A DNA stretch of 64,000 bases from Paeniglutamicibacter gangotriensis Lz1y. Lineage in GTDB: Bacteria; Actinomycetota; Actinomycetes; Actinomycetales; Micrococcaceae. Below, one piece after another: positions 1 to 64,000 of this stretch; the first letter of the stretch is position 1, and each line of letters starts with the position of its first letter. Under the pieces are notes generated by a model. The model was not told where the DNA came from and did no database searches. It worked only from the letters and a program-made list of their open reading frames with translations. The DNA is taken from the NCBI RefSeq assembly GCF_000348945.1, contig NZ_AOCK01000009.1, positions 62,001 to 126,000 of the forward strand. Reading direction: 5' to 3'. Both the position numbers and the translations under genes were made by a program.

Positions 1-485
1 ACGGCGGTGCCTGCCCGGGGTGTGGCGGTGAATTCGAGCTGGACGCGCACCGGTTCCCCTGTTGCCGCAGCAGCGTGCAAGGCCCGGGGGTTGGTGCCTG
101 CACCCGCGAGCAGCAATTGCATGAAAATCAAGGCCGCTGCGGCGCAGCACAGTGCCGGGGCGGCGAAGCTGGGGGTTGCCGCGGATCCGATCCGTCCGTG
201 GCGCGGGCGTAACAGTGCCAGCAGGGCAACGCCTGCCGCCAGCCACAGCCCGATCGCCCACGCTGCCTGTCCGGCGGCATCCAGGCGCACCCCGCCAAGG
301 GCGGCGGCCCACGCACCGGCCATGGCCCAGCCCCCGCGCATGTCGATGGGACCGGGTTCCGGTTCCGCTTCATTCTTCGGACTCCGGGCCAACGATTCAC
401 GCAGTCGTCCAGCGAACCTTAACTGGGCGTGGGCCAGGTTCCGCTTACTTCTTGCGGCACGATCAGCCCACGCGTCGGAGTCCAT
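1..485 (-). CDS. comEC: ComEC/Rec2-like competence channel, N-terminal fragment
   Basis: An uninterrupted minus-strand frame begins at ATG 485 (an in-frame ATG at 500 is also possible) and leaves the window at base 1, giving about 161 residues. It has a charged N-terminus, then hydrophobic segments around residues 55-100 and 115-135, then a segment reading ALHAAAATGEPVRVQLEF. This resembles the start of the DUF4131 soluble domain of ComEC proteins, which form the inner-membrane channel for single-stranded DNA uptake. The conserved competence and metallo-beta-lactamase domains lie outside the window, so the call rests on N-terminal architecture and on comEA being on the same strand at 16308-17102. 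It could instead be another polytopic membrane protein. Confidence 0.6.
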   Translation of the reverse strand, partial: MDSDAWADRAARSKRNLAHAQLRFAGRLRESLARSPKNEAEPEPGPIDMRGGWAMAGAWAAALGGVRLDAAGQAAWAIGLWLAAGVALLALLRPRHGRIGSAATPSFAAPALCCAAAALIFMQLLLAGAGTNPRALHAAAATGEPVRVQLEFTATPRAGTA

Positions 486-720
486 CTTTCCAGTGCACAT
501 GATCCCGGCTGTTGGGCGGCCCGGGGCGTGCCTGGCTGTGGAGAACGGGACTAGAAGTCACCCCTCCCACCCATCCTCGGGCAGCACCCAGCCGGCAGAA
601 GCAATCCGAATTGTTCCAGGATCCCGCCCCGCTCCGATGACTTGGATTTCGGCGTTCCGACCACCCTTACTCCAGAGCCCCACCTGTGCCGCAAGAGCAG
701 ACCCCCTTCGTGCATTGAAT

Positions 721-736
721 TCAGAACACGTTCTGA
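721..736. promoter_or_regulatory. inverted repeat, likely toxin-antitoxin operator
   Basis: The repeat is TCAGAAC-AC-GTTCTGA, two perfect 7-base arms around a 2-base centre, ending 14 bases before the antitoxin ATG at 751. A TTGAAT just upstream (715-720) could be a -35 box. Type II antitoxins usually repress their own operon through such palindromes. The role is inferred from position and symmetry. Confidence 0.55.
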
Positions 737-750
737 GTTAGTCTTGGGTC

Positions 751-1206
751 ATGATCACCCAAGCAAGTTCCCGAACAACCTTTCAGTCATCCGAGCTGAG
801 CCGCGCCTCTGCTGATGTCTTTGCGGCTGCGGCGGATCACCCGGTTCGGGTAACCCGCCGCGACGGCGAGTCCCTGGTGCTGATGTCCGAGAGCGCAGAC
901 CAAGCACGGGCCGCGCTGCTGGAACTAGCAGCACAGCTTGTCGCGGTGTCGACTAGCACGGAGGGCACGCTTGCATCTCGCATGAGCGATCGCTTTCCTT
1001 GGATGCTTGCGCTTAGCCCAGTTGACCAGGATGCCTGCGCGAACGATGTCTTAGCTGCCGCACGCGCATCTTTCGCTACCAACCAACCCCATCTGGCCAT
1101 TGCAGAACTTACGGCCTGGCGTGAAACCGCGACCGCTATCGCAGCTGGCCTGGGCAAGGAGCCTGTGGAGTGGCTTGACGATTCCGAAGCCGTGGAGCGT
1201 CCCTAG
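751..1206 (+). CDS. Phd/YefM-like antitoxin of a type II toxin-antitoxin pair
   Basis: The 151-residue protein opens with a short Phd-like fold: FQSSELSRASADVFAAA, then PVRVTRRDGESLVLMS, the pattern of prevent-host-death antitoxins that bind operator DNA as dimers. A longer C-terminal part (about residues 60-151, with SDRFPWMLALSPVDQ and ASFATNQPHLAIAELTAW) is typical of an actinobacterial subfamily and probably contacts the toxin. The stop is followed three bases later by the toxin start, so the two genes form one transcript. An inverted repeat at 721-736 is the likely autoregulatory operator. It is the first gene of the accessory block next to comEC. Confidence 0.8.
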   Translation: MITQASSRTTFQSSELSRASADVFAAAADHPVRVTRRDGESLVLMSESADQARAALLELAAQLVAVSTSTEGTLASRMSDRFPWMLALSPVDQDACANDVLAAARASFATNQPHLAIAELTAWRETATAIAAGLGKEPVEWLDDSEAVERP

Positions 1207-1209
1207 GGC

Positions 1210-1551
1210 ATGGCGAAAAGCGAAAAGGTCGAGCGGCCGACGAAGAAGAGTGAATACGAAATTCGGTTCTCGTCCGTTCAGGCAAAGCGTGGCTGGATAG
1301 ACCTGAAAGCAACCCTCAGGAATCCTTTGGCAGACGCGTGGGGTTTCCTCACTAAGACCCCTCAGCTCACCACACCCAGCAACTATCGTTTACGGGGTGA
1401 TCTGGGTTTGGTGACGCGTGACGGCTCCGTCCATAAACGGTGGCAGCACAAGCCAACCCTCAAGGGTGACGCACGAATCTGGTTCTACGTCGTGGACCGC
1501 GAGGTCTACCTGGAGCAGGTACATACCAGTCATCCCCACGAGACCAAATAA
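1210..1551 (+). CDS. RelE/ParE-superfamily toxin
   Basis: This 113-residue basic protein starts three bases after the antitoxin stop. It contains SEYEIRFSS near residue 15, a helical stretch QAKRGWIDLKATLRNPLAD, and a basic C-terminal segment (HKRWQHKPTLKGDARIWFYV, then VHTSHPHETK). That layout fits RelE-type ribosome-dependent mRNA endonucleases or related ParE toxins, whose catalytic residues are basic or aromatic and lie near the C-terminus. The gene is intact and the cognate antitoxin is present, so the module may be functional. Whether it cleaves mRNA or poisons gyrase cannot be decided from sequence. Confidence 0.75.
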   Translation: MAKSEKVERPTKKSEYEIRFSSVQAKRGWIDLKATLRNPLADAWGFLTKTPQLTTPSNYRLRGDLGLVTRDGSVHKRWQHKPTLKGDARIWFYVVDREVYLEQVHTSHPHETK

Positions 1552-1575
1552 CCACTCTGCCTAGCCAAACAAGGT

Positions 1576-1602
1576 GCCCCACTCGGATGACCCGAATGGG
1601 GC
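1576..1602 (+). terminator. hairpin after the toxin-antitoxin operon
   Basis: GCCCCACTCGG and CCGAATGGGGC pair over 11 positions with one C-A mismatch around a 5-base loop, followed by TTCTT. It lies 24 bases after the toxin stop, as expected for an intrinsic terminator. Confidence 0.6.
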
Positions 1603-2007
1603 TTCTTGCTGTCCACTGGGACTAACGGTGTGGGCGGCAATGTCGGTAGCTCCGCAATCCTCAAAGCGGGCGCTTCAAGCGTCCCGCTACACGCCCGCGC
1701 CATCGTGCACTACGGAATCGCCGACGGGGTTGCATAGAAACGCTCCAATACGCTGACCGCGGCCCGGACCAAACACCCCCACCGTTTCAACACCGCCATC
1801 GCCCCCCCAGGTACTGGCCCTACCCGGGCCTGCATGGATCAACCAACAGAATGCGCCGAAAAGACAGCAGCCCAACGACTGACTCATTCGCCTTGGTTCC
1901 GCTTGGCTTGAAGAATTCCGAGGGCGTCGTGTGAGGCTGTGGGGTGCATAGGATTCAAATCGATTGGTAGACACCGGATGAGGCCAGGAGAGTGCAGTAT
2001 TTAGTGC
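1603..2007. other. gene-poor gap, no supported gene
   Basis: About 400 bases lie between the toxin terminator and the GH3 gene. The open frames here are short, lack ribosome binding sites and match no family I recognise. The sequence is probably intergenic or degraded accessory DNA. Confidence 0.5.
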
Positions 2008-4245
2008 ATGGACATGATTGCAGGTCGTGGGGCTGCGCGAGCGCAGAAGTGGTGGAGCGGCGGTACGCGCCCTGCGTCAGGGTCAACGATGTCGGCGGAG
2101 GGCGGCTCGTATAACGAGGCAGTCCGGGCAGTCCAGGCGGGCACGCTCGATGCGGACGAGGCAGCAAACCAGCTGATCGACAGGATGAGTGATCGGGAGC
2201 TCCTCGGACTACTTGACGGCGACTCCCCCAGGCGGCTGCTGCCGATCATCCCGCTTTTGCACGGCCGAAGGCCGTTCGTCGCCGGGGCGGTTCCGCGGCT
2301 GGGCATCCCGGGCATCCGGTTCAGCGACGGTACCCGCGGCGTCGTGATCGGGCCTTCCACCGCCTTCCCCGCGGCGATAGCGCGCGCAGCGACCTGGGAT
2401 CCATTGCTGGAGGAGCGCGTGGGCCTTGCGATCGGCTTGGAAACCAGGGCGCGGGGAGCAAACTATTCCGCTTCCATCTGCGTCAATCTGCTTCGCCACC
2501 CCGCGTGGGGCCGGGCGCAGGAGTGTTACGGGGAGGATCCGGTACTCACCGGCAGAATGGGAGCGGCACTGACCCGCGGCGTACGAGTGCACGTGATGGC
2601 GTGCGTCAAACACTTCGCGCTGAACTCGATGGAGAACGAGCGCTTCGAGGTCGACGTCTCGGTCGGCGAGCACGCCCTGCACGAGGTGTACTTGCCTCAC
2701 TTCAGAGCCGTCATCGAGGCCGGCGCCGATTCGGTGATGAGTTCCTACAACAAGGTGCGCGGCGAGTACATGGACGGCAATCGCGCCCTGCTCACCGAGG
2801 TGTTGCGGGACGAATGGGATTTCACGGGATTTGTGACCAGCGACTGGGTCTTCGGTACCCATGACGCGGTGCTCAGCCTTGAAGCGGGACTGGATATCGA
2901 GATGCCGTTGCGGCTGCTGCGCGCCCGCGCTCTGCCTGGAGCGCTACGCAGCGGCGAGGTGGCCCGCGCGACGGTCCAGCGCTCTGCACGTCGCATTCTG
3001 CGCACCAGCGTGCTGCATGCCGCTACCCTAGCGGCGGCCAGGCCCAGCGTAAGCCTCATCGCCTCCCCTGCGCATCGGGCGCTGGCCCACCAGGTCGCCA
3101 CGGAGTCGATCGTGATGCTAAAAAACGACAGCATCGGCGCTGCACCGCTGCTGCCGTTGGCCCCCACCATCGATCACCTCGCGGTGATCGGGCGCCTTGC
3201 TACACGCGCGAATCTCGGCGATAACGGCTCCTCACGCGTGCGTCCCCCCTCCACCGTCTCACCGCTTCAGGGACTCAAAGAAGCGCTGCCCCGGGTGCGG
3301 TTCACAACCGCCTCGGGTCGGAACCTTTCCGCCGCGGCCGCGGCTGCTGCCGCAGCTGACACCGCGATCCTCATCGTCGGGCTCGATGAGCACGATGAAG
3401 GGGAGTCGGTCGTCACCGGCGGCGTCGAGGTGGGCGTGCTCGGCCGGGCGTTCGACGCTGGTCCGCTGCGCCAGACGTTTATCGCTCTGGCACACGTGGT
3501 ATCGCGCTTTGTCCACGGTGGTGATCGCACATCACTGGATTTGCACGCCTCAGACGTTCGCCTGATCCGCGCGGTCACCGCCGCCAACCCCCGGACCATT
3601 GTGGTGTTGATCGGCGGCAGCGCGATCCTGACGGAGGAATGGAAAGAAAGTGTGCCGACGCTCCTGCTGGCGTGGTACGGCGGGATGGAGGGCGGCCGCG
3701 CTCTGGCGAGCGTACTCACCGGCGCCGCGGAGCCCGGCGGACGACTTCCCTTTGTGCTGCCGACGGACGCCGGGCATCTCCCTCCGTTCGACCCTTCGGC
3801 GAAGAGCGCTATCTACGACGAGCATTGGGGTCAACGCAGGCTCGATCGCGAGGGACATACGCCCGCTTTCCCATTCGGGTTCGGTCTGGGCTACACGAGG
3901 ATCGAGCACCAGCTCCTCGAGCACAGGTTCGACGAGAGCGGTGGGCGCGCTGATGTGCGTCTCACGAACACCGGTCAGCGCGCGGGCTCAACCGTCGTGC
4001 AGGTCTACGCCGCGGATATCTCGGTGCAAAGGCCCGTTGCGCAGCTGTTGGGCTTCCAGAAGGTGACGCTGCAAGCCGCTGAGGAGAAAACCGTTCGGGT
4101 GACACTGGATGCCGGGCCCACGCTGCAGCGGGACCCGGCGACGCGGCGCTGGTCCCGGCGCGCGGGTGACTGGGCCCTGCTCGCTGCCCAGCACAGCCCC
4201 GCCAGTTGGGCGGGCGCGGCCCCCTTGCGGCGTGCCGGGAGTTGA
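2008..4245 (+). CDS. glycoside hydrolase family 3 beta-glycosidase
   Basis: The 745-residue protein has the GH3 layout: an N-terminal barrel (about 60-330) with GIPGIRFSDGTRG, a KHF motif and the nucleophile region FVTSDW, placing the catalytic Asp at residue 279; an alpha/beta sandwich domain (about 360-600); and a C-terminal fibronectin-III-like domain (about 650-740). GH3 enzymes release terminal beta-linked sugars from oligosaccharides or glycosides; the exact substrate is unknown. No signal peptide is evident, so it is probably cytoplasmic. The true start is uncertain: ATG 2089 would remove 27 poorly conserved residues, and neither start has a strong ribosome binding site. It converges on the glycosyltransferase at 4307. 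Confidence 0.88.
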   Translation: MDMIAGRGAARAQKWWSGGTRPASGSTMSAEGGSYNEAVRAVQAGTLDADEAANQLIDRMSDRELLGLLDGDSPRRLLPIIPLLHGRRPFVAGAVPRLGIPGIRFSDGTRGVVIGPSTAFPAAIARAATWDPLLEERVGLAIGLETRARGANYSASICVNLLRHPAWGRAQECYGEDPVLTGRMGAALTRGVRVHVMACVKHFALNSMENERFEVDVSVGEHALHEVYLPHFRAVIEAGADSVMSSYNKVRGEYMDGNRALLTEVLRDEWDFTGFVTSDWVFGTHDAVLSLEAGLDIEMPLRLLRARALPGALRSGEVARATVQRSARRILRTSVLHAATLAAARPSVSLIASPAHRALAHQVATESIVMLKNDSIGAAPLLPLAPTIDHLAVIGRLATRANLGDNGSSRVRPPSTVSPLQGLKEALPRVRFTTASGRNLSAAAAAAAAADTAILIVGLDEHDEGESVVTGGVEVGVLGRAFDAGPLRQTFIALAHVVSRFVHGGDRTSLDLHASDVRLIRAVTAANPRTIVVLIGGSAILTEEWKESVPTLLLAWYGGMEGGRALASVLTGAAEPGGRLPFVLPTDAGHLPPFDPSAKSAIYDEHWGQRRLDREGHTPAFPFGFGLGYTRIEHQLLEHRFDESGGRADVRLTNTGQRAGSTVVQVYAADISVQRPVAQLLGFQKVTLQAAEEKTVRVTLDAGPTLQRDPATRRWSRRAGDWALLAAQHSPASWAGAAPLRRAGS

Positions 4246-4306
4246 CCGGGTGAAAAGGCGCCGCGGATCGTCGGTCGGCGTGAGGTCACAATGGGTCGTG
4301 TTCCGC

Positions 4307-5770
4307 TTACTCGGTGAGAGTGCCACATGGTGCCGATGGTCCCTCGATACGCACCTGCAGCTCGTCCTCGCCCCGCAGCATGGCACGGAATAGCCGTCGT
4401 TCCTCCCACTTCAGCGACATGGGCGAGTGCTCGCGGCGCAGGATCAGATCCCCGTTATCGGTCGAATACCGCTTCTGCAGCACCACCAGCTCTTCTGCCC
4501 GCAGCAGGGCGACGGTACTGCCCTCAGTCTTCTCGATGAGGCGTACCAGGGATGAGGGTCCTGTCAGATCGGTGGCAACGACGCGCCGTTCACTCGCGTC
4601 AAGGATCGTCTTCTGCGCCGCACGGGTCACCACCAGGGGGCGGGTCGGCCCGTCCAGCAGGGCGCTGAGCACGTCCACCGCCGCGTCGGGACGGCCGGTT
4701 TTCTGCGCAGCCGCCTGCATGCTCCGCAGGCGGACCGGATCGCGCAGCACCTCATCGATCTTCCAGCCGATGGTGGCGGCAGAGTTGCAACGCACGGCCG
4801 CCCCCTGTTCCATGAGGTAATCACCGTTGCGAATTTCCTGCCCCGGGATAGGGCTCACCAGCACCATGGGCAACCCTGCGGCCATGCACTCCGACGCAGT
4901 TAACCCGCCTGGTTTACCCACGAACAGATCGGCGCGACGCATCAGCTGCCCCATCTGAGTCGTGTATCCGAGCACGTGGTAGCGGTTTGAGGCGGGCGCC
5001 ACCAGCGCCTCGATGCGCCGCCGCAGCGCGTCATCGTGTCCACACACGATCGTGGCCGTGAAGGCGGAGCGCATATGCAGCGTCTGGCGCACCACTGCCT
5101 CGGCGTAGTCGCCGCCTTTCGCGCCTGCGGAGATCAACAGCATCGGGGGTCCGCTGCCGTCGCGCGCGGACGCAGGGTTCGGATCCGCCGCGATAGGGAT
5201 TCCCGTGGCCTTGATGCGGTCGGTGGGTAGGCCGAGTGCCGTCAGCTCCACTCTTCCCTCTTCCCTGGCCACAAAGAGTTGGTGGAAGGCGCTGGTGAGC
5301 CACAGGCCCTGAAAGTCGTAGTCGGTGGTGACGATGGCAGTCTTCGCATCGATCACACCACGCAGGAGCAGGGTCGCCAACAGCTGAGCCGGCAGGAAGT
5401 GCGTACACACGATCGCCGTCGGTCGGAATCGCTTGATCGCTCGGATGACGGGGAGGGCGTTGATCCCTGTCCAGGGGTCGATCGGTCCGCGGCGTCGGAA
5501 CGGCGGGTCACTGGCGTCATATCCCCATTCGATGAGCCATGGCAGGTCCTCGACTAAGGCGAAGTAGCCCTTCGCCAGCACGTCGCGGTAGAGCGCGCTA
5601 CTGACCTGCAGCACGTCCAGCACCTGCACCTCATCAATGTCGGTGCGCGCGGAACACGCTTGCTCTACCGCCGCCGCGGCGCTGTTGTGCCCCGATCCCA
5701 CACCTGCGGAAAGGATCATGACGCGCTCACCTCCGGCGGTGTTGGGTCCATCTGCCAAGGTTTTACGCAT
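4307..5770 (-). CDS. MGDG-synthase/UgtP-type glycosyltransferase (GT28-like)
   Basis: The N-terminal domain has the glycine-rich GVGSGHNSAAAAV segment (about residues 22-35) typical of diacylglycerol glucosyl- and galactosyltransferases. The C-terminal Rossmann domain carries the sugar-nucleotide motif GKPGGLTASECMAAGLP (about 285-305). Such enzymes move a hexose from a UDP-sugar to diacylglycerol at the inner membrane face to make glycolipids or lipoteichoic acid anchors. At 487 residues it is about 100 longer than usual family members; the extra region from about residue 374 is charged, with no membrane segment. It could instead use another lipid or polyprenyl acceptor. The downstream neighbour, a GH3 glycosidase, is convergent. 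Confidence 0.75.
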   Translation of the reverse strand: MRKTLADGPNTAGGERVMILSAGVGSGHNSAAAAVEQACSARTDIDEVQVLDVLQVSSALYRDVLAKGYFALVEDLPWLIEWGYDASDPPFRRRGPIDPWTGINALPVIRAIKRFRPTAIVCTHFLPAQLLATLLLRGVIDAKTAIVTTDYDFQGLWLTSAFHQLFVAREEGRVELTALGLPTDRIKATGIPIAADPNPASARDGSGPPMLLISAGAKGGDYAEAVVRQTLHMRSAFTATIVCGHDDALRRRIEALVAPASNRYHVLGYTTQMGQLMRRADLFVGKPGGLTASECMAAGLPMVLVSPIPGQEIRNGDYLMEQGAAVRCNSAATIGWKIDEVLRDPVRLRSMQAAAQKTGRPDAAVDVLSALLDGPTRPLVVTRAAQKTILDASERRVVATDLTGPSSLVRLIEKTEGSTVALLRAEELVVLQKRYSTDNGDLILRREHSPMSLKWEERRLFRAMLRGEDELQVRIEGPSAPCGTLTE

Positions 5771-6286
5771 GAGGAAAGGTTAGCGTACGGCATCAAAACC
5801 CACGTTTCCTGTTCCTCCTCGCGTGGATCGAGGCGCACCCATTGGTGCTCCGCAAACGGGACTTCATGGTTATGGACGGCATTGACCGGCTGCCTGCAGC
5901 AGGTCCCCCACTATCGGCAGCTGGGCATGGCCGGTGCTATGCTCCGGCACTGCAGCCCTGCCCAAATTCTGCGTCAGCACGCTTCCGTTTCCCATGTTTC
6001 TAGTGCATCAAGGGGGCCTACGACGCACGTAGCTACTCACCTGAGTCGAGGCATGGGGACGGTCGAGAGCACGGCAGTGCTGAGAGAACCGTATGAAGCA
6101 ATTCGGCGGCGCTCCTTGATGCGGCTGACGATGCTTGGGCTATGGTTCCGTTGCCGAGGCGGTGTCGGCAACGGGGATCCAGAGAAATGCCCCAGATTCC
6201 AGCCTGCCGCAGAGTGTGGCCCGGATTCATCCTGGGCTCAAACATGATCTGGAGTTGAAAGGCCCTTTCCCGGAATATGCTGAGCC
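5771..6286. other. gene-poor gap with a short perfect hairpin
   Basis: No supported gene lies in these 516 bases. At 6148-6174 there is a perfect 10-base hairpin, CCGTTGCCGA and TCGGCAACGG around 7 bases, without a T-run on either side. It may be a transcription stop or a remnant. A TTGAAA at about 6254 could serve the DUF1003 gene as a -35 box. Confidence 0.45.
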
Positions 6287-6724
6287 ATGGACAATCAACA
6301 GAAGACATGGCACGACGAACATAAGGCCTCCCTGACCAAGGGCCAACGAGCCGCTGACTACATGCGTAACGGGATGGGTAGTTGGCCGTTTGTGGTGGGC
6401 TTTCTCGTATTCATGATCCTCTGGGCAGCAGCCAATACGTGGATGCTGTCGCAACGTGCGTGGGATCCCTACCCATACATTCTGCTGAACCTCTTCTTGT
6501 CCATGCTCGCTGGCCTGCAGGGCGCCATCTTGTTGATCGCCGCCAAACGTCAGGACGCCATTGCCGCTGCCATGGCGGAACATGACCTGGAAACCGATTT
6601 GGCGGTAAAAGCCGAGATCGAGCGGCTCAGCGCCATCAATGATCAGCAGCTCAAGATCCTCAAGGAGTTATTGGAGCTGGGTACGGCAAGGAGTTCCGAG
6701 GCCCCGGCGCGAGAAGGGATCTGA
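6287..6724 (+). CDS. DUF1003 family membrane protein
   Basis: This 145-residue protein has the DUF1003 core: ADYMRNGMGSWPFVVGFLVF, a first membrane helix (about 33-52), the conserved WDPYPYILLNLFLSM leading into a second helix (about 62-90), then a charged amphipathic C-terminal helix with several Glu and Lys residues. The family is of unknown function and widespread in bacteria. The protein should sit in the cytoplasmic membrane with both termini on the same side. It stands alone on the plus strand, and a possible -10 element (TATGCT) lies immediately before the start, so the transcript may have a very short leader. Confidence 0.85.
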   Translation: MDNQQKTWHDEHKASLTKGQRAADYMRNGMGSWPFVVGFLVFMILWAAANTWMLSQRAWDPYPYILLNLFLSMLAGLQGAILLIAAKRQDAIAAAMAEHDLETDLAVKAEIERLSAINDQQLKILKELLELGTARSSEAPAREGI

Positions 6725-6962
6725 GTCTCTAGAGAACGATGGTGTGCAGCCCAACGGTAGCCCTACAGTCGGCAGATGGGATCGAATCAAGGCCCCGGTC
6801 ACCTACGTGATCGCGGTATCACGGCGATAACCATCCGCCCCGGGCTTCGGGTACCTGACGAGTGCAGCATTTTTGAGGGTGATTGCGAAAACAACCCTGG
6901 CGGTCCTAGGTAGCTACGTCTTCTCAAGAACGGATGTGATGGTGTCAAGTCAAGGCCGACAG

Positions 6963-8609
6963 TTACCGAGGACCTTTGTACTTCTTACGTCGTGAAGTCC
7001 ACGCGAGGTAGGCACCCAAAGATCCGGCCGCGCCAAGACCAGCGCCCAGTAAAGGATTCTGCCAGGTCCGCAGCCGTTCCCGATCGGCCGCCGTCAGTTC
7101 GCCGATTCCTCGAATGAAGGCAGCGGCAATCATGCCGGCCACCAGGCGGTTCCCGATTCGTTCCACTCGCCCTACCAAGGGCTCCAGCTCTTCAGCGCGC
7201 AGGTGAACTTCAACACCGCCATCCATGTTCTCGATCAGTGTGCGTAGCTTCTCGGGCAGAATCATTCCCAACTCGGCGGCTTCCCATCCTGCCTTACCCA
7301 GCCGCTCCGCCAGGTTGCGGGGGCTAAACCTGTCTTGCGCCAGGGCCTTGGCATAGGGACGAAGTATCTCACCGAGATTGAACTCCGGGTTCAAGCGGAC
7401 ACCCATGCCTTCGGTCATCAGGACCATCTTGAGCAGCATCGCCATCTCCCGGGGTAGTTGCAGATGGTGGTTGCGCAGGATGGCCAACATCTGGGTGATG
7501 AGGGGCGCGATCTCGACCTCACGAAGGGCGTGGCCCTCATAAAGCTGGATAAAACGTGCAGCGTCTCGCCGGAGCACATCACTGTCCACGGCCGGTCGTG
7601 TCACGGAGATCGTTCGTAGTGCGGAGCTGACCTTGTCAGGATCGTTGCTGGTGAACGCGAAGAGCAGCGTTCCCAACTGGCCACGAAGTTTTTCATTAAT
7701 TTCCCCGACCATCCCGAAATCAATCAAGGCAATCCTGCCGCCTGGCTGAATGAACAGGTTGCCGGGATGCGGATCGGCGTGGAATAAACCGTCTTCGAAA
7801 ATCATCTTCGCTGCGGCGCGAGCAGCGCGTGCCGCCACCTGGCCCCTATCAATCCCTGCACTGTCCAAAGCAGCGATCTGATCCACTTTGATGCCCCTGA
7901 TCCGTTCCATGGTCAGCACTCGGGACGTGGTTGTCGCCCAGAAGATCGTTGGAACATAAATATCCGGGATCGAAGCAAAGTTCTCCGCAAAGCGCTCGGC
8001 GTTGCGGCCCTCGCGCAGGTAGTCGAGCTCGGCGCGCAGGGTGTCAGCGAATTCCGTGGCGATCCCCGTGACATTGTAGTCAGCGGCGGCTTCCCAGCGC
8101 CGGCTTGCGTGGGCAGCCAGATTTTGCAGAATCTCCAGGTCCTCATCGATGCGGCTGACGATCCCGGGGCGTCGCACCTTCACCACGACCTCCGTGCCAT
8201 CTGTCATCGTCGCGGCATGGGCCTGGCCGATCGAGGCGCTGGCCAAGGGTTTATCGTCAAACGAAGCAAAGAGCTGTTCAGGGGTTGCGCCGAGTTCCTG
8301 GTGGATCAATGAGCGGATCTCGGCAGCGGACACCGGGGGCGCGCCATCTTGAAGCTTGGATAGTTCACTCAGGTAGGCTGCCGGCATAATATCGGACCGG
8401 GTGGAAAGCAGCTGGCCGAGTTTGATGAAGGTTGGGCCTAATTCCTCCAACGCCAGTCGAAGCCGCACAGGCGTGGTGGGCTCCTTCGCGGACAACATTG
8501 CCTGCCCCGGGAGCCAGCGCTCCAGCCCCATGGAGCCGGCCAGAAACCCCAGCCCGTGCCGGGCCAGAATTTCGGCAATCTGGGCAAACCGTTCCAGCTG
8601 GGTGTTCAT
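6963..8609 (-). CDS. UbiB/ABC1/AarF atypical protein kinase-like protein
   Basis: The 548-residue protein shows the UbiB signature series: the KxGQ motif (FIKLGQ, about residue 56), the alanine-rich nucleotide loop ASASIGQAH (about 125), the VVVKVRRP lysine strand (about 142), the catalytic HADPHPGN (about 280) and the metal-binding LIDFGMVG (about 295). A hydrophobic segment near the C-terminus (about 515-535) is the likely membrane anchor. UbiB proteins are atypical kinases or ATPases supporting isoprenoid-quinone metabolism; actinobacteria mainly use menaquinone, so the partner here is unknown. GGAGAAGGAAG precedes the start. A 22-codon frame (8606-8674) overlaps its ATG as ATGA and could couple translation, but this may be chance. 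Confidence 0.88.
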   Translation of the reverse strand: MNTQLERFAQIAEILARHGLGFLAGSMGLERWLPGQAMLSAKEPTTPVRLRLALEELGPTFIKLGQLLSTRSDIMPAAYLSELSKLQDGAPPVSAAEIRSLIHQELGATPEQLFASFDDKPLASASIGQAHAATMTDGTEVVVKVRRPGIVSRIDEDLEILQNLAAHASRRWEAAADYNVTGIATEFADTLRAELDYLREGRNAERFAENFASIPDIYVPTIFWATTTSRVLTMERIRGIKVDQIAALDSAGIDRGQVAARAARAAAKMIFEDGLFHADPHPGNLFIQPGGRIALIDFGMVGEINEKLRGQLGTLLFAFTSNDPDKVSSALRTISVTRPAVDSDVLRRDAARFIQLYEGHALREVEIAPLITQMLAILRNHHLQLPREMAMLLKMVLMTEGMGVRLNPEFNLGEILRPYAKALAQDRFSPRNLAERLGKAGWEAAELGMILPEKLRTLIENMDGGVEVHLRAEELEPLVGRVERIGNRLVAGMIAAAFIRGIGELTAADRERLRTWQNPLLGAGLGAAGSLGAYLAWTSRRKKYKGPR

Positions 8610-9216
8610 GTGCGAGCGCTTCCTTCTCCGTGGGTGTCCCGGACCATGCGCTTGGCCCGGGACAGGTCGGTCATGGTCTTGATCTTACGGTGCCCAGATG
8701 GAAATCTTGCGCCACGCGACTCCAGACCCTCGAGGCGTCCGGAACGATGGAGTCTCTGCTTCAGGCTTCCTGCTCGGCATGGGGAGCGAATCCTCGTTCT
8801 TGCTCTGGGGAGAACCGCGACAGCGTTCGCCACTTCCCGGGATCTGCGATGAGTTCGGGGTTACCGTGGGGCCGCGCCCGGACCTCAGGGGCCCCTGCGA
8901 TTGCTGCACCGCAGATCGGCCTTCCTGATTGTCAAGGGCAGTACCCGACAGCAGGCCCACGCCGATGAACCGGTTGCCATATAGCCCCTTCTCTCTGGCT
9001 TAAACGGGTATCAGCAAGTAGGTTCGGAGTCATCGCCTAAACACTGCTCCACCGCCATCCAGCTCTGGGAACTGTCCCTAGATCCGGGTTAAGCATCCTG
9101 AGCGGAACGATTGTTCTGCAGCTACCCATCGCAACGTCGGGACCCGGTGGCGCACGGTAGATACAGCGGTTCGGTCAATCATCACCACGACGAAGTGAAA
9201 GGCACCTACTTCCTCC
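8610..9216. other. 607-base intergenic region between ubiB-like and phosphoketolase genes
   Basis: The two flanking genes diverge, so this region should hold both promoters. I see no gene with a ribosome binding site or recognisable protein and no strong inverted repeat. Confidence 0.45.
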
Positions 9217-11628
9217 ATGAATCACACCCCAGCGCTTTCCGACACGGATGATGTCCTGACGCCCCGCGAGCTTAAGCGCATTCATGCCTGGTGGCGGGCG
9301 GCAAACTATCTCTCCGTAGGACAGATCTATCTCATGGACAACCCGCTGCTGCGCGAACCGCTACTGCCTGAGCACGTCAAGCCGCGACTACTCGGGCACT
9401 GGGGCACCACCCCGGGACTGAACTTCATTTACGCCCACCTAAACCGGGCCATCATAAAACGTGATCTGGAGATGATGTACGTCATGGGTCCGGGACACGG
9501 CGGGCCTGGCCCGGTCGCGGCGGGATGGCTGGAAGGCACCTACAGCGAGACGTACCCGAATATTTCCCAGGATCTGGAGGGGATGAAACGGTTGTTCAAG
9601 CAGTTTTCCTTCCCCGGAGGCATACCAAGCCACGTTGCCCCGGAAACCCCCGGATCCATCCACGAAGGCGGGGAGCTGGGGTATTCGCTCTCCCACGCCT
9701 ACGGGGCGGCCTTTGACAATCCTGACCTTATTGTTGCTGCAGTGGTGGGAGACGGGGAGGCGGAGACCGGTCCGCTGGCGGCCAGCTGGCACTCCAATAA
9801 GTTCATGAACCCCGCCCGTGATGGCGCCGTGTTGCCGATCCTGCACCTGAACGGCTACAAGATCGCCAACCCCACGATCTTGGCCAGGATGGACCGGGAC
9901 GAACTGGACGCGCTGCTGCGCGGCTACGGCCATACCCCCTACTATGTGGAGGGCAAAGACCCAGAACAGATGCACCAAGACTTCGCTCGGACCCTGGATG
10001 TCTGCCTCGATGAGATCAGGGAGATCAGGCGCCGTGCCCGAGAGGACGGCCAGATCGAACGGCCCCGCTGGCCGATGCTGGTGCTCCGATCCCCCAAGGG
10101 CTGGACCGGCCCCGCAGAAGTCGACGGGAAAAAGGTTGAGGGTTCTTGGCGATCGCATCAGGTGCCCTTCAGCGCCGCCCGCGAAAACGAGAGCCACCGC
10201 CAGATCCTGGAGACCTGGCTGCGCAGCTACCGCCCGGAGGAGCTCTTCGACGAAGCAGGGGTCCCGGTTGAAGACATCCGCACCCTGCACCCCACAGGTC
10301 CGCGACGGATGAGCGCCACCCCGCATGCCAACGGCGGGGTTCTCCTGCGGGACCTGCGGATGCCAGATTTCCGCGACTACGCGGTTCAGGTGAACGAACC
10401 TGGCACCGGCGCGGTGGAAGCCACCCGGGTGCTCGGGCAGATGTTGCGGGACGTCATGGCGGCGAACATGGACAACTTCCGGGTCTTCGCCCCGGATGAA
10501 AACAACTCGAACCGGCTCGCAGCCGTCCTCGAAGCCACTGACCGCACGTGGAACGCCCATACCGTGCCCGAGGATGACCACTTGGCTCCCGACGGACGGT
10601 TGATGGAAATCCTGTCCGAACACACCTGCCAGGGATGGCTGGAAGGCTACTTGCTCACCGGCCGCCACGGATTCTTCTCCTGCTATGAGGCGTTCATCCA
10701 CGTCGTCGACTCCATGTTCAACCAACACGCGAAATGGCTGGACACCAGCAACGGTATTCCTTGGCGGCGGCCTGTCGCTTCCCTCAACTACCTGCTGACC
10801 TCCCACGTCTGGCGGCAGGACCACAACGGTTTCTCTCATCAGGACCCCGGATTCATCGACCACGTGATCAATAAGAAGTCCGAGGTGATCCGGGTATACC
10901 TCCCCCCGGACGCGAACACCCTGTTATCTGTGGCCGACCATTGCCTACGCAGCCGCCAATACGTCAACGTGATCGTGGCCGGCAAACAGCCGCAGATGCA
11001 GTACTTGGGCATGGCCGACGCCATTGTGCACTGCACCAAGGGCATCGGCATCTGGGACTGGGCCAGCACGGACACCGATGACGAACCCGATGTGGTGATG
11101 GGCTGTGCCGGGGACGTACCGACCATGGAAACCCTTGCCGCCGTCGAGATCCTGCGCTCCAGGTTCCCGGATCTGTCCATCCGGGTGGTCAACGTCGTGG
11201 ACCTTCTCCGGCTCCAGGATGAGGCCAATAACCCGCATGGTCTGGCAGATCGTGAGTTTGACGCCCTGTTCACCACGGACAAGCCCGTGATTTTCGCCTA
11301 CCACGGTTACCCGTGGCTGATCCACCGACTCACGTACCGGCGCACCAACCACACCAACTTCCACGTCCACGGGTACAAGGAGGAAGGCACCACCACCACA
11401 CCGTTCGACATGTGCGTGCTCAACCAGATCGACAGGTTCAATCTGACCATCGATGTGATCGACAGGGTGCCGCGGCTCAAGGACATCTCTGCCCACGTGC
11501 GCGAGGAGCTCAAAAACAAGCTCATCGAGCACCGCCAGTACATCCGGACCTACGGTGAAGACATGCCGGACATCAGGAACTGGCAATGGACGGCTGCTCC
11601 CGGTGCCGCCGACCAGCCCCACGCATAA
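9217..11628 (+). CDS. xpk: phosphoketolase (xylulose-5-P/fructose-6-P)
   Basis: This 803-residue protein is full length for phosphoketolase. It has the family N-terminal region ([17 protein letters not shown]), the GPGHGGPG loop, [21 protein letters not shown], and the thiamine-diphosphate/Mg motif [11 protein letters not shown] followed by [11 protein letters not shown]. The enzyme splits xylulose-5-phosphate or fructose-6-phosphate with inorganic phosphate into acetyl-phosphate plus glyceraldehyde-3-phosphate or erythrose-4-phosphate. Acetate kinase lies convergent just downstream (11760-12911) and can turn acetyl-phosphate into acetate and ATP. No clear ribosome binding site precedes ATG 9217; AAAGG lies 15 or so bases upstream. 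Confidence 0.95.
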
Positions 11629-11759
11629 GGCACTGGAGAGCCCCGCCTAACATCGCCCATGCCTCTCCTGGCGGTGTGCACCTTCCGGTCAGACGGTCTC
11701 GGTGTCCTTTGATGCAGGACCACCGGAGGGTGTCCCGTCTTGACCGCTTGCGGGCAGGT

Positions 11760-12911
11760 TCACGGTAACCCGACGAGGGCGAGCGTTGCCTCGGCGATGG
11801 CGCGCTCCTCATCCGTGGGGATCACCAGTACCTCAATGACCGAATCCGGTGTGGAGATTCTCAGGCCTTCATCCATGCCGGTGGCTTCCTCGTTCGCGGC
11901 AGCGTCGAGGCTGATGCCCAGCGGTCCAAGCTTAGTCAGGAGCCGGGCACGGAAGGGGGCCGAGTTCTCCCCGATACCGCCGGTGAGCACCACGGCCTGG
12001 GCCCCTGTGCAGGCCACGTGGCAGCCGCCGATGTACCGGGCAAGTCGGTGCGCCGCTATTTCCAACGCCAGCTCCGCTTCCTCGTTCCCGGCCGCGGCCG
12101 CCTCGGTGATGGCGCGCATGTCGTTGTGCCCGGCCAGGGCCTTGAACCCTGAATCCCGGTTGAGCAAGCTGTCCAGTTTGTCGGCGTCATAGCCCTTGCG
12201 CAGCAGGAACACCAGCACGCCGGGATCCACGTCGCCGGACCGGGTGCCCATGACCAGGCCCTCCAGCGGCGTGAAGCCCATGGAGGTGTCCACGCTGCGT
12301 CCATGCTTCACCGCCGTGACGGAGGCACCATTGCCCAGGTGGGCGATGACGCCGTCGAACTTCTCCCACGGCACTCCCAGCATCTCTGCGGCCCGCTGTC
12401 CCACATAGTGCACGCTGGTGCCATGAAAGCCGTAACGGCGGATCCCATAGCGCCGGTAGAGCTCGTCCGGCAGGGCGTAGCGCCAGGCAGGTTCGGGCAG
12501 GGTGCGGTGGAAGGAGGTGTCGAAGACCGCCACCTGCGGCACCTTCGGCCAGGCTCGGGTAGCAGCCCGGAGGCATTGCACACCGGGCGGGTTGTGCAGT
12601 GGTGCCAACTCGTTCAGCTGCTCGATGGCGCGGATGATCTCGTTGTCGATCAGGGCGGGTCCGGTGAAGCGTTCACCACCGTGGACCACCCGGTGTCCTA
12701 CGGCGTCCACGGTGCGCCCGCCGAGTACTTCGGCGAGTTCGCCGCTGACGATGTCGAAGGCCTGGAGATGGTCGGCCACTTCTGACTCGCCGATCTGTTC
12801 CACGATGCCTTTGGCGATCTTCACGCCGCCGGCGCCCGGCTGAGTCGGATCGAATCGCCGGAGAGAATACTTCAGCGACGAAGAGCCGGCATTAAGGACT
12901 AGGACGAGCAT
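11760..12911 (-). CDS. ackA: acetate kinase
   Basis: The 383-residue protein carries all ASKHA acetate kinase motifs: NAGSSSLKYSLR at the start, HRVVHGGERF (about 72), FDTSFHRTLP (about 130), HLGNGASVTAVKHG (about 192), and the adenosine region VLTGGIGENS (about 312). It catalyses acetyl-phosphate + ADP to acetate + ATP, reversibly. AGGAG lies 8 bases before the ATG. It faces the phosphoketolase gene tail to tail, with 131 bases between the stops. No phosphotransacetylase is present in this window, so acetyl-phosphate from phosphoketolase is the evident local substrate. Confidence 0.96.
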   Translation of the reverse strand: MLVLVLNAGSSSLKYSLRRFDPTQPGAGGVKIAKGIVEQIGESEVADHLQAFDIVSGELAEVLGGRTVDAVGHRVVHGGERFTGPALIDNEIIRAIEQLNELAPLHNPPGVQCLRAATRAWPKVPQVAVFDTSFHRTLPEPAWRYALPDELYRRYGIRRYGFHGTSVHYVGQRAAEMLGVPWEKFDGVIAHLGNGASVTAVKHGRSVDTSMGFTPLEGLVMGTRSGDVDPGVLVFLLRKGYDADKLDSLLNRDSGFKALAGHNDMRAITEAAAAGNEEAELALEIAAHRLARYIGGCHVACTGAQAVVLTGGIGENSAPFRARLLTKLGPLGISLDAAANEEATGMDEGLRISTPDSVIEVLVIPTDEERAIAEATLALVGLP

Positions 12912-13258
12912 TAATCTGTCTCCTGGGATCGGGCGGACATTCAGGTTCCGAACTCACCGGCTAATGCCTGGCTGGATATCGTTGGGCACATGACCGCGCG
13001 TCTGCCACGTGCATACTTCCGTGCCGGCAGCCCCTGCGGTTGGATCCCCATGTTTGAGCTTACCGGCGGACTCGAGGGCCTGAATCCGGCCGGCAGGAGC
13101 TTAAAACCACATGGATTGCCGAGGATGCCCCCGGGCGCAACGCACCCGGCGGCAACGTCTTGAAAGTAATCTACCGATTGGCCTCCGCTGTGTCCCGGCA
13201 GTCGTGGAGTGCGCCCGCTCAAATGCTAGATGTGCGCTGGGATGCCGGGGTTTTCTGG
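12912..13258. other. intergenic region upstream of ackA
   Basis: No gene is supported in these 347 bases. They should hold the ackA promoter and the 3' flank of the dehydrogenase pseudogene. I see no strong hairpin or operator. Confidence 0.4.
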
Positions 13259-13976
13259 CTAGACGGCCGTATAGCCGCCGTCAATCGGAATGGTCGCTCC
13301 GGGAATGAACTTCGCCTTGTCGCTCGCCAGGAAGGTGATGAGGTCTGCGACTTCCTGCGCCTCACCGACGCGACCGGCCGGGTGCAGCTTGGCATACTGC
13401 TCGAGAGTCGGCTCGTCGATGAGCGGGGTGCGAATCACGCCCGGGGCCACGGCGTTCACCCGGATGCCTTCCTTCGCGTACATCGTTCCGGCCGAGCGGG
13501 TCATATTCACGACGCCACCCTTCGAGGCCGAGTAGGCGATGTTGTTCGAAATGGCCACGAGGCAGAACATCGAAGCGACGTTCACGACGACTCCGCCCTC
13601 GCCCTGTTTGATCAGCTGGGCGATGACGTACTTGTTGGTGTAGAAGACGCCCGAATAGTCGATGCCATTGGTGCGCTCCCAGTTATCGACGGTCGAGGTG
13701 ACGACGTCACCCTCACCGCCGACCCCGCCGAGGCGACAGCAATGTCAAGACGGCCGAATTCCTCCACCGTCTTCGCGACGGCGGCCTCAACGTTCTCGGC
13801 CTTCGAGACGTCACCTTGGACAAACTTCGCGCCGATTTCGTCGGCGACTTCCTGCGACTTGGGGTTAAAGTCGAAGAGCATGACCTTCGCGCCTTGGCGA
13901 TGAAGGTCTTTGCGGTGGAGAGACCTAGCACCGATCCCCCGCCGGTGATGAATGCGACCTTGTTCTCGAGCTGCAT
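13259..13976 (-). pseudogene. short-chain dehydrogenase/reductase, two frameshifts
   Basis: Joined across three frames, the sequence reads as a complete SDR of about 240 residues: MQLENKVAFITGGGS at 13976, VMLFDFNPKSQEVADEIGAK and FGRLDIAVASAG in a second frame, and YSASKGGVVNMTRSAGT, the YxxxK catalytic pair, in a third, ending at TAG 13259. The first shift, near 13893-13898, looks like one missing C; the second, near 13723-13726, like one missing G. The nucleotide-binding TGxxxGxG motif also reads TGGGSVLG, a Gly replaced by Val (codon 13929-13931). The substitution plus two indels argue for real decay rather than sequencing error alone. The ancestral role was an NAD(P)-dependent alcohol or ketone oxidoreductase of unknown substrate. 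Confidence 0.85.
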
Positions 13977-14322
13977 GATTCAGTCTAATCTTTACGGGAT
14001 GTTCGGTCACGGTCGTGGCCGCTATCAAGCAAGTGCAACACCCCGTTGCAGCAAAAATAACCCCCGCGTGAGGCTCCTCCACGGGTCGCAAAGCAAAGCT
14101 CCTCATGCCCGCTCCCCGCGCGGGCATGGCGGACTCGCTGGGACGCTGCTTGGTTCCGTGAGCCGGAAGCGTGTCCGGCCTGCCGTTTGCCCGGTCTAGT
14201 CCTACGACCGCGCAAGTGAGCCTCAACGTGACGCGGTTCGGTGATGATGACCAGACGATCGCCGCCCTCGCCGTTGTCATGCTCAAGAACGCCAGGATCA
14301 GCTTGTCGGGACTTGGGCGATC
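13977..14322. other. gene-poor gap with a hairpin at 14104-14128
   Basis: No gene is recognisable. CATGCCCGC and GCGGGCATG form a perfect 9-base stem with a 7-base loop at 14104-14128. It might terminate transcripts coming from the small membrane protein gene at 14323. The remainder may be degraded coding DNA. Confidence 0.4.
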
Positions 14323-14604
14323 TCAAGCAGCGCTGGCAAGGCGGCGGGACCGACGGTTAAAGAGCACGGCAGCGACCGCACACACGAGCCCGAAGGCGAT
14401 GACTCCAGGGAAGCCAATATAGAACTCGAATCCCAAGGTGCTGGTTTCAGCGAGGCGATCGGCGGTGAAGAACCACGGGATTATTACCGATTTTCCCGTG
14501 ATCCACACCACCAGACCGGCGATCATGACGAAAATGACAGCAATGATCAGACCGCTTTCCAATCTCTCAGTAGCAGCTATGTCCATGCTTTTAGTCTTGC
14601 TCAT
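14323..14604 (-). CDS. small two-helix membrane protein, unknown function
   Basis: The proposed 93-residue product begins MSKTKSMDIAATERLESG and has two hydrophobic segments (about 18-42 and 62-82) with a short loop containing KSVIIPWFF, then a basic tail RRSRR. I chose ATG 14604 because AGGAGG lies directly upstream, although the spacing of 3 bases is short; ATG 14586 is an alternative. Upstream in-frame codons to 14718 look non-coding. I do not recognise the family. It may be a small integral membrane protein of the kind common near transposed segments. Confidence 0.55.
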   Translation of the reverse strand: MSKTKSMDIAATERLESGLIIAVIFVMIAGLVVWITGKSVIIPWFFTADRLAETSTLGFEFYIGFPGVIAFGLVCAVAAVLFNRRSRRLASAA

Positions 14605-14736
14605 CACCCTCCTAATCAGTGCTGATGCTGAGAGCGTACGTGAGCTCCTTTCGAAATACGGTTCGTCAGCTCGCGTGTGCCCGCCCTCGCCCCGCCGCGC
14701 CGAAGGGGTTGGACCCATCCGGCGGATCGCGTAGGT

Positions 14737-16216
14737 TCAGGTGGAAACCGGCGGTTGGTTCCTCTCTTCCGGAGTCCCGTTCCCCGGCACCTCTCTCGGT
14801 CCATCGGGTGGGGCGACGATCGGGTCAAGCGGGTCCTGATCGAGACGGAACGGCGGGTACTCATCTCGCATCAGAAGCACATATGCGGAGATCCGGTAGA
14901 CCCAGCGATTCACGCCCATGATCAAAGCGAACAGCCCGTGCCAATAGCGGCCGGTGAACAGCAGGAGCACTGCGGCGACCAACACGAGCATCCCCAGCAG
15001 CGATGGCCCCCAGATATTGCTGGAAAACTCTGAGCCTTCCTTCCAGCCGCTGTTCCACGTGGCGCCGGTGCCGCTGGTGAAGATACCAATGATCAGCAGG
15101 TGCGGGATCGCCAGCAGCCACCACTTCACCAACACCAACCCGCGAGAGAGCCGCTGCGGGTAGGCGACGTCAAGGTCGGCGGGATAATCGGTACTCGCCA
15201 ACGTGAAGGGCGGATAGCGGTCAGTCCCCAACACGGAGTACCCGTAGAATCCCACCCTCCAGGACCAACGGAGCACACCGACGTTGTAGCAGAACCATGA
15301 GCGTGGATAGCGGCCGGTGAACAGGATCGCGACCCCGGCAGCGATGGTGCTCACCACCAGGCCGACCCACAGCAACGCCAAGACAAGGTAGTGCGGCACC
15401 GCCAGCAACCACTTAACCAGCCACAACCCCCGCGACAGTCTGCCCTCCAGAACACCGGCAAATCTGTGCGGATACACCGAGAACGGCGCCTGCCCCCGCC
15501 CCGCATTCCCCACCAAGGCCGCCCCGGGGCCTTGACCGGTGCCCGGACGGGCTGCGTCGATGTCGCGGCCCAGCCCCGCTGTTCCCAGCAACAGCAGGGG
15601 AATTCCCAGGACCAAAGCAATCGGCCCAGCGACCAGCAGGGTGATGCCGATCGGGCCTAGCAAGTCAGAACGTGCACCGGCCTGCAGGTCCACCCACACC
15701 GGCGCGTCGGCGTCGGCGTTCATGACCACCAGGGCCCATCGTCCGCTCATTGTCCTTCAACCACGACAAGCGCCCCTGCCATGGGTCGGCCGAAGACCAC
15801 GTGTTCTCCCCAAGGGTCGAGCGGGCCAAGTCCTGCAGGTAGGACTCGATATCGGAGACTTCGGCGATCCCGACGAAGATTTCCTGATCACGGACCACAT
15901 TTGCCACGCGCACGTGGATGCTGGCCGAATCCCCATGCTGAGAGATGGCAGGCATTCCCTCGGACCCGGCGTCGAGCACCACCGACGGGCTCGTCAGCGC
16001 ATATCCCGTACTCCGGTACCTTTCGGCGTCACCCACCAAGTAACGGCCGTCACGCTGGGCCGCGTCGGCCCCCAGCGTCACAGCTCCGCCGATGGCCAGG
16101 CCCAATCCGAACGTACTGAGCAGCACGCCGAGGACCAGCAAAACCCAATGCTTTGGCTTCATGCGGGCCGGATGCGAAGGAACGGGATCAATCCGCGCGG
16201 CGGCGTGGGAGGCCAT
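14737..16216 (-). pseudogene. DUF4389-type membrane protein split by a frameshift
   Basis: Two overlapping frames form one recognisable protein. The N-terminal part (16216 to about 15745; AAAGGA before ATG) has a membrane helix near residue 25 and an extracytoplasmic region. The C-terminal part (to 14737) starts RWALVVMNADADAPVWV, then has a membrane helix and two copies of the DUF4389 unit, each with LVKWLLAIPH-like, FTGRYP-like and YPPF segments. A single-base discrepancy near 15735-15750 separates the frames. An ATG at 15750 preceded by GAAGGA could instead allow the second half to be translated as a coupled separate protein, so this may be a split gene rather than a dead one. The biological role of the family is unknown. 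Confidence 0.7.
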
Positions 16217-16307
16217 GGCAATCCTTTCGATGCACGTGACTTTATCGTTGCCCAGCGTGAACGCCTCTGGTAGGTCAGCCGGAACCTGCCTGCCTCCGAT
16301 TTCCGGA

Positions 16308-17102
16308 TCACTCGAAGACCACCAGGTCCTTCAGGTTCCCCATCATGGCCGGTCCGATTCCGCTGACCGCGTCGAGTTCCGCGAGGTTCCTAAACGGCCC
16401 GTTGGCGTCCCGGAATTCGATGATGCGTCCCGAAAGCGCCGGTCCGATGCCCGGCAACTCCTGCAGGCCCGTGGCATCGGCGGTGTTCAGGTTGACCTTG
16501 CTCGGCGCGCTGCTCGGCGCGGTTCCATTTCCCTCGGCGGAATCCTCCTCGTCGGCCCCCTGCGTGGGTGCCGAGGCAGCCTCACCGCGGCGCGGGATGC
16601 GGATCTGTTCACCGTCGTTGACTTCGGCGGCCAGGTTGATGGCGTCAGGTGCAGCGTCCTTGGCCAGGCCGCCGGCCAGCTTGACGCCGTCCAGCACACG
16701 GGAGCCCAACGGCAGGGAATAGACCCCGGGGTTCTTGACGGCTCCGATCATGTGGACCATGGCGCTGGCCCCGCTGGCCGCAAGACCACCGCTTTCCCGG
16801 GGGCCGCCTCCCTGCCCGGTTGCGGACTCCTGTGGCGCGTCCCAGGTCTCCGTGTTCCCGCCGGCTTCCTGGGCCTCGGGCCCGCCGGTCGATTCGATGA
16901 CCTGCAGCGGGATATCCTGGCCGCCGGCCGGTGCCCGTGGGGGCGGATTGAACAACAGCGACACCGAGATCCACGCCAAGGCACCCAGGATCAGCACGAT
17001 GGCTGCGGACCTGCCGATGAGCACACGCAAGCGCCCGGGGGCGGGGCCCGGGGCGATCCTGGCGGATTGATCCGCCCATTCGTGGGAGCCCATGGAATCC
17101 AT
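16308..17102 (-). CDS. comEA: ComEA-like helix-hairpin-helix DNA-binding protein
   Basis: The 264-residue protein has one N-terminal membrane anchor (about 30-52), a Pro/Gly-rich linker, a SLBB-like domain (about 110-170: MIGAVKNPGVYSLPLGSRV) and a C-terminal double helix-hairpin-helix (about 200-264: VNLNTADATGLQELPGIGPA, then LDAVSGIGPAMMGNLKDLV). ComEA binds incoming double-stranded DNA on the outer membrane face and passes it to ComEC. It follows degV and leuS on the same strand. The expected next gene, comEC, is not adjacent but lies 15.8 kb away at 1-485. The protein itself looks intact. Confidence 0.88.
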   Translation of the reverse strand: MDSMGSHEWADQSARIAPGPAPGRLRVLIGRSAAIVLILGALAWISVSLLFNPPPRAPAGGQDIPLQVIESTGGPEAQEAGGNTETWDAPQESATGQGGGPRESGGLAASGASAMVHMIGAVKNPGVYSLPLGSRVLDGVKLAGGLAKDAAPDAINLAAEVNDGEQIRIPRRGEAASAPTQGADEEDSAEGNGTAPSSAPSKVNLNTADATGLQELPGIGPALSGRIIEFRDANGPFRNLAELDAVSGIGPAMMGNLKDLVVFE

Positions 17103-17165
17103 TGGACACCGCGTTGCACCCCGACCGGGGTTCCGGGGATCCCGGCTGTGGAGAACCGGGCGCGG

Positions 17166-18302
17166 CTACGGTGCGGAGTGCTCCGGCGGTGCTTCGGGCT
17201 CCTGCGGCGACCCGGCGGATACTGCGGACCCGGGGCTCGGGGACACGGGTTGGCGTCGTGGGTCGCGGGGTTTCGATTCCGGCCGCGGCCGGGATTCGGC
17301 CTTGGTCCGGGGTTCGGGGCGCACAGGCCCGGGGGCCGGAGGCTCGATGCCACCGGAAATGGCCACGGCCAGCACCCCGACGCCGGTGTGCGCGCCGAGC
17401 ACCGCCGGGACCGGGACGGCCAGCACTTCAAAGACGGAGGCACCGGCCAGTTCCTGGACGATTTCCTCCGCAGCCTCGAGGTTCCCGAAGTAGTGCACCG
17501 CCAGGCGCACCTCGGGGCCACGGGCCTGCGCCTCGGCACGGGCGATGGCGACCAGCCGGGCCAGGGTGCGCGAATGCGTGCGGACCTTTTCGTGCGCGAT
17601 GATATGACCTTCGCGCACCGACAGGATCGGTTTGACGTTCAGCAGCGTGCCCAACACCGAGGCCAGCGTGCCGATACGGCCGCCACGACGCAATTGCTCC
17701 AGCGAGGGCACGGCGAAGTAGATGTGGTTCTCGGCGGCCTTGGCCGCAAGTGCGGCCAGCTGCTCGGCATCGGCGCCGGCTGCGGCGGCCGCCACCACAT
17801 CCATCACCGCGAAGCCCTGGGCCAGGGCGACGGTGCGCGAATCTACGACGGTGACCGGCACCGGCGAGGATTCGGCGGCCAGGCGTGCCGCATCCAGGGT
17901 CCCGGACAGGTCCGCGGAGAGGTGGATGGAGATGATGTGCCCGACCCCCGCCTCGGCGAGTTGCCGGTAGGCGTTAAGCAGTTGGCCCGGTGCCGGGCGC
18001 GAGGTGCGCACCGCCTGGCCAATGGCCAAGCCCAGGGCCAGTTCGGTGGGCACATCGTCGGTGCCCTCGGAGAAGATCTGGTCATTGACCATCACCGGCA
18101 TCGGAACCACCCGCAGGTAGGTTCCGTGCTGGTCCACCCAGTCGACGGGCAGCGCGGCGGCCGAATCGGTGACCACACCCACCGGCACCACGCCGGGCAC
18201 CGCGGAGGCACCGGCGCGTGGCCGGCGCCCCCGCAGCCGCTCAAACCAGCCGGCTGGCGGCCTGGGCCGCGGCGGGTTCCCGGATCGCTGGGAGTTCTCC
18301 AT
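17166..18302 (-). CDS. DegV family fatty-acid-binding protein
   Basis: The protein has 378 residues, with the DegV fold from about residue 40 to 320: VGVVTDSAAALP at the start, VVPMPVMVND, then ISIHLSADLSGTLDAARLA and VDSRTVALAQGF, and SLEQLRRGGRIG in the second lobe. DegV/FakB proteins bind a single fatty acid, and in Firmicutes FakB presents it to the kinase FakA; no FakA (DAK-type) gene is in this window. A 40-residue basic N-terminal extension and a Pro/Glu-rich C-terminal tail of about 60 residues exceed the usual length of about 280 and look disordered. It sits 24 bases after leuS, probably in one transcript with comEA. Confidence 0.85.
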   Translation of the reverse strand: MENSQRSGNPPRPRPPAGWFERLRGRRPRAGASAVPGVVPVGVVTDSAAALPVDWVDQHGTYLRVVPMPVMVNDQIFSEGTDDVPTELALGLAIGQAVRTSRPAPGQLLNAYRQLAEAGVGHIISIHLSADLSGTLDAARLAAESSPVPVTVVDSRTVALAQGFAVMDVVAAAAAGADAEQLAALAAKAAENHIYFAVPSLEQLRRGGRIGTLASVLGTLLNVKPILSVREGHIIAHEKVRTHSRTLARLVAIARAEAQARGPEVRLAVHYFGNLEAAEEIVQELAGASVFEVLAVPVPAVLGAHTGVGVLAVAISGGIEPPAPGPVRPEPRTKAESRPRPESKPRDPRRQPVSPSPGSAVSAGSPQEPEAPPEHSAP

Positions 18303-18326
18303 GCTTGAAGGCTACCGTGCGCCCGC

Positions 18327-20843
18327 CTAGGAGGCAGGGACCACGTTGACGAGCTTCGGTGCGCGCACGATCACCTTGGCGATTGCCGCACCGTCCAGGT
18401 AGCGGATCACACCCTCATCATTCAGGGCCAGGGTCTCGAGGGCCTCGGCGCTGATGTCCGCCGGGACCTGAAGGCGGGCGCGTACCTTGCCCTTGATCTG
18501 CACGACGGCGGTGATGGTGTCTTCGACCAGCAGGGCCTCGTCGACCGTGGGCCAGCCGGCGTTGGCCACCGAGGGCTCGTGTCCCAGGGCAGCCCACATG
18601 TCCTCGGCCGTGTACGGGGCGAAGAGCGAGAGGACGATGGCCACGGCCTCGGCGGCCTCGCGGACCGCCGGATCGCTTGCCCCGGCGCCGGAGTCGATGG
18701 TCTTGCGGGTCGCGTTGACCAGCTCCATCATCTTCGCCACCACAACGTTGAACTTGCCGCCCTCGAGCATGCCTGCCGATTCGTGCACGGCCTTGTGGGT
18801 CACCTGGCGCAGGGCCTTGTCACCGGTGGCCGCATCGACACCCGCTGCGCTGTCCACGTCCTGGGCCATGCGCCAGGCGCGTGCCAGGAACTTCGCCGAG
18901 CCACCCGGGGACACATCGGCCCAGTCCACGTCGTCTTCCGGCGGGGAAGCGAAGATCATGGTCAGACGGACCGCGTCAACTCCGTACTTGTCCAGCTGTT
19001 CGCCCAGGTCAACGCCGTTGCCCAGCGACTTGCTCATGGCCTTGCCGCCGTTGAGCACCTGCCCCTGGTTCAGCAGTGCGCTGAAGGGTTCCTGCACGTC
19101 GATCAGGCCCAGATCAAAAATGACCTTGGTGAAGAAGCGCGAGTAGAGCAGGTGCAAAATCGCGTGCTCAACCCCGCCCACGTACTGCCCGACCGGCATC
19201 CAGTCGCGCACCGCCTGCGGATCGAAGGGACCCTCGGTGTAGTTCGGCGAGACGAAGCGCAAGAAGTACCAGGAAGAGTCCACGAAGGTGTCCATGGTGT
19301 CGGTGTCGCGCTTGGCGTCGGCACCACACTTCGGGCAGGACACGTTGACCCATTCCTCAACGGCCGCCAGCGGGGAAGTGCCCTTGGGGGCCAACTGCTC
19401 CCCGCGCAGGTTCTCCGGCAGGCGCACCGGCAGCTGGTCATCGGGGACCGGGACCTCGCCGCAATCGGCGCAGTGGATGATCGGGATCGGGGTGCCCCAG
19501 AAGCGCTGGCGGGACAGCAGCCAGTCGCGCAGGCGGAAGTTCACGAACTTCTCACCTGTCCCGGCGGCCTCAATGATCTCGATGGCGCGGTTGATGCCTT
19601 CGGTTTTGGGCAGGCCATCCAGTTCGCCGGAGTTCACCAGGGTGCCTTCCCCGGTGGTGGCAATGCCGGAGACCGCGGGGTCTTCCTCGCCGGTGTCCAG
19701 CACCGCCCGCACTGGCAGATCGAAGGTGCGGGCAAAGTCCAGGTCGCGCTGGTCGTGCGCGGGCACGGCCATGATCGCACCGGTGCCGTAGTCGGCCAGC
19801 ACGTAGTCTGCGGCCCAGACCTGCAGCTTTTCGCCGTTGAGCGGGTTGATCGCGTAGCGGCCGGTGAAGACACCGGTCTTGACCCGCTCGGTGGCCTGGC
19901 GCTCAATTTCCGACAGTGCCTTAACCGTTTCCTGGTATTCCTCCAGGGCGGTGCGGTGTTCGTCGGTGACCAGCTCGTTGGCCAGTTCGGCGTCGGCGGC
20001 GACCACGAAGAACGTGGCCCCGTGCAGCGTGTCCGGGCGGGTGGTGAAGACCGTGGTCTTGTGAGCATCTTGGGTATCGGTGGCTTCGATGACGAAGTCG
20101 ACGTGGGCTCCCTCGGAGCGGCCGATCCAGTTCTTCTGCATGGCCAGCACGCGCTCGGGCCAGTGCCCGTGCAGCTCGTCCATGTCATCGAGCAGGCGGT
20201 CGGCGTAGTCGGTGATCTTGAAGTACCACTGGTTCAGCGACTTCTTGGTGACCAGGGTGCCGCAGCGTTCGCACGCGCCGTTGACCACCTGTTCGTTGGC
20301 CAGCACGGTCTGGTCGGTCGGGCACCAGTTCACCGGGTGGTTCTTGCGGTAGGCCAGGCCCTTTGCGTAGAAACGGGTGAACAGCCACTGGGTCCAGCGG
20401 TAGTACTCCGGATCCGAGGTGTGAATGCGGCGGGACCAGTCCGCGGAGATCGCGTAGCGCTTGAAGCTTGCCGCCTGCGTATCGATGTTGGCGTAGGTCC
20501 ACTCCGAGGGGTGGGCGTTGCGCTTGATGGCAGCGTTTTCGGCCGGCAGACCGAAAGAGTCCCAGCCGATCGGGTGCATCACGTCGTAGCCTTGCTGGCG
20601 CCAGTAGCGCGAGACGACATCGCCCATGGCGAAGGCCTCGGCGTGGCCCATGTGCAGGTCCCCGGAGGGGTAGGGGAACATATCCAACACGTAGCGGCGC
20701 TCGGCACTGCCGTCGTCCTTGGGCGTGAAGACCCCTAGCTCGTCCCACACCGGAGCCCACTTGGCCTCCATCGAGTGGAAGTCGTAGGCCGCTGCGGTGG
20801 AATCGTCGTCCGCGGTTTCGGTGCCGGTGGGCTGAGTGCTCAC
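18327..20843 (-). CDS. leuS: leucyl-tRNA synthetase
   Basis: This class Ia synthetase charges tRNA-Leu. GTG 20843 gives 838 residues starting [14 protein letters not shown]; upstream frame codons overlap the leader region and lack similarity. Visible motifs are the HIGH signature HMGHAEAF (about residue 65), an editing domain in the centre with [14 protein letters not shown], zinc-site-like [12 protein letters not shown] and [11 protein letters not shown], and the signature loop [11 protein letters not shown] (about 590), a KMSKS variant. GAAGG lies 13 or so bases before the start. Upstream are an 8-codon leucine-rich leader peptide (20993-21019) and an intrinsic terminator (20941-20966), which suggest transcription attenuation by leucyl-tRNA availability. 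Confidence 0.96.
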
Positions 20844-20940
20844 TATCGTGTTTCGCCTTCTTTTGTCGTGCGCCTGTGGGAGAACGTCTCTTGGCCAGCT
20901 GAGCCGAATGCGTGTGTCGGACCCAAATGCCCCTGACACA

Positions 20941-20966
20941 CAAAAGCCCCTTGGCTATCAAGGGGC
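20941..20966 (-). terminator. attenuator terminator in the leuS leader
   Basis: On the minus strand GCCCCTTG and CAAGGGGC form a perfect 8-base stem with a 5-base loop, followed by TTTTG. It lies between the leader peptide and the leuS start, about 27 bases after the leader stop codon and 98 bases before GTG 20843. This is the expected position for a leader attenuator rather than for the end of a gene. Confidence 0.75.
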
Positions 20967-20992
20967 GGCCGTGCGGGGAGTATCCCGGACGG

Positions 20993-21019
20993 CTAGGTTA
21001 GCAAGAGTGCAACGTTCAT
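20993..21019 (-). CDS. leuS leader peptide MNVALLLT
   Basis: The eight-codon frame ATG AAC GTT GCA CTC TTG CTA ACC TAG encodes three consecutive leucines. TTG and CTA are infrequent codons in such a high-GC genome, which would make a ribosome sensitive to low charged tRNA-Leu. It is followed by an intrinsic terminator and then leuS. A TAGAAT element 7 bases before the ATG would give a leaderless transcript, so no ribosome binding site is needed. This is the arrangement of ribosome-mediated attenuation as known for leu and trp operons. An alternative antiterminator fold was not identified by eye. Confidence 0.7.
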   Translation of the reverse strand: MNVALLLT

Positions 21020-21026
21020 GTGCTCA

Positions 21027-21032
21027 ATTCTA
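21027..21032 (-). promoter_or_regulatory. -10 element TAGAAT for the leuS leader
   Basis: TAGAAT ends 7 bases before the leader-peptide ATG on the minus strand, placing transcription start at or near the A of the ATG. No good -35 hexamer is visible at the usual spacing. Confidence 0.5.
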
Positions 21033-21215
21033 CCGCACGATGCGTGCTCGGTGCGGGTTCATGTCCGTGACCCGCGTCGTGGGGCCTCTCGGCGGCATCA
21101 GGCCGCGGCCAGCTGCCGGTACCGCGTACCGCTTGGGGTGTTCTCACCGCACACGGCGGCGGCGCGGCGCATCGCTGCCCATCTGACTCCCGCACCCGGG
21201 TGCTGAAGCATGGAT

Positions 21216-21245
21216 TCGGGCCGTCCGCGGAGGCGGACGGCCCGA
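21216..21245 (-). terminator. hairpin after glpK
   Basis: TCGGGCCGTCCGC and GCGGACGGCCCGA form a perfect 13-base stem around GGAG/CTCC. It begins 46 bases after the glpK stop. No T-run follows, so it could be a non-canonical terminator. The rest of 20844-21291 holds the leuS leader and no other gene. Confidence 0.6.
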
Positions 21246-21291
21246 GGTTCTTGCCATATTCGTCAACTGCGCATGGCGCCGGGGCGGGGAG

Positions 21292-22806
<1,515 letters not shown>

Positions 22807-22941
22807 GTGGGTGTGGTCCTTTCGATCTCGGGCGATGGCCCGGTTCAAGTATGCAGGTGGTTCCCCGCGATACGCGTCGTTACTGGCGCGTGCCGCCGGG
22901 TGTGGCTGATGGGCCCGGGCGGTACCGGGCATGGCGCACGC

Positions 22942-23670
22942 CTAGAAGAGTGCGGCGGCGCCCACGCCGCCGATGAGCCCCCCGAGCAGGGGTCCGAGGA
23001 CCGGCACCCAGGCGTAGGACCAGTCGCTTCCGCCCTTGTTCTTGATGGGCAGCAGGGCGTGGACGATGCGCGGTCCGAGGTCGCGGGCCGGGTTGATGGC
23101 GTATCCGGTGGGGCCGCCCAGCGAGGCGCCGATGCCCACGACCAGCAGTGCCACGGCCAGTGGGCCGAGTTCGTGCGGGGTCTTGCCGAAGCCGGCGATC
23201 ACGAAGACCAGCACGAAGGTGGCGATGGCCTCGGTGACCAGGTTCCAGCCGCGGTGGCGGATGGCCGGGCCGGTGGCGAACACGGCCAACTTCAGGGCCG
23301 CATCCTCCTCTTCGTCGAAGTGGTGCTTGTAGACCAGGTAGCACAGCACGGCACCGAGCATCGCGCCGATCATCTGGGACGCAAAGTAGGCCAGCATGAT
23401 CAGGAAGGTCTTATCAACACCGGGCGCGAACTCGGCGAGGTCGCCGTTGGTCAGCAGCCCAATGGTGACGGCAGGGTTCAGGTGGGCACCGGAGGCCGCG
23501 GCCACCCAGACACCGGCGAACACTGCCAGGCCCCAGCCGAAGTTGATCATCAGGGTGCCACCGCCTAGGCCCTTGGACTTGGCCAGCAACACGTTGGCCA
23601 CGACACCGCCACCCAGCAGGGTCAGCAGCATCGTGCCGAGCATTTCGGCCATGAAAACGGTTAAGGACAT
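22942..23670 (-). CDS. glpF: glycerol uptake facilitator (aquaglyceroporin)
   Basis: The 242-residue MIP-family channel has six predicted membrane helices and two NPA half-helices: AHLNPAVTIG (about 65) and YAINPARDLG (about 185). The Asp after NPAR in the second motif is typical of glycerol-conducting members rather than water-only aquaporins. It moves glycerol across the cytoplasmic membrane for GlpK. ATG 23670 (MSLTVFMAEM) was chosen over upstream in-frame starts because conservation begins there. A CRP-like site lies at 23779-23794. Confidence 0.95.
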   Translation of the reverse strand: MSLTVFMAEMLGTMLLTLLGGGVVANVLLAKSKGLGGGTLMINFGWGLAVFAGVWVAAASGAHLNPAVTIGLLTNGDLAEFAPGVDKTFLIMLAYFASQMIGAMLGAVLCYLVYKHHFDEEEDAALKLAVFATGPAIRHRGWNLVTEAIATFVLVFVIAGFGKTPHELGPLAVALLVVGIGASLGGPTGYAINPARDLGPRIVHALLPIKNKGGSDWSYAWVPVLGPLLGGLIGGVGAAALF

Positions 23671-23778
23671 ACTGGGGGACTCTTTCGTTGGAAGGGAAAT
23701 ATGTGAGCTGACGGTGGTGCATTTCTTCGCCATGGGGCGGCGCGTACTCACGCCCCGCGGTCTTCTCACACCCGCCCA

Positions 23779-23794
23779 CGTGAGGTGGATCACA
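23779..23794. promoter_or_regulatory. CRP/GlxR-like binding site upstream of glpF
   Basis: Read on the minus strand this is TGTGA-TCCACC-TCACG, matching the CRP-family consensus TGTGA-N6-TCACA at 9 of 10 defined positions. It lies about 109 bases before the glpF start, suitable for carbon-source control by a cAMP-responsive regulator. Binding is inferred. Confidence 0.55.
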
Positions 23795-23812
23795 CCTGCT
23801 TTTGGGCAGGAT

Positions 23813-23838
23813 CCACCCACGGTCGAAATCGTGGGTGG
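23813..23838 (-). terminator. hairpin between glpD and glpF
   Basis: CCACCCAC and GTGGGTGG form an 8-base stem with a 10-base loop, 56 bases after the glpD stop. It has no T-run, so termination is only suggested. Confidence 0.35.
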
Positions 23839-23893
23839 GGAAGTGTGGGGTGGGGGTCGAACTTAGGGGTAAGTGGCGCGAAGCGCCGGCCGG

Positions 23894-25645
23894 CTAGGCC
23901 ACGGGGACGAAGAGAACCCCGTGCTCCTTCTCCAGCACGCGAGTGCATTCTGCGATTTGGCGTTCTGTTTCGTCCTGGTCCCAACCAACTTCGGGGGCCA
24001 GTACTGCTGCTACTTCACGCATCAGCTCGCCGGTCACCAGGCCGCGGAAGGCCAGCGAGGTACGTCGGATGAAGACATCGCTGAGCATTCCCACGTATTC
24101 ATTCCGTGCGAGGTAGACCAGCTCTGCGGCCGAAAGCTCGCTACTGCCCTCCAGGGTGGGGTCGTGGGGGCCGATGGCCTCGAGCACCGCGTCGGCACGG
24201 GTGCCATAACGCCGCAACAGCACCTCCAAGCGGTCGCGGGAGGCCAGCAGGCTGCGCGCCCCGAACCAGGCTTCGCGGGCGGCCGAGGTGGCGGGGTAGT
24301 TCTTGCCGCCGCCAATGGCCAGGTCCTTGGTGCTCACCGTGGAGGTGGCGCCGAGCTCGGCCAGAACCTTCTCCCCCAGGGTTTCCCCCAGCGCGCGGAA
24401 GGTGGTCCATTTGCCGCCGACCAGGGAGAACAAGGTGGTGTCGGCGGCCAGTTCACTGCGTTCAATCCGGTAATCGCGTGAGACAAATCCCGGTGCGGTG
24501 TCATCGTGGCGCGGCAGCGGGCGAACCCCGGAGAACTTGTAAACGATTTGCTCGCGGTCCACCTCGACGGTGGGGAAGACGTGTTGGATGAGGTCGAAGA
24601 AGTAGTCGACCTCGGAGTCGGTGCAGCGTGCCGGGACGCTCATATCCGCGTCGATGTCGGTGGTTCCCACCAGCACCCGATCGCCCATCGGGTAGATGAG
24701 CACGATGCGCCCATCGGAGTGTTCGAAGAAGATCTCCCGTCCGGCGCAGGCTTCGAGCAGGCCGGGGCTATCGAGCACGATGTGGCTGCCCTTGGTACCG
24801 CCCATGAACCGGCTCGGGGAGCCGATGTCCGTATTGGTCAGATCCACCCAGGCGCCGGTGGCGTTCACGATGACCTCGGCATCGAAGTCGAACTCGTCAC
24901 CGGTGAGCTCGTCGCGCAGCCGCGCCCCATTTTCGCCATGGCCGATCAGCGAGACATAGTTGGAGGCCCGTGCGTGCCGGTTGGCCTCGAGACCGTCGCC
25001 CAGTACATCGAGGGTGAGTCGCTCGGGGTTGTGTACCGAGGCATCAAAGTAGGTGGCCGTGTACTTCACATCGTCGCGTAGCTTTGGCAGCTCGGCCAGC
25101 GAGGCCTTGGCCCCACGGAACTTGTGCCACGGGGTGTTGCGTCCCCCAGCTCCGGCGAAGAGGTCATAAAGCACCAGTCCGGCCTTGATTAGTACCGCCC
25201 CGCGTGCTGCGGGCTTACCCGACTTGTGGGTCAGGAAGCGTACCGGGGCCGAGAGAATCCCGGAGAAGGTGGAGAAGACCGGGATGGTGGTGCGCAACGG
25301 CTTGACGTAGTGCGGGGCAATTTCCAGCAGCCTGTTGCGCTCCTGGACCGATTCCTGAACCAAGCGGAATTCGCCGTTCTCGAGGTAGCGGATGCCGCCG
25401 TGGATCATATGCGAGGAGGCACCCGAGGCACCTTGGCAGAAGTCGCCGCGTTCAACCAGCGCCACGTCGACGCCCTGCAGGGCCAGGTAGCGGAACGTCG
25501 CCACTCCATTGATGCCACCGCCGATGATCAGCACCTTAGCGCCGGGCCTTGCGGCTAGCGCGGATGAATGGGAGCGGTGGGAGGCTGCGGCTGCCACGAT
25601 GGGGCCATCCTTAGAACTGTGTTGCGTCGAATAAACGTGCTTCAC
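23894..25645 (-). CDS. glpD: aerobic glycerol-3-phosphate dehydrogenase
   Basis: This FAD enzyme oxidises glycerol-3-phosphate to dihydroxyacetone phosphate at the cytoplasmic membrane and feeds electrons to menaquinone. The 583-residue protein has the dinucleotide motif VLIIGGGINGVATFRYLALQ (about 35), SSHMIHGGIRYLE (about 77), and YPMGDRVLVGTTDID (about 320) in the FAD/substrate domain, with an all-helical C-terminal domain (about 430-583). The start is GTG 25645; no strong ribosome binding site is visible and the first 30 residues are poorly conserved. It diverges from the SorC-family regulator gene, the usual arrangement for a regulator and its target. Confidence 0.95.
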   Translation of the reverse strand: MKHVYSTQHSSKDGPIVAAAASHRSHSSALAARPGAKVLIIGGGINGVATFRYLALQGVDVALVERGDFCQGASGASSHMIHGGIRYLENGEFRLVQESVQERNRLLEIAPHYVKPLRTTIPVFSTFSGILSAPVRFLTHKSGKPAARGAVLIKAGLVLYDLFAGAGGRNTPWHKFRGAKASLAELPKLRDDVKYTATYFDASVHNPERLTLDVLGDGLEANRHARASNYVSLIGHGENGARLRDELTGDEFDFDAEVIVNATGAWVDLTNTDIGSPSRFMGGTKGSHIVLDSPGLLEACAGREIFFEHSDGRIVLIYPMGDRVLVGTTDIDADMSVPARCTDSEVDYFFDLIQHVFPTVEVDREQIVYKFSGVRPLPRHDDTAPGFVSRDYRIERSELAADTTLFSLVGGKWTTFRALGETLGEKVLAELGATSTVSTKDLAIGGGKNYPATSAAREAWFGARSLLASRDRLEVLLRRYGTRADAVLEAIGPHDPTLEGSSELSAAELVYLARNEYVGMLSDVFIRRTSLAFRGLVTGELMREVAAVLAPEVGWDQDETERQIAECTRVLEKEHGVLFVPVA

Positions 25646-25723
25646 ATGGGTTCTACCAAAGTACTGGGCTTCTGCCCGCTCTGTCCGGAACCCTGCCGAG
25701 GCGGGTGCCTCACAGCAGATGGA

Positions 25724-25733
25724 TCACCGGTGA
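25724..25733. promoter_or_regulatory. perfect palindrome in the glpD/regulator intergenic region
   Basis: TCACCGGTGA is a perfect 10-base palindrome about 78 bases upstream of glpD. It may be an operator for glpD, but chance occurrence is possible. Confidence 0.35.
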
Positions 25734-25806
25734 ACCAATGTCCCGACTTTTGCCAAGACCATGTCCACGTTAGTCTGGTCGGGTCGGCACAAAGCCGTCA
25801 ATCAAG

Positions 25807-25822
25807 TTGCACGTTTGTGCAA
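25807..25822. promoter_or_regulatory. inverted-repeat operator before the SorC-family regulator
   Basis: TTGCAC-GTTT-GTGCAA has two perfect 6-base arms. It ends 14 bases before the regulator ATG and immediately before its GAAAGG ribosome binding site, as expected for autorepression. Confidence 0.55.
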
Positions 25823-25836
25823 GAAAGGCAGCGCTG

Positions 25837-26913
25837 ATGCCAAACATGGCCGTCAACCCCGCTTCTCGAACTCCCGGGGCTGACCCATTTGTGCAGCAGC
25901 CTCCGAAAGTGCGTGGCCCCGGTCCCATCCGGAAGGCCCCGGGACACGGCCAACCTCGGGAACGTGACGCACTGCGTGCAGCACAGCTCTACTACCTGCA
26001 GGACTTGACCATGGAGGCGATCGCCAGGGAACTGGCTATCTCCCGTTCCACCGTCTCGCGCCTGCTGTCGATGGCCAGGCGCACCGGATTGGTGAACATC
26101 GAGATCAACGCCGGCGGTGCCATGGCCCCGGCCTTGGTGCGGGAACTCGAGCATGTTTTCGGCATCAAGGTCCATGTGGTGCCCACCGATGGGGCGCTTG
26201 CCGATGCCGAGGTCCTGGAACGCGTTGCAGCCCATGCCGCGCATGTGCTCAACACCTTGGTCTCTTCCGGCATGACCGTGGGGGTGGCCTGGGGCTCGAC
26301 CATGCAGGCGCTGTCACTGGCGCTGGCCCGGAAGCCCACCCATGATACCGTTGTCGTCCAGCTCAATGGGGCGGCAAACCCGCAGACCACCGGTTTGACG
26401 TATGCCTCAGAGATCTTGCAACGCTTCGGAGCCACCTACACCGCTCGCATCGAGCAATTCCCTGTCCCGGCGTTCTTTGATGAGGCCAGCACACGCGAAG
26501 CAATGTGGCGGGAGGGCTCGGTACGTCGGGTTCTTGACGTTCAAGAAGGCATGGGCCTAGCGGTGTTCTCCCTCGGAGCCACCGAGGCCGCGGTCCCCAG
26601 CCAGGTTTACCGCGGCGGCTACCTCAGTGCCGCCGAATCCACTGCCCTGCACAGCCACGGGGTGGTCGGCGACGTCGCCACGGTCTTCTTCGACGGTTCC
26701 GGCAGCGATGAGGGCATCGAAATCAATTCCCGGGCCACGGGTCCCACACTCGCTGAACTTCGCAAGGTGCCGCGCCGACTATGCGTGATTTCGGGAACCG
26801 GGAAGTTGCGCGCGCTGCGCGGTGCCCTGGCCGGAAACCTGATCACCGATCTGGTGCTCGATGAGGGAACCGCGCTGCGTCTGCTCAACTCCACCCCGAC
26901 CTCCAACCATTAA
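25837..26913 (+). CDS. SorC/DeoR-family transcriptional regulator, likely of glycerol genes
   Basis: The 358-residue protein has an N-terminal helix-turn-helix (about 47-80: LTMEAIARELAISRSTVSRLLSMAR) and a C-terminal sugar-phosphate-binding domain of the SorC type (about 95-350) with GVAWGSTMQALSLAL and a late GTGKLRALRGALAGNLITDLVLDE. Such proteins bind a phosphorylated sugar or polyol and leave or bind DNA accordingly. ATG 25837 was chosen because GAAAGG lies 8 bases upstream. The gene diverges from glpD, so control of the glp genes by glycerol-3-phosphate or dihydroxyacetone phosphate is a reasonable inference. Confidence 0.88.
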   Translation: MPNMAVNPASRTPGADPFVQQPPKVRGPGPIRKAPGHGQPRERDALRAAQLYYLQDLTMEAIARELAISRSTVSRLLSMARRTGLVNIEINAGGAMAPALVRELEHVFGIKVHVVPTDGALADAEVLERVAAHAAHVLNTLVSSGMTVGVAWGSTMQALSLALARKPTHDTVVVQLNGAANPQTTGLTYASEILQRFGATYTARIEQFPVPAFFDEASTREAMWREGSVRRVLDVQEGMGLAVFSLGATEAAVPSQVYRGGYLSAAESTALHSHGVVGDVATVFFDGSGSDEGIEINSRATGPTLAELRKVPRRLCVISGTGKLRALRGALAGNLITDLVLDEGTALRLLNSTPTSNH

Positions 26914-26923
26914 GCTTGGTCCC

Positions 26924-27940
26924 ATGCCCGTTGAATCGCAGAATGAAGTCCCACCTCACGCACGCCGCGCCTTGCAAAGCACCCACGTAGTCCATGGCTC
27001 ACGGCTTTCAACGTGGACCTATCCGGCGGCCGGACGCTGCCGTGGGGTCATTCTGGCGGTGCACGGCTTCCGCGGTGACCACCATGGGCTCACCCGGGTC
27101 ATCGAAGCATTGCCCGGATACACGGTGATTGTCCCGGACCTGCCCGGTTTCGGTGCCTCAACCCCGTTTTCCAGCGTGTCGAGCCCCGACACGCAGGTGG
27201 AAGGTGGCCCCGAGGCCACGCCGCGGCATGATGCCGACGGTTACGGTGAGGTCATCGGTGCGCTGCGCGACCAATTGGGTCTGGGACCGGAAACCATCTT
27301 GCTGGGCCATTCCTTCGGAACCATCGTCGCGGCAAACTATCTGGCCCGGCACCCGGGATCGTTCGCGGAACTGCTGCTGCTGAACCCCATCTGTGAACCG
27401 GCACTTGCGGGCGACCAAGCGTTGATGTCGCGGGCTGCCGGCGCCTACTACGCCGCCGGGGAACGGTTGCCAGCCGTTCTGGGCGAGGGACTGCTGCGCT
27501 CCCGGCTCATCACCGATGCGATGACGCTGGCCATGCTCAAATCCAAGGATCCTGCCATGCGCGCCTACGTCTTCGACCAGCACCGCCGCTACTTTTCCGG
27601 GTTCACGTCCCGCTCCACATTGCGCGAGGCCTATGCCTCCTCGATCACCGAGACGGTCCGTGATGTTGCCGCCCGCATCAACGAGCCAACGCTCCTGGTG
27701 GTCGGCGAGCAGGACGAACTCGGCTCGGTGAAGGCCCAGCGATCCTTGGCCCGGCGTTTCCCACGTGCTTCCATACGGGTCATCGGCGATGTCGGACACC
27801 TGATCCACTACGAGAAGGCGGCCGAGGCCGCGGCCCTCATCGAGGGATTCTTGGCTTCCGATCACCCGTGGGTCACCCGCGGGATGCCGCGGGTACAGTA
27901 CCGGGAACGCGGCGTACCTGGGTCACAGGATAAGCAGTAA
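26924..27940 (+). CDS. alpha/beta hydrolase
   Basis: This 338-residue hydrolase has the fold's landmarks: the oxyanion segment ILAVHGFRGDHHG (about 45), the nucleophile elbow LLGHSFGTIVAANYL (about 125, Ser as nucleophile), a helical cap (about 155-245), VVGEQDELG with the acid (about 268) and GDVGHLIHYEK with the catalytic His (about 300). The substrate is unknown; monoacylglycerol lipase-like or ester hydrolase roles are possible given the neighbouring glycerol genes, but this is only context. ATG 26924 begins 11 bases after the regulator stop with no clear ribosome binding site, suggesting coupling. Confidence 0.88.
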   Translation: MPVESQNEVPPHARRALQSTHVVHGSRLSTWTYPAAGRCRGVILAVHGFRGDHHGLTRVIEALPGYTVIVPDLPGFGASTPFSSVSSPDTQVEGGPEATPRHDADGYGEVIGALRDQLGLGPETILLGHSFGTIVAANYLARHPGSFAELLLLNPICEPALAGDQALMSRAAGAYYAAGERLPAVLGEGLLRSRLITDAMTLAMLKSKDPAMRAYVFDQHRRYFSGFTSRSTLREAYASSITETVRDVAARINEPTLLVVGEQDELGSVKAQRSLARRFPRASIRVIGDVGHLIHYEKAAEAAALIEGFLASDHPWVTRGMPRVQYRERGVPGSQDKQ

Positions 27941-28215
27941 CGGAAAACCAACTACTGGCTCTGTGGCCTCGGCCTGTGAGGGGTCGGCCCGGTTTATCAT
28001 TTTGGACCGGACGGAAAGACCATCGCTCCACGGTACAGCCGCAGCCACAATTATCCGGCCCAAGAATTCGTGCGAGTCCACTGGCCGCAGATCCTCTTCC
28101 GCCCTGCCGGTAAAGTGACCGGCGGCGGGCACGTTCTCTCCGGGTTGGTGGCCCAGCAGGAACTTCCGCACAGATCATCGGCCTCCCTTGGCTCCGGACA
28201 GGTGGCCTGCACCGG

Positions 28216-30291
28216 CTAGAGGATGCCGTCCGGGTCGATGCGGATCGCCACGATCGGTTCCTTCGCGGCGCTGAAGGTGGCGCGCATGGCACGCAGAGCC
28301 GCGGTGACGGCCGGGCCTTCGGCATAGGAGAAGAACAGCAGCCAGCGGTGCTCCCCCTCTCCCTCGAGTACCGGCCCGTGCCGACGAACTTCGCCTCCGA
28401 GGTCCAGCGCGTCCATGAACTTGTCAGCGGCAGCGGCCGGTCCCCGCACCATGGCCAGGCGCACCGCCGGCGGCAGCCCTAGATCGCGTCGCTCGTCGAG
28501 TTCGGTCTGCGCGTAGGCCGCCGCATCGAAGCGCACCAACGCTCGCATCGGCTCGGTCGGGTCCCCTGCCACCACGACGGTGCCCCCGCCGGGGCGCTCC
28601 GCGGTCGCATCCCGGCCGCGAGCCAGGTGTGCGGCGCCCATCCAGCGGTTCAGCACCTCCTCGCCGGTGCGCAGCCCTTCGCGGGACAGCATCCGGTCCC
28701 CGTCCAGCAGCAGCACCGCGGCATAACCGTTGGCTGCCACGGGTTCGGCACCGGGGGTTGCCACCACGAGTGCCGGAGTGTCCGGGACGGTGTGCAGCGG
28801 CTTGGCCCCTGTGGCGGCAACCACCTTGATGTTGGGGAACGCGCGGCCCAGTTCCTCGGCCGTGCGGTCGGCCCCGATGGATGAGGCGCGCAAGCGCATG
28901 AATCCGCACTCCACGCAGTTCCAATCGTGGGCCACCAGCCCGCACCAGCCGCAGGCCGGTGCCCCGCGGGCGTCGCCCAGGGCCAGCGGCCCGTTGCAGG
29001 TGGTGCAGCGAGCCGGGGTACGGCAGCGTTCGCAGCGCAGCGCGGGCATGAACCCGGTCCGGGCTACCTGCACCAGCACCGGGCCGTGCGCCAGCGCCGC
29101 CTTGGCCTCGCGCCAGGCCGCGGCGGGGAGCCGGGCGGCATGCAGCAGCGGATCGCGCTCCGCCTCGAATTCGTCGGAGGCGGCAATAACCCGCGGTGCG
29201 TTCGCACGCAGCAGGCTGCGGTCGGCACCCAACTCGTGGGCCCAGCCACTGCGCACCAACCGTTGGGCCTCGGCGCTGCGCCCGGGGGCGACAAGCAGCA
29301 TCCCGGCATTTTCGATGCCGCAGCGCAGCAGCAGCACCTCGCGGGCGTGGTGGTAGGGAGCACGCGGTTCGGCGTGGGAATTATCCGCATCGTCCCAGAT
29401 GATCACCAAGCCCAGGTCTTTGACCGGGGCGAAGGCGGCATTGCGGGTACCCACGACCAGCTGGCTCTGCCCTCGGGCCACGCGCAGGAAGTTCCGGTAG
29501 CGCGGGGTGGCCCCGTCTTCGGCGGTGAGCCGTGCGTAGGCCTCGGGGCCGAGACGTTCGTCAAGGGTGGAGGTCAACCGGGCCAGGTCACGGGCGTCGG
29601 GCACCACGATGAGTACCCCGCGCCCGGAGGCCAGCGCCTGTTCGGCGGCCTGGAGCAGCAGCGCGGGCCAGTCCCCCGGCCTGTTGGGCACCGCGGAGAG
29701 CACCGCGCGCGGGGATTCGCCGTTGCGCAGCAGCCGGGCGTAGTCCGCGCCGCCGTGGTATTCGGCCAGCAGTGCGTCCTCGGGCACCGGCGCGGGGCGC
29801 GCCAGGGGCACATCATCGACGGCCTCGACGCTGCCTTTTTCCAGAGCACCGTCGCTGTCCGTGGCCTTCTGGGTTTCCATCCGTGCCATGCGGGCCGGGA
29901 CGGCGGAGCGCAACACGTCCCATACCCCGCCGGCATAGCGTTCGGCCACGGCCCGGGCCACGGCAAGAACCGGTGCGGAGAGCACAATTTCTGGAGAGAT
30001 CACGCTGCGCAGCGGTTGCAGTTTCAGGCCGGGCTCGGAATGTTCGAGTCGCTCGGTAAGGAAACCTGCCAGTTCCTGTCCGCCGAAGCGCACCTTCACC
30101 CGGACCCCGGGTTGTGCCATGGCGTCGAGCTCGGTCGGGACCAGATAGTCGAACGGGCGGTCCAGGTGCGGGACGGCTGAGTCGATCACGACCCGGGCCA
30201 CCGGCAATTCGCTGGCCATATTCGGTATTCCGGGTAGCGGGGTGGATAGATCAAAGCCGGACAACAAGGAGGGCTGGACCGACTCGGTCAT
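28216..30291 (-). CDS. priA: actinobacterial PriA-like primosomal protein without ATPase motifs
   Basis: PriA reloads the replisome at stalled forks. This 691-residue protein keeps the N-terminal DNA 3'-end-binding domain (about 20-120: VVIDSAVPHLDRPFDYLVP, VRVKVRFGGQELAGF) and cysteine clusters for zinc (about 400-440: CERCRTPARCTTCNGP, CGWCGLV, CVECGF). The helicase core has lost its ATPase signature: there is no GxxGxGKT loop (the region reads AVLSAVPNRPGDWPALLL), and the DEAH box is replaced by IIWDDADN. Actinobacterial PriA proteins commonly show this loss and may act as a non-helicase scaffold. ATG 30291 has GGAGG 8 bases upstream. Confidence 0.9.
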   Translation of the reverse strand: MTESVQPSLLSGFDLSTPLPGIPNMASELPVARVVIDSAVPHLDRPFDYLVPTELDAMAQPGVRVKVRFGGQELAGFLTERLEHSEPGLKLQPLRSVISPEIVLSAPVLAVARAVAERYAGGVWDVLRSAVPARMARMETQKATDSDGALEKGSVEAVDDVPLARPAPVPEDALLAEYHGGADYARLLRNGESPRAVLSAVPNRPGDWPALLLQAAEQALASGRGVLIVVPDARDLARLTSTLDERLGPEAYARLTAEDGATPRYRNFLRVARGQSQLVVGTRNAAFAPVKDLGLVIIWDDADNSHAEPRAPYHHAREVLLLRCGIENAGMLLVAPGRSAEAQRLVRSGWAHELGADRSLLRANAPRVIAASDEFEAERDPLLHAARLPAAAWREAKAALAHGPVLVQVARTGFMPALRCERCRTPARCTTCNGPLALGDARGAPACGWCGLVAHDWNCVECGFMRLRASSIGADRTAEELGRAFPNIKVVAATGAKPLHTVPDTPALVVATPGAEPVAANGYAAVLLLDGDRMLSREGLRTGEEVLNRWMGAAHLARGRDATAERPGGGTVVVAGDPTEPMRALVRFDAAAYAQTELDERRDLGLPPAVRLAMVRGPAAAADKFMDALDLGGEVRRHGPVLEGEGEHRWLLFFSYAEGPAVTAALRAMRATFSAAKEPIVAIRIDPDGIL

Positions 30292-30479
30292 GCACCACAC
30301 CTCCCCCTGAACTCCTTGAGAAATACCTTACCGGCCGCGGTCCTCTGGCAGCTGGCGGTACGGCAAACCGCTGAGCCCCGGATCAGCGCCGTGGGCCTGA
30401 TGGCTCACGGAGCGCCTCGTTCAGCTGCCGAAGTCACAGTACCCGGCGAGACTGACACTTTGCGGCAACTGCAGTGGCT

Positions 30480-31685
30480 CTAGGCGCCGAAGTAGGCCTT
30501 CAGCGCGTCAACCCGGTCCAGGTTCTCCCAGGTGAAGTCGGCGTCTTCGCGGCCGAAGTGACCGTGTGCTGCGGTCTTCTGGTAGATCGGGCGCTTGAGG
30601 TCCAGGTCCTCGATGATGCCCAGCGGGCGCAGATCGAAGACCTCGTTGATGGCAGCGGTGATCCTCACCGGATCCACGGTCTCGGTGCCGAAGGTCTCCA
30701 CGTACAGGCCCACGGGCCGTGCCACGCCGATGGCGTAGGCGATCTGAACTTCGACGCGACGGGCCAAGCCGGCGGCCACCACGTTCTTGGCGACCCAACG
30801 CATGGCGTAAGCGGCCGAGCGGTCGACCTTGGAGGGATCCTTGCCGGAGAAGGCACCACCACCGTGCCGGGCGAACCCGCCGTAGGTGTCAACGATGATC
30901 TTGCGTCCGGTCAGCCCGGCGTCTCCAACCGGTCCACCGATGATGAACGGGCCCGAGGGGTTCAAGATGATGCGGGTTTCGGAGGTGTCCAGCCCGGTCC
31001 CGGCAAGCACCGGCTTAACAACCTCTTCCAGCAGGCCATCGAGCAGGTCAGGGAAGGCGAATTCGGAGGCGTGCTGCGAGGAGACCACGATGGTTTCAAC
31101 GGACACCGGGGTATCCCCGTCGTAGCCGACGGTCACCTGGGTCTTGCCATCCGGGCGCAACAGCGAAAGCGTGCCGTTCTTGCGGACGGCGGTGAGGCGC
31201 TCGGAGAGCCGGTGCGCCAAGTGGATCGGGGTAGGCATCAGGGTCGCGGTCTCGTCCGAGGCGTAGCCGAACATCAGCCCCTGGTCTCCGGCGCCCTGCG
31301 CATCGCGAGGGTCAACGGCGGTGCCCTCGCGGACCTCCAGCGAGTTGAAAACGCCGTCGGAGATCTCCTGGGACTGCTGCCCGATGGATACCAAGACGCC
31401 GCAGCGCGCTCCGTCGAAGCCGTTGGCCGAGGAGTCGTAACCGATGTCCAGGATGGTGCGGCGCACGATCTCCGGGATCTCCACATAGCCGTTGGTCGTC
31501 ACCTCGCCTGCCACATGCACCAGGCCTGTGGTGGTCAGGGTCTCCACGGCAACCCGGGAGTTCGGATCCTGTGCCAACATGGCATCGAGAATGGCATCGG
31601 AGATCTGGTCACAGATCTTGTCCGGGTGGCCCTCCGTAACCGATTCGGAGGTGAAGAGGCGAAGCTGCGGGGATTCTAAAGTCAC
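30480..31685 (-). CDS. metK: S-adenosylmethionine synthetase
   Basis: MetK makes S-adenosylmethionine from methionine and ATP. The 401-residue protein starts at GTG 31685 and carries [20 protein letters not shown] (about residue 15), the signature [12 protein letters not shown] (about 125), the catalytic-loop region and [19 protein letters not shown] (about 265), the ATP-binding P-loop-like motif. It lies downstream of coaBC and upstream of priA, with gaps of 161 and 188 bases. No SAM riboswitch is apparent upstream. Confidence 0.97.
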
Positions 31686-31846
31686 CCAGCCACTCTACCG
31701 GTAAGTTGGCGCCCCGTCGGCTTCGCGCGCGGGCCTCGTCATCTACCCATGCGCGGGGTACTTCGTGGCGATGTGCGGTGCCCTGCGGCATCCGGAAAAA
31801 CCTGCGTGATCAACATCTCCGCCGGACGGTACCAACCCGCTTGGGG

Positions 31847-33175
31847 CTAGGCCCGGCCGGCCCGCAGCGCCACGGCGACCGAATCAATAACCGAGGCCGC
31901 AACCTCGTCCTTGGAACCGGCGGCGTGCACCGCGTCGGAGCCGTCGGCAAAGAGGATGGTCACGGTGTTTTTGTCGGTCCCGAAGGTCAGATTCTCCCCG
32001 ACCTCGTTGACAACCAGCATTTCGCAGCCCTTGCGGGCCAGCTTCGCGGCGCCATATTCAAGCACGCTTGAATCCGCGTCCCCGGTCTCGGCGGCAAAGC
32101 CCACCACCAGCGGCGGTAGGTCCCCGGCCGGGCCCTCTGCCGCACGCTCGGCGATCAGCATGGCCAGGATGTCGGGATTGCGCACCAAGGTGATCACCGG
32201 GTCAGCGCGGTCGTCGGACTTCTTGATCTTCGAATCCAGGTACTCGGCAGGACGGAAGTCGGCCACCGCTGCGCTCATGATCAACACGTCGGCACCGCGG
32301 GCCGCCGTGGTGACCGCTTGCTGCAACTGCTCGGCGGTTGATGCGGTGCTGAGTTCCACACCGGCCGGGGCGGGCAAATCCATGTGGGCGGCGATGAACC
32401 GGACGGTGGCACCGGCAGCCAGCGCCGCTTTGGCCAGGGCGATGCCCTGCCGGCCCGAGGACCTGTTGCCCAGATAGCGCACGGGGTCCAGCGGTTCGCG
32501 GGTGCCACCGGCGGAGACAGCGATGATCTTCCCGGCCAACGGGCCTGCAGTCTGCGTGCTGGACACATCGCCCTTGACCGACGCGTCGCGTCCAGTGTCA
32601 CCCGAGTTGTGCTCAAGATACGAAGTGATCGCCGCGAAGATATCCTCGGGTTCGGGGAATCGTCCGGCCCCGGAGTCCTTGCCCGTGAGCCTGCCCACGG
32701 CAGGTTCGATCACGTGCACACCGCGGGCTCGTAGCGTGGCGACATTGGCTCGGGTGGCGGGGTGCTCCCACATTTCGGTGTGCATGGCCGGAGCCATCAC
32801 TACCGGGGCTCCGGTAGCCAGCAGGGTGCCGGTGAGCAGGTCGTTGGCCATGCCCGCCGCGGCCCGCGCCATCACGTCCGCGGTGGCCGGAGCGATCACC
32901 ACCAGGTCTGCTTCCTGGCCCAGGCGAACGTGGTTAACCGTGTCTACTGCCTCGAAGACCGAGGTGCGCACCGGGCGCCCGCTCAACGCCTCCCAGGTCG
33001 CAAGGCCGACAAATTCAAGCGAGGCGGCTGTGGGAATGACATCGACCTGATGCCCCGCCTCTTTAAACAGCCGTAGCAGCAAAGCTGCCTTGTAGACGGC
33101 GATCCCTGCGGATACACCTAGGACAATGCGCTTCACTGCTACCACCGATGCGTTAGTGCGCGGCGCCGAAGCCAT
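31847..33175 (-). CDS. coaBC: bifunctional phosphopantothenoylcysteine decarboxylase/synthase
   Basis: CoaBC joins phosphopantothenate to cysteine (CoaB, C-terminal) and decarboxylates the product (CoaC, N-terminal) in coenzyme A synthesis. The N-terminal flavin domain shows GVSAGIAVYKAALLLR, the active-site His region TVNHVRLG and PAMHTEMW (about 125). The C-terminal CTP-dependent domain has AVSAGGTREPLDPVRYLGNRSSG (about 220). The usual E. coli active-site Cys motif of CoaC is not seen; the matching place reads TGKDSGAGRFPEP. Length is 442 from ATG 33175, or 429 from GTG 33136; the ribosome binding site is unclear for both. Confidence 0.95.
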   Translation of the reverse strand: MASAPRTNASVVAVKRIVLGVSAGIAVYKAALLLRLFKEAGHQVDVIPTAASLEFVGLATWEALSGRPVRTSVFEAVDTVNHVRLGQEADLVVIAPATADVMARAAAGMANDLLTGTLLATGAPVVMAPAMHTEMWEHPATRANVATLRARGVHVIEPAVGRLTGKDSGAGRFPEPEDIFAAITSYLEHNSGDTGRDASVKGDVSSTQTAGPLAGKIIAVSAGGTREPLDPVRYLGNRSSGRQGIALAKAALAAGATVRFIAAHMDLPAPAGVELSTASTAEQLQQAVTTAARGADVLIMSAAVADFRPAEYLDSKIKKSDDRADPVITLVRNPDILAMLIAERAAEGPAGDLPPLVVGFAAETGDADSSVLEYGAAKLARKGCEMLVVNEVGENLTFGTDKNTVTILFADGSDAVHAAGSKDEVAASVIDSVAVALRAGRA

Positions 33176-33244
33176 TCAATCCGTGAAGGACCGAATGCTT
33201 TGTGCGCCGGCACCGGCGCGTCGAAAACGTTTGCGACCGAGTAA

Positions 33245-33508
33245 TTACTCGGCTACTTCCTCGATCTTCGTGACGCTGAGCAGGCCATCATTGATTTCGC
33301 GCAGTGCGATGGACAACGGCTTCTCGTTCAGGCGGGTGTCGACCAGCGGGCCAACGTACTCGAAGAGGCCCTCGTGCAGCTGGGCGTAGTACGCGTTGAT
33401 CTGGCGTGCACGCTTGGCGGAGTTGATCACCAATGCGTACTTCGAATCGGTGGTGGTCAGCAGCGAGTCGATGGACGGGCTGATGATGCCTTCAAGGTTC
33501 GTGTTCAC
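33245..33508 (-). CDS. rpoZ: RNA polymerase omega subunit
   Basis: The 87-residue omega subunit helps assemble RNA polymerase by holding the beta-prime subunit. It has [31 protein letters not shown] near the N-terminus, the conserved omega core, and a C-terminal segment ending [10 protein letters not shown]. The start is GTG 33508, with GGAGG 4 bases upstream. It lies between gmk and coaBC, the conserved actinobacterial order. Confidence 0.95.
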
Positions 33509-33618
33509 GAAGCCTCCAAATAACTAGTTGGTGGATCAAGAGGTACTGGTACTGCACCCGCCTATCCCCCTGAATATCCGGCGCAGCAGGGGGTTGGACA
33601 GGTCTTGCCTAAAGTTCT

Positions 33619-34197
33619 TTAGCGAGCGTGCGGAGTGAGCCCCATCAGGGTCACAAGCTCGTCGGACGCCCGCGAAATCTCGTCGTTAACGATCGTCACG
33701 TCAAATTCCGCTTCGGCAGCCAACTCCAGTTTAGCTGTTTCCAGCCGCCGCTGCTGCTCCTCGGGAGTTTCAGTGCCGCGGCCCACAAGCCGGCGCACCA
33801 ATTCATCCCAGCTAGGAGGAGCCAGGAAGACGAATTTCGCGTCCGGCAAATTTTCTTTAACCTGCCGAGCACCTTGCAAATCGATCTCCAGCAGCACACG
33901 CTTGCCAGCATCAACGGCTTCCTGAACCTTGGTCCGGATGGTGCCGTAGCTGTTCTGCCCGTGCACCACCGCCCATTCGAGCATTTGGCCGCTTTCAACA
34001 AGCTCACCAAACTTTTCCGGGCCCACGAAGAAGTAATGTACTCCGTCAGCCTCGCCCGGACGCGGGTTGCGCGTGGTGGCCGAAACCGACAGCCACACTT
34101 CCGGGTAGTGATCTCGGATGTAGGTCGAGATCGTTCCCTTCCCTACGGCCGTTGGACCGGCGAGGACTGTAACCGTTGGGTGGGGGCTAACCGTCAT
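33619..34197 (-). CDS. gmk: guanylate kinase
   Basis: Guanylate kinase converts GMP and ATP to GDP and ADP. The 192-residue protein has the P-loop VLAGPTAVGKGTIS (about residue 11), the GMP-binding segment SVSATTRNPRPGEADGVHYFF (about 37-57), and LLEIDLQGARQVKE (about 100). It sits 11 bases after mihF and 110 bases before rpoZ. Confidence 0.97.
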   Translation of the reverse strand: MTVSPHPTVTVLAGPTAVGKGTISTYIRDHYPEVWLSVSATTRNPRPGEADGVHYFFVGPEKFGELVESGQMLEWAVVHGQNSYGTIRTKVQEAVDAGKRVLLEIDLQGARQVKENLPDAKFVFLAPPSWDELVRRLVGRGTETPEEQQRRLETAKLELAAEAEFDVTIVNDEISRASDELVTLMGLTPHAR

Positions 34198-34208
34198 GGT
34201 GTGCGTCG

Positions 34209-34544
34209 TTACTCTTTCACTTTGGGTGGCGATTGCTGGAAATGATCCACCAATGCGATGCGCTGTTTGCGCCCCAGCCCGCGCAGGCGCCGACTGGGTG
34301 AAATGCCTAGTCTATCGATAAGCGTGTGCGCCCGGATTTCACCGACGCCCGGAACGGACTCCAGCAGGTCCATGACCCGCAGCCGTCCGATGGCTTCGTC
34401 GTTGGGCACCAGGTCCAGCAGCTCGGTGATGCTCAGCTTGCCGGCACCGAACTGATTCTTGATTTCGGCACGCCGTGTGCGTGCCGCCAACGCCTTGGCC
34501 CGTGCGCGAATACGGTCCTCGTCAGAGAGTTCTCGAAGTACCAT
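34209..34544 (-). CDS. mihF: actinobacterial integration host factor (mIHF)
   Basis: mIHF is a nucleoid DNA-binding protein of actinobacteria unrelated to E. coli IHF. The 111-residue form starts MVLRELSDEDRIRARAKALA, continues with a basic helical arm ARTRRAEIKNQF, and ends with the helix-two-turn-helix region VPGVGEIRAHTLIDRLGISPSRRLRGLG that binds DNA. ATG 34544 matches family start and length; an in-frame ATG at 34568 is possible. The frame extends to 34613, but a predicted promoter at 34603-34631 would put transcription start near 34596, excluding the longest version. gmk follows 11 bases later. Confidence 0.93.
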   Translation of the reverse strand: MVLRELSDEDRIRARAKALAARTRRAEIKNQFGAGKLSITELLDLVPNDEAIGRLRVMDLLESVPGVGEIRAHTLIDRLGISPSRRLRGLGRKQRIALVDHFQQSPPKVKE

Positions 34545-34602
34545 TCCTTTTGCCGCCAATCCATCCATAGGGTCCAGCACCAGGGCAAACAGCCCTGAAC
34601 CG

Positions 34603-34631
34603 AAGATAACCAATCAGAGGCCCCGATGCAA
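34603..34631 (-). promoter_or_regulatory. promoter for mihF
   Basis: On the minus strand TTGCAT (-35, 34631-34626) and TATCTT (-10, 34608-34603) are separated by exactly 17 bases, fitting a housekeeping sigma factor. The start would lie near 34596, about 50 bases before mihF ATG 34544. The rest of 34545-34909 has no gene. Confidence 0.6.
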
Positions 34632-34822
34632 TGGGTAATCGCACTGTGGCTACCACAAATGCGTTAACAACGAGAAAATTCGTGTCATTTGGGCTCAAAC
34701 GGGTCCGCGAGTGTAAGCAAGATCATCCGAACGATCCGCACCGACACCGGTTCCCGCCCCCACATGCAACGATAGGTCGGCCGCCGGCACGGGGCCGAAA
34801 AACTTGGCGCCCGTGAGACAAC

Positions 34823-34872
34823 GATGATGCCCCCCGGCCCGCACCTTTGGGGTACGGACCGGGGGCATCATC
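34823..34872 (-). terminator. strong terminator after pyrF
   Basis: GATGATGC with a following C-run pairs with a G-run and GCATCATC, making a long hairpin of about 18 pairs with a short internal irregularity, 38 bases after the pyrF stop. It closes the pyrimidine operon. Confidence 0.75.
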
Positions 34873-34909
34873 ACAGCTGGTTGGACCAACGGCCCCGCGC
34901 TACCCGATG

Positions 34910-35765
34910 TTAGAGCAGCGAGTCGCGTGTTGCCTCGGCGGCACCGCGCAAGGCTGCAGCATCCGGGCCGGCCTTGAGCACGTCTCGGCTCGAGGTGCCC
35001 AGCACCTGCGGCCAAAAGGCCCCGAAGGAGGCCTTCATATCGGCACCCGTGGCGCCCTGGGCACCGAGGCCCGGGGCCAAAATCGGTGCAGCGGTCGAGG
35101 CTAAGTCAATACCCAACTTCTCCAGTGCACCGCCAACCGTGGCACCGATGACCAAACCGGTGGAACCGAAGGGACGGGCCCCTGCGTTCTCCGCACCCAC
35201 GGCGTCGGTGATGCCCTTGGCCACGGATCCGGCGCCTCCGACATGCTGCACCGAAGCCCCCTCCGGGTTGGAGGTCAGCCCCAGCACAAACACGCCGCGG
35301 CCGGTGAAAGCAGCACGGTCCAGGGCCGGTCGCAGCGATTCATAGCCCAGGTACGGGCTCAGCGTCACCGCATCGGCGGCCAACACACTGCCCTCCCCCA
35401 GCCAGGCATCCGCGTAGGCGGCCATGGTGGAGCCGATGTCCCCGCGCTTGGCGTCGGCGATGGATAGCGTGTGCCCCGCAGCGCATAGTGCCAGGGTTTC
35501 CTCCAGCACCGCCAGCCCGCGCGAGCCGTGACGCTCGTAGAGCGCCACCTGCGGCTTGAGCGCCGCCACGCGTCCGGCCAGTGCCTCCACGACCGTCAGG
35601 GAGAAGCTACGCAGGCCATGCACATCGTCCGACAGGCCCCACGCGGCCAGCAGGCCCGGGTGCGGGTCGATGCCCACGCACAGCGGACCGTGCTCGGCCA
35701 TTGCCGAGGCCAGCCGCTGTCCGAAGGCCGGGCGCCGGGTGGCACGGGCGGCGCGTGCCTCCGCG

Positions 35766-35773
<8 letters not shown>
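34910..35773 (-). CDS. pyrF: orotidine-5'-phosphate decarboxylase (long type)
   Basis: PyrF decarboxylates OMP to UMP, the last step of the de novo pathway. The 287-residue protein is the long subfamily found in actinobacteria, with [15 protein letters not shown] (about 30), the catalytic Asp-Lys-Asp region [14 protein letters not shown] (about 104) and a late phosphate-binding segment APGLGAQGA (about 235). Its start overlaps the carB 3' end by 8 bases, indicating translational coupling at the end of the operon. A strong terminator follows. Confidence 0.95.
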
Positions 35774-39092
<3,319 letters not shown>

Positions 39093-40292
39093 TTACTTCT
39101 CTCCCTGAGTGGAATCTGTGGTGGTTGCGGCGGTGTTCTTGGCCGCGGCCATGTTGGTGATGAACCTGTCGAACAGGTGCGAGGCGTCGTGCGGCCCGGA
39201 GGCTGCCTCGGGGTGGTACTGCACCGAGAATGCCGGGATGTCCAGGCAGTACAGTCCCTCCACGACACCGTCGTTCAGCGAAATGTGGGACACCTCGACG
39301 CGGCCGAAGCGATCCAGCGGGGCGTTTGCCGCGCCTTCGCGCGGTGCATCGACGGCGAAACCGTGGTTCTGGCTGGTGATCTCCACCTTGCCGGTGGCCT
39401 TGTCCAGCACCGGCTGGTTGATGCCGCGGTGTCCGAAGCGCAGCTTGTAGGTCCCGTAGCCCAGGGCGCGGCCCAAGATCTGGTTGCCGAAGCAGATGCC
39501 GAAGTACGGGATCTTCGCGTCAAGCACCTGACGGACCAGTTCCACCTGGACGGTGGCGGTGGCCGGGTCGCCGGGACCGTTGGAGAAGAACACGCCGTGC
39601 GCGCCGGTGGCGGTGACGTCTTCGAAGCTGGCATCGTGCGGGAGCACGTGTACCCGCACCCCGCGCTCGGCGAAGCGGTGCGGGGTCATCGCCTTCATGC
39701 CCAGGTCGATGGCCGCGACGGTGTACTTGACCTCGCCGTCAAAACCATGATCAGCCGGCTCCACGATGTAGGCCTGCTTGGTGGAGACCAGCGCCGAGAG
39801 GTTTGCACCCTCCATCGAGGGCTGCTCGTTGACCGACTTCACCAGCTCTTCGATCGGGGCGGTGGCTGCTTCTCCGGAGAAGATCCCGGACTTCATGGCC
39901 CCGGCCTCACGCAGGTGGCGGGTCAGCGCACGGGTGTCAACCTGCTGGATGCCCACCACGTCGCCGTTGATGAGTTCCTCGTCGAGGGTGCGCTGCGCAC
40001 GCCAGTTCGAGGGGATGCGGGCGGCCTCGCGGACCACGTAACCGGCGGCCCAGATGCGTGAGGATTCGGCGTCTTCGTCGTTGACCCCGGTGTTGCCGAT
40101 GTGCGGGAAAGTCTGCACGATGATTTGGCCGGCGTAGGACGGGTCGGTGAGGGTCTCCTGGTAGCCGGACATGCCGGTGGAGAACACTGCCTCGCCCAGG
40201 GCCGTGCCGATTGCGCCGTAGCTACGGCCGCGGAAAACCCGTCCGTCTTCGAGCACCAAGAGGGCTTGCTCGGTTCTCTGTACTGCTGTCAC
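39093..40292 (-). CDS. carA: carbamoyl-phosphate synthase small subunit
   Basis: CarA is the glutamine amidotransferase subunit that supplies ammonia to CarB. The 399-residue protein has an N-terminal CPSase-small domain (about 1-150: [25 protein letters not shown]) and a C-terminal class I glutaminase domain with the nucleophile elbow [16 protein letters not shown] (about 268, Cys active) and the His-Glu pair near [12 protein letters not shown] (about 355). The GTG start at 40292 overlaps the stop of the upstream PH-like gene as GTGA; its own stop abuts carB. Confidence 0.97.
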
Positions 40293-40846
40293 TGGTTTTC
40301 CTTTGTTTCGGCGGGTGGTTGCGTGTCGTTGGTTCCGGTGCCTGCCAGCGCGGCGATGCGCGCGGTGAGCTCCGGGAGTTCTTGGTGGTAGCGCGGGCGG
40401 AATCCGGTGTCGACGGCTTGGTCTCCCAGCATCCAGCCGATCACCAGCAGGCCGTCCTTCTCCACGAATTTTCCGGCCATGCCGCTGGAGCGCGAGACCC
40501 CGGTGAGGTCCTCGGCGGGGATGAACAGATCCGGTGCCCCGTGCCGGCCCACCAGCACGCCTGCGGCGTGGATGGATAGTTCGGCGTTGGTGCGGATGCC
40601 CAGGCGGTGCGCGGCGATCCTATCGAGCCAGTCTCCCGCGGTGGTGGTGCACACGTACACGCCCTCGCAGGGTTCGCCCAATGTCGCTCCCAGGGCGGGC
40701 GCCCCGGAGTCGTCCAGCGGAACCGGGCTCGGGGCCGGCACCTCTGACTGCCGGCGCAGGCGGTTGCGCCAGCCCAGCAGGATCAGGGACACCAGCAGCA
40801 CGATGACCGCCAGGGTGATCAGGATCGCTGAGGTATATTCACCCAT
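40289..40846 (-). CDS. membrane-anchored PH-like protein of the pyrimidine operon
   Basis: The 185-residue protein begins [25 protein letters not shown], a single membrane helix (about 6-27), followed by RNRLRR, a positive-inside stop. A compact domain (about 60-160: [44 protein letters not shown]) resembles the PH-like proteins found between pyrC and carA in related actinobacteria. Its start overlaps the pyrC stop (TAATG) and its stop overlaps carA (GTGA), so it is translated as part of the operon. No biochemical role is known to me; it may tether or regulate the pathway at the membrane. Confidence 0.85.
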
Positions 40847-42177
40847 TAGGACTCCTGCGTGATGCGCGGGGTGTCCAGCTTGCCATCGCGCACCGTCGGG
40901 TGGCCGTGGAAGAACACGTGGGTGACCTTGCCTGGAAGTTCCAGACCCTTGAACGGGGAGTTGCGTCCCTTGGTGGCCATCGCTGCAGGATCCACGATCC
41001 AGCGTGCCTCGGCGTCCACTAGGGTGATGTTGGCCGGTTCCCCGACGGCGAGCTCGCGGCCCTGGTCTGCGACGCGGCCGATGGCGGCCGGGGCACTGGA
41101 GGTGATGCGGGCGAAGTCGGCCCAGCTGATCAGCCCGGTCTCGATCATGGTGTGTTGCACCACCGAGAGCGCGGTTTCCAGCCCGGTCATGCCCATGGCC
41201 GCTGCCGCCCACTCGCATTCCTTGGCCTCGGAGGGGTGCGGGGCGTGGTCGGTGCCGATGATGTCGATGGTGCCATCGGCCAGTCCGGCGCGCAGCGCCT
41301 CCACATCCGCCTGGCGACGCAGCGGCGGGTTAACCTTGTAGACCGGGTCGTAGCTTTGCACCAGTTCATCGGTGAGCAGCAGGTGGTGCGGGGTGACCTC
41401 GGCGGTGACCTTGACCCCGCGGGACTTGGCCCAGCGGATGATTTCCACGCTCCCGGCGGTGGAGACGTGGCAAATGTGCAGGCGGGAATCGACGTGTTCG
41501 GCCAACAACACGTCGCGTGCGATGATCGATTCCTCGGCGACCGCCGGCCAACCGGCCAGCCCCAGGACCGCCGAGATTTCGCCCTCGTTCATTTGGGCGC
41601 CCTCGGTCAGGCGCGGTTCCTGGGCGTGCTGGGCGATGACGCCGTCGAAGGCCTTGACGTATTCCAGCGCGCGGCGCATCACCAGCGGGTCAAAAACGCA
41701 GATCCCATCGTCGGAAAACACGCGGACCGCCGCCCGGGAGTCGGCCATCGCCCCGATCTCGGAGAGGCGTTCGCCGGCCAGGCCGACGGTGACAGCACCC
41801 ACCGGACGCACATCGACCCAGCCTGAGCGCTTGCCCAGCGACCAGACCTGCTCCACGACCCCGGCGGTGTCCGCCACGGGGTTGGAGTTGGCCATGGCAT
41901 GCACGGAGGTGAAGCCGCCCAGGGCTGCGGCACGGGTCCCGGTTTCTACCGTTTCGGCGTCTTCGCGTCCCGGTTCACGTAAGTGGGTGTGCAGATCGAC
42001 CATGCCGGGCAGGGCGATCTGGCCGGCGGCCTCGATGATCGTGGCCTCCGCGGCGAGCTGGTGCGTGGCCGCGCCGGCGCCCAGGGCGGCGATGGTGCCC
42101 TCATGGATGAGGATGTCCGTGACCTCGGTGCCCAGCGGCTTGGCGCCGCGGATCAGATAGGTGGTATTGGTGCTCAT
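40846..42177 (-). CDS. pyrC: dihydroorotase
   Basis: Dihydroorotase cyclises carbamoyl-aspartate to dihydroorotate. ATG 42177 gives 443 residues with the metal motif GMVDLHTHLREPGREDAETVETG (about 58), metal-bridging region and HICHVSTAGSVEIIRW (about 232), and the catalytic GTDHAPHPSEAKECEWA (about 305), all features of class I enzymes. GGGAG lies 10 bases upstream. The gene follows pyrB by 20 bases and its stop overlaps the next gene. Confidence 0.96.
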   Translation of the reverse strand: MSTNTTYLIRGAKPLGTEVTDILIHEGTIAALGAGAATHQLAAEATIIEAAGQIALPGMVDLHTHLREPGREDAETVETGTRAAALGGFTSVHAMANSNPVADTAGVVEQVWSLGKRSGWVDVRPVGAVTVGLAGERLSEIGAMADSRAAVRVFSDDGICVFDPLVMRRALEYVKAFDGVIAQHAQEPRLTEGAQMNEGEISAVLGLAGWPAVAEESIIARDVLLAEHVDSRLHICHVSTAGSVEIIRWAKSRGVKVTAEVTPHHLLLTDELVQSYDPVYKVNPPLRRQADVEALRAGLADGTIDIIGTDHAPHPSEAKECEWAAAAMGMTGLETALSVVQHTMIETGLISWADFARITSSAPAAIGRVADQGRELAVGEPANITLVDAEARWIVDPAAMATKGRNSPFKGLELPGKVTHVFFHGHPTVRDGKLDTPRITQES

Positions 42178-42197
42178 AAGGATTGACTCCCGTTTCT

Positions 42198-43202
42198 TTA
42201 CAGGCCGGCCGGACGGATGGCGTCCGAGGGGGCGGGACGCGGCTGGTCCCCCGATAGCAGTAGGTACAGCACGGCCATGCGCACCGCCACACCGTTGGCC
42301 ACCTGGGCCAGCACGGTGGAGCGGGGCGAATCGGCGGCCGCAGAGGATATTTCCAGGCCGCGGTTCATCGGGCCCGGGTGCATGATGATGGTCTCGCCGG
42401 AATCCGTGGCATCCAGTGCCGCCAGGCGGGCGTCGTCGAACCCCCAGAGCCGCGAGTACTCGCGGGTGTTGGGGAAGAAGGAATCGTGCATGCGCTCCCC
42501 CTGCACCCGCAACATCATCACCGCATCGACGCCGGTGGCCAGGGTGGCATCCAGGTCGAAGCTGATGGTGCACGGCCACACGTTCGAACCGTGCGGCAGC
42601 AGCGTGGGAGGGGCAACCATGGTCACCTCGGCGCCCAGGGTGCGCAGCAGCCAGAGGTTGGAGCGGGCCACCCTCGAGTGCAGGATGTCCCCGACGATGG
42701 CCACGCGCATCCCGGCCAAATCCGAGCCCGAGGAGGTGTGTCCGTGCAGCGCGGACCAGTGGGTGCGCAGCGTGAAGGCATCGAGCAGCGCCTGGGTGGG
42801 GTGCTCGTGGGTGCCGTCCCCGGCGTTGACCACCGGGGCGTCGATCCAGTCGGTGGCGGCCAGCCGGGCCGGGGCCCCGGAGGCACCGTGCCGAATGACC
42901 ACGGCGTCGGCGCCGATGGCCTGCAGGGTCTGGGCGGTGTCCTTGAGCGATTCGCCCTTGGAGACCGAGGAACCCTTGGCGGAAAAGTTGATCACATCGG
43001 CGCTGAGGCGTTTGGCGGCTGCCTCAAAGGAGATCCGGGTGCGGGTGGAGTCTTCGAAGAACAGGTTCACCACGGTGCGTCCGCGCAGTGCCGGAAGCTT
43101 CTTGACCTGACGGGTGCCTACCGCGGCCATTTCTTCGGCGATGTCCAAGATGCGGATCGCGTCGGCACGTGAGAGATCCAGGGTGGAGAGCAGGTGTTTC
43201 AT
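42198..43202 (-). CDS. pyrB: aspartate carbamoyltransferase catalytic subunit
   Basis: PyrB condenses carbamoyl phosphate with aspartate, the committed step of pyrimidine synthesis. The 334-residue protein has [19 protein letters not shown] (about residue 50; carbamoyl-phosphate loop), [14 protein letters not shown] (about 75), and [19 protein letters not shown] (about 127). No regulatory subunit gene (pyrI) is nearby, as expected in this phylum. Its ATG overlaps the pyrR stop by four bases (ATGA), coupling the two. Confidence 0.97.
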
Positions 43203-43789
43203 GCGTGGGCCTCGATAACGACTTCGTTGTTGTTGGCCCCGTCGACCTCTGCCAGGTGCACCCGTACTTTTTCGGTGGTGGCGGTGGGCAGGTTTTTGCC
43301 GACGTGATCTGCACGAATCGGAAGTTCGCGGTGTCCGCGGTCCACCAGGACGGCCAGCCGGACGATGCGTGGGCGGCCGAAGTCGGCGATGGCGTCCAGC
43401 GCAGCGCGGATGGTGCGTCCGGAGTAGAGCACGTCATCGACCAGCACCACGACCTTGTCGTCGATGCCGCTCACCGGAAGAACGGTGGGCACCGGGGTGC
43501 GGGTGGTGGAGCGGCGCAAATCGTCGCGGTACATCGTGACATCCAGCTGACCGGTGATAGATGCTGGATCCATGCCCGGTGAAGTGGCGGCGATGCGTTG
43601 GGCCAGGCGTTGGGCCAGCGGGAATCCGCGGGAGGGGATGCCTAACAGCACCAAATCCTCAACACCCTTGTTGGCCTCGATGATTTCGTGGGCGATACGG
43701 GTGAGAACCCGATCGATGTCTTCGCTCGAGAGGACAATTCGGGCACTAATGGGCGCGAGGGCACGGGCATCTGTGGGCTCGTTGCTCAT
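43199..43789 (-). CDS. pyrR: PyrR pyrimidine-operon regulator/uracil phosphoribosyltransferase
   Basis: PyrR binds UMP or UTP and pyr mRNA to lower expression of the operon, and has uracil phosphoribosyltransferase activity. The 196-residue protein has the phosphoribosyltransferase core with [21 protein letters not shown] (about 107, PRPP site) and [25 protein letters not shown] (about 140-165). ATG 43789 has GGAGG 6 bases upstream; codons further upstream cover the leader and are excluded. The leader contains the PyrR-recognition sequence at 43807-43817. Confidence 0.96.
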
Positions 43790-43806
43790 GTGCGGCCTCC
43801 TTCCCC

Positions 43807-43817
43807 GCCTCACAGGA
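43807..43817 (-). promoter_or_regulatory. PyrR-binding RNA loop before pyrR
   Basis: The minus-strand sequence TCCTGTGAGGC matches the PyrR recognition core UCCnGnGAGGY. It ends 17 bases before the pyrR ATG, next to the GGAGG ribosome binding site. In mycobacteria PyrR binds a loop in this position and blocks translation of pyrR; the same is inferred here. Confidence 0.65.
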
Positions 43818-43870
43818 CGGAATTTAAAGGTTGCTTGCTGTTTCAAAATTATCACAGGGCGTGCCCCACG

Positions 43871-43876
43871 TAGGAT
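43871..43876 (+). promoter_or_regulatory. -10 element TAGGAT before the PrsW-like gene
   Basis: TAGGAT ends 7 bases before ATG 43884, which would give a leaderless mRNA. The same spacing is seen at the leuS leader peptide. No clear -35 is visible. Confidence 0.45.
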
Positions 43877-43883
43877 TTGAGTC

Positions 43884-45113
43884 ATGCGCATTACCTCACA
43901 CCCTCAGCAACCCACGCCGCACCTCTCCCCGCATGCTGACCCGTTGGACCCCTGGGCCACTTCTTCCGCTCACGGATCCCCCGGATATCCCCCGGGCTCG
44001 AATCCGAGCGCCGGGCCCCGCAAGCTTCACCACGGGATTGGTTCTGCGGTTACCTGGGCGCTGGTGGGATGCACCGTGGTGCTGCTGGGTGTGGCCTGGT
44101 TCCTATCCGAAATCTTTGGTTCCGGCACGGTGCTCTGGCTCGGGATACTGGCCATGGTTCCCCTGGGTTTGTGCCTGCTGGGACTGCGCTGGGTGGACCG
44201 TTGGGACCCGGAACCACGCGTGTTATTGCTGTTGGCGGTCTTCTGGGGAGCAGGAGCCTCGGTCGCCGGATCGCTGCTAGTCGGAGACATTTTCACCGAG
44301 GTATTCTTCGACCCCACAGGGGCTTTGAACATGGACTTGTTCGGTGCCGTCATCCAGGCGCCCATCGTGGAGGAACTGGCCAAGGGTGCCGGGGTGCTGC
44401 TGATCTTCTGGATCAACCGGGCCCACTTCGATGGGCCGATCGACGGGATCGTCTACGGCGGAATGGTGGGGGCCGGATTCGCCTTCACCGAGAACATTCT
44501 GTACTTCGCTGACAGCTACCTCGGGGCTGCCGCACCGGAGGAATTAGCCACGGTCTTTGTGCTGCGCGGGCTCTTCTCCCCCTTCGCCCATGTGATGTTC
44601 ACCGCATGGACCGGTTTCGCGCTGGGGATGTGCGCCGAACGCGGTGCCCGGCGCCGCTGGCCGCTATACCTACTGCTGGGCCTGATGCCGGCGATGATCG
44701 GCCACTTCTTGTGGAACGGCGGCATCGGAATCCTGTTTTCTGACTTCCTGAGCTTCTACTTCATGCTGCAGGTCCCGCTCTTTGTGGCCTCCATCGTCGC
44801 GGTGCTGCTGCTGCAGCGCGCCGAGCGGAAGCTGACCCGGCTGCGGCTGGACGAGTACCGGGCCAGCGGCTGGTTCACTGCCGCCGAGGTGACGATGTTC
44901 GCCACGCGTGCAGGGCGTCGCCAGGCACGGCGTTGGGCCTCGGCCATCGGCCGACGCCGGATCATGAAGGACTTCACCTCCACCGCGATGAACCTCGCCG
45001 CGGTGCGCCACCGGATCGCTGCCGGGAATGCCACGGGGTTCGATGTTTCCCGCGAAGTGGCACTGCTGCACCAGTCGCACCGGCAGCGGGCACAGCTGCT
45101 GGCAGGGATCTAA
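43884..45113 (+). CDS. PrsW family intramembrane metalloprotease
   Basis: The 409-residue polytopic protein has an N-terminal Pro-rich cytoplasmic stretch (about 1-50) and about eight membrane helices. Catalytic motifs of PrsW/CAAX-like proteases are present: [12 protein letters not shown] (about residue 160), [13 protein letters not shown] (about 195), [10 protein letters not shown] (about 232) and IGHFLWNG (about 275), whose Glu and His residues likely bind zinc. In Bacillus PrsW cuts an anti-sigma factor at the envelope; the substrate here is unknown. A C-terminal cytoplasmic region (about 310-409) is Arg-rich. It diverges from pyrR with 94 bases between. Confidence 0.9.
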
Positions 45114-45134
45114 GACCCCGACACGGACCAAGGG

Positions 45135-45174
45135 GGCCTTCCGGCGTGCCGCGTGAGCGACATGCCGGAAGGCC
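45135..45174 (+). terminator. terminator after the PrsW-like gene
   Basis: GGCCTTCCGGC and GCCGGAAGGCC form a perfect 11-base stem with an 18-base loop, followed by CAGTGTTTTT. It begins 22 bases after the stop. Confidence 0.8.
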
Positions 45175-45194
45175 CAGTGTTTTTCCCGTGGATC

Positions 45195-45234
45195 CGTCGT
45201 GTTTCCCCGCTGATATAGACGGGAAAACACGACG
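45195..45234 (-). terminator. hairpin after the transporter small-subunit gene
   Basis: CGTCGTGTTTTCCCG and CGGGGAAACACGACG (minus strand) pair over 15 positions with one mismatch, loop of 10 bases, 9 bases after the small-subunit stop. It probably ends transcription arriving from the right. Confidence 0.65.
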
Positions 45235-45242
45235 AGGCCGAG

Positions 45243-45404
45243 CTAGCCGAAGAGCTGGCCAACCCGCGAAAGCGTGGTGATGACCCCGTAGGCCAAGGGG
45301 AGCCCGACCAGTAGCCAGCCGAAAATGAGTCGGCCGGTGGCAGGGTTCACCGGGACGTCGCCCGAGGGCTCGGCCGCGACTGCATCATGAGGGTGCGCTT
45401 GCAT
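45243..45404 (-). CDS. MFS transporter small subunit, 53 residues
   Basis: The gene encodes 53 residues: a hydrophilic start MQAHPHDAVAAEPSGD, then NPATGRLIFGWLLVGLPLAYGVI, one membrane helix (about 27-45), and a short tail ending GQLFG. Its ATG directly follows the TAG of the OFA-type transporter, so the two are co-translated. Small proteins of this type are found directly after OFA transporters in actinobacteria and are annotated as MFS transporter small subunits. The function is unproven; a structural or stabilising partner is plausible. Confidence 0.8.
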   Translation of the reverse strand: MQAHPHDAVAAEPSGDVPVNPATGRLIFGWLLVGLPLAYGVITTLSRVGQLFG

Positions 45405-46799
45405 CTAGGATCCTTTCCTGGAGGAGGCGAGCTCTTCCTCCGGTTCGTGGTACTTGGCATCGACGGGACGGATCAGCGTGGTGGCGATGAAGCCGATGAT
45501 CAGAAGCACCACCATGGTCAGCAGGACCGGCAGGTAGTTGTGCGCGTTCATCGTCCCGGGTTTACCCTGGGCGTCAAGCAGCCCGTTGACGATCAGCGGT
45601 CCGGCAATGCCGGCCGCCGACCATGCGGTGAGCAGGCGCCCGTGAATGGCACCGACCTGGAAGGTGCCGAAGAGGTCCTTCAGGTAGGCAGGTGCGGTGG
45701 AGAAGGATCCGCCGTAGAAGCTGATGATCACCACGGCCATCGCCACGAAGAGCAGCATCGAACTGCCGCCGAAGAAGGCCAACACCACATAGAACAGCGC
45801 ACCGACGCCCAGGTAGACCATGTAGATGCGCTTACGTCCGATGACATCCGAGGTGCTGGACCAGATGAAGCGTCCGGCCATGTTGCCGATGGACAGCATG
45901 CCCACAAAGCCGGCGGCGATACCCGCGTTGACCGCAGAATTTCCGTCCGCGCCGCGGAAGAAGTCTTGGATCATCGGTGAGGCCTGTTCCAGGATGCCGA
46001 TGCCGGCTGTCACATTCAAGAACAGCGCCGTCCAGACAAGCCAGAAACTGCGGGTCTTGATGGCGTTGGACGCCGAGACGTGGTTGGAGGTGACCATGTC
46101 CTTGGCCGCGGTCTTGGACGGGTCCCAGCCGTTGGGCTTCCATCCCGGGTCGGGAACGCGGATGTTGAGCACCCCGTACATCATCACCACGAAGTACAGC
46201 ACCCCGAGGGTCACAAAGAGTTTGCCGACCGAACTGCCCGAGGCCACCCAGTCCGCTCCGTCGGTGGCCGGGTTGAACCCATCGAAGAACTTCAGCAGTG
46301 CCCCGGACATCGGGGAGGCGATCAGTGCCCCTCCCCCGAAACCCATGATGGCCATGCCGGTGGCCATCCCGGGGCGGTCCGGGAACCACTTCATCAGCGT
46401 GGAGACCGGGGAGATATACCCGATGCCCAGCCCGATGCCGCCGATGAATCCGTAACCGAGGTACACCAGCCAAAGCTGGGAGGTGAAGATTCCTAGGCCG
46501 CCGACCAGGAAGCCGACACCCCAGAAGGCTGCCGCGACGAACATCGACTTGCGCGGCCCGCTGCGCTCGACCCAGGTGCCCATGATGGCCGCGGAAAGTC
46601 CCAGCATCACGATCGCGATGGAGAAGATCACCCCGATGGCCGTTTGGGAGACCTCGAAGTGGCCGATCAGGGCCGATTTGTAGACGCTGGTGGCGTAGGC
46701 CTGGCCGATGCACAGGTGTACGGCCAGGGCCGCCGGCGGGATCAGCCAGCGGTTGAAGCCTGGTGGGGCGATGGTGCGCGAGCGGTCAAGCCATTTCAA
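45405..46799 (-). CDS. OFA (oxalate/formate antiporter-like) MFS transporter
   Basis: The 464-residue protein has about twelve membrane helices with the OFA pattern: PPAALAVHLCIGQAYATSVY in helix 1, GTWVERSGPRKSMFVAAAFW after helix 2, and ISPVSTLMKWFPDRPGMATG around helix 5. The second half repeats with GRFIWSSTSDVIGRKRIYM. Members exchange small carboxylates such as oxalate and formate, but many actinobacterial ones are uncharacterised. I chose TTG 46799 because AGGAG lies 7 bases upstream; ATG 46832 and further starts have no ribosome binding site. The small-subunit gene abuts its stop. Confidence 0.88.
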   Translation of the reverse strand: MKWLDRSRTIAPPGFNRWLIPPAALAVHLCIGQAYATSVYKSALIGHFEVSQTAIGVIFSIAIVMLGLSAAIMGTWVERSGPRKSMFVAAAFWGVGFLVGGLGIFTSQLWLVYLGYGFIGGIGLGIGYISPVSTLMKWFPDRPGMATGMAIMGFGGGALIASPMSGALLKFFDGFNPATDGADWVASGSSVGKLFVTLGVLYFVVMMYGVLNIRVPDPGWKPNGWDPSKTAAKDMVTSNHVSASNAIKTRSFWLVWTALFLNVTAGIGILEQASPMIQDFFRGADGNSAVNAGIAAGFVGMLSIGNMAGRFIWSSTSDVIGRKRIYMVYLGVGALFYVVLAFFGGSSMLLFVAMAVVIISFYGGSFSTAPAYLKDLFGTFQVGAIHGRLLTAWSAAGIAGPLIVNGLLDAQGKPGTMNAHNYLPVLLTMVVLLIIGFIATTLIRPVDAKYHEPEEELASSRKGS

Positions 46800-47155
46800 C
46801 TGGTTCTCCTCTAGTTCTGTGCGTCGGTACATCAGTGCGGACGCGGGTGTCACCGGGACCAGACACCGATCATGATTCGACAACTACGCCCCACCGACAT
46901 AGTGTGCCACACCACACAGCGCGAACGGTACCCCCCGCGCCGTGAGGCAAAACCTCTGGCCAGGACCGGTTCGCCGGGACTTTTTAGCGGGCCTCCCCCC
47001 GGGCGTCGCTGGGCTCCGGGCGCGGTGACGCCCCGGCGCGGAACCCTGGGCCGGAAACCTGAGAAAGACGCGCCTGAGGAAAGTGCGGGCGGGGTGTTCC
47101 GGCGGGGTGTGAAGCGCTGGCACCAGGCATGGAAACACCGCTTAACGCACCGCGG
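46800..47155. other. upstream region of the OFA transporter, no gene
   Basis: No gene is supported. A GTGTG-C-CACAC inverted repeat at 46912-46922, about 113 bases before the transporter start, could be an operator, but is short. The region should contain the transporter promoter. Confidence 0.4.
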
Positions 47156-47191
47156 CCGGCGGGAGCCCGACGGAATTCGGGTTCCCGCCGG
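47156..47191 (-). terminator. strong hairpin after nusB
   Basis: CCGGCGGGAGCCCGA and TCGGGTTCCCGCCGG pair over 15 positions (one G-T wobble) with a 6-base loop, 26 bases after the nusB stop. There is no T-run. It probably ends the aro-efp-nusB transcript. Confidence 0.6.
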
Positions 47192-47217
47192 CCGGCGGAG
47201 AGCTGATAACGCTGGGG

Positions 47218-47628
47218 CTAGGCCAGCAGCGTCGGCTTCATCTGTTGGATGCGTCCCAGTAGTCCGTTGACGAATTCCGGGGACTCGTCGGTGGACAGTT
47301 CGCGGACCAGGGCCACTGCCTCGGCCACGGCGACACCGTCGGGAACGTCGTTGTTGTACAACACTTCCCAAGCGCCGATGCGCAGCGCGGTGCGGTCCAC
47401 GGTGGGCATGCGCTCCACGGTCCAGCCCTTGGAGTAGGAATCGAGGATCTCATCGATCCGATCCAGCTCACTCATGACGCCCTCGATGAGGGTCACCGTG
47501 TACTCGTTGATGGTGATGTCCGTGGCTTCACGGCGCAGGCGCATGGCCGCCAGTGGCGAGACATCGCGCTGTTCGGCTTCAAAAAGAATGTCAAGTGCCC
47601 GGCGACGGGCCTTGGAGCGTGCGCTCAC
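47218..47628 (-). CDS. nusB: transcription antitermination factor NusB
   Basis: NusB binds boxA RNA with NusE (S10) and promotes antitermination of rRNA operons. The 136-residue all-helical protein has ARSKARRRALDILFEAEQRD at the N-terminus, the basic RNA-binding face, and a later NNDVPDGVAVAEAVALVRELS. GTG 47628 shares a base with the efp stop (TAGTG), so both are coupled. Confidence 0.95.
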   Translation of the reverse strand: MSARSKARRRALDILFEAEQRDVSPLAAMRLRREATDITINEYTVTLIEGVMSELDRIDEILDSYSKGWTVERMPTVDRTALRIGAWEVLYNNDVPDGVAVAEAVALVRELSTDESPEFVNGLLGRIQQMKPTLLA

Positions 47629-48188
47629 TAGGAGACACGCCCCAGGTAATCGCCGGTGCGGGTGTCGACCTTGACCTTGGTGTTCTGGTTAACGAACAGC
47701 GGCACCTGGATCTCCTTGCCGGTTTCCAGCGTGGCAGGCTTGGTGCCGGCCGAGGATCGGTCACCCTGCAGGCCCGGCTCGGTGTAGGTGATCTCCAGGA
47801 CCACCGACGGGGGCAGCTCGACGTACAGCGGGGAGCCTTCGTGCATCGCGATGGTGACGTTCTGGCTCTCCAGCATGAAGCCGGCGGCGTCGCCCACGGT
47901 GTTGCCCAAGACGGTGATCTGGTCGTAGTCGCTCAGGTCCATGAACACGAAGTCTTCGCCGTCCTGGTACAGGTACTGGTAGTCGCGGCGGTCAACGGTA
48001 GCGGTCTCTATCTTGGCACCGGCGTTGTAGGTCTTCTCCAGCACTCGGCCGGTGAGCACGTTACGCATCTTGGTACGCACGAATGCGCCACCCTTGCCGG
48101 GCTTCACATGCTGGAACTCCATGATGGTCCAGAGCTGGCCCTCGATCTTGAGGACCTGTCCATTCTTGATGTCGGTCGTTGATGCCAC
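47628..48188 (-). CDS. efp: elongation factor P
   Basis: EF-P relieves ribosome stalling at polyproline. The 186-residue protein starts at GTG 48188 with the three-beta-barrel family pattern and the KOW-like first domain. The loop that reaches the ribosome P-site reads [11 protein letters not shown] (about residue 30), with an unmodified Lys tip and the proline-flanked loop typical of actinobacterial EF-P; no EpmA/EpmB genes are in this window. The gene overlaps nusB by one base. Confidence 0.96.
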
Positions 48189-48360
48189 GATCTACTCTTC
48201 TTCCGTATGCGCCCCATCGGCTCGCCGGGGCGCTGGGGCGCTGGCGGGCTGAAGCCGCCGCTCAGCGGCAACTTCGAGCGTGTTGTCAAAAATCCAAGAT
48301 TAAGTTTAGCGCACCTAGGCCGCGGCCCGAGCAATACCCGATGGTGATCTGCCAGACCCC

Positions 48361-48393
48361 GACCCGGCACCATTGAATCTGCGGTGCGGGGTC
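48361..48393 (-). terminator. possible hairpin between the unknown TPR-like gene and efp
   Basis: GACCCCGCAC and GTGCCGGGTC (minus strand) pair with one mismatch around 13 bases, 37 bases after the stop at 48431. No T-run is present. It may separate the aro block from efp. Confidence 0.35.
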
Positions 48394-48430
48394 AGGGTGC
48401 GGCAACGGAGCCTGCCGCCGGGTGGAATAA

Positions 48431-49087
48431 CTAGTGTTCCTCGCCTGCGGGATCTTGTGCTGCGGCGGGCTGGTCGGCGGCATGGACTGCAGCCGGGTGC
48501 GGCGTGTCGGCACCGTCGTCCCCCGCCCCGAGGTACTGGAGCACCGATTCCAGGCAGGCACGCGAGGATTCGATCAGGTGGGCGTCGGCTCCGGCGGCGG
48601 TGCGCAGGTCCAGGGCCTTGCGGAAACGGTTGGCCGCGGCCAACAGATCCCCGGATTCTACATAGGCGAAACCTAAGTGCTGCTGCAGGACCGCTTCATG
48701 CTCGGTGTCCTTGAACTCGGTGAGCAGCGCGCGCAGCCGGCTGATGGCCCGCTGCGAGTCACCCGAGGCGCGGGTCAGCGAGGTATCAAGGACGCGCATG
48801 GCGAAGTCCTGCGGGTCGATGAAGCGTGTCTCGGCGACCAGTTCGCTGGCGGCGCCCAGCTCGTTCTTGGCCAGCAGCACCACCACCTGCCAGGAGGCAG
48901 GTCCGGTGCGCAGGGTTTCGGCGGCCAGTTCGGCATCGGCAATCTCATGACGCATCAGCGCCGGGTTCAGCCGAACCCCGGGGATGCCCGATTCGATGTT
49001 TTGGCGTGGGCGAGGCTCCAAGCCCCCGGCCGGAACTTGCACAAGCGCCTGCGTATGGGTCAGGTCATTCTCCGGTGCGGTGATCAT
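48431..49087 (-). CDS. unknown helical (TPR-like) protein of the aro cluster
   Basis: I do not recognise a named family. The 218-residue protein has an N-terminal linker (about 1-55), helical stretches (about 50-185) with ALTRASGDSQ-like and AFVESGDLLAAANRFRKALDLRTA patterns resembling tetratricopeptide repeats, and a disordered acidic C-terminal tail (about 190-218). Such a fold usually mediates protein contacts. Its start overlaps the aroB stop by four bases (ATGA), so it is translated with the shikimate genes. No enzyme motif is visible. Confidence 0.75.
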   Translation of the reverse strand: MITAPENDLTHTQALVQVPAGGLEPRPRQNIESGIPGVRLNPALMRHEIADAELAAETLRTGPASWQVVVLLAKNELGAASELVAETRFIDPQDFAMRVLDTSLTRASGDSQRAISRLRALLTEFKDTEHEAVLQQHLGFAYVESGDLLAAANRFRKALDLRTAAGADAHLIESSRACLESVLQYLGAGDDGADTPHPAAVHAADQPAAAQDPAGEEH

Positions 49088-50175
49088 TCGGCGATCTCCT
49101 GGTAGGCGGCGAACAAGAGGGAGGTGTCCGGGACTTCGAGCATGCGTGGGCTGCCGATGGCATCCAGTACGACGAAGCGCAACAGGTCCCCGCGGGTCTT
49201 CTTGTCCCGGCGCATCCCGTCAAGCAGGGTCTGCCAGCGATCCCCGCGGTAACTGGTGGGCAGTCCGAGGGCCTTGAGGATGCTCAGGTGGCGGTCGGCG
49301 ACGGCGTCGGGGGTGCGTCCGACGCTGCGGCCCAGCTCGGCGGCGAAGGCCAGACCGATGGAAACGGCCGCTCCGTGGCGCATCGAGTAGCGTTCGGCCA
49401 GCTCGATGGAGTGGGCCAGGGTGTGGCCGTAGTTCAGGTATTCGCGCTCCCCGGACTCGCGCAGGTCGCTCGAGACGATCTTGGCCTTGACCGCGATGGC
49501 GCGCTCGATGAGTTCGCGCAGCCGGGCCGAGGTGGCGTCGGTGGCGTCGGCCGGGTCCTCCTCGATGAGCTCCAGGATGCGCTCGTCGGCGATGAAGCCG
49601 CACTTCACGACCTCGGCCAGGCCTGTCACCAGTTCGTTCTTCGGAAGCGTGGCCAGGGTGTCCAGGTCCACCAGCACACCGGCCGGCGGGTGAAAGGCCC
49701 CGACGAGGTTCTTGCCCTCGGCGGTATTGATGCCGGTCTTCCCGCCCACTGCGGCATCGACCATGCCCAGCAGGGAGGTCGGGAGGTGAATGACCTTGGT
49801 GCCGCGCAGCCAGGTGGCAGCCACGAAGCCGGCCAGGTCGGTCACGGCGCCGCCGCCGACCGCCACGATGGCATCGGAACGCGTGAAGTCGTTCTTGCCC
49901 AGCACCTGCCAGCAGAACGAGGCAACCTCGATGTGCTTGCCTTCTTCGGCGTCGGGGATCTCGGCGACCATCGCTGCGTAGCCTGCTGCCTCGAGGTCTG
50001 CCTTGACGATGTCACCGGTGACGCGCAGTGCCCGGGGGTGGATGATGAGGACCTTTTTCACGCGCTCGCCCAGCAGACCGGGCAGTCGGCCCAGCAAGCC
50101 GTTGCCGACGATGACGTCATAGTTCTCGGCTGGAGCCGATCCGGTGACGGAAATCGTCGTAGGTGCGGGGTTCAT
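49084..50175 (-). CDS. aroB: 3-dehydroquinate synthase
   Basis: AroB converts DAHP to 3-dehydroquinate with NAD and a divalent metal. ATG 50175 (GGAGG 8 bases upstream) gives 363 residues; codons upstream in the same frame are poorly conserved. Motifs are AIVAVGGGAVTDLAGFVAATW (about 100), HLPTSLLGMVDAAVGGKTGIN (about 125), and metal-binding LAEVVKCGF plus NYGHTLAHSIE (about 250). It overlaps the TPR-like gene by four bases and lies 201 bases downstream of aroK. Confidence 0.96.
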   Translation of the reverse strand: MNPAPTTISVTGSAPAENYDVIVGNGLLGRLPGLLGERVKKVLIIHPRALRVTGDIVKADLEAAGYAAMVAEIPDAEEGKHIEVASFCWQVLGKNDFTRSDAIVAVGGGAVTDLAGFVAATWLRGTKVIHLPTSLLGMVDAAVGGKTGINTAEGKNLVGAFHPPAGVLVDLDTLATLPKNELVTGLAEVVKCGFIADERILELIEEDPADATDATSARLRELIERAIAVKAKIVSSDLRESGEREYLNYGHTLAHSIELAERYSMRHGAAVSIGLAFAAELGRSVGRTPDAVADRHLSILKALGLPTSYRGDRWQTLLDGMRRDKKTRGDLLRFVVLDAIGSPRMLEVPDTSLLFAAYQEIAE

Positions 50176-50376
50176 CGTTGGATCCTCCAAAGTGCTACGT
50201 TGCACGCCCGGTCTCCCGTCGTCCGGATCTTGCCGGTGCAGGAGCTGCGGTGCGTGGGCGTGTGATGATGACGCGTCATCCGCGTCCTTGCGAATGAACA
50301 TCGGCCATGTTCCGGGTGCACGAATGCACCCCAGGTCAGGCTTAAGCCTACGTGTTTGCCGTGCTGATGTGGTGCT

Positions 50377-50913
50377 TCAGTGTCCGGCATCACGATAGGC
50401 GGCGAGGATCGCTCCGGCAATCTGCCCAGGTCTCTTCCCCCGGGTGTCGATGATCACGGTGGCGGTGCGCTCGTAGAGATCGCTGCGCATGGCAAAAATG
50501 CGCGCCCAGGCCTCCAACGGGTTGCTGCCCAGCAGCGGTCGGGTGGTGTCGGCGCCGATGCGCTGCGCCACGTCGGCCTCGTCGGTGAGCAGGTAGACGC
50601 AGAAGCCGTGGGCCAGCAATTCGCGGTTGGCCTCTGCGAGCACCGATCCGCCGCCGGTGGCGACCACGGCGGGGGCCGTGGCCCTGGCCTCGCGCTGGGC
50701 CTGTGTGGGCACGGCGGCGGCCATCACTTCGGATTCAAAGCGGCGGAATCCGGCTTCTCCGTGGGCTGCGAAGATCTCCGGGATGCTGCCGTGGGCCGCG
50801 ATGACGCGGGCGTCGGTGTCGATCAGGGTGGTTCCCAACAGGCCGGCCAAGAGCGCACCCACGGCGCTCTTGCCGCTGGCCATCGGACCGATCAGGAAGA
50901 TCGGGGTGCTCAT
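50377..50913 (-). CDS. aroK: shikimate kinase
   Basis: AroK phosphorylates shikimate at O-3. The 178-residue P-loop kinase has [20 protein letters not shown] (about residue 5), the DTDA Mg site at [13 protein letters not shown] (about 30), the shikimate-binding [11 protein letters not shown] (about 57) and [10 protein letters not shown] (about 85). The start overlaps the aroC stop by four bases (ATGA). The 201 bases after its stop before aroB hold no gene. Confidence 0.95.
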
Positions 50914-52112
50914 GAGGTGCGGACCGAACCCAGGTTCTCGGGGATGGCCGCGAGGTAGGAGTCGATGTTGCGCTTGACCTCGGTGACCGAGTCACCACCG
51001 AACTTCTCGAGCATGGCCTGGGCCAACACCAGAGCGACCATCGCCTCGGCGACGACGCCCGCGGCGGGAACCGCACAGACATCCGAACGCTGGTGGTGGG
51101 CGGTGGTTTCTTCACCGGTGGCGGTGTCGATGGTGCGCAGGGCGCGCGGGACGGTGGCGATCGGCTTCATGGCCGCACGCACACGCAACACATCTCCGAT
51201 GCTCATGCCGCCCTCGATGCCCCCGGCCTTGTTGCCGGAGCGATCGATGACCCCGTCCTCGCCACGCACGATCTCGTCGTGGGCGGCAGATCCGCGCCGC
51301 GAAGCGGTCAGGAAGCCGTCTCCGACCTCCACGCCCTTGATGGCCTGGATGCCCATCAGCGCGCCGGCCAGGCGCGCATCGAGGCGGCGGTCCCAGTGCA
51401 CGTAGGAGCCCAGCCCGGGGGGAAGATTGTAGGCGAGCACCTCGACGATGCCACCGAGGGTCTCGCCCTCCTTGTGGGCGGCGTCGACCTCGGCCACCAT
51501 GGCCGCGGAGGTCTCGGAGTCGAAGCAGCGCAGCGGGTCGGCGTCCAGCGCCCGGACGTCGGCGGCGCGCGGCAGCACGGAATTTTCCGGGGAGGCGACG
51601 GTGCCGACCGAGACGGTGTGGGAGACCAGCTCGACACCGAGTTGGGCCAGGAAGTTGGAGGCCACCGAGCCCAGCGCGACGCGGGCCGCGGTTTCGCGTG
51701 CTGAGGCACGCTCCAGGACCGGGCGGGCGTCGTCAAAACCATATTTCTGCATGCCGGTGAAGTCCGCATGTCCGGGACGCGGGCGGGTCAAAGGCGCGTT
51801 GCGCGCCATCGACGCGAGCTCCTCGGGGTCCACGGCGTCGGGGTTCATGACCTTTTCCCACTTGGGCCACTCGGTGTTTCCCACCTCGATGGCCACCGGA
51901 CCGCCCTGGGTGAGCCCGTGGCGCACCCCGCCGACGAAGGAGACCTCGTCCTGCTCGAACTTCATTCTCGCTCCGCGGCCATAGCCGAGGCGGCGGCGCG
52001 CCAAGGCATCGCGCACATCCTGAGAAGAGATGGTAACGCCCGCGGGCATTCCCTCGATAATTCCAACCAATGCGGGGCCGTGTGATTCGCCCGCCGTCAA
52101 CCAACGCAACAT
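50910..52112 (-). CDS. aroC: chorismate synthase
   Basis: AroC uses reduced FMN to make chorismate from EPSP. ATG 52112 gives 400 residues, starting [21 protein letters not shown], the family N-terminal motif; AGGA lies 8 bases before. Other landmarks include [16 protein letters not shown] (about 45), [19 protein letters not shown] (about 110), and late FMN motifs [15 protein letters not shown] (about 295). Upstream in-frame starts (52121, 52175) add residues unlike the family. Confidence 0.96.
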
Positions 52113-52144
52113 GCACTCCATCCTGCCATGCGAAACGGGTCCGA

Positions 52145-53104
52145 TCAGGGCCGGGACAGCCCCACTGCGTCGCACATCACATTTGTGACGTGGTCCCAGT
52201 CCGCATCGTGGACACCGGAAAAAAATTTGACCTGCTCGACACCCTGGTACACCAGCATCTCTAGTCCAGACACGACCGTGCCTCCGGCGCGCTCCCAGGC
52301 GGAGGCCAAGGCCGAGGGCCAGGGGTCGTAAGCGACATCGAGCAGCACCGCGCCGGGAGCCAGGATCCCGGCACCCTGCGGCCGCTCGGATGCAGGGGTT
52401 AGTCCCACCCCGGGATCGGCTTCCAGCCCGAGGGTGACACAGAGGGGATCTGCGGCATGGGCCGGCAGTGTTGAAATGACGGCGCCGTAGCGAGGCAGCA
52501 GTTCGGCGGCTTCAACGGCACTCACGGTAGCTGCAATAAGTCCCAGCTCTGCCGCCAGCAACAGCGTCTGCGCGGCCCGTTCCGGGTTACGCACCACGAG
52601 GTCCACGTGGCTGAACCCGAGATCTGCGCAGGCTTCGAGGGCTGCCAGCGCGGTGTTGCCGGCCCCCAGGATCGCTGCACGGCGCTCGGCAGGAGCGGTC
52701 AGCGCCGGCGAGGCTGCCCGGATCGAGTGCACGATGCCATCGATATCGGTGTTGTAGCCAAAGAGCCGCACCCCGTGGTCGGTATGCCGGACCACGATGG
52801 TGTTCAAGGCGCCGAGTCGTCGCACCCGATCCGAGCGCTCGTCAAGAAACGGCACCAGCGCGTCCTTCATCGGCATGGTCACCGAGACCCCGACCCATCC
52901 GGGTTCGGTGCGTAGTCGCGCGGCGAAACGGCCCGCGGCTTCGGGCTGGATATCGATCGCCGCATAGTCGATGTCCACGCCCAGCGCCTTGTAGGCGGCC
53001 GCATGCAGCAGCGGGGAGCGCGAATGGCCGATCGGATGCCCCAGCACCGCCGCGCGCAGCGCACCACCAGGGGTTTGTGCGGGCGCGGGGTTCGATGGCG
53101 TCAT
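52145..53104 (-). CDS. aroE: shikimate dehydrogenase
   Basis: AroE reduces 3-dehydroshikimate to shikimate with NADPH. The 319-residue protein has [20 protein letters not shown] (about 25), [14 protein letters not shown] (about 78), [10 protein letters not shown] (about 117), and the nucleotide motif [14 protein letters not shown] (about 145). ATG 53104 shares a base with the mltG stop (TAATG) and has GAGGA 8 bases upstream; GTG 53110 is an alternative. Confidence 0.93.
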
Positions 53105-55257
53105 TAGCACACGTCCTCATTGGCCGCGCACCAGGCACGGAATTCGTTCTGGTTCACCTGGTGTTCGGCGTAAGTCTTGGCGAATTTCGTTTCACCGCTG
53201 TCGATGTCCACCGTGACCCAGTAGTAGTAGTCATTCGGCGTTGGCTTGGCTGCGGCCTTGATGGCAGCATCCCCCGGTGAGCCGATCGGCGTCGGCGGAA
53301 GGCCCTTGTGCACGTAGGTGTTGTACGGGTTTCCCGCGTCGACTTTTTCGTCCTTAGTGATCTGCAGGGTGTACCGGTCCAACCCATAGATCACACTCGA
53401 GTCGACCTGCAGCAGACCGCCGGTCTCGGTGTTCTTCGGGTGCAACCGGTTCTCCAGTGCTCCTGCCACCGTGCCGTAGTCGTCCTTGCGTGCCTCGGCT
53501 TGCAGAATCGAGGCGACCTTCAGCACGTGATACTGCTTGTCCGCCTCGGTAACGCCGTTCTCGCTCAACTTCTTAGTCGTCGCGTCGACCATACTCTGGA
53601 GCACCGTCTTGGCATCGGCGTCCAAGGGGAAGCGGTACTCCCCCGGGTGCAGGTAGCCTTCGAGATTTTTGGCCTCGGACTTGATACCGAAGGCGCCGGG
53701 ATCCTTGGCCAAGGCGCTGAGCTCGGCAACCGGAATTCCGGTGCCTTTTTCAATCTCCTCGAGGACCTGGCTCATGCGAACGTTCTGCTTGATGGCGACG
53801 TAGGAAACCTTCTCCGCGGGTTCACCGATCAGGATCGTAGCGGCATCAAGGGCCGGCATCTGCAGGCGCAGGTGATACGTCCCGGGGTGGATCTCCCGGC
53901 TTTCAGCCTCCACCAACTGGACCGATTCCAGGAACAGTTTGTCGTTGGAGACAATGTCTCGGGTTTCCAGTTCGCGACTGATTTGCCGCTGGCCCCAGCC
54001 GGGCTTAACTTCGAAGGCGATCTCCTCGCCTCCGGGCGCGGGATAATCCTCGGGGTTCAGCTTGGACAGCAAGCCCTGCAGGAACAGCCCAACGCCGAAA
54101 ACTACGGCGCAGAAACCCGCCAACACGGCCATGACAACCCAGTTGCGGCGGCGACGACGGGCCTTGCGCACCTCGCGACCGGACTTTCCTGAGGTCAGGA
54201 ACAGATTCTCGCGCCTCATCGGGCCTTCAGGTTCCGGATCGCGGGGCTCAGCTGCATAGATGGGCTCGGGGTCTTGGTAGTCCTCTGAATGTTCGAACTC
54301 GTCGGTCCCGGACACCAGGTGCCCATCGATGTCCTCGCCAAGTGGGAGTCCATCGAGATCTTCGGGCGCGTCCTCGGACGGCTGTGTCGCTGTGAAATCG
54401 TCGGCAACCTCATCGGCGACGATTGGCTCACCGTGTTCGGAATCTGATTCGGAACCGGAGGCGCTTGGCGATGACTGTGCTTCAACCGTGGGTGACGGGG
54501 CGGCTGCCGGTGGACTGATCGGGGCCGAGGTAGGGCGGGGTGGATGAACAACGGCAGGTTTGTGCGGGACCTCGGCTACACGATTGTCATGAGGCGCCGG
54601 TTCCGTTGTCGGCGTTTCCTCCGCTGCCACCGGGCGCTGTTGCCCGGCGTCCTGGTCGAAGGGTGTTTTTGGGGACTTCTGGGCCGATTCATGTTTGCTG
54701 GCCAGGCTCGAGGCTTCAGTTGCACTCGTGCCGGCTGTGCCGCGGGCGCTGGCGGAACGATCCCGTAAGGGTGCGGCATTGGCTCGCAATGTCTGGCGCA
54801 CGCGTTCGGCGGCGGCGCGTTGGGCCTCGATGGCTTCCTGACGGGCGCGCAGTGCACTTTGGGTGCGAACGCGTTGGGCCGCTTCCCGGGACTTGGCGCG
54901 TTCGAGAGCAACCTCGTGGATACGTTTCGCCTCGGCTGCCGATTCGGCATCGGCGAGGGCTACGCGTTCTTTCTCGGCCGCATCGGGCGCTTCGGTTTCC
55001 TCCGCGGGGTCGGCAGCCGTCAAAGTCTTGGCTACCTTGGCGGATTCCACAGAGTTGGCGGCTGCATGGTGTTCGGCGTTTCCGTGTCGGGCCGGGGCTC
55101 CATCAGACTGCGCAGTTTGACCGGCAACGGGGTCTCCGTTGCTTTGCTGCTCCACGAGACGCTCGCGCTCTGCATTCTCGCGCGCGGCGCGGGCGGCACG
55201 TCGGGGTGATATCCCCGATTCGTGGCGCGATGAATCGTTGGACGATTCTTTTGTCAT
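53104..55257 (-). CDS. mltG: endolytic murein transglycosylase MltG
   Basis: MltG cuts nascent glycan strands in peptidoglycan and limits chain length. ATG 55257 (GGGAG 8 bases upstream) gives 717 residues. The first 360 or so are low complexity: basic Arg/Ala/Glu stretches predicted as coiled coil (about 10-120), then acidic and Pro-rich segments. A single membrane helix follows (about 395-415: WVVMAVLAGFCAVVFGVGLF), then LysM-like and YceG domains with ASILQAEARKDDYGTVAGALENRL (about 605) carrying the catalytic Glu. E. coli MltG has about 340 residues, so the large cytoplasmic extension is unusual. It is upstream of and coupled to aroE. Confidence 0.92.
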   Translation of the reverse strand: MTKESSNDSSRHESGISPRRAARAARENAERERLVEQQSNGDPVAGQTAQSDGAPARHGNAEHHAAANSVESAKVAKTLTAADPAEETEAPDAAEKERVALADAESAAEAKRIHEVALERAKSREAAQRVRTQSALRARQEAIEAQRAAAERVRQTLRANAAPLRDRSASARGTAGTSATEASSLASKHESAQKSPKTPFDQDAGQQRPVAAEETPTTEPAPHDNRVAEVPHKPAVVHPPRPTSAPISPPAAAPSPTVEAQSSPSASGSESDSEHGEPIVADEVADDFTATQPSEDAPEDLDGLPLGEDIDGHLVSGTDEFEHSEDYQDPEPIYAAEPRDPEPEGPMRRENLFLTSGKSGREVRKARRRRRNWVVMAVLAGFCAVVFGVGLFLQGLLSKLNPEDYPAPGGEEIAFEVKPGWGQRQISRELETRDIVSNDKLFLESVQLVEAESREIHPGTYHLRLQMPALDAATILIGEPAEKVSYVAIKQNVRMSQVLEEIEKGTGIPVAELSALAKDPGAFGIKSEAKNLEGYLHPGEYRFPLDADAKTVLQSMVDATTKKLSENGVTEADKQYHVLKVASILQAEARKDDYGTVAGALENRLHPKNTETGGLLQVDSSVIYGLDRYTLQITKDEKVDAGNPYNTYVHKGLPPTPIGSPGDAAIKAAAKPTPNDYYYWVTVDIDSGETKFAKTYAEHQVNQNEFRAWCAANEDVC

Positions 55258-55430
55258 ACGGTTTTCTCCCTTGCCCGCAGGCAACGTAGTAGCCGAGGGG
55301 CGACGCAGGCCCACTTCATCAGCCGAATGAGATGTCATGCGATCGTAACCTAAACGATTGATAACAGGCAGCGCTCCCGGGCCGTTTCGCTCGGGAATTC
55401 CGCTGCCCAAGCTCGACGGCCCCTCTGGGC

Positions 55431-55934
55431 TCAGCTGCCATCGCCAGACCCATACTCGTGCGCCTTAGCCAGCTGTCCCGGGTCAATCTGCCCATTCCTG
55501 CGCATTTCAAGCACTTGTTGGAGGATTTCGACAGCGGCGACCTGATCGACCACTGCACGGTGCTTCCGCCCGTCAAGACCGGCCTGATGTAGAGCGCGGT
55601 GGGCACTGACAGTGGTCAGGCGCTCATCAACCAGCCGGACTTCAGCCACAACGTCTGTGCGAGCCAAGGCTTTAGCCAAGTCACGAGCATAATCACGGGC
55701 CATGGTGGTGGACGCAGTTTCGCCCCCGGACATGGAACGCGGCAGCCCCACGAATATTTGTGCGACTTCGCGTTCCTGGACAAGCTTGACCAGCATCGAA
55801 ATATCGCTGGATTTCTTGAGGTCCCGCTTAAGCGTCTTGACCGGAGTGGCCAAGACACCGTGACGGTCGCTGGCCGCGACGCCGACGCGGGCCATGCCCA
55901 CGTCGACGCCGAGCAGCACCCCGGGCCTCGGCAC
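55431..55934 (-). CDS. ruvX: RuvX/YqgF Holliday-junction resolvase-like nuclease
   Basis: RuvX has an RNase H fold and acts in 16S rRNA 5' maturation or recombination. The 167-residue protein shows VLLGVDVGMARVGVAASD (first catalytic Asp, about 10), QIFVGLPRSMSGGE (about 60), VRLVDERLTTVSAH (about 97) and AVVDQVAAVEILQQVLE (about 130). The start GTG 55934 is weak; no start lies between it and the alaS stop at 55955 that would be better. It follows alaS by 20 bases. Confidence 0.9.
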   Translation of the reverse strand: MPRPGVLLGVDVGMARVGVAASDRHGVLATPVKTLKRDLKKSSDISMLVKLVQEREVAQIFVGLPRSMSGGETASTTMARDYARDLAKALARTDVVAEVRLVDERLTTVSAHRALHQAGLDGRKHRAVVDQVAAVEILQQVLEMRRNGQIDPGQLAKAHEYGSGDGS

Positions 55935-55954
55935 CAGGGTCTCGGACGGGGAGG

Positions 55955-58636
55955 TTATGACAACTCCTGCATCGCCCGGACCATGGCTTCGAGTGCCTCG
56001 GAGGTCTTGGAAACGTCCTGGCCTCCGCCCTGGGCCACATCGTCCTTGCCGCCACCGCCGCCGCCAAGGATCTTGGCCGCGGTGCGCACCAAGGCACCAG
56101 CCTTCGCACCCTTGGCGCGGGCCTCCTCGTTGGTAGCCACCAGAACTAACGGACGACCGTTGGCCGAACCGGTCAGTGCCACGGTGGATGCGGCAGAACC
56201 CAAGCGGTCGCGCAGGTCCAGGGCCAGGGCGCGCAAGGCGTCAGCGGAAGGAACGTCTCCCACATCATGTGCCAGGACCTTGATTCCGCCTACCTCGACG
56301 GCCTTGGCCACCAGGGAGCCGGCCTGCCCAGCCAGCTGTGCGGAGCGCAACTTCTCGATTTCGCGTTCCGCGGTGCGCAGCTTCGCGACCGTCTCGCTGA
56401 TGCGTTCGTTCAACTGGGCGGAGGGGACCTTGAACATGGAGGAAAGCTCGGAGACCAAGGCGCGTTCTGCAGCACCGTGACGGAAGGCTTCCATACCTAC
56501 CAGCGCCTCAACACGACGGTTGCCCGAGCCGACCGAGGCCTCGCCCAACAGCGTCAGGGAGCCGATCTGCGCGGTGGCGCCCACGTGGGTACCGCCGCAG
56601 AGCTCGCGGCTCCAGGCATCGTTGATTTCCACCATGCGCACGGTGTTGCCGTACTTCTCACCGAACAGGCTCATCGCACCCATGGCGCGTGCCTCGGCCA
56701 GCGGCATCACGTTGGTGCTGACCTGGTGGTTGTTGCGGATGGCCAGGTTCACCACTTCTTCGACCTCGTTCCGGGCCGCGGCGGAGAGCGCCTCGGACCA
56801 GGAGAAGTCAAAGCGCAGGTAACCGGCCTTGTTGAAGGAACCGGACTGCAAAGCATCGGGGCCCAGAATTTCGTGGAGGGCAGCGTGGACCAGGTGGGTG
56901 GCGGAGTGCGCCTGTTCACCGGAGTGGCGACGTGCCCTATCAACCTCGGCCAGCACCGTGGCGCCGGCCGGCAGTTCACCTTCACGCACGATCACCTGGT
57001 GCACGTTCAGGCCGCGGACCGGAGCTTGCACGTCCAGAACCTCAAGCACGAAACCGTCACCGGTGATCAATCCGACATCGCCCGCTTGTCCGCCGGCCTC
57101 GGCGTAGAACGGCGTCTCGTTGAGCACCAATTCGATCTGCTGGCCCTGTTCGGCCACCTCGATGAGTGCACCGTTGTGCACCATACCGCGAACGGTGGAT
57201 TCGCTGGTGAGTTCCTCGTAGCCAGTGAAGATCACGTCCCCGGCATCGTGCAGCTGCGTGAAGACTGCCAGGTCGGCGTGACCGGCCTTCTTGGACTTCG
57301 CGTCCTTTTGGGCACGGGTGCGCTGTTCATTCATCAGCTCACGGAATTTGGGCTCGTCAACAGCCAGACCCGCCTCGGCGGCGATTTCCAGAGTCAAGTC
57401 GATCGGGAAGCCATAGGTATCGTGCAGTGCGAAGGCGTCTTCGCCCGAAAGCGAGCCACCCTTGGACTTGGAAACCTGCAGGGCCTCCTCCAAGCGTGTG
57501 GTTCCCGAGGCAATGGTGCGCAGGAAGGCACGTTCCTCGGCATAGGCGATCCGGGCGATGCGCTCGAAGTCGGTCTCCACGATCGGGTAGACGCCCTTCA
57601 TGGCGTCGCGGGAGGCCGGAAGCAGCTCGGGAAGAACCGCGGTCTCCACACCCATCAGCCGCATGGCGCGCACGGCACGGCGGATCAGGCGGCGCAGCAC
57701 ATAGCCACGGCCCTCGTTGCCCGGGGAAACGCCGTCGGAAATCAGCATCAGCGAGGAGCGGATGTGATCAGCGACCATGCGCATGCGCACATCGTTGGCG
57801 TGGTTTGGGTCCGTGGGGTCCTCGGTGGAGCTGTAGGCCTTGCCCGCAAGCTCGGCTGCCTTATCCAGCACGGGACGGACCTGATCGGTCTCGTACATGT
57901 TCTCGACACCCTGCAGGATCATTGCCAGGCGCTCGAGTCCCAGACCTGTGTCGATGTTCTTCTTGGGCAGTTCACCCAGAATTTCGAAGCTGTCCTTGCC
58001 GGTACCTGCACCGCGCTGGTACTGCATGAACACGAGGTTCCAGATTTCGATGTATCGGGTGTCGTCGGCTTCGGGGCCGCCCTCGATCCCGTACTCCGGG
58101 CCGCGGTCGTAGAAGATTTCCGAGCAGGGGCCGGCCGGGCCTGGCTGGCCGGTGGACCAGTAGTTGTCCTCCATACCCATCTTCTGGATGCGCTCGACCG
58201 GAATGCCGATCTTGTCGCGCCAGATCTCCAGGGCCTCGTTGTCTTCGTGGTAGACAGTGATCCACAAACGCTCGGCGTCGAGGCCGTACCCGCCGGCTTC
58301 GAGAGAACTGGTCAGCAGCTCCCACGCGTAGGCGATGGCCTCTTCTTTGAAGTAGTCACCAAACGAGAAGTTGCCGCACATCTGGAAGAAGGTTCCGTGG
58401 CGCACCGTCTTGCCGACTTCTTCGATGTCGCCGGTGCGGATGCACTTCTGGACGGACGTGGCACGGCTGTAGGGCGGATCTTCACGTGCAGTGAGGTAAG
58501 GGATGAACGGCACCATCCCGGCAACGGTGAACAAAAGCGACGGGTCGGAGGAGACCAGTGAGGCGCTGGGTACAGCAGTGTGGCCCTTCGACTCAAAGTA
58601 GTCGACCCACCGGCGTGCAATTTCCTGCGATTTCAT
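55955..58636 (-). CDS. alaS: alanyl-tRNA synthetase
   Basis: AlaRS charges tRNA-Ala and edits mischarged Ser and Gly. The 893-residue protein has the class II core with FTVAGMVPFIPYL (about 30) and the tRNA-recognition domain, the editing site HSATHLVHAALHEILG (about 580) with CGGTHV (about 680) supplying zinc ligands, and a C-terminal oligomerisation region with GGGGGGKDD (about 860). The start ATG 58636 reads MKSQEIARRWVDYFESKGH. It precedes ruvX and follows the two small membrane-anchored genes of the same strand. Confidence 0.97.
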   Translation of the reverse strand: MKSQEIARRWVDYFESKGHTAVPSASLVSSDPSLLFTVAGMVPFIPYLTAREDPPYSRATSVQKCIRTGDIEEVGKTVRHGTFFQMCGNFSFGDYFKEEAIAYAWELLTSSLEAGGYGLDAERLWITVYHEDNEALEIWRDKIGIPVERIQKMGMEDNYWSTGQPGPAGPCSEIFYDRGPEYGIEGGPEADDTRYIEIWNLVFMQYQRGAGTGKDSFEILGELPKKNIDTGLGLERLAMILQGVENMYETDQVRPVLDKAAELAGKAYSSTEDPTDPNHANDVRMRMVADHIRSSLMLISDGVSPGNEGRGYVLRRLIRRAVRAMRLMGVETAVLPELLPASRDAMKGVYPIVETDFERIARIAYAEERAFLRTIASGTTRLEEALQVSKSKGGSLSGEDAFALHDTYGFPIDLTLEIAAEAGLAVDEPKFRELMNEQRTRAQKDAKSKKAGHADLAVFTQLHDAGDVIFTGYEELTSESTVRGMVHNGALIEVAEQGQQIELVLNETPFYAEAGGQAGDVGLITGDGFVLEVLDVQAPVRGLNVHQVIVREGELPAGATVLAEVDRARRHSGEQAHSATHLVHAALHEILGPDALQSGSFNKAGYLRFDFSWSEALSAAARNEVEEVVNLAIRNNHQVSTNVMPLAEARAMGAMSLFGEKYGNTVRMVEINDAWSRELCGGTHVGATAQIGSLTLLGEASVGSGNRRVEALVGMEAFRHGAAERALVSELSSMFKVPSAQLNERISETVAKLRTAEREIEKLRSAQLAGQAGSLVAKAVEVGGIKVLAHDVGDVPSADALRALALDLRDRLGSAASTVALTGSANGRPLVLVATNEEARAKGAKAGALVRTAAKILGGGGGGKDDVAQGGGQDVSKTSEALEAMVRAMQELS

Positions 58637-58744
58637 CGTTTTTCTTCGATCCCTTCGAGCTTATGGGCGCTGTGGTTCAGCTGTGGCAGCGGATTTTCGC
58701 GGGTCCGCCACGAATGGCGGGCGTACCGGTGCCACAAAACAAGT

Positions 58745-58978
58745 TTAGTGGTGGCTTGTGCCGGATGTTTCATCCAGGCCCAGTGCCTGGCGGAGTTCGG
58801 TTTCGCGTTCGTTCATGCCGGTGCGGAAAGCCTCGGCCACTTCGTGCAGCGAGTCGCTCAAGCGGGCCACGGTGCGGTTCATTCCATCGGCACTGGCCAG
58901 GTCCTTAGCTTCGGAGAGCTTACGGGCGGCCAAGACACCGACACCAATACCGATGCCGACCCAGAATAGTTTCTTCAT
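58745..58978 (-). CDS. small membrane-anchored protein, alaS neighbour
   Basis: The 77-residue protein starts MKKLFWVGIGIGVGVLAARKL, a short N-terminal membrane helix, then has a helical soluble part with SLHEVAEAFRTGMNEREAEL-like heptads. It resembles small conserved proteins found between alaS and a DUF948 gene in Micrococcaceae; no function is known to me. ATG 58978 is the only sensible start. Confidence 0.7.
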   Translation of the reverse strand: MKKLFWVGIGIGVGVLAARKLSEAKDLASADGMNRTVARLSDSLHEVAEAFRTGMNERETELRQALGLDETSGTSHH

Positions 58979-59113
58979 CTACGGTTTCCTCGTTTCATGG
59001 ATGGGTGGATCGAATGTCTGCCGGCTGCGTTCACGCTCCGTGGTCAGCGCCTGGGTCCCTCAAGGGCCAGCAGGCGTTGCGTGGAGTCTGTGGGTACGGC
59101 CGGGTAGCTGCCG

Positions 59114-59485
59114 CTAGCGCGAGCGTCGACCCTTGCCGGTCGGCTTGGTGGCCAATACCGAGCGGACGCCGGCGGAGAACGCGGCGACCTTGATCAGTGG
59201 GCGTCCAACGGTGGCTGCGGTCAACGACGAAAGCGCGCTGATGTTCGCCGTCGCGTCGGAGACGTTGGTGGTGATCCCATCCACCTTGAGCATCTGGTCG
59301 TTGGTGGTGGCCACGGTGTTGGTGACCTCGCTCAGCAGCGGTGTGGTGCCGTCGGAGACGTCCTTCACTGCGGCGCGCAGCTCATCAAACACCTTGCCAA
59401 GTTTCCAGATGGGGATGGCAAGCAGTGCCACCAGTACGGCGAAGACGCCCGCCGCGATAAGTCCGGCGATGTCCGACCCTGTCAT
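59114..59485 (-). CDS. DUF948 family membrane-anchored protein
   Basis: ATG 59485 (GAGGA 7 bases upstream) gives 123 residues: an N-terminal membrane helix (about 4-24: GLIAAGVFAVLVALLAIPIW), then a helical, DUF948-like region with repeated TNTVATTNDQM and VDGITTNVSDATANISALSS, and a basic end GKGRRSR. DUF948 proteins are small, coiled-coil-like, of unknown function. It lies between alaS-side genes and rpsD. Confidence 0.85.
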   Translation of the reverse strand: MTGSDIAGLIAAGVFAVLVALLAIPIWKLGKVFDELRAAVKDVSDGTTPLLSEVTNTVATTNDQMLKVDGITTNVSDATANISALSSLTAATVGRPLIKVAAFSAGVRSVLATKPTGKGRRSR

Positions 59486-59569
59486 GTGCTTTTCCTCTAC
59501 CGTTGATGACGTGTGCTTTTCCACCTTACCGAACCGATGGCGGTAGCACAGAACCGAAATGTTCTGGAT

Positions 59570-59609
59570 AACACGAAGCCCGTGGCACGGGTGCCACGGG
59601 CTTCGTGTT
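59570..59609 (-). terminator. terminator after rpsD
   Basis: AACACGAAGCCCGTGGCAC and GTGCCACGGGCTTCGTGTT are perfect 19-base arms with GG/CC between them (the inner pairs must open to form a loop). The hairpin begins 36 bases after the rpsD stop and can stop transcription from either side. Confidence 0.75.
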
Positions 59610-59644
59610 GCAAGCTGTATTCGTTGGGTGTGAACCCGACGGAT

Positions 59645-60271
59645 TTAGCGTGCGTAGTACTCGACGACGAGGTTCTCTTCGCAGGTTACAGGAACCTCGG
59701 AGCGCTTCGGCTTGCGAACGAGCTTGGCCTGGAGGGCTTCAAGCTTGACGTCCAAGTAGGCCGGAACGGCGGGCAGAACATCGCGGTGGGCGCCTGCAGC
59801 AGCAATCTGGAACGGGCCCATCTTTTCGCTACGCTCGTGAACGTGGATCAGCTGACCCTCGGACACGCGGAACGAGGGACGGTCCACGCGGGCACCGTTG
59901 ACCATGATGTGACGGTGCACAACCAGCTGGCGGGCCTGAGCGATGGTGCGGGCGAAGCCTGCACGCAGAACCAAGGCGTCCAGACGCATTTCCAGCAGGG
60001 TGACCAGGTTTTCACCGGTCTGGCCTGCGGTGCGCTTGGCTTCTTCGAAGGCACGGGTCATCTGTGCTTCGCGGATGCCGTACTGGGCGCGCAGACGCTG
60101 CTTTTCGCGCAGACGTACTGCGTAGTCGCTGTCCTGCTTCTTGCGGGCACGTCCGTGCTGGCCGGGGCCGTACGGACGACGCTCCATGTACTTTTCAGCT
60201 TTAGGAGTCAGAGCAAGGCCGAGGGCTCGCGAGAGGCGAACCTTGCGGCGGGCACGAGTGTTGTTAGCCAC
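59645..60271 (-). CDS. rpsD: 30S ribosomal protein S4
   Basis: S4 nucleates assembly of the 16S rRNA 5' domain. GTG 60271 (AAAGGA 5 bases upstream) gives 208 residues beginning MANNTRARRKVRLSRALG. It has the N-terminal extended segment with RRPYGPGQHGRARKKQDSDY but no N-terminal Cys zinc cluster, the zinc-free S4 type. The S4 RNA-binding domain (about 95-160) has RLDALVLRAGFARTIAQARQLVVHRHI. It is outside the main ribosomal cluster, as in many actinobacteria. Confidence 0.96.
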   Translation of the reverse strand: MANNTRARRKVRLSRALGLALTPKAEKYMERRPYGPGQHGRARKKQDSDYAVRLREKQRLRAQYGIREAQMTRAFEEAKRTAGQTGENLVTLLEMRLDALVLRAGFARTIAQARQLVVHRHIMVNGARVDRPSFRVSEGQLIHVHERSEKMGPFQIAAAGAHRDVLPAVPAYLDVKLEALQAKLVRKPKRSEVPVTCEENLVVEYYAR

Positions 60272-60514
60272 GAGTGTCCTTTTCTGTTGTGAGCGACTGT
60301 TATTGGATCTGGCCTCCATGGTGGAGAGTTGTGGGAAGTCGCATCCCTATTCACTGCAACTGCCCGTAACGCGCACGACACGAGACCGAAGTTCCGTGAG
60401 GTTTGCAGTTGGGCAGCTTGCCAGCCAAGGAACAATCCTACCACCGCGCACCAACTCAAAGTGCACGTGGAAAGCCATAGTCGCGTGTGAGTTGCGCCGG
60501 TGGACGGCGGCGAA

Positions 60515-62140
60515 TCACCGGCGGCCGCGGTCCTTGGCTCGAATGATGCCGCGAACCCGTTCCACACGTTCGCCCAGGGTGCGCTCAGCCCCATTGGCCG
60601 TGGGCTTGTAGTAGTTCACGCCGAGTAAGTCATCTGGCGCGTATTGCTGGGTAGCGATCGAATGCGGGGAGTCGTGCGAATACTGGTAGCCCTTGCCATG
60701 GCCCAACTGTTGGGCACCGGGATAGTGGGAGTCGCGCAGGTGCATCGGAACTCCCCTGCCGCGACCGGCCCGGACATCGGCTACGGCCGCGTTGATGGCG
60801 TTATACGCGGCGTTGGATTTGGGGGCGGTAGCCAGGTGCACCACTGCGTGCCCCAAGATCAGGCGCGCCTCCGGCATGCCGATGAGCTGGACGGCTTGCG
60901 CCGCGGCTACGGCGGTCTGCAGTGCGGTGGGATCGGCCATCCCAATGTCCTCGGAAGCGCTGATCATGATGCGTCGGGCGATGAACCTCGGGTCTTCGCC
61001 GGCTTCGAGCATCTTGGCCAAATAGTGCAAGGCAGCGTCCACGTCGGATCCGCGGACCGATTTGATGAAGGCGCTGATGATGTCGTAGTGCTGGTCACCG
61101 GCTTTGTCATAACGCTGAACCGCCGCGTCCATGGCACGTTCGGTGTGTTCGATGGTGATGACGATTTGCCCGGTGGGGCTCAATCCCTCGGGTTGCGCAG
61201 GGATCGGGGGCTCCAGTGGATCCTCGACTTCATCGTCCTCTGCACTCTTGAGGGAGGAGACCGTGGCGGGTTCGTCGGACGGACTGTCAGCTTCAACATC
61301 CGACGCCAAGGTGACAGTCTCGGAAGATGTCGAGAGTCCCTCATCGGATCCATCGGCGGGGCGTTCGTTCGCGTCGGCGGCCGTCTGCATAGTGGCGCGT
61401 GCTTCCAGCAGTCCCCGAGATTCAGCGGCGCTCCAGGCAACGCCTGCCGCAGCTTCTAAGGCGGTGAGGGCGCGACGCGCGTCTCCGCCGGCCATGCGGA
61501 TGAGGTGGTCAAATGCCGCCGGATCCAGGACCATTTCGTTGTTGAAACCACGTTCATCCTCCAGAGCGCGGGTGATCAACGCGCTGATGTCGCCGGACTC
61601 GAGCGGGCGCAGCGTGAGCAGTAGCGAACGAGACAGCAAGGGGGAATTGACCGAGAAAGACGGGTTTTCGGTGGTGGCGGCGACCAGCACTACCCAGCGG
61701 TTCTCCACCCCGGGCAGCAGGGCGTCCTGCTGGGCCTTGTTGAAGCGGTGAATCTCATCCAGAAAGAGCACAGTGGTGAAGCCGCGCAGGTCGCGGTCTT
61801 CAAGGGCCTGGTCCATGACCCGCCGAACGTCCTTCACCCCGGCGGTGATGGCGCTGAGTTCGACAAATCGGCGGCCCGGAGCACGGGCGATCACGTGCGC
61901 AATGGTGGTCTTGCCGGTGCCCGGAGGCCCCCAGAGGATGATGCTGGAAGGACCCGATGGTCCAGGGCCGTCAATTCCGGCAAGCTGGCGCAGCGGCGAA
62001 CCGGCCTTAAGTAGATGCTGCTGGCCAACCAGCTCCTCCACCGTGCGCGGTCGCATGAGTACCGCCAGCGGCGCACGCGGCCGGACGTAGTCTTTTTCGT
62101 TTTCCTCGTCGTCACCCAAGGCACTGAGCAAATCGTTCAC
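60515..62140 (-). CDS. rarA: RarA/MgsA replication-associated AAA+ ATPase with acidic insert
   Basis: RarA is an AAA+ protein related to clamp loaders that acts at stalled forks. The 541-residue protein has Walker [18 protein letters not shown] (about 70), Walker [24 protein letters not shown] (about 123), sensor [17 protein letters not shown], then the C-terminal tetramerisation region beginning near residue 330 ([19 protein letters not shown]). An insert of about 85 residues (about 240-325) rich in Asp, Glu, Ser and Pro separates the ATPase lid from the C-terminal domain; most RarA proteins have about 450 residues and lack it. Confidence 0.92.
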
Positions 62141-62363
62141 CCCACCAGCCTAGTTCAGACGAGCAGTCACAGAATCCGATGCTCTCATGGTGCCGGTGCC
62201 GGTGCCGGTCCCCTGCTTACACGCAGCGGCGCACGTCTGGGGTGACGATTCACCAACAACACTGAAAGGGGCGAAGGTCAATCATCTGCTGCGATCGGCC
62301 ATTCCAGTGGAGGACCCGAACGTTGGCGCGTTGATGGGATCCTTCGGGGTTGTGGCCAGTGCG

Positions 62364-63989
62364 TCATCCGGTGTCGGTGCCGGGAGGCCCTTCGAAGAGT
62401 CGGGGCTGGTATCCGAGGGTGCGAAGCTCGGGATGCCATAAGAGGTTGCGTTGCGGTGGATTGCAGGGTTTTCCCGCCATTTCAACGACGTAGGGGATTC
62501 CCTTGAACGATTTGAGCGTGATCAACCCGGCATGCACTTGGGTGTGGTGGTATTCACACAAAAGTGCCGAGTTTGCCACGCTGGTGGCTCCACCTTTCTG
62601 CCAGGGAAGGACATGATGGCATTCACAGGTGGCTGCGGGATGTTTGCAGGCGGGAATGATGCACCCGCGGTCTCGGATGGCGATGGCTCTGCGCTGGGCC
62701 TTGGTGAAGCCACGGACTTCGCGGCCGAGGTCGAGCACTTGGCCCTCCTCCCCCATGACGGCCGGAAGGATATCGGCGTCGCACGCATATCTGCGCACGC
62801 TGGCTGCGGAGATGGGTTGGTTGTGGTCCGTGAGTCCCGCCTGCTCGCATAGGCCCAGCAAGCTTCGATAGTCGATCAGTAGACCGATCCGTGGCCGCAA
62901 CCCGCCGGTTTCACTGACCTCGGTGGCGTTGAGCACTCCCGCCATGGCGGCAATCACCGCATCAAGTAGGAGTTGAGGACTGGTGCGTGCGGATTCATCT
63001 TCGATACCGTCTGGGCCGTAGCCTTCGGGCGGCAGACCGCACGCCAATTCGCTGAGCGGAACGGCATCTCCGGTGGTGCCTGCGGGTATGGCCCATTCCG
63101 GGGCGGGAACACCTGCCGGCGAAAACGTCGGGGTGCCCGAGGCGGAGGTCGGTGTGGGTGCGAACGATTCATCTTCGGTTTCGCGGGGCGGACTCGCTGC
63201 AGGAGTGGACGGCGGCGCCGCAGGTTCCCCGGGACGGGATGTGTTACTGATGGAGCGCGGCGGGGTCTTGGCCGACCTGGGGTTGGTCCAGGCCTCACCG
63301 AAGGAGAGGATCACCTCGGAATCCATGGGGTCGCAACGCAGGGTGTACTCGTCACTGCCGTCGCGGAACCCTCGGAAGAACATGCCGCGCCGAGCCCGAA
63401 TCTCCTCATCGCTCAGCGGAGTGCCGTTCTCTGCCAGGAAGCCACCCCAATCACGTAATGCCGCATCGCACATTTTCGGTTCTGCTGTGCGTGCCTCTTG
63501 GGCCACGGATTCCTCGATGGCAGTATTGATCTCCCCTGCGTCGGGCCGGGTTTGAATGCGCGGTTGCATGGACTGCAGGCGCCCGGCGGCAGATGCGAGG
63601 TTTGCGACGTCGGCGCTGCCGTCGGCCGCGGCCCGGGCTAGGACGGGATAGCTGGGTTCGGCGATGGTGCCATGGGGATCAATCGGGGGAACCGGGGCAA
63701 CTAGGAGTTTTCCGCCGGTGATGCGCCGTCGTGCGTCAGCGGCGGAAATGTGCAGGTGGGCCTGCATGTAGGCCTGGATGTTGCGGTGCGGTGCCATACC
63801 CTGGCGCAGCGCTTCGGCGGGGATCGCGGCGCTTCCCGCTGCCAGGTGTTCGGGTGCGGCGACGAGCTCATCGATCTGCTGGGCGGTGACCGGGTCCAAC
63901 CTGTGCACCTCGACGGCGGCGGCTCGCCGGGTGATCACCAGCTGGGCGTAGGCGACGGTACGAAAAACCCGCTCGAGCAGGCCCATCAC
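62364..63989 (-). CDS. DUF222/HNH endonuclease domain protein
   Basis: The protein of at least 541 residues has the actinobacterial DUF222 plus HNH layout: a helical N-terminal region (about 1-230) with EALRQGMAPHRNIQAYMQAHL and SAADARRRITGG, a Pro/Thr-rich variable middle (about 240-310), a second conserved part with DAVIAAMAGVLNATE, and a C-terminal HNH nuclease with CIIPACKHPAATCECHHVLPW and LCEYHHTQVHAG whose Cys and His residues likely bind zinc. These occur in large paralogous families in actinobacteria and are sometimes tied to mobile DNA. ATG 63989 is near the window edge, so the start could lie upstream. Confidence 0.85.
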   Translation of the reverse strand: MMGLLERVFRTVAYAQLVITRRAAAVEVHRLDPVTAQQIDELVAAPEHLAAGSAAIPAEALRQGMAPHRNIQAYMQAHLHISAADARRRITGGKLLVAPVPPIDPHGTIAEPSYPVLARAAADGSADVANLASAAGRLQSMQPRIQTRPDAGEINTAIEESVAQEARTAEPKMCDAALRDWGGFLAENGTPLSDEEIRARRGMFFRGFRDGSDEYTLRCDPMDSEVILSFGEAWTNPRSAKTPPRSISNTSRPGEPAAPPSTPAASPPRETEDESFAPTPTSASGTPTFSPAGVPAPEWAIPAGTTGDAVPLSELACGLPPEGYGPDGIEDESARTSPQLLLDAVIAAMAGVLNATEVSETGGLRPRIGLLIDYRSLLGLCEQAGLTDHNQPISAASVRRYACDADILPAVMGEEGQVLDLGREVRGFTKAQRRAIAIRDRGCIIPACKHPAATCECHHVLPWQKGGATSVANSALLCEYHHTQVHAGLITLKSFKGIPYVVEMAGKPCNPPQRNLLWHPELRTLGYQPRLFEGPPGTDTG

Positions 63990-64000
63990 CGTGGCGGCGC

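Follow-up and report, generated by a model that had tools for sequence, protein, structure and literature searches.

The window, that is, the whole 64,000-nt stretch of DNA that was analysed, carries on its minus strand the leucyl-tRNA synthetase gene leuS (18327..20843) and, upstream of it, a compact leader that would control this gene. The 838-aa product of leuS scores 961.7 bits against TIGR00396 (leuS_bact; cut-off 548.4), and its start was placed at the GTG at 20843, rather than at a longer listed start, because its relatives align from this GTG. The leader, on the same strand, opens with TAGAAT (21027..21032), a -10-like sequence predicted to be its promoter element; a scan of 20700-21400 with the sigma-70 consensus found no promoter. 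After a 7-nt spacer (TGAGCAC) follows the ATG (21019-21017) of a short frame, MNVALLLT, which ends at a TAG stop (20993..21019 in all). Its remaining codons read AAC GTT GCA CTC TTG CTA ACC TAG (21016-20993), including three successive Leu codons (CTC 21007-21005, TTG 21004-21002 and CTA 21001-20999) and the stop at 20995-20993.

Two hairpins separate this frame from leuS. The first, hairpin A (20968..20993), has a predicted bottom stem of GCCGT/ACGGC, and it begins 5 nt past the last Leu codon, with the final G of the leader's TAG as its first base. A single base lies between it and the second, an intrinsic terminator T (20942..20966), in which the stem GCCCCTTG-ATAGC-CAAGGGGC (20966-20946), scored as eight pairs around the loop ATAGC, runs into TTTT (20945-20942). 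The leuS GTG begins 99 nt past the last T of this tract, with 98 nt in between. An earlier note on this DNA had already given TAGAAT, the 7-nt spacing and the eight codons with CTC TTG CTA, correct to the base when read against the sequence, and its 8-base hairpin with TTTT ahead of leuS is confirmed by the terminator score and the TIGR00396 match; hairpin A, a conserved element between leader stop and terminator, was absent from it. Its remark that no T-box signature is visible agrees with Rfam, which had no match of any family at the gathering threshold in the whole window and no T-box among the five matches obtained for 20780-21290 at E up to 10; the other Rfam families likewise gave nothing of note.

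The arrangement is unusual for this DNA. When both strands were scanned for ATG or GTG frames of 5-24 codons with TANNNT 5-8 nt upstream, three successive Leu codons and a terminator at most 100 nt from the stop, the window held exactly one such array, the one before leuS, and 25 first-order Markov random sequences of window length held none. The fold of 21024-20930 is more stable than all 200 shuffled versions (z -3.39). Furthermore, the terminator pattern GCCCCTN{4,14}AGGGGCTTT has one match in the 4.32-Mb genome, at this site.

Several features beside the terminator were recorded. Directly after its stem, the sequence CTTTTGTGTGTC (20935-20946, minus strand) is strongly conserved in the alignment of Micrococcaceae leaders and resembles TTTTTCRTGTC of other families and genes. 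A conserved TTTTGTGTGTC 3' of the terminator was considered as a general terminator signal and rejected; GGGGCTTTTNNRTGTC occurs once genome-wide, here. RNA that reads through the terminator could form a further hairpin upstream of leuS, GTGTGTC/GACACAC, at about 20908-20943 (minus strand). The Pfam family PF22617 had no match in this organism's genome, a result that carries no information on the leader.

Conservation and distribution of the leader

A search with the LeuRS protein supplied relatives of the locus, of which the best 80 loci were kept, mostly from Micrococcaceae together with other Actinomycetota. In 52 of them a script detected a leader, defined as a short frame containing one or more Leu codons and accompanied by a -10-like sequence and a terminator. 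The presence of the -10 in relatives is not independent evidence, as frames were selected for having TANNNT 5-8 or 5-9 nt ahead of their start; independently of this choice, the LeuL2 leader of S. lividans is reported to be transcribed leaderless (PMC8079986). Forty-four sequences, the window included, were aligned (L002, L004-L009, L035 and L061 were left out), and 99.4% of the 528 cells that make up the 12 pairs of A and T are paired. Changes on both sides are seen in five of the 12 pairs. None of 500 shuffles reaches the observed pairing and covariation, and shifting the pairing partners abolishes the signal. The five bottom pairs of hairpin A form in every cell (100%), and three show changes on both sides; seven pairs of T form in 99.0% over the 44 sequences, two of them changed on both sides. 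Such conservation, established by sequence comparison, is stronger evidence for the reality of the element than the chance scan.

Run on the 80 loci at E<=0.01, a model built from this alignment (R1) matches 5' of leuS, on the same strand, in 53, of which 43 are training sequences and 10 not (L007, L008, L009, L010, L023, L035, L048, L061, L064 and L077; the match in L064 extends into the LeuRS-aligned region). In its own genome R1 finds this site alone, even at E up to 10. The other 27 loci, including Kocuria, Rothia, Micrococcus and Yaniella loci, have no R1 match at E<=0.01; among them, four Glutamicibacter-like loci give weak matches (E 0.03-0.12), and L047 and L079 are uninformative because their contigs begin less than 80 nt from the LeuRS match. 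The Leu codons, whose conservation the earlier note had proposed as a check, are conserved in the leuS leaders of relatives, with the exception of four Glutamicibacter-like leaders with one Leu codon. These four (L002, L004, L005 and L006) have a -10, a short frame and a terminator, and an example of their peptides is MHFQRNLG; the switch looks decayed or retuned there.

Beyond the LeuRS relatives, R1 was run against 149 genomes of the order at E<=0.001 and matched 52; at E<=0.01 it matched 27 of 396 genomes of the phylum. Both searches used stricter filters, which lose weak matches. Of 42 loci checked, all 35 with E<=4.4e-9 carry the LeuRS motif MFPYPSG on the strand of the match, about 240-415 nt past its start. 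The seven weaker loci, which come from six genomes of the phylum search, are without this motif, and the number of phylum genomes with a leuS leader is therefore put at 21 of 396. Twenty further matches of the order search, comprising weaker ones and second sites, lie before leuS (13), ilvB (six) and cimA (one); the downstream gene was inspected in 40 of the 58 matches listed for that search. The ilvB genes of L107 and L119 were identified by NCBIfam and the citramalate synthase gene of L109 by TIGR00977. Eleven matching loci belong to one family whose genomes measure 6-10 Mb, and nine of them have exactly the leader MRAVRLLLSEPR, which is, letter for letter, the LeuL2 leader of Streptomyces lividans TK24 leuS given in PMC8079986; by this published peptide the genomes presumably belong to Streptomyces.

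The sensing codon and the spacing of hairpin A

In 90 of 99 leaders the last of the Leu codons is CTT, and in the 51 loci of the LeuRS search used for a codon test, a set that leaves out the window locus, it stands there in 45, against 1.7 expected from the codon usage of leuS in the same loci. The window has CTA at this place, a codon that makes up 0.3% of the Leu codons in those 51 leuS genes.

In most leaders hairpin A keeps a nearly constant distance from the last Leu codon. In minimum-energy folds of 53 leaders picked without R1, its first base lies 5 nt past this codon in 42 and 4 nt past it in three, and the gap between A and T is 0-1 nt in 50 of the 53; the leuS leaders are homologous, and these counts are not independent events, the shared spacing being partly shared descent. 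In the set from all sources, whose R1-added loci were found with a model that itself contains the spacing geometry, a stem finder placed the start of A at 5 nt in 73 of 98 leaders and at 4 nt in 14; A and T are 0-1 nt apart in 81 of the 98. It returned 11, -4, 7 or -2 nt in eight of the 98 (L012, L021, L022, L015, L016, L018, L114 and L095); for the first six of these the minimum-energy fold gives 5 nt, and the count of 73 was left unchanged. A stem of at least five pairs occurs at the place of A in 45 of 53 leaders, compared with 2.3% of shuffled segments.

The position of the stop codon allows two anchors to be told apart. The 5-nt start is found in 43 of 55 leaders whose stop lies one codon past the last Leu codon and in 26 of 32 whose stop lies four past it; being alike for both, it indicates that A tracks the Leu codon and not the stop codon. 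Measured along the sequence, between 25 and 63 nt separate the last Leu codon from T in 45 leaders; hairpin A varies in length, and its two junctions mostly stay fixed. The spacing rule would also predict which codon does the sensing.

The same geometry recurs before two other genes. A search of 24 genomes from the family of L109 found leaders like its own in 13, and 12 loci (L148-L159) were fetched. All 12 leaders precede cimA, and in all 12 the last regulatory residue is Ile; hairpin A starts 5 nt after the Ile codon in 10 and 3 nt after it in two. Their peptides include VAHPALLIT and MMPTSVLIID, and the hairpin is flush with the terminator. The leaders before citramalate synthase genes are candidates for an isoleucine attenuator of cimA, for which a literature search whose reach excluded most subscription papers found no publication. 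Before ilvB, where the leaders (MQIILLVVIERG is an example) were found by the leuS model, A lies 5 nt past a Val codon, or in one leader a Leu codon, in five of six (L102, L105, L107, L111, L113 and L119); the stem finder gave no good stem for the sixth. In three of the five (L105, L111 and L119), hairpin and terminator share 2 nt. Citramalate synthase makes an isoleucine precursor, and ilvB serves valine, leucine and isoleucine. By sequence comparison, the cimA and ilvB leaders provide a partly independent check of the 5-nt spacing.

Folding of the leader and the proposed mechanism

Equilibrium folding with ribosome masks was rejected as a proof of switching. For the full leader it predicts T at every ribosome position in 48 of 53 rows, with a probability near 1 throughout; T is improbable in at least one state in five rows (L002, L004, L035, L061 and L071), and its probability of 0 in all states of L002 and L004 is possibly an artefact of the choice of terminator pairs. 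The E. coli trp leader, used as control, likewise showed no switch in the drawn equilibrium structures. This procedure was replaced by folding of truncated RNA, cut before the 3' arm of T with the ribosome masked; these folds and the complementarity comparison below omit L002, L004, L005, L006, L009, L030, L035 and L061, and the truncated-RNA results use no ilvB row, three of which (L102, L105 and L111) began at a wrong ATG.

In E. coli trp, the truncated RNA reproduces the classical behaviour: the 5' arm of T is 0.71 paired upon stalling at the Trp codons and 0.27 at the stop. The leuS leaders behave otherwise. When the ribosome waits at the last Leu codon, pairing of the T 5' arm averages 0.09 (45 of the 53 leaders) and is 0.02 in the window, compared with a mean of 0.39 at the stop codon; the arm is less paired in the stalled state, opposite to a classical switch. 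Hairpin A opens as the ribosome advances: in the window its 3' arm is paired to 0.99 while the last Leu codon occupies the A site, to 0.58 after one more codon and to 0.38 at the stop, and the means over the 45 leaders for the same three positions are 0.94, 0.68 and 0.53. The leuS leader carries codons for the very amino acid that its gene handles, as a trp-type attenuator does. In silico, with E. coli trp as positive control, no antiterminator sharing bases with the terminator was found in it. The folding check for a competing antiterminator, which the earlier note had named, came out against one of the overlapping type.

Very probably the leader attenuates transcription of leuS in response to leucine, as an actinobacterial switch of the LeuL2 type. 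It has the features of that type, namely successive Leu codons directly before leuS, an intrinsic terminator between them and a likeness to Streptomyces leaders. The leucine attenuator that the earlier note had put forward is well supported by its Leu codons, terminator and position, which are conserved in the R1-matching relatives and have a published Streptomyces version; an overlapping antiterminator was not found.

In the mechanism that we propose, transcription would start at or next to the leader ATG, giving a leaderless message on which a ribosome could load immediately. When charged tRNA-Leu is plentiful, this ribosome would clear the three Leu codons, reach the stop and cover the 5' arm of A; T would then form, and transcription would end before leuS. 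When charged tRNA-Leu is scarce, the ribosome would halt on a Leu codon. With its start 5 nt past the last of these codons, hairpin A would lie just outside the ribosome and so be free to fold. About 5 nt past the A-site codon is the closest that RNA structure comes to the bacterial ribosome, whose helicase site lies near +11 from the P site; at this closest approach A could form with the ribosome on any Leu codon and would open once the ribosome advances. Folded A, ending 0-1 nt before T, would take up the slack between ribosome and T, so that T would need to close inside RNA polymerase against the ribosome; it would fail to do so, and leuS would be transcribed. As the 5' arm of T is not captured and surplus complementarity is missing, A would act by position. 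That A is a ruler which lets the stalled ribosome block T is a tentative reading. Equally tentative is the wider reading that a set of actinobacterial amino-acid attenuators represents a distinct design without base competition, in which such a ruler would be common to leuS (Leu), cimA (Ile) and ilvB (Val/Leu).

Equally likely as the ruler step, and thus also tentative, is that hairpin A is itself the antiterminator: folded flush with T, it would hamper closure of the terminator within the RNA exit channel, whether a ribosome is present or not. Hairpin A would be stable enough for this role (the segment from the Leu codons to T has a mean of -20.5 kcal/mol and T of -14.2 in the 45 leaders), it is flush with T in the leader sets, and a ribosome at the stop lowers the pairing of its 3' arm in truncated RNA from 0.94 to about 0.5; however, A and T have no common bases in most leaders (a 1-nt overlap occurs in eight of 98), and folding predicts both together.

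A classical trp-type attenuator, whose overlapping antiterminator escapes the energy model as a pseudoknot, triplex or tertiary pairing, is a less likely explanation. Antiterminator hairpins have been described for Streptomyces leuS in the accessible part of PMC1262725, modelling of the S. venezuelae trpE attenuator needed RNA triplexes according to the available text of PMC4833913, and in the window the leader codons pair somewhat better with the T 3' arm than shuffled ones do (-7.9, against -5.0 with sd 2.0). Across leaders, however, this pairing is no better on average (mean z -0.22), and the segment from the Leu codons to T shows no excess complementarity to either T arm in 45 of the 53 leaders, the mean z of +0.58 and +0.52 against single-base shuffles being weaker than chance.

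That leucine plays no part, the leader being constitutive with a terminator that lowers leuS expression, or leuS being controlled through Rho, translation or RNA decay, is very improbable: in some relatives the Leu codons are indeed fewer or the element cannot be recognised, but the rare codon enriched at the last Leu position, the spacing tied to that codon instead of the stop, and the matched amino acids before cimA and ilvB all speak against it.

Relation to known leader systems

A literature search that reached few subscription papers found no publication on leuS attenuation in Arthrobacter or Micrococcaceae; under the same limits, it found none on a stalled ribosome that sterically blocks a terminator. 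More leuS cases may be contained in the survey of attenuation in amino-acid and aminoacyl-tRNA operons by Lopatovskaya et al. 2010, cited in the available part of PMC4833913.

Among leader RNAs of amino-acid genes in Actinobacteria, T-box leaders and the LEU element of leuA serve comparable genes. The window leader differs from the former in having no Rfam T-box match, and from the latter, going by the published description, in its gene and structure: PMC1262725 presents the LEU element as a pseudoknot that lies before leuA. With E. coli trp it shares the logic of a stalled ribosome and a terminator before the gene, but the 5' arm of T, held there while the ribosome is on the Trp codons, is left nearly free in the leuS leaders.

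The ilvB1 leader of M. tuberculosis has a short frame with branched-chain codons and a terminator, its induction is lost on changing the regulatory codons, and a ribosome at the stop codon has been proposed to prevent its antiterminator, which can be likened to the window leader; these points are taken from the available text of PMC13236596. In contrast to the window, which is known from sequence alone, ilvB1 concerns another gene and other amino acids, uses mutually exclusive structures and has experimental support, as far as that text goes. For ilvB and leuA of S. coelicolor, leader-codon changes did not behave as in classical attenuation, as stated in the accessible sections of PMC1262725. 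If true, the ruler design could explain why attenuator components are reported missing in many actinobacterial leaders, and it would offer a simple rule for leaders described without such components: a hairpin 5 nt past the sensing codon and flush with the terminator.

The closest counterparts are the leuS leaders of Streptomyces. Attenuators of leuS were predicted in 2005 in S. coelicolor and S. avermitilis, according to the accessible sections of that report (Seliverstov 2005, PMC1262725), and LeuL2 of S. lividans TK24, a leaderless frame followed by a hairpin and a U run, was found by RNA-seq, as described in the available part of PMC8079986. As far as these sources go, they share with the window a short frame, leaderless (a prediction in our case), three Leu codons, a hairpin, a terminator and leuS, and the loci found by the model, which was made from leaders of Micrococcaceae and some other Actinobacteria, include ones that encode exactly the LeuL2 peptide. 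The window differs from them in that MNVALLLT stops one codon past its last Leu codon and that this codon is CTA, not CTT, and its lineage lies outside the published Streptomyces cases found. The leuS leader is, by sequence comparison, a relative of a switch already known in Streptomyces, and with it this synthetase feedback switch would reach beyond Streptomyces into Micrococcaceae and further actinobacterial families.
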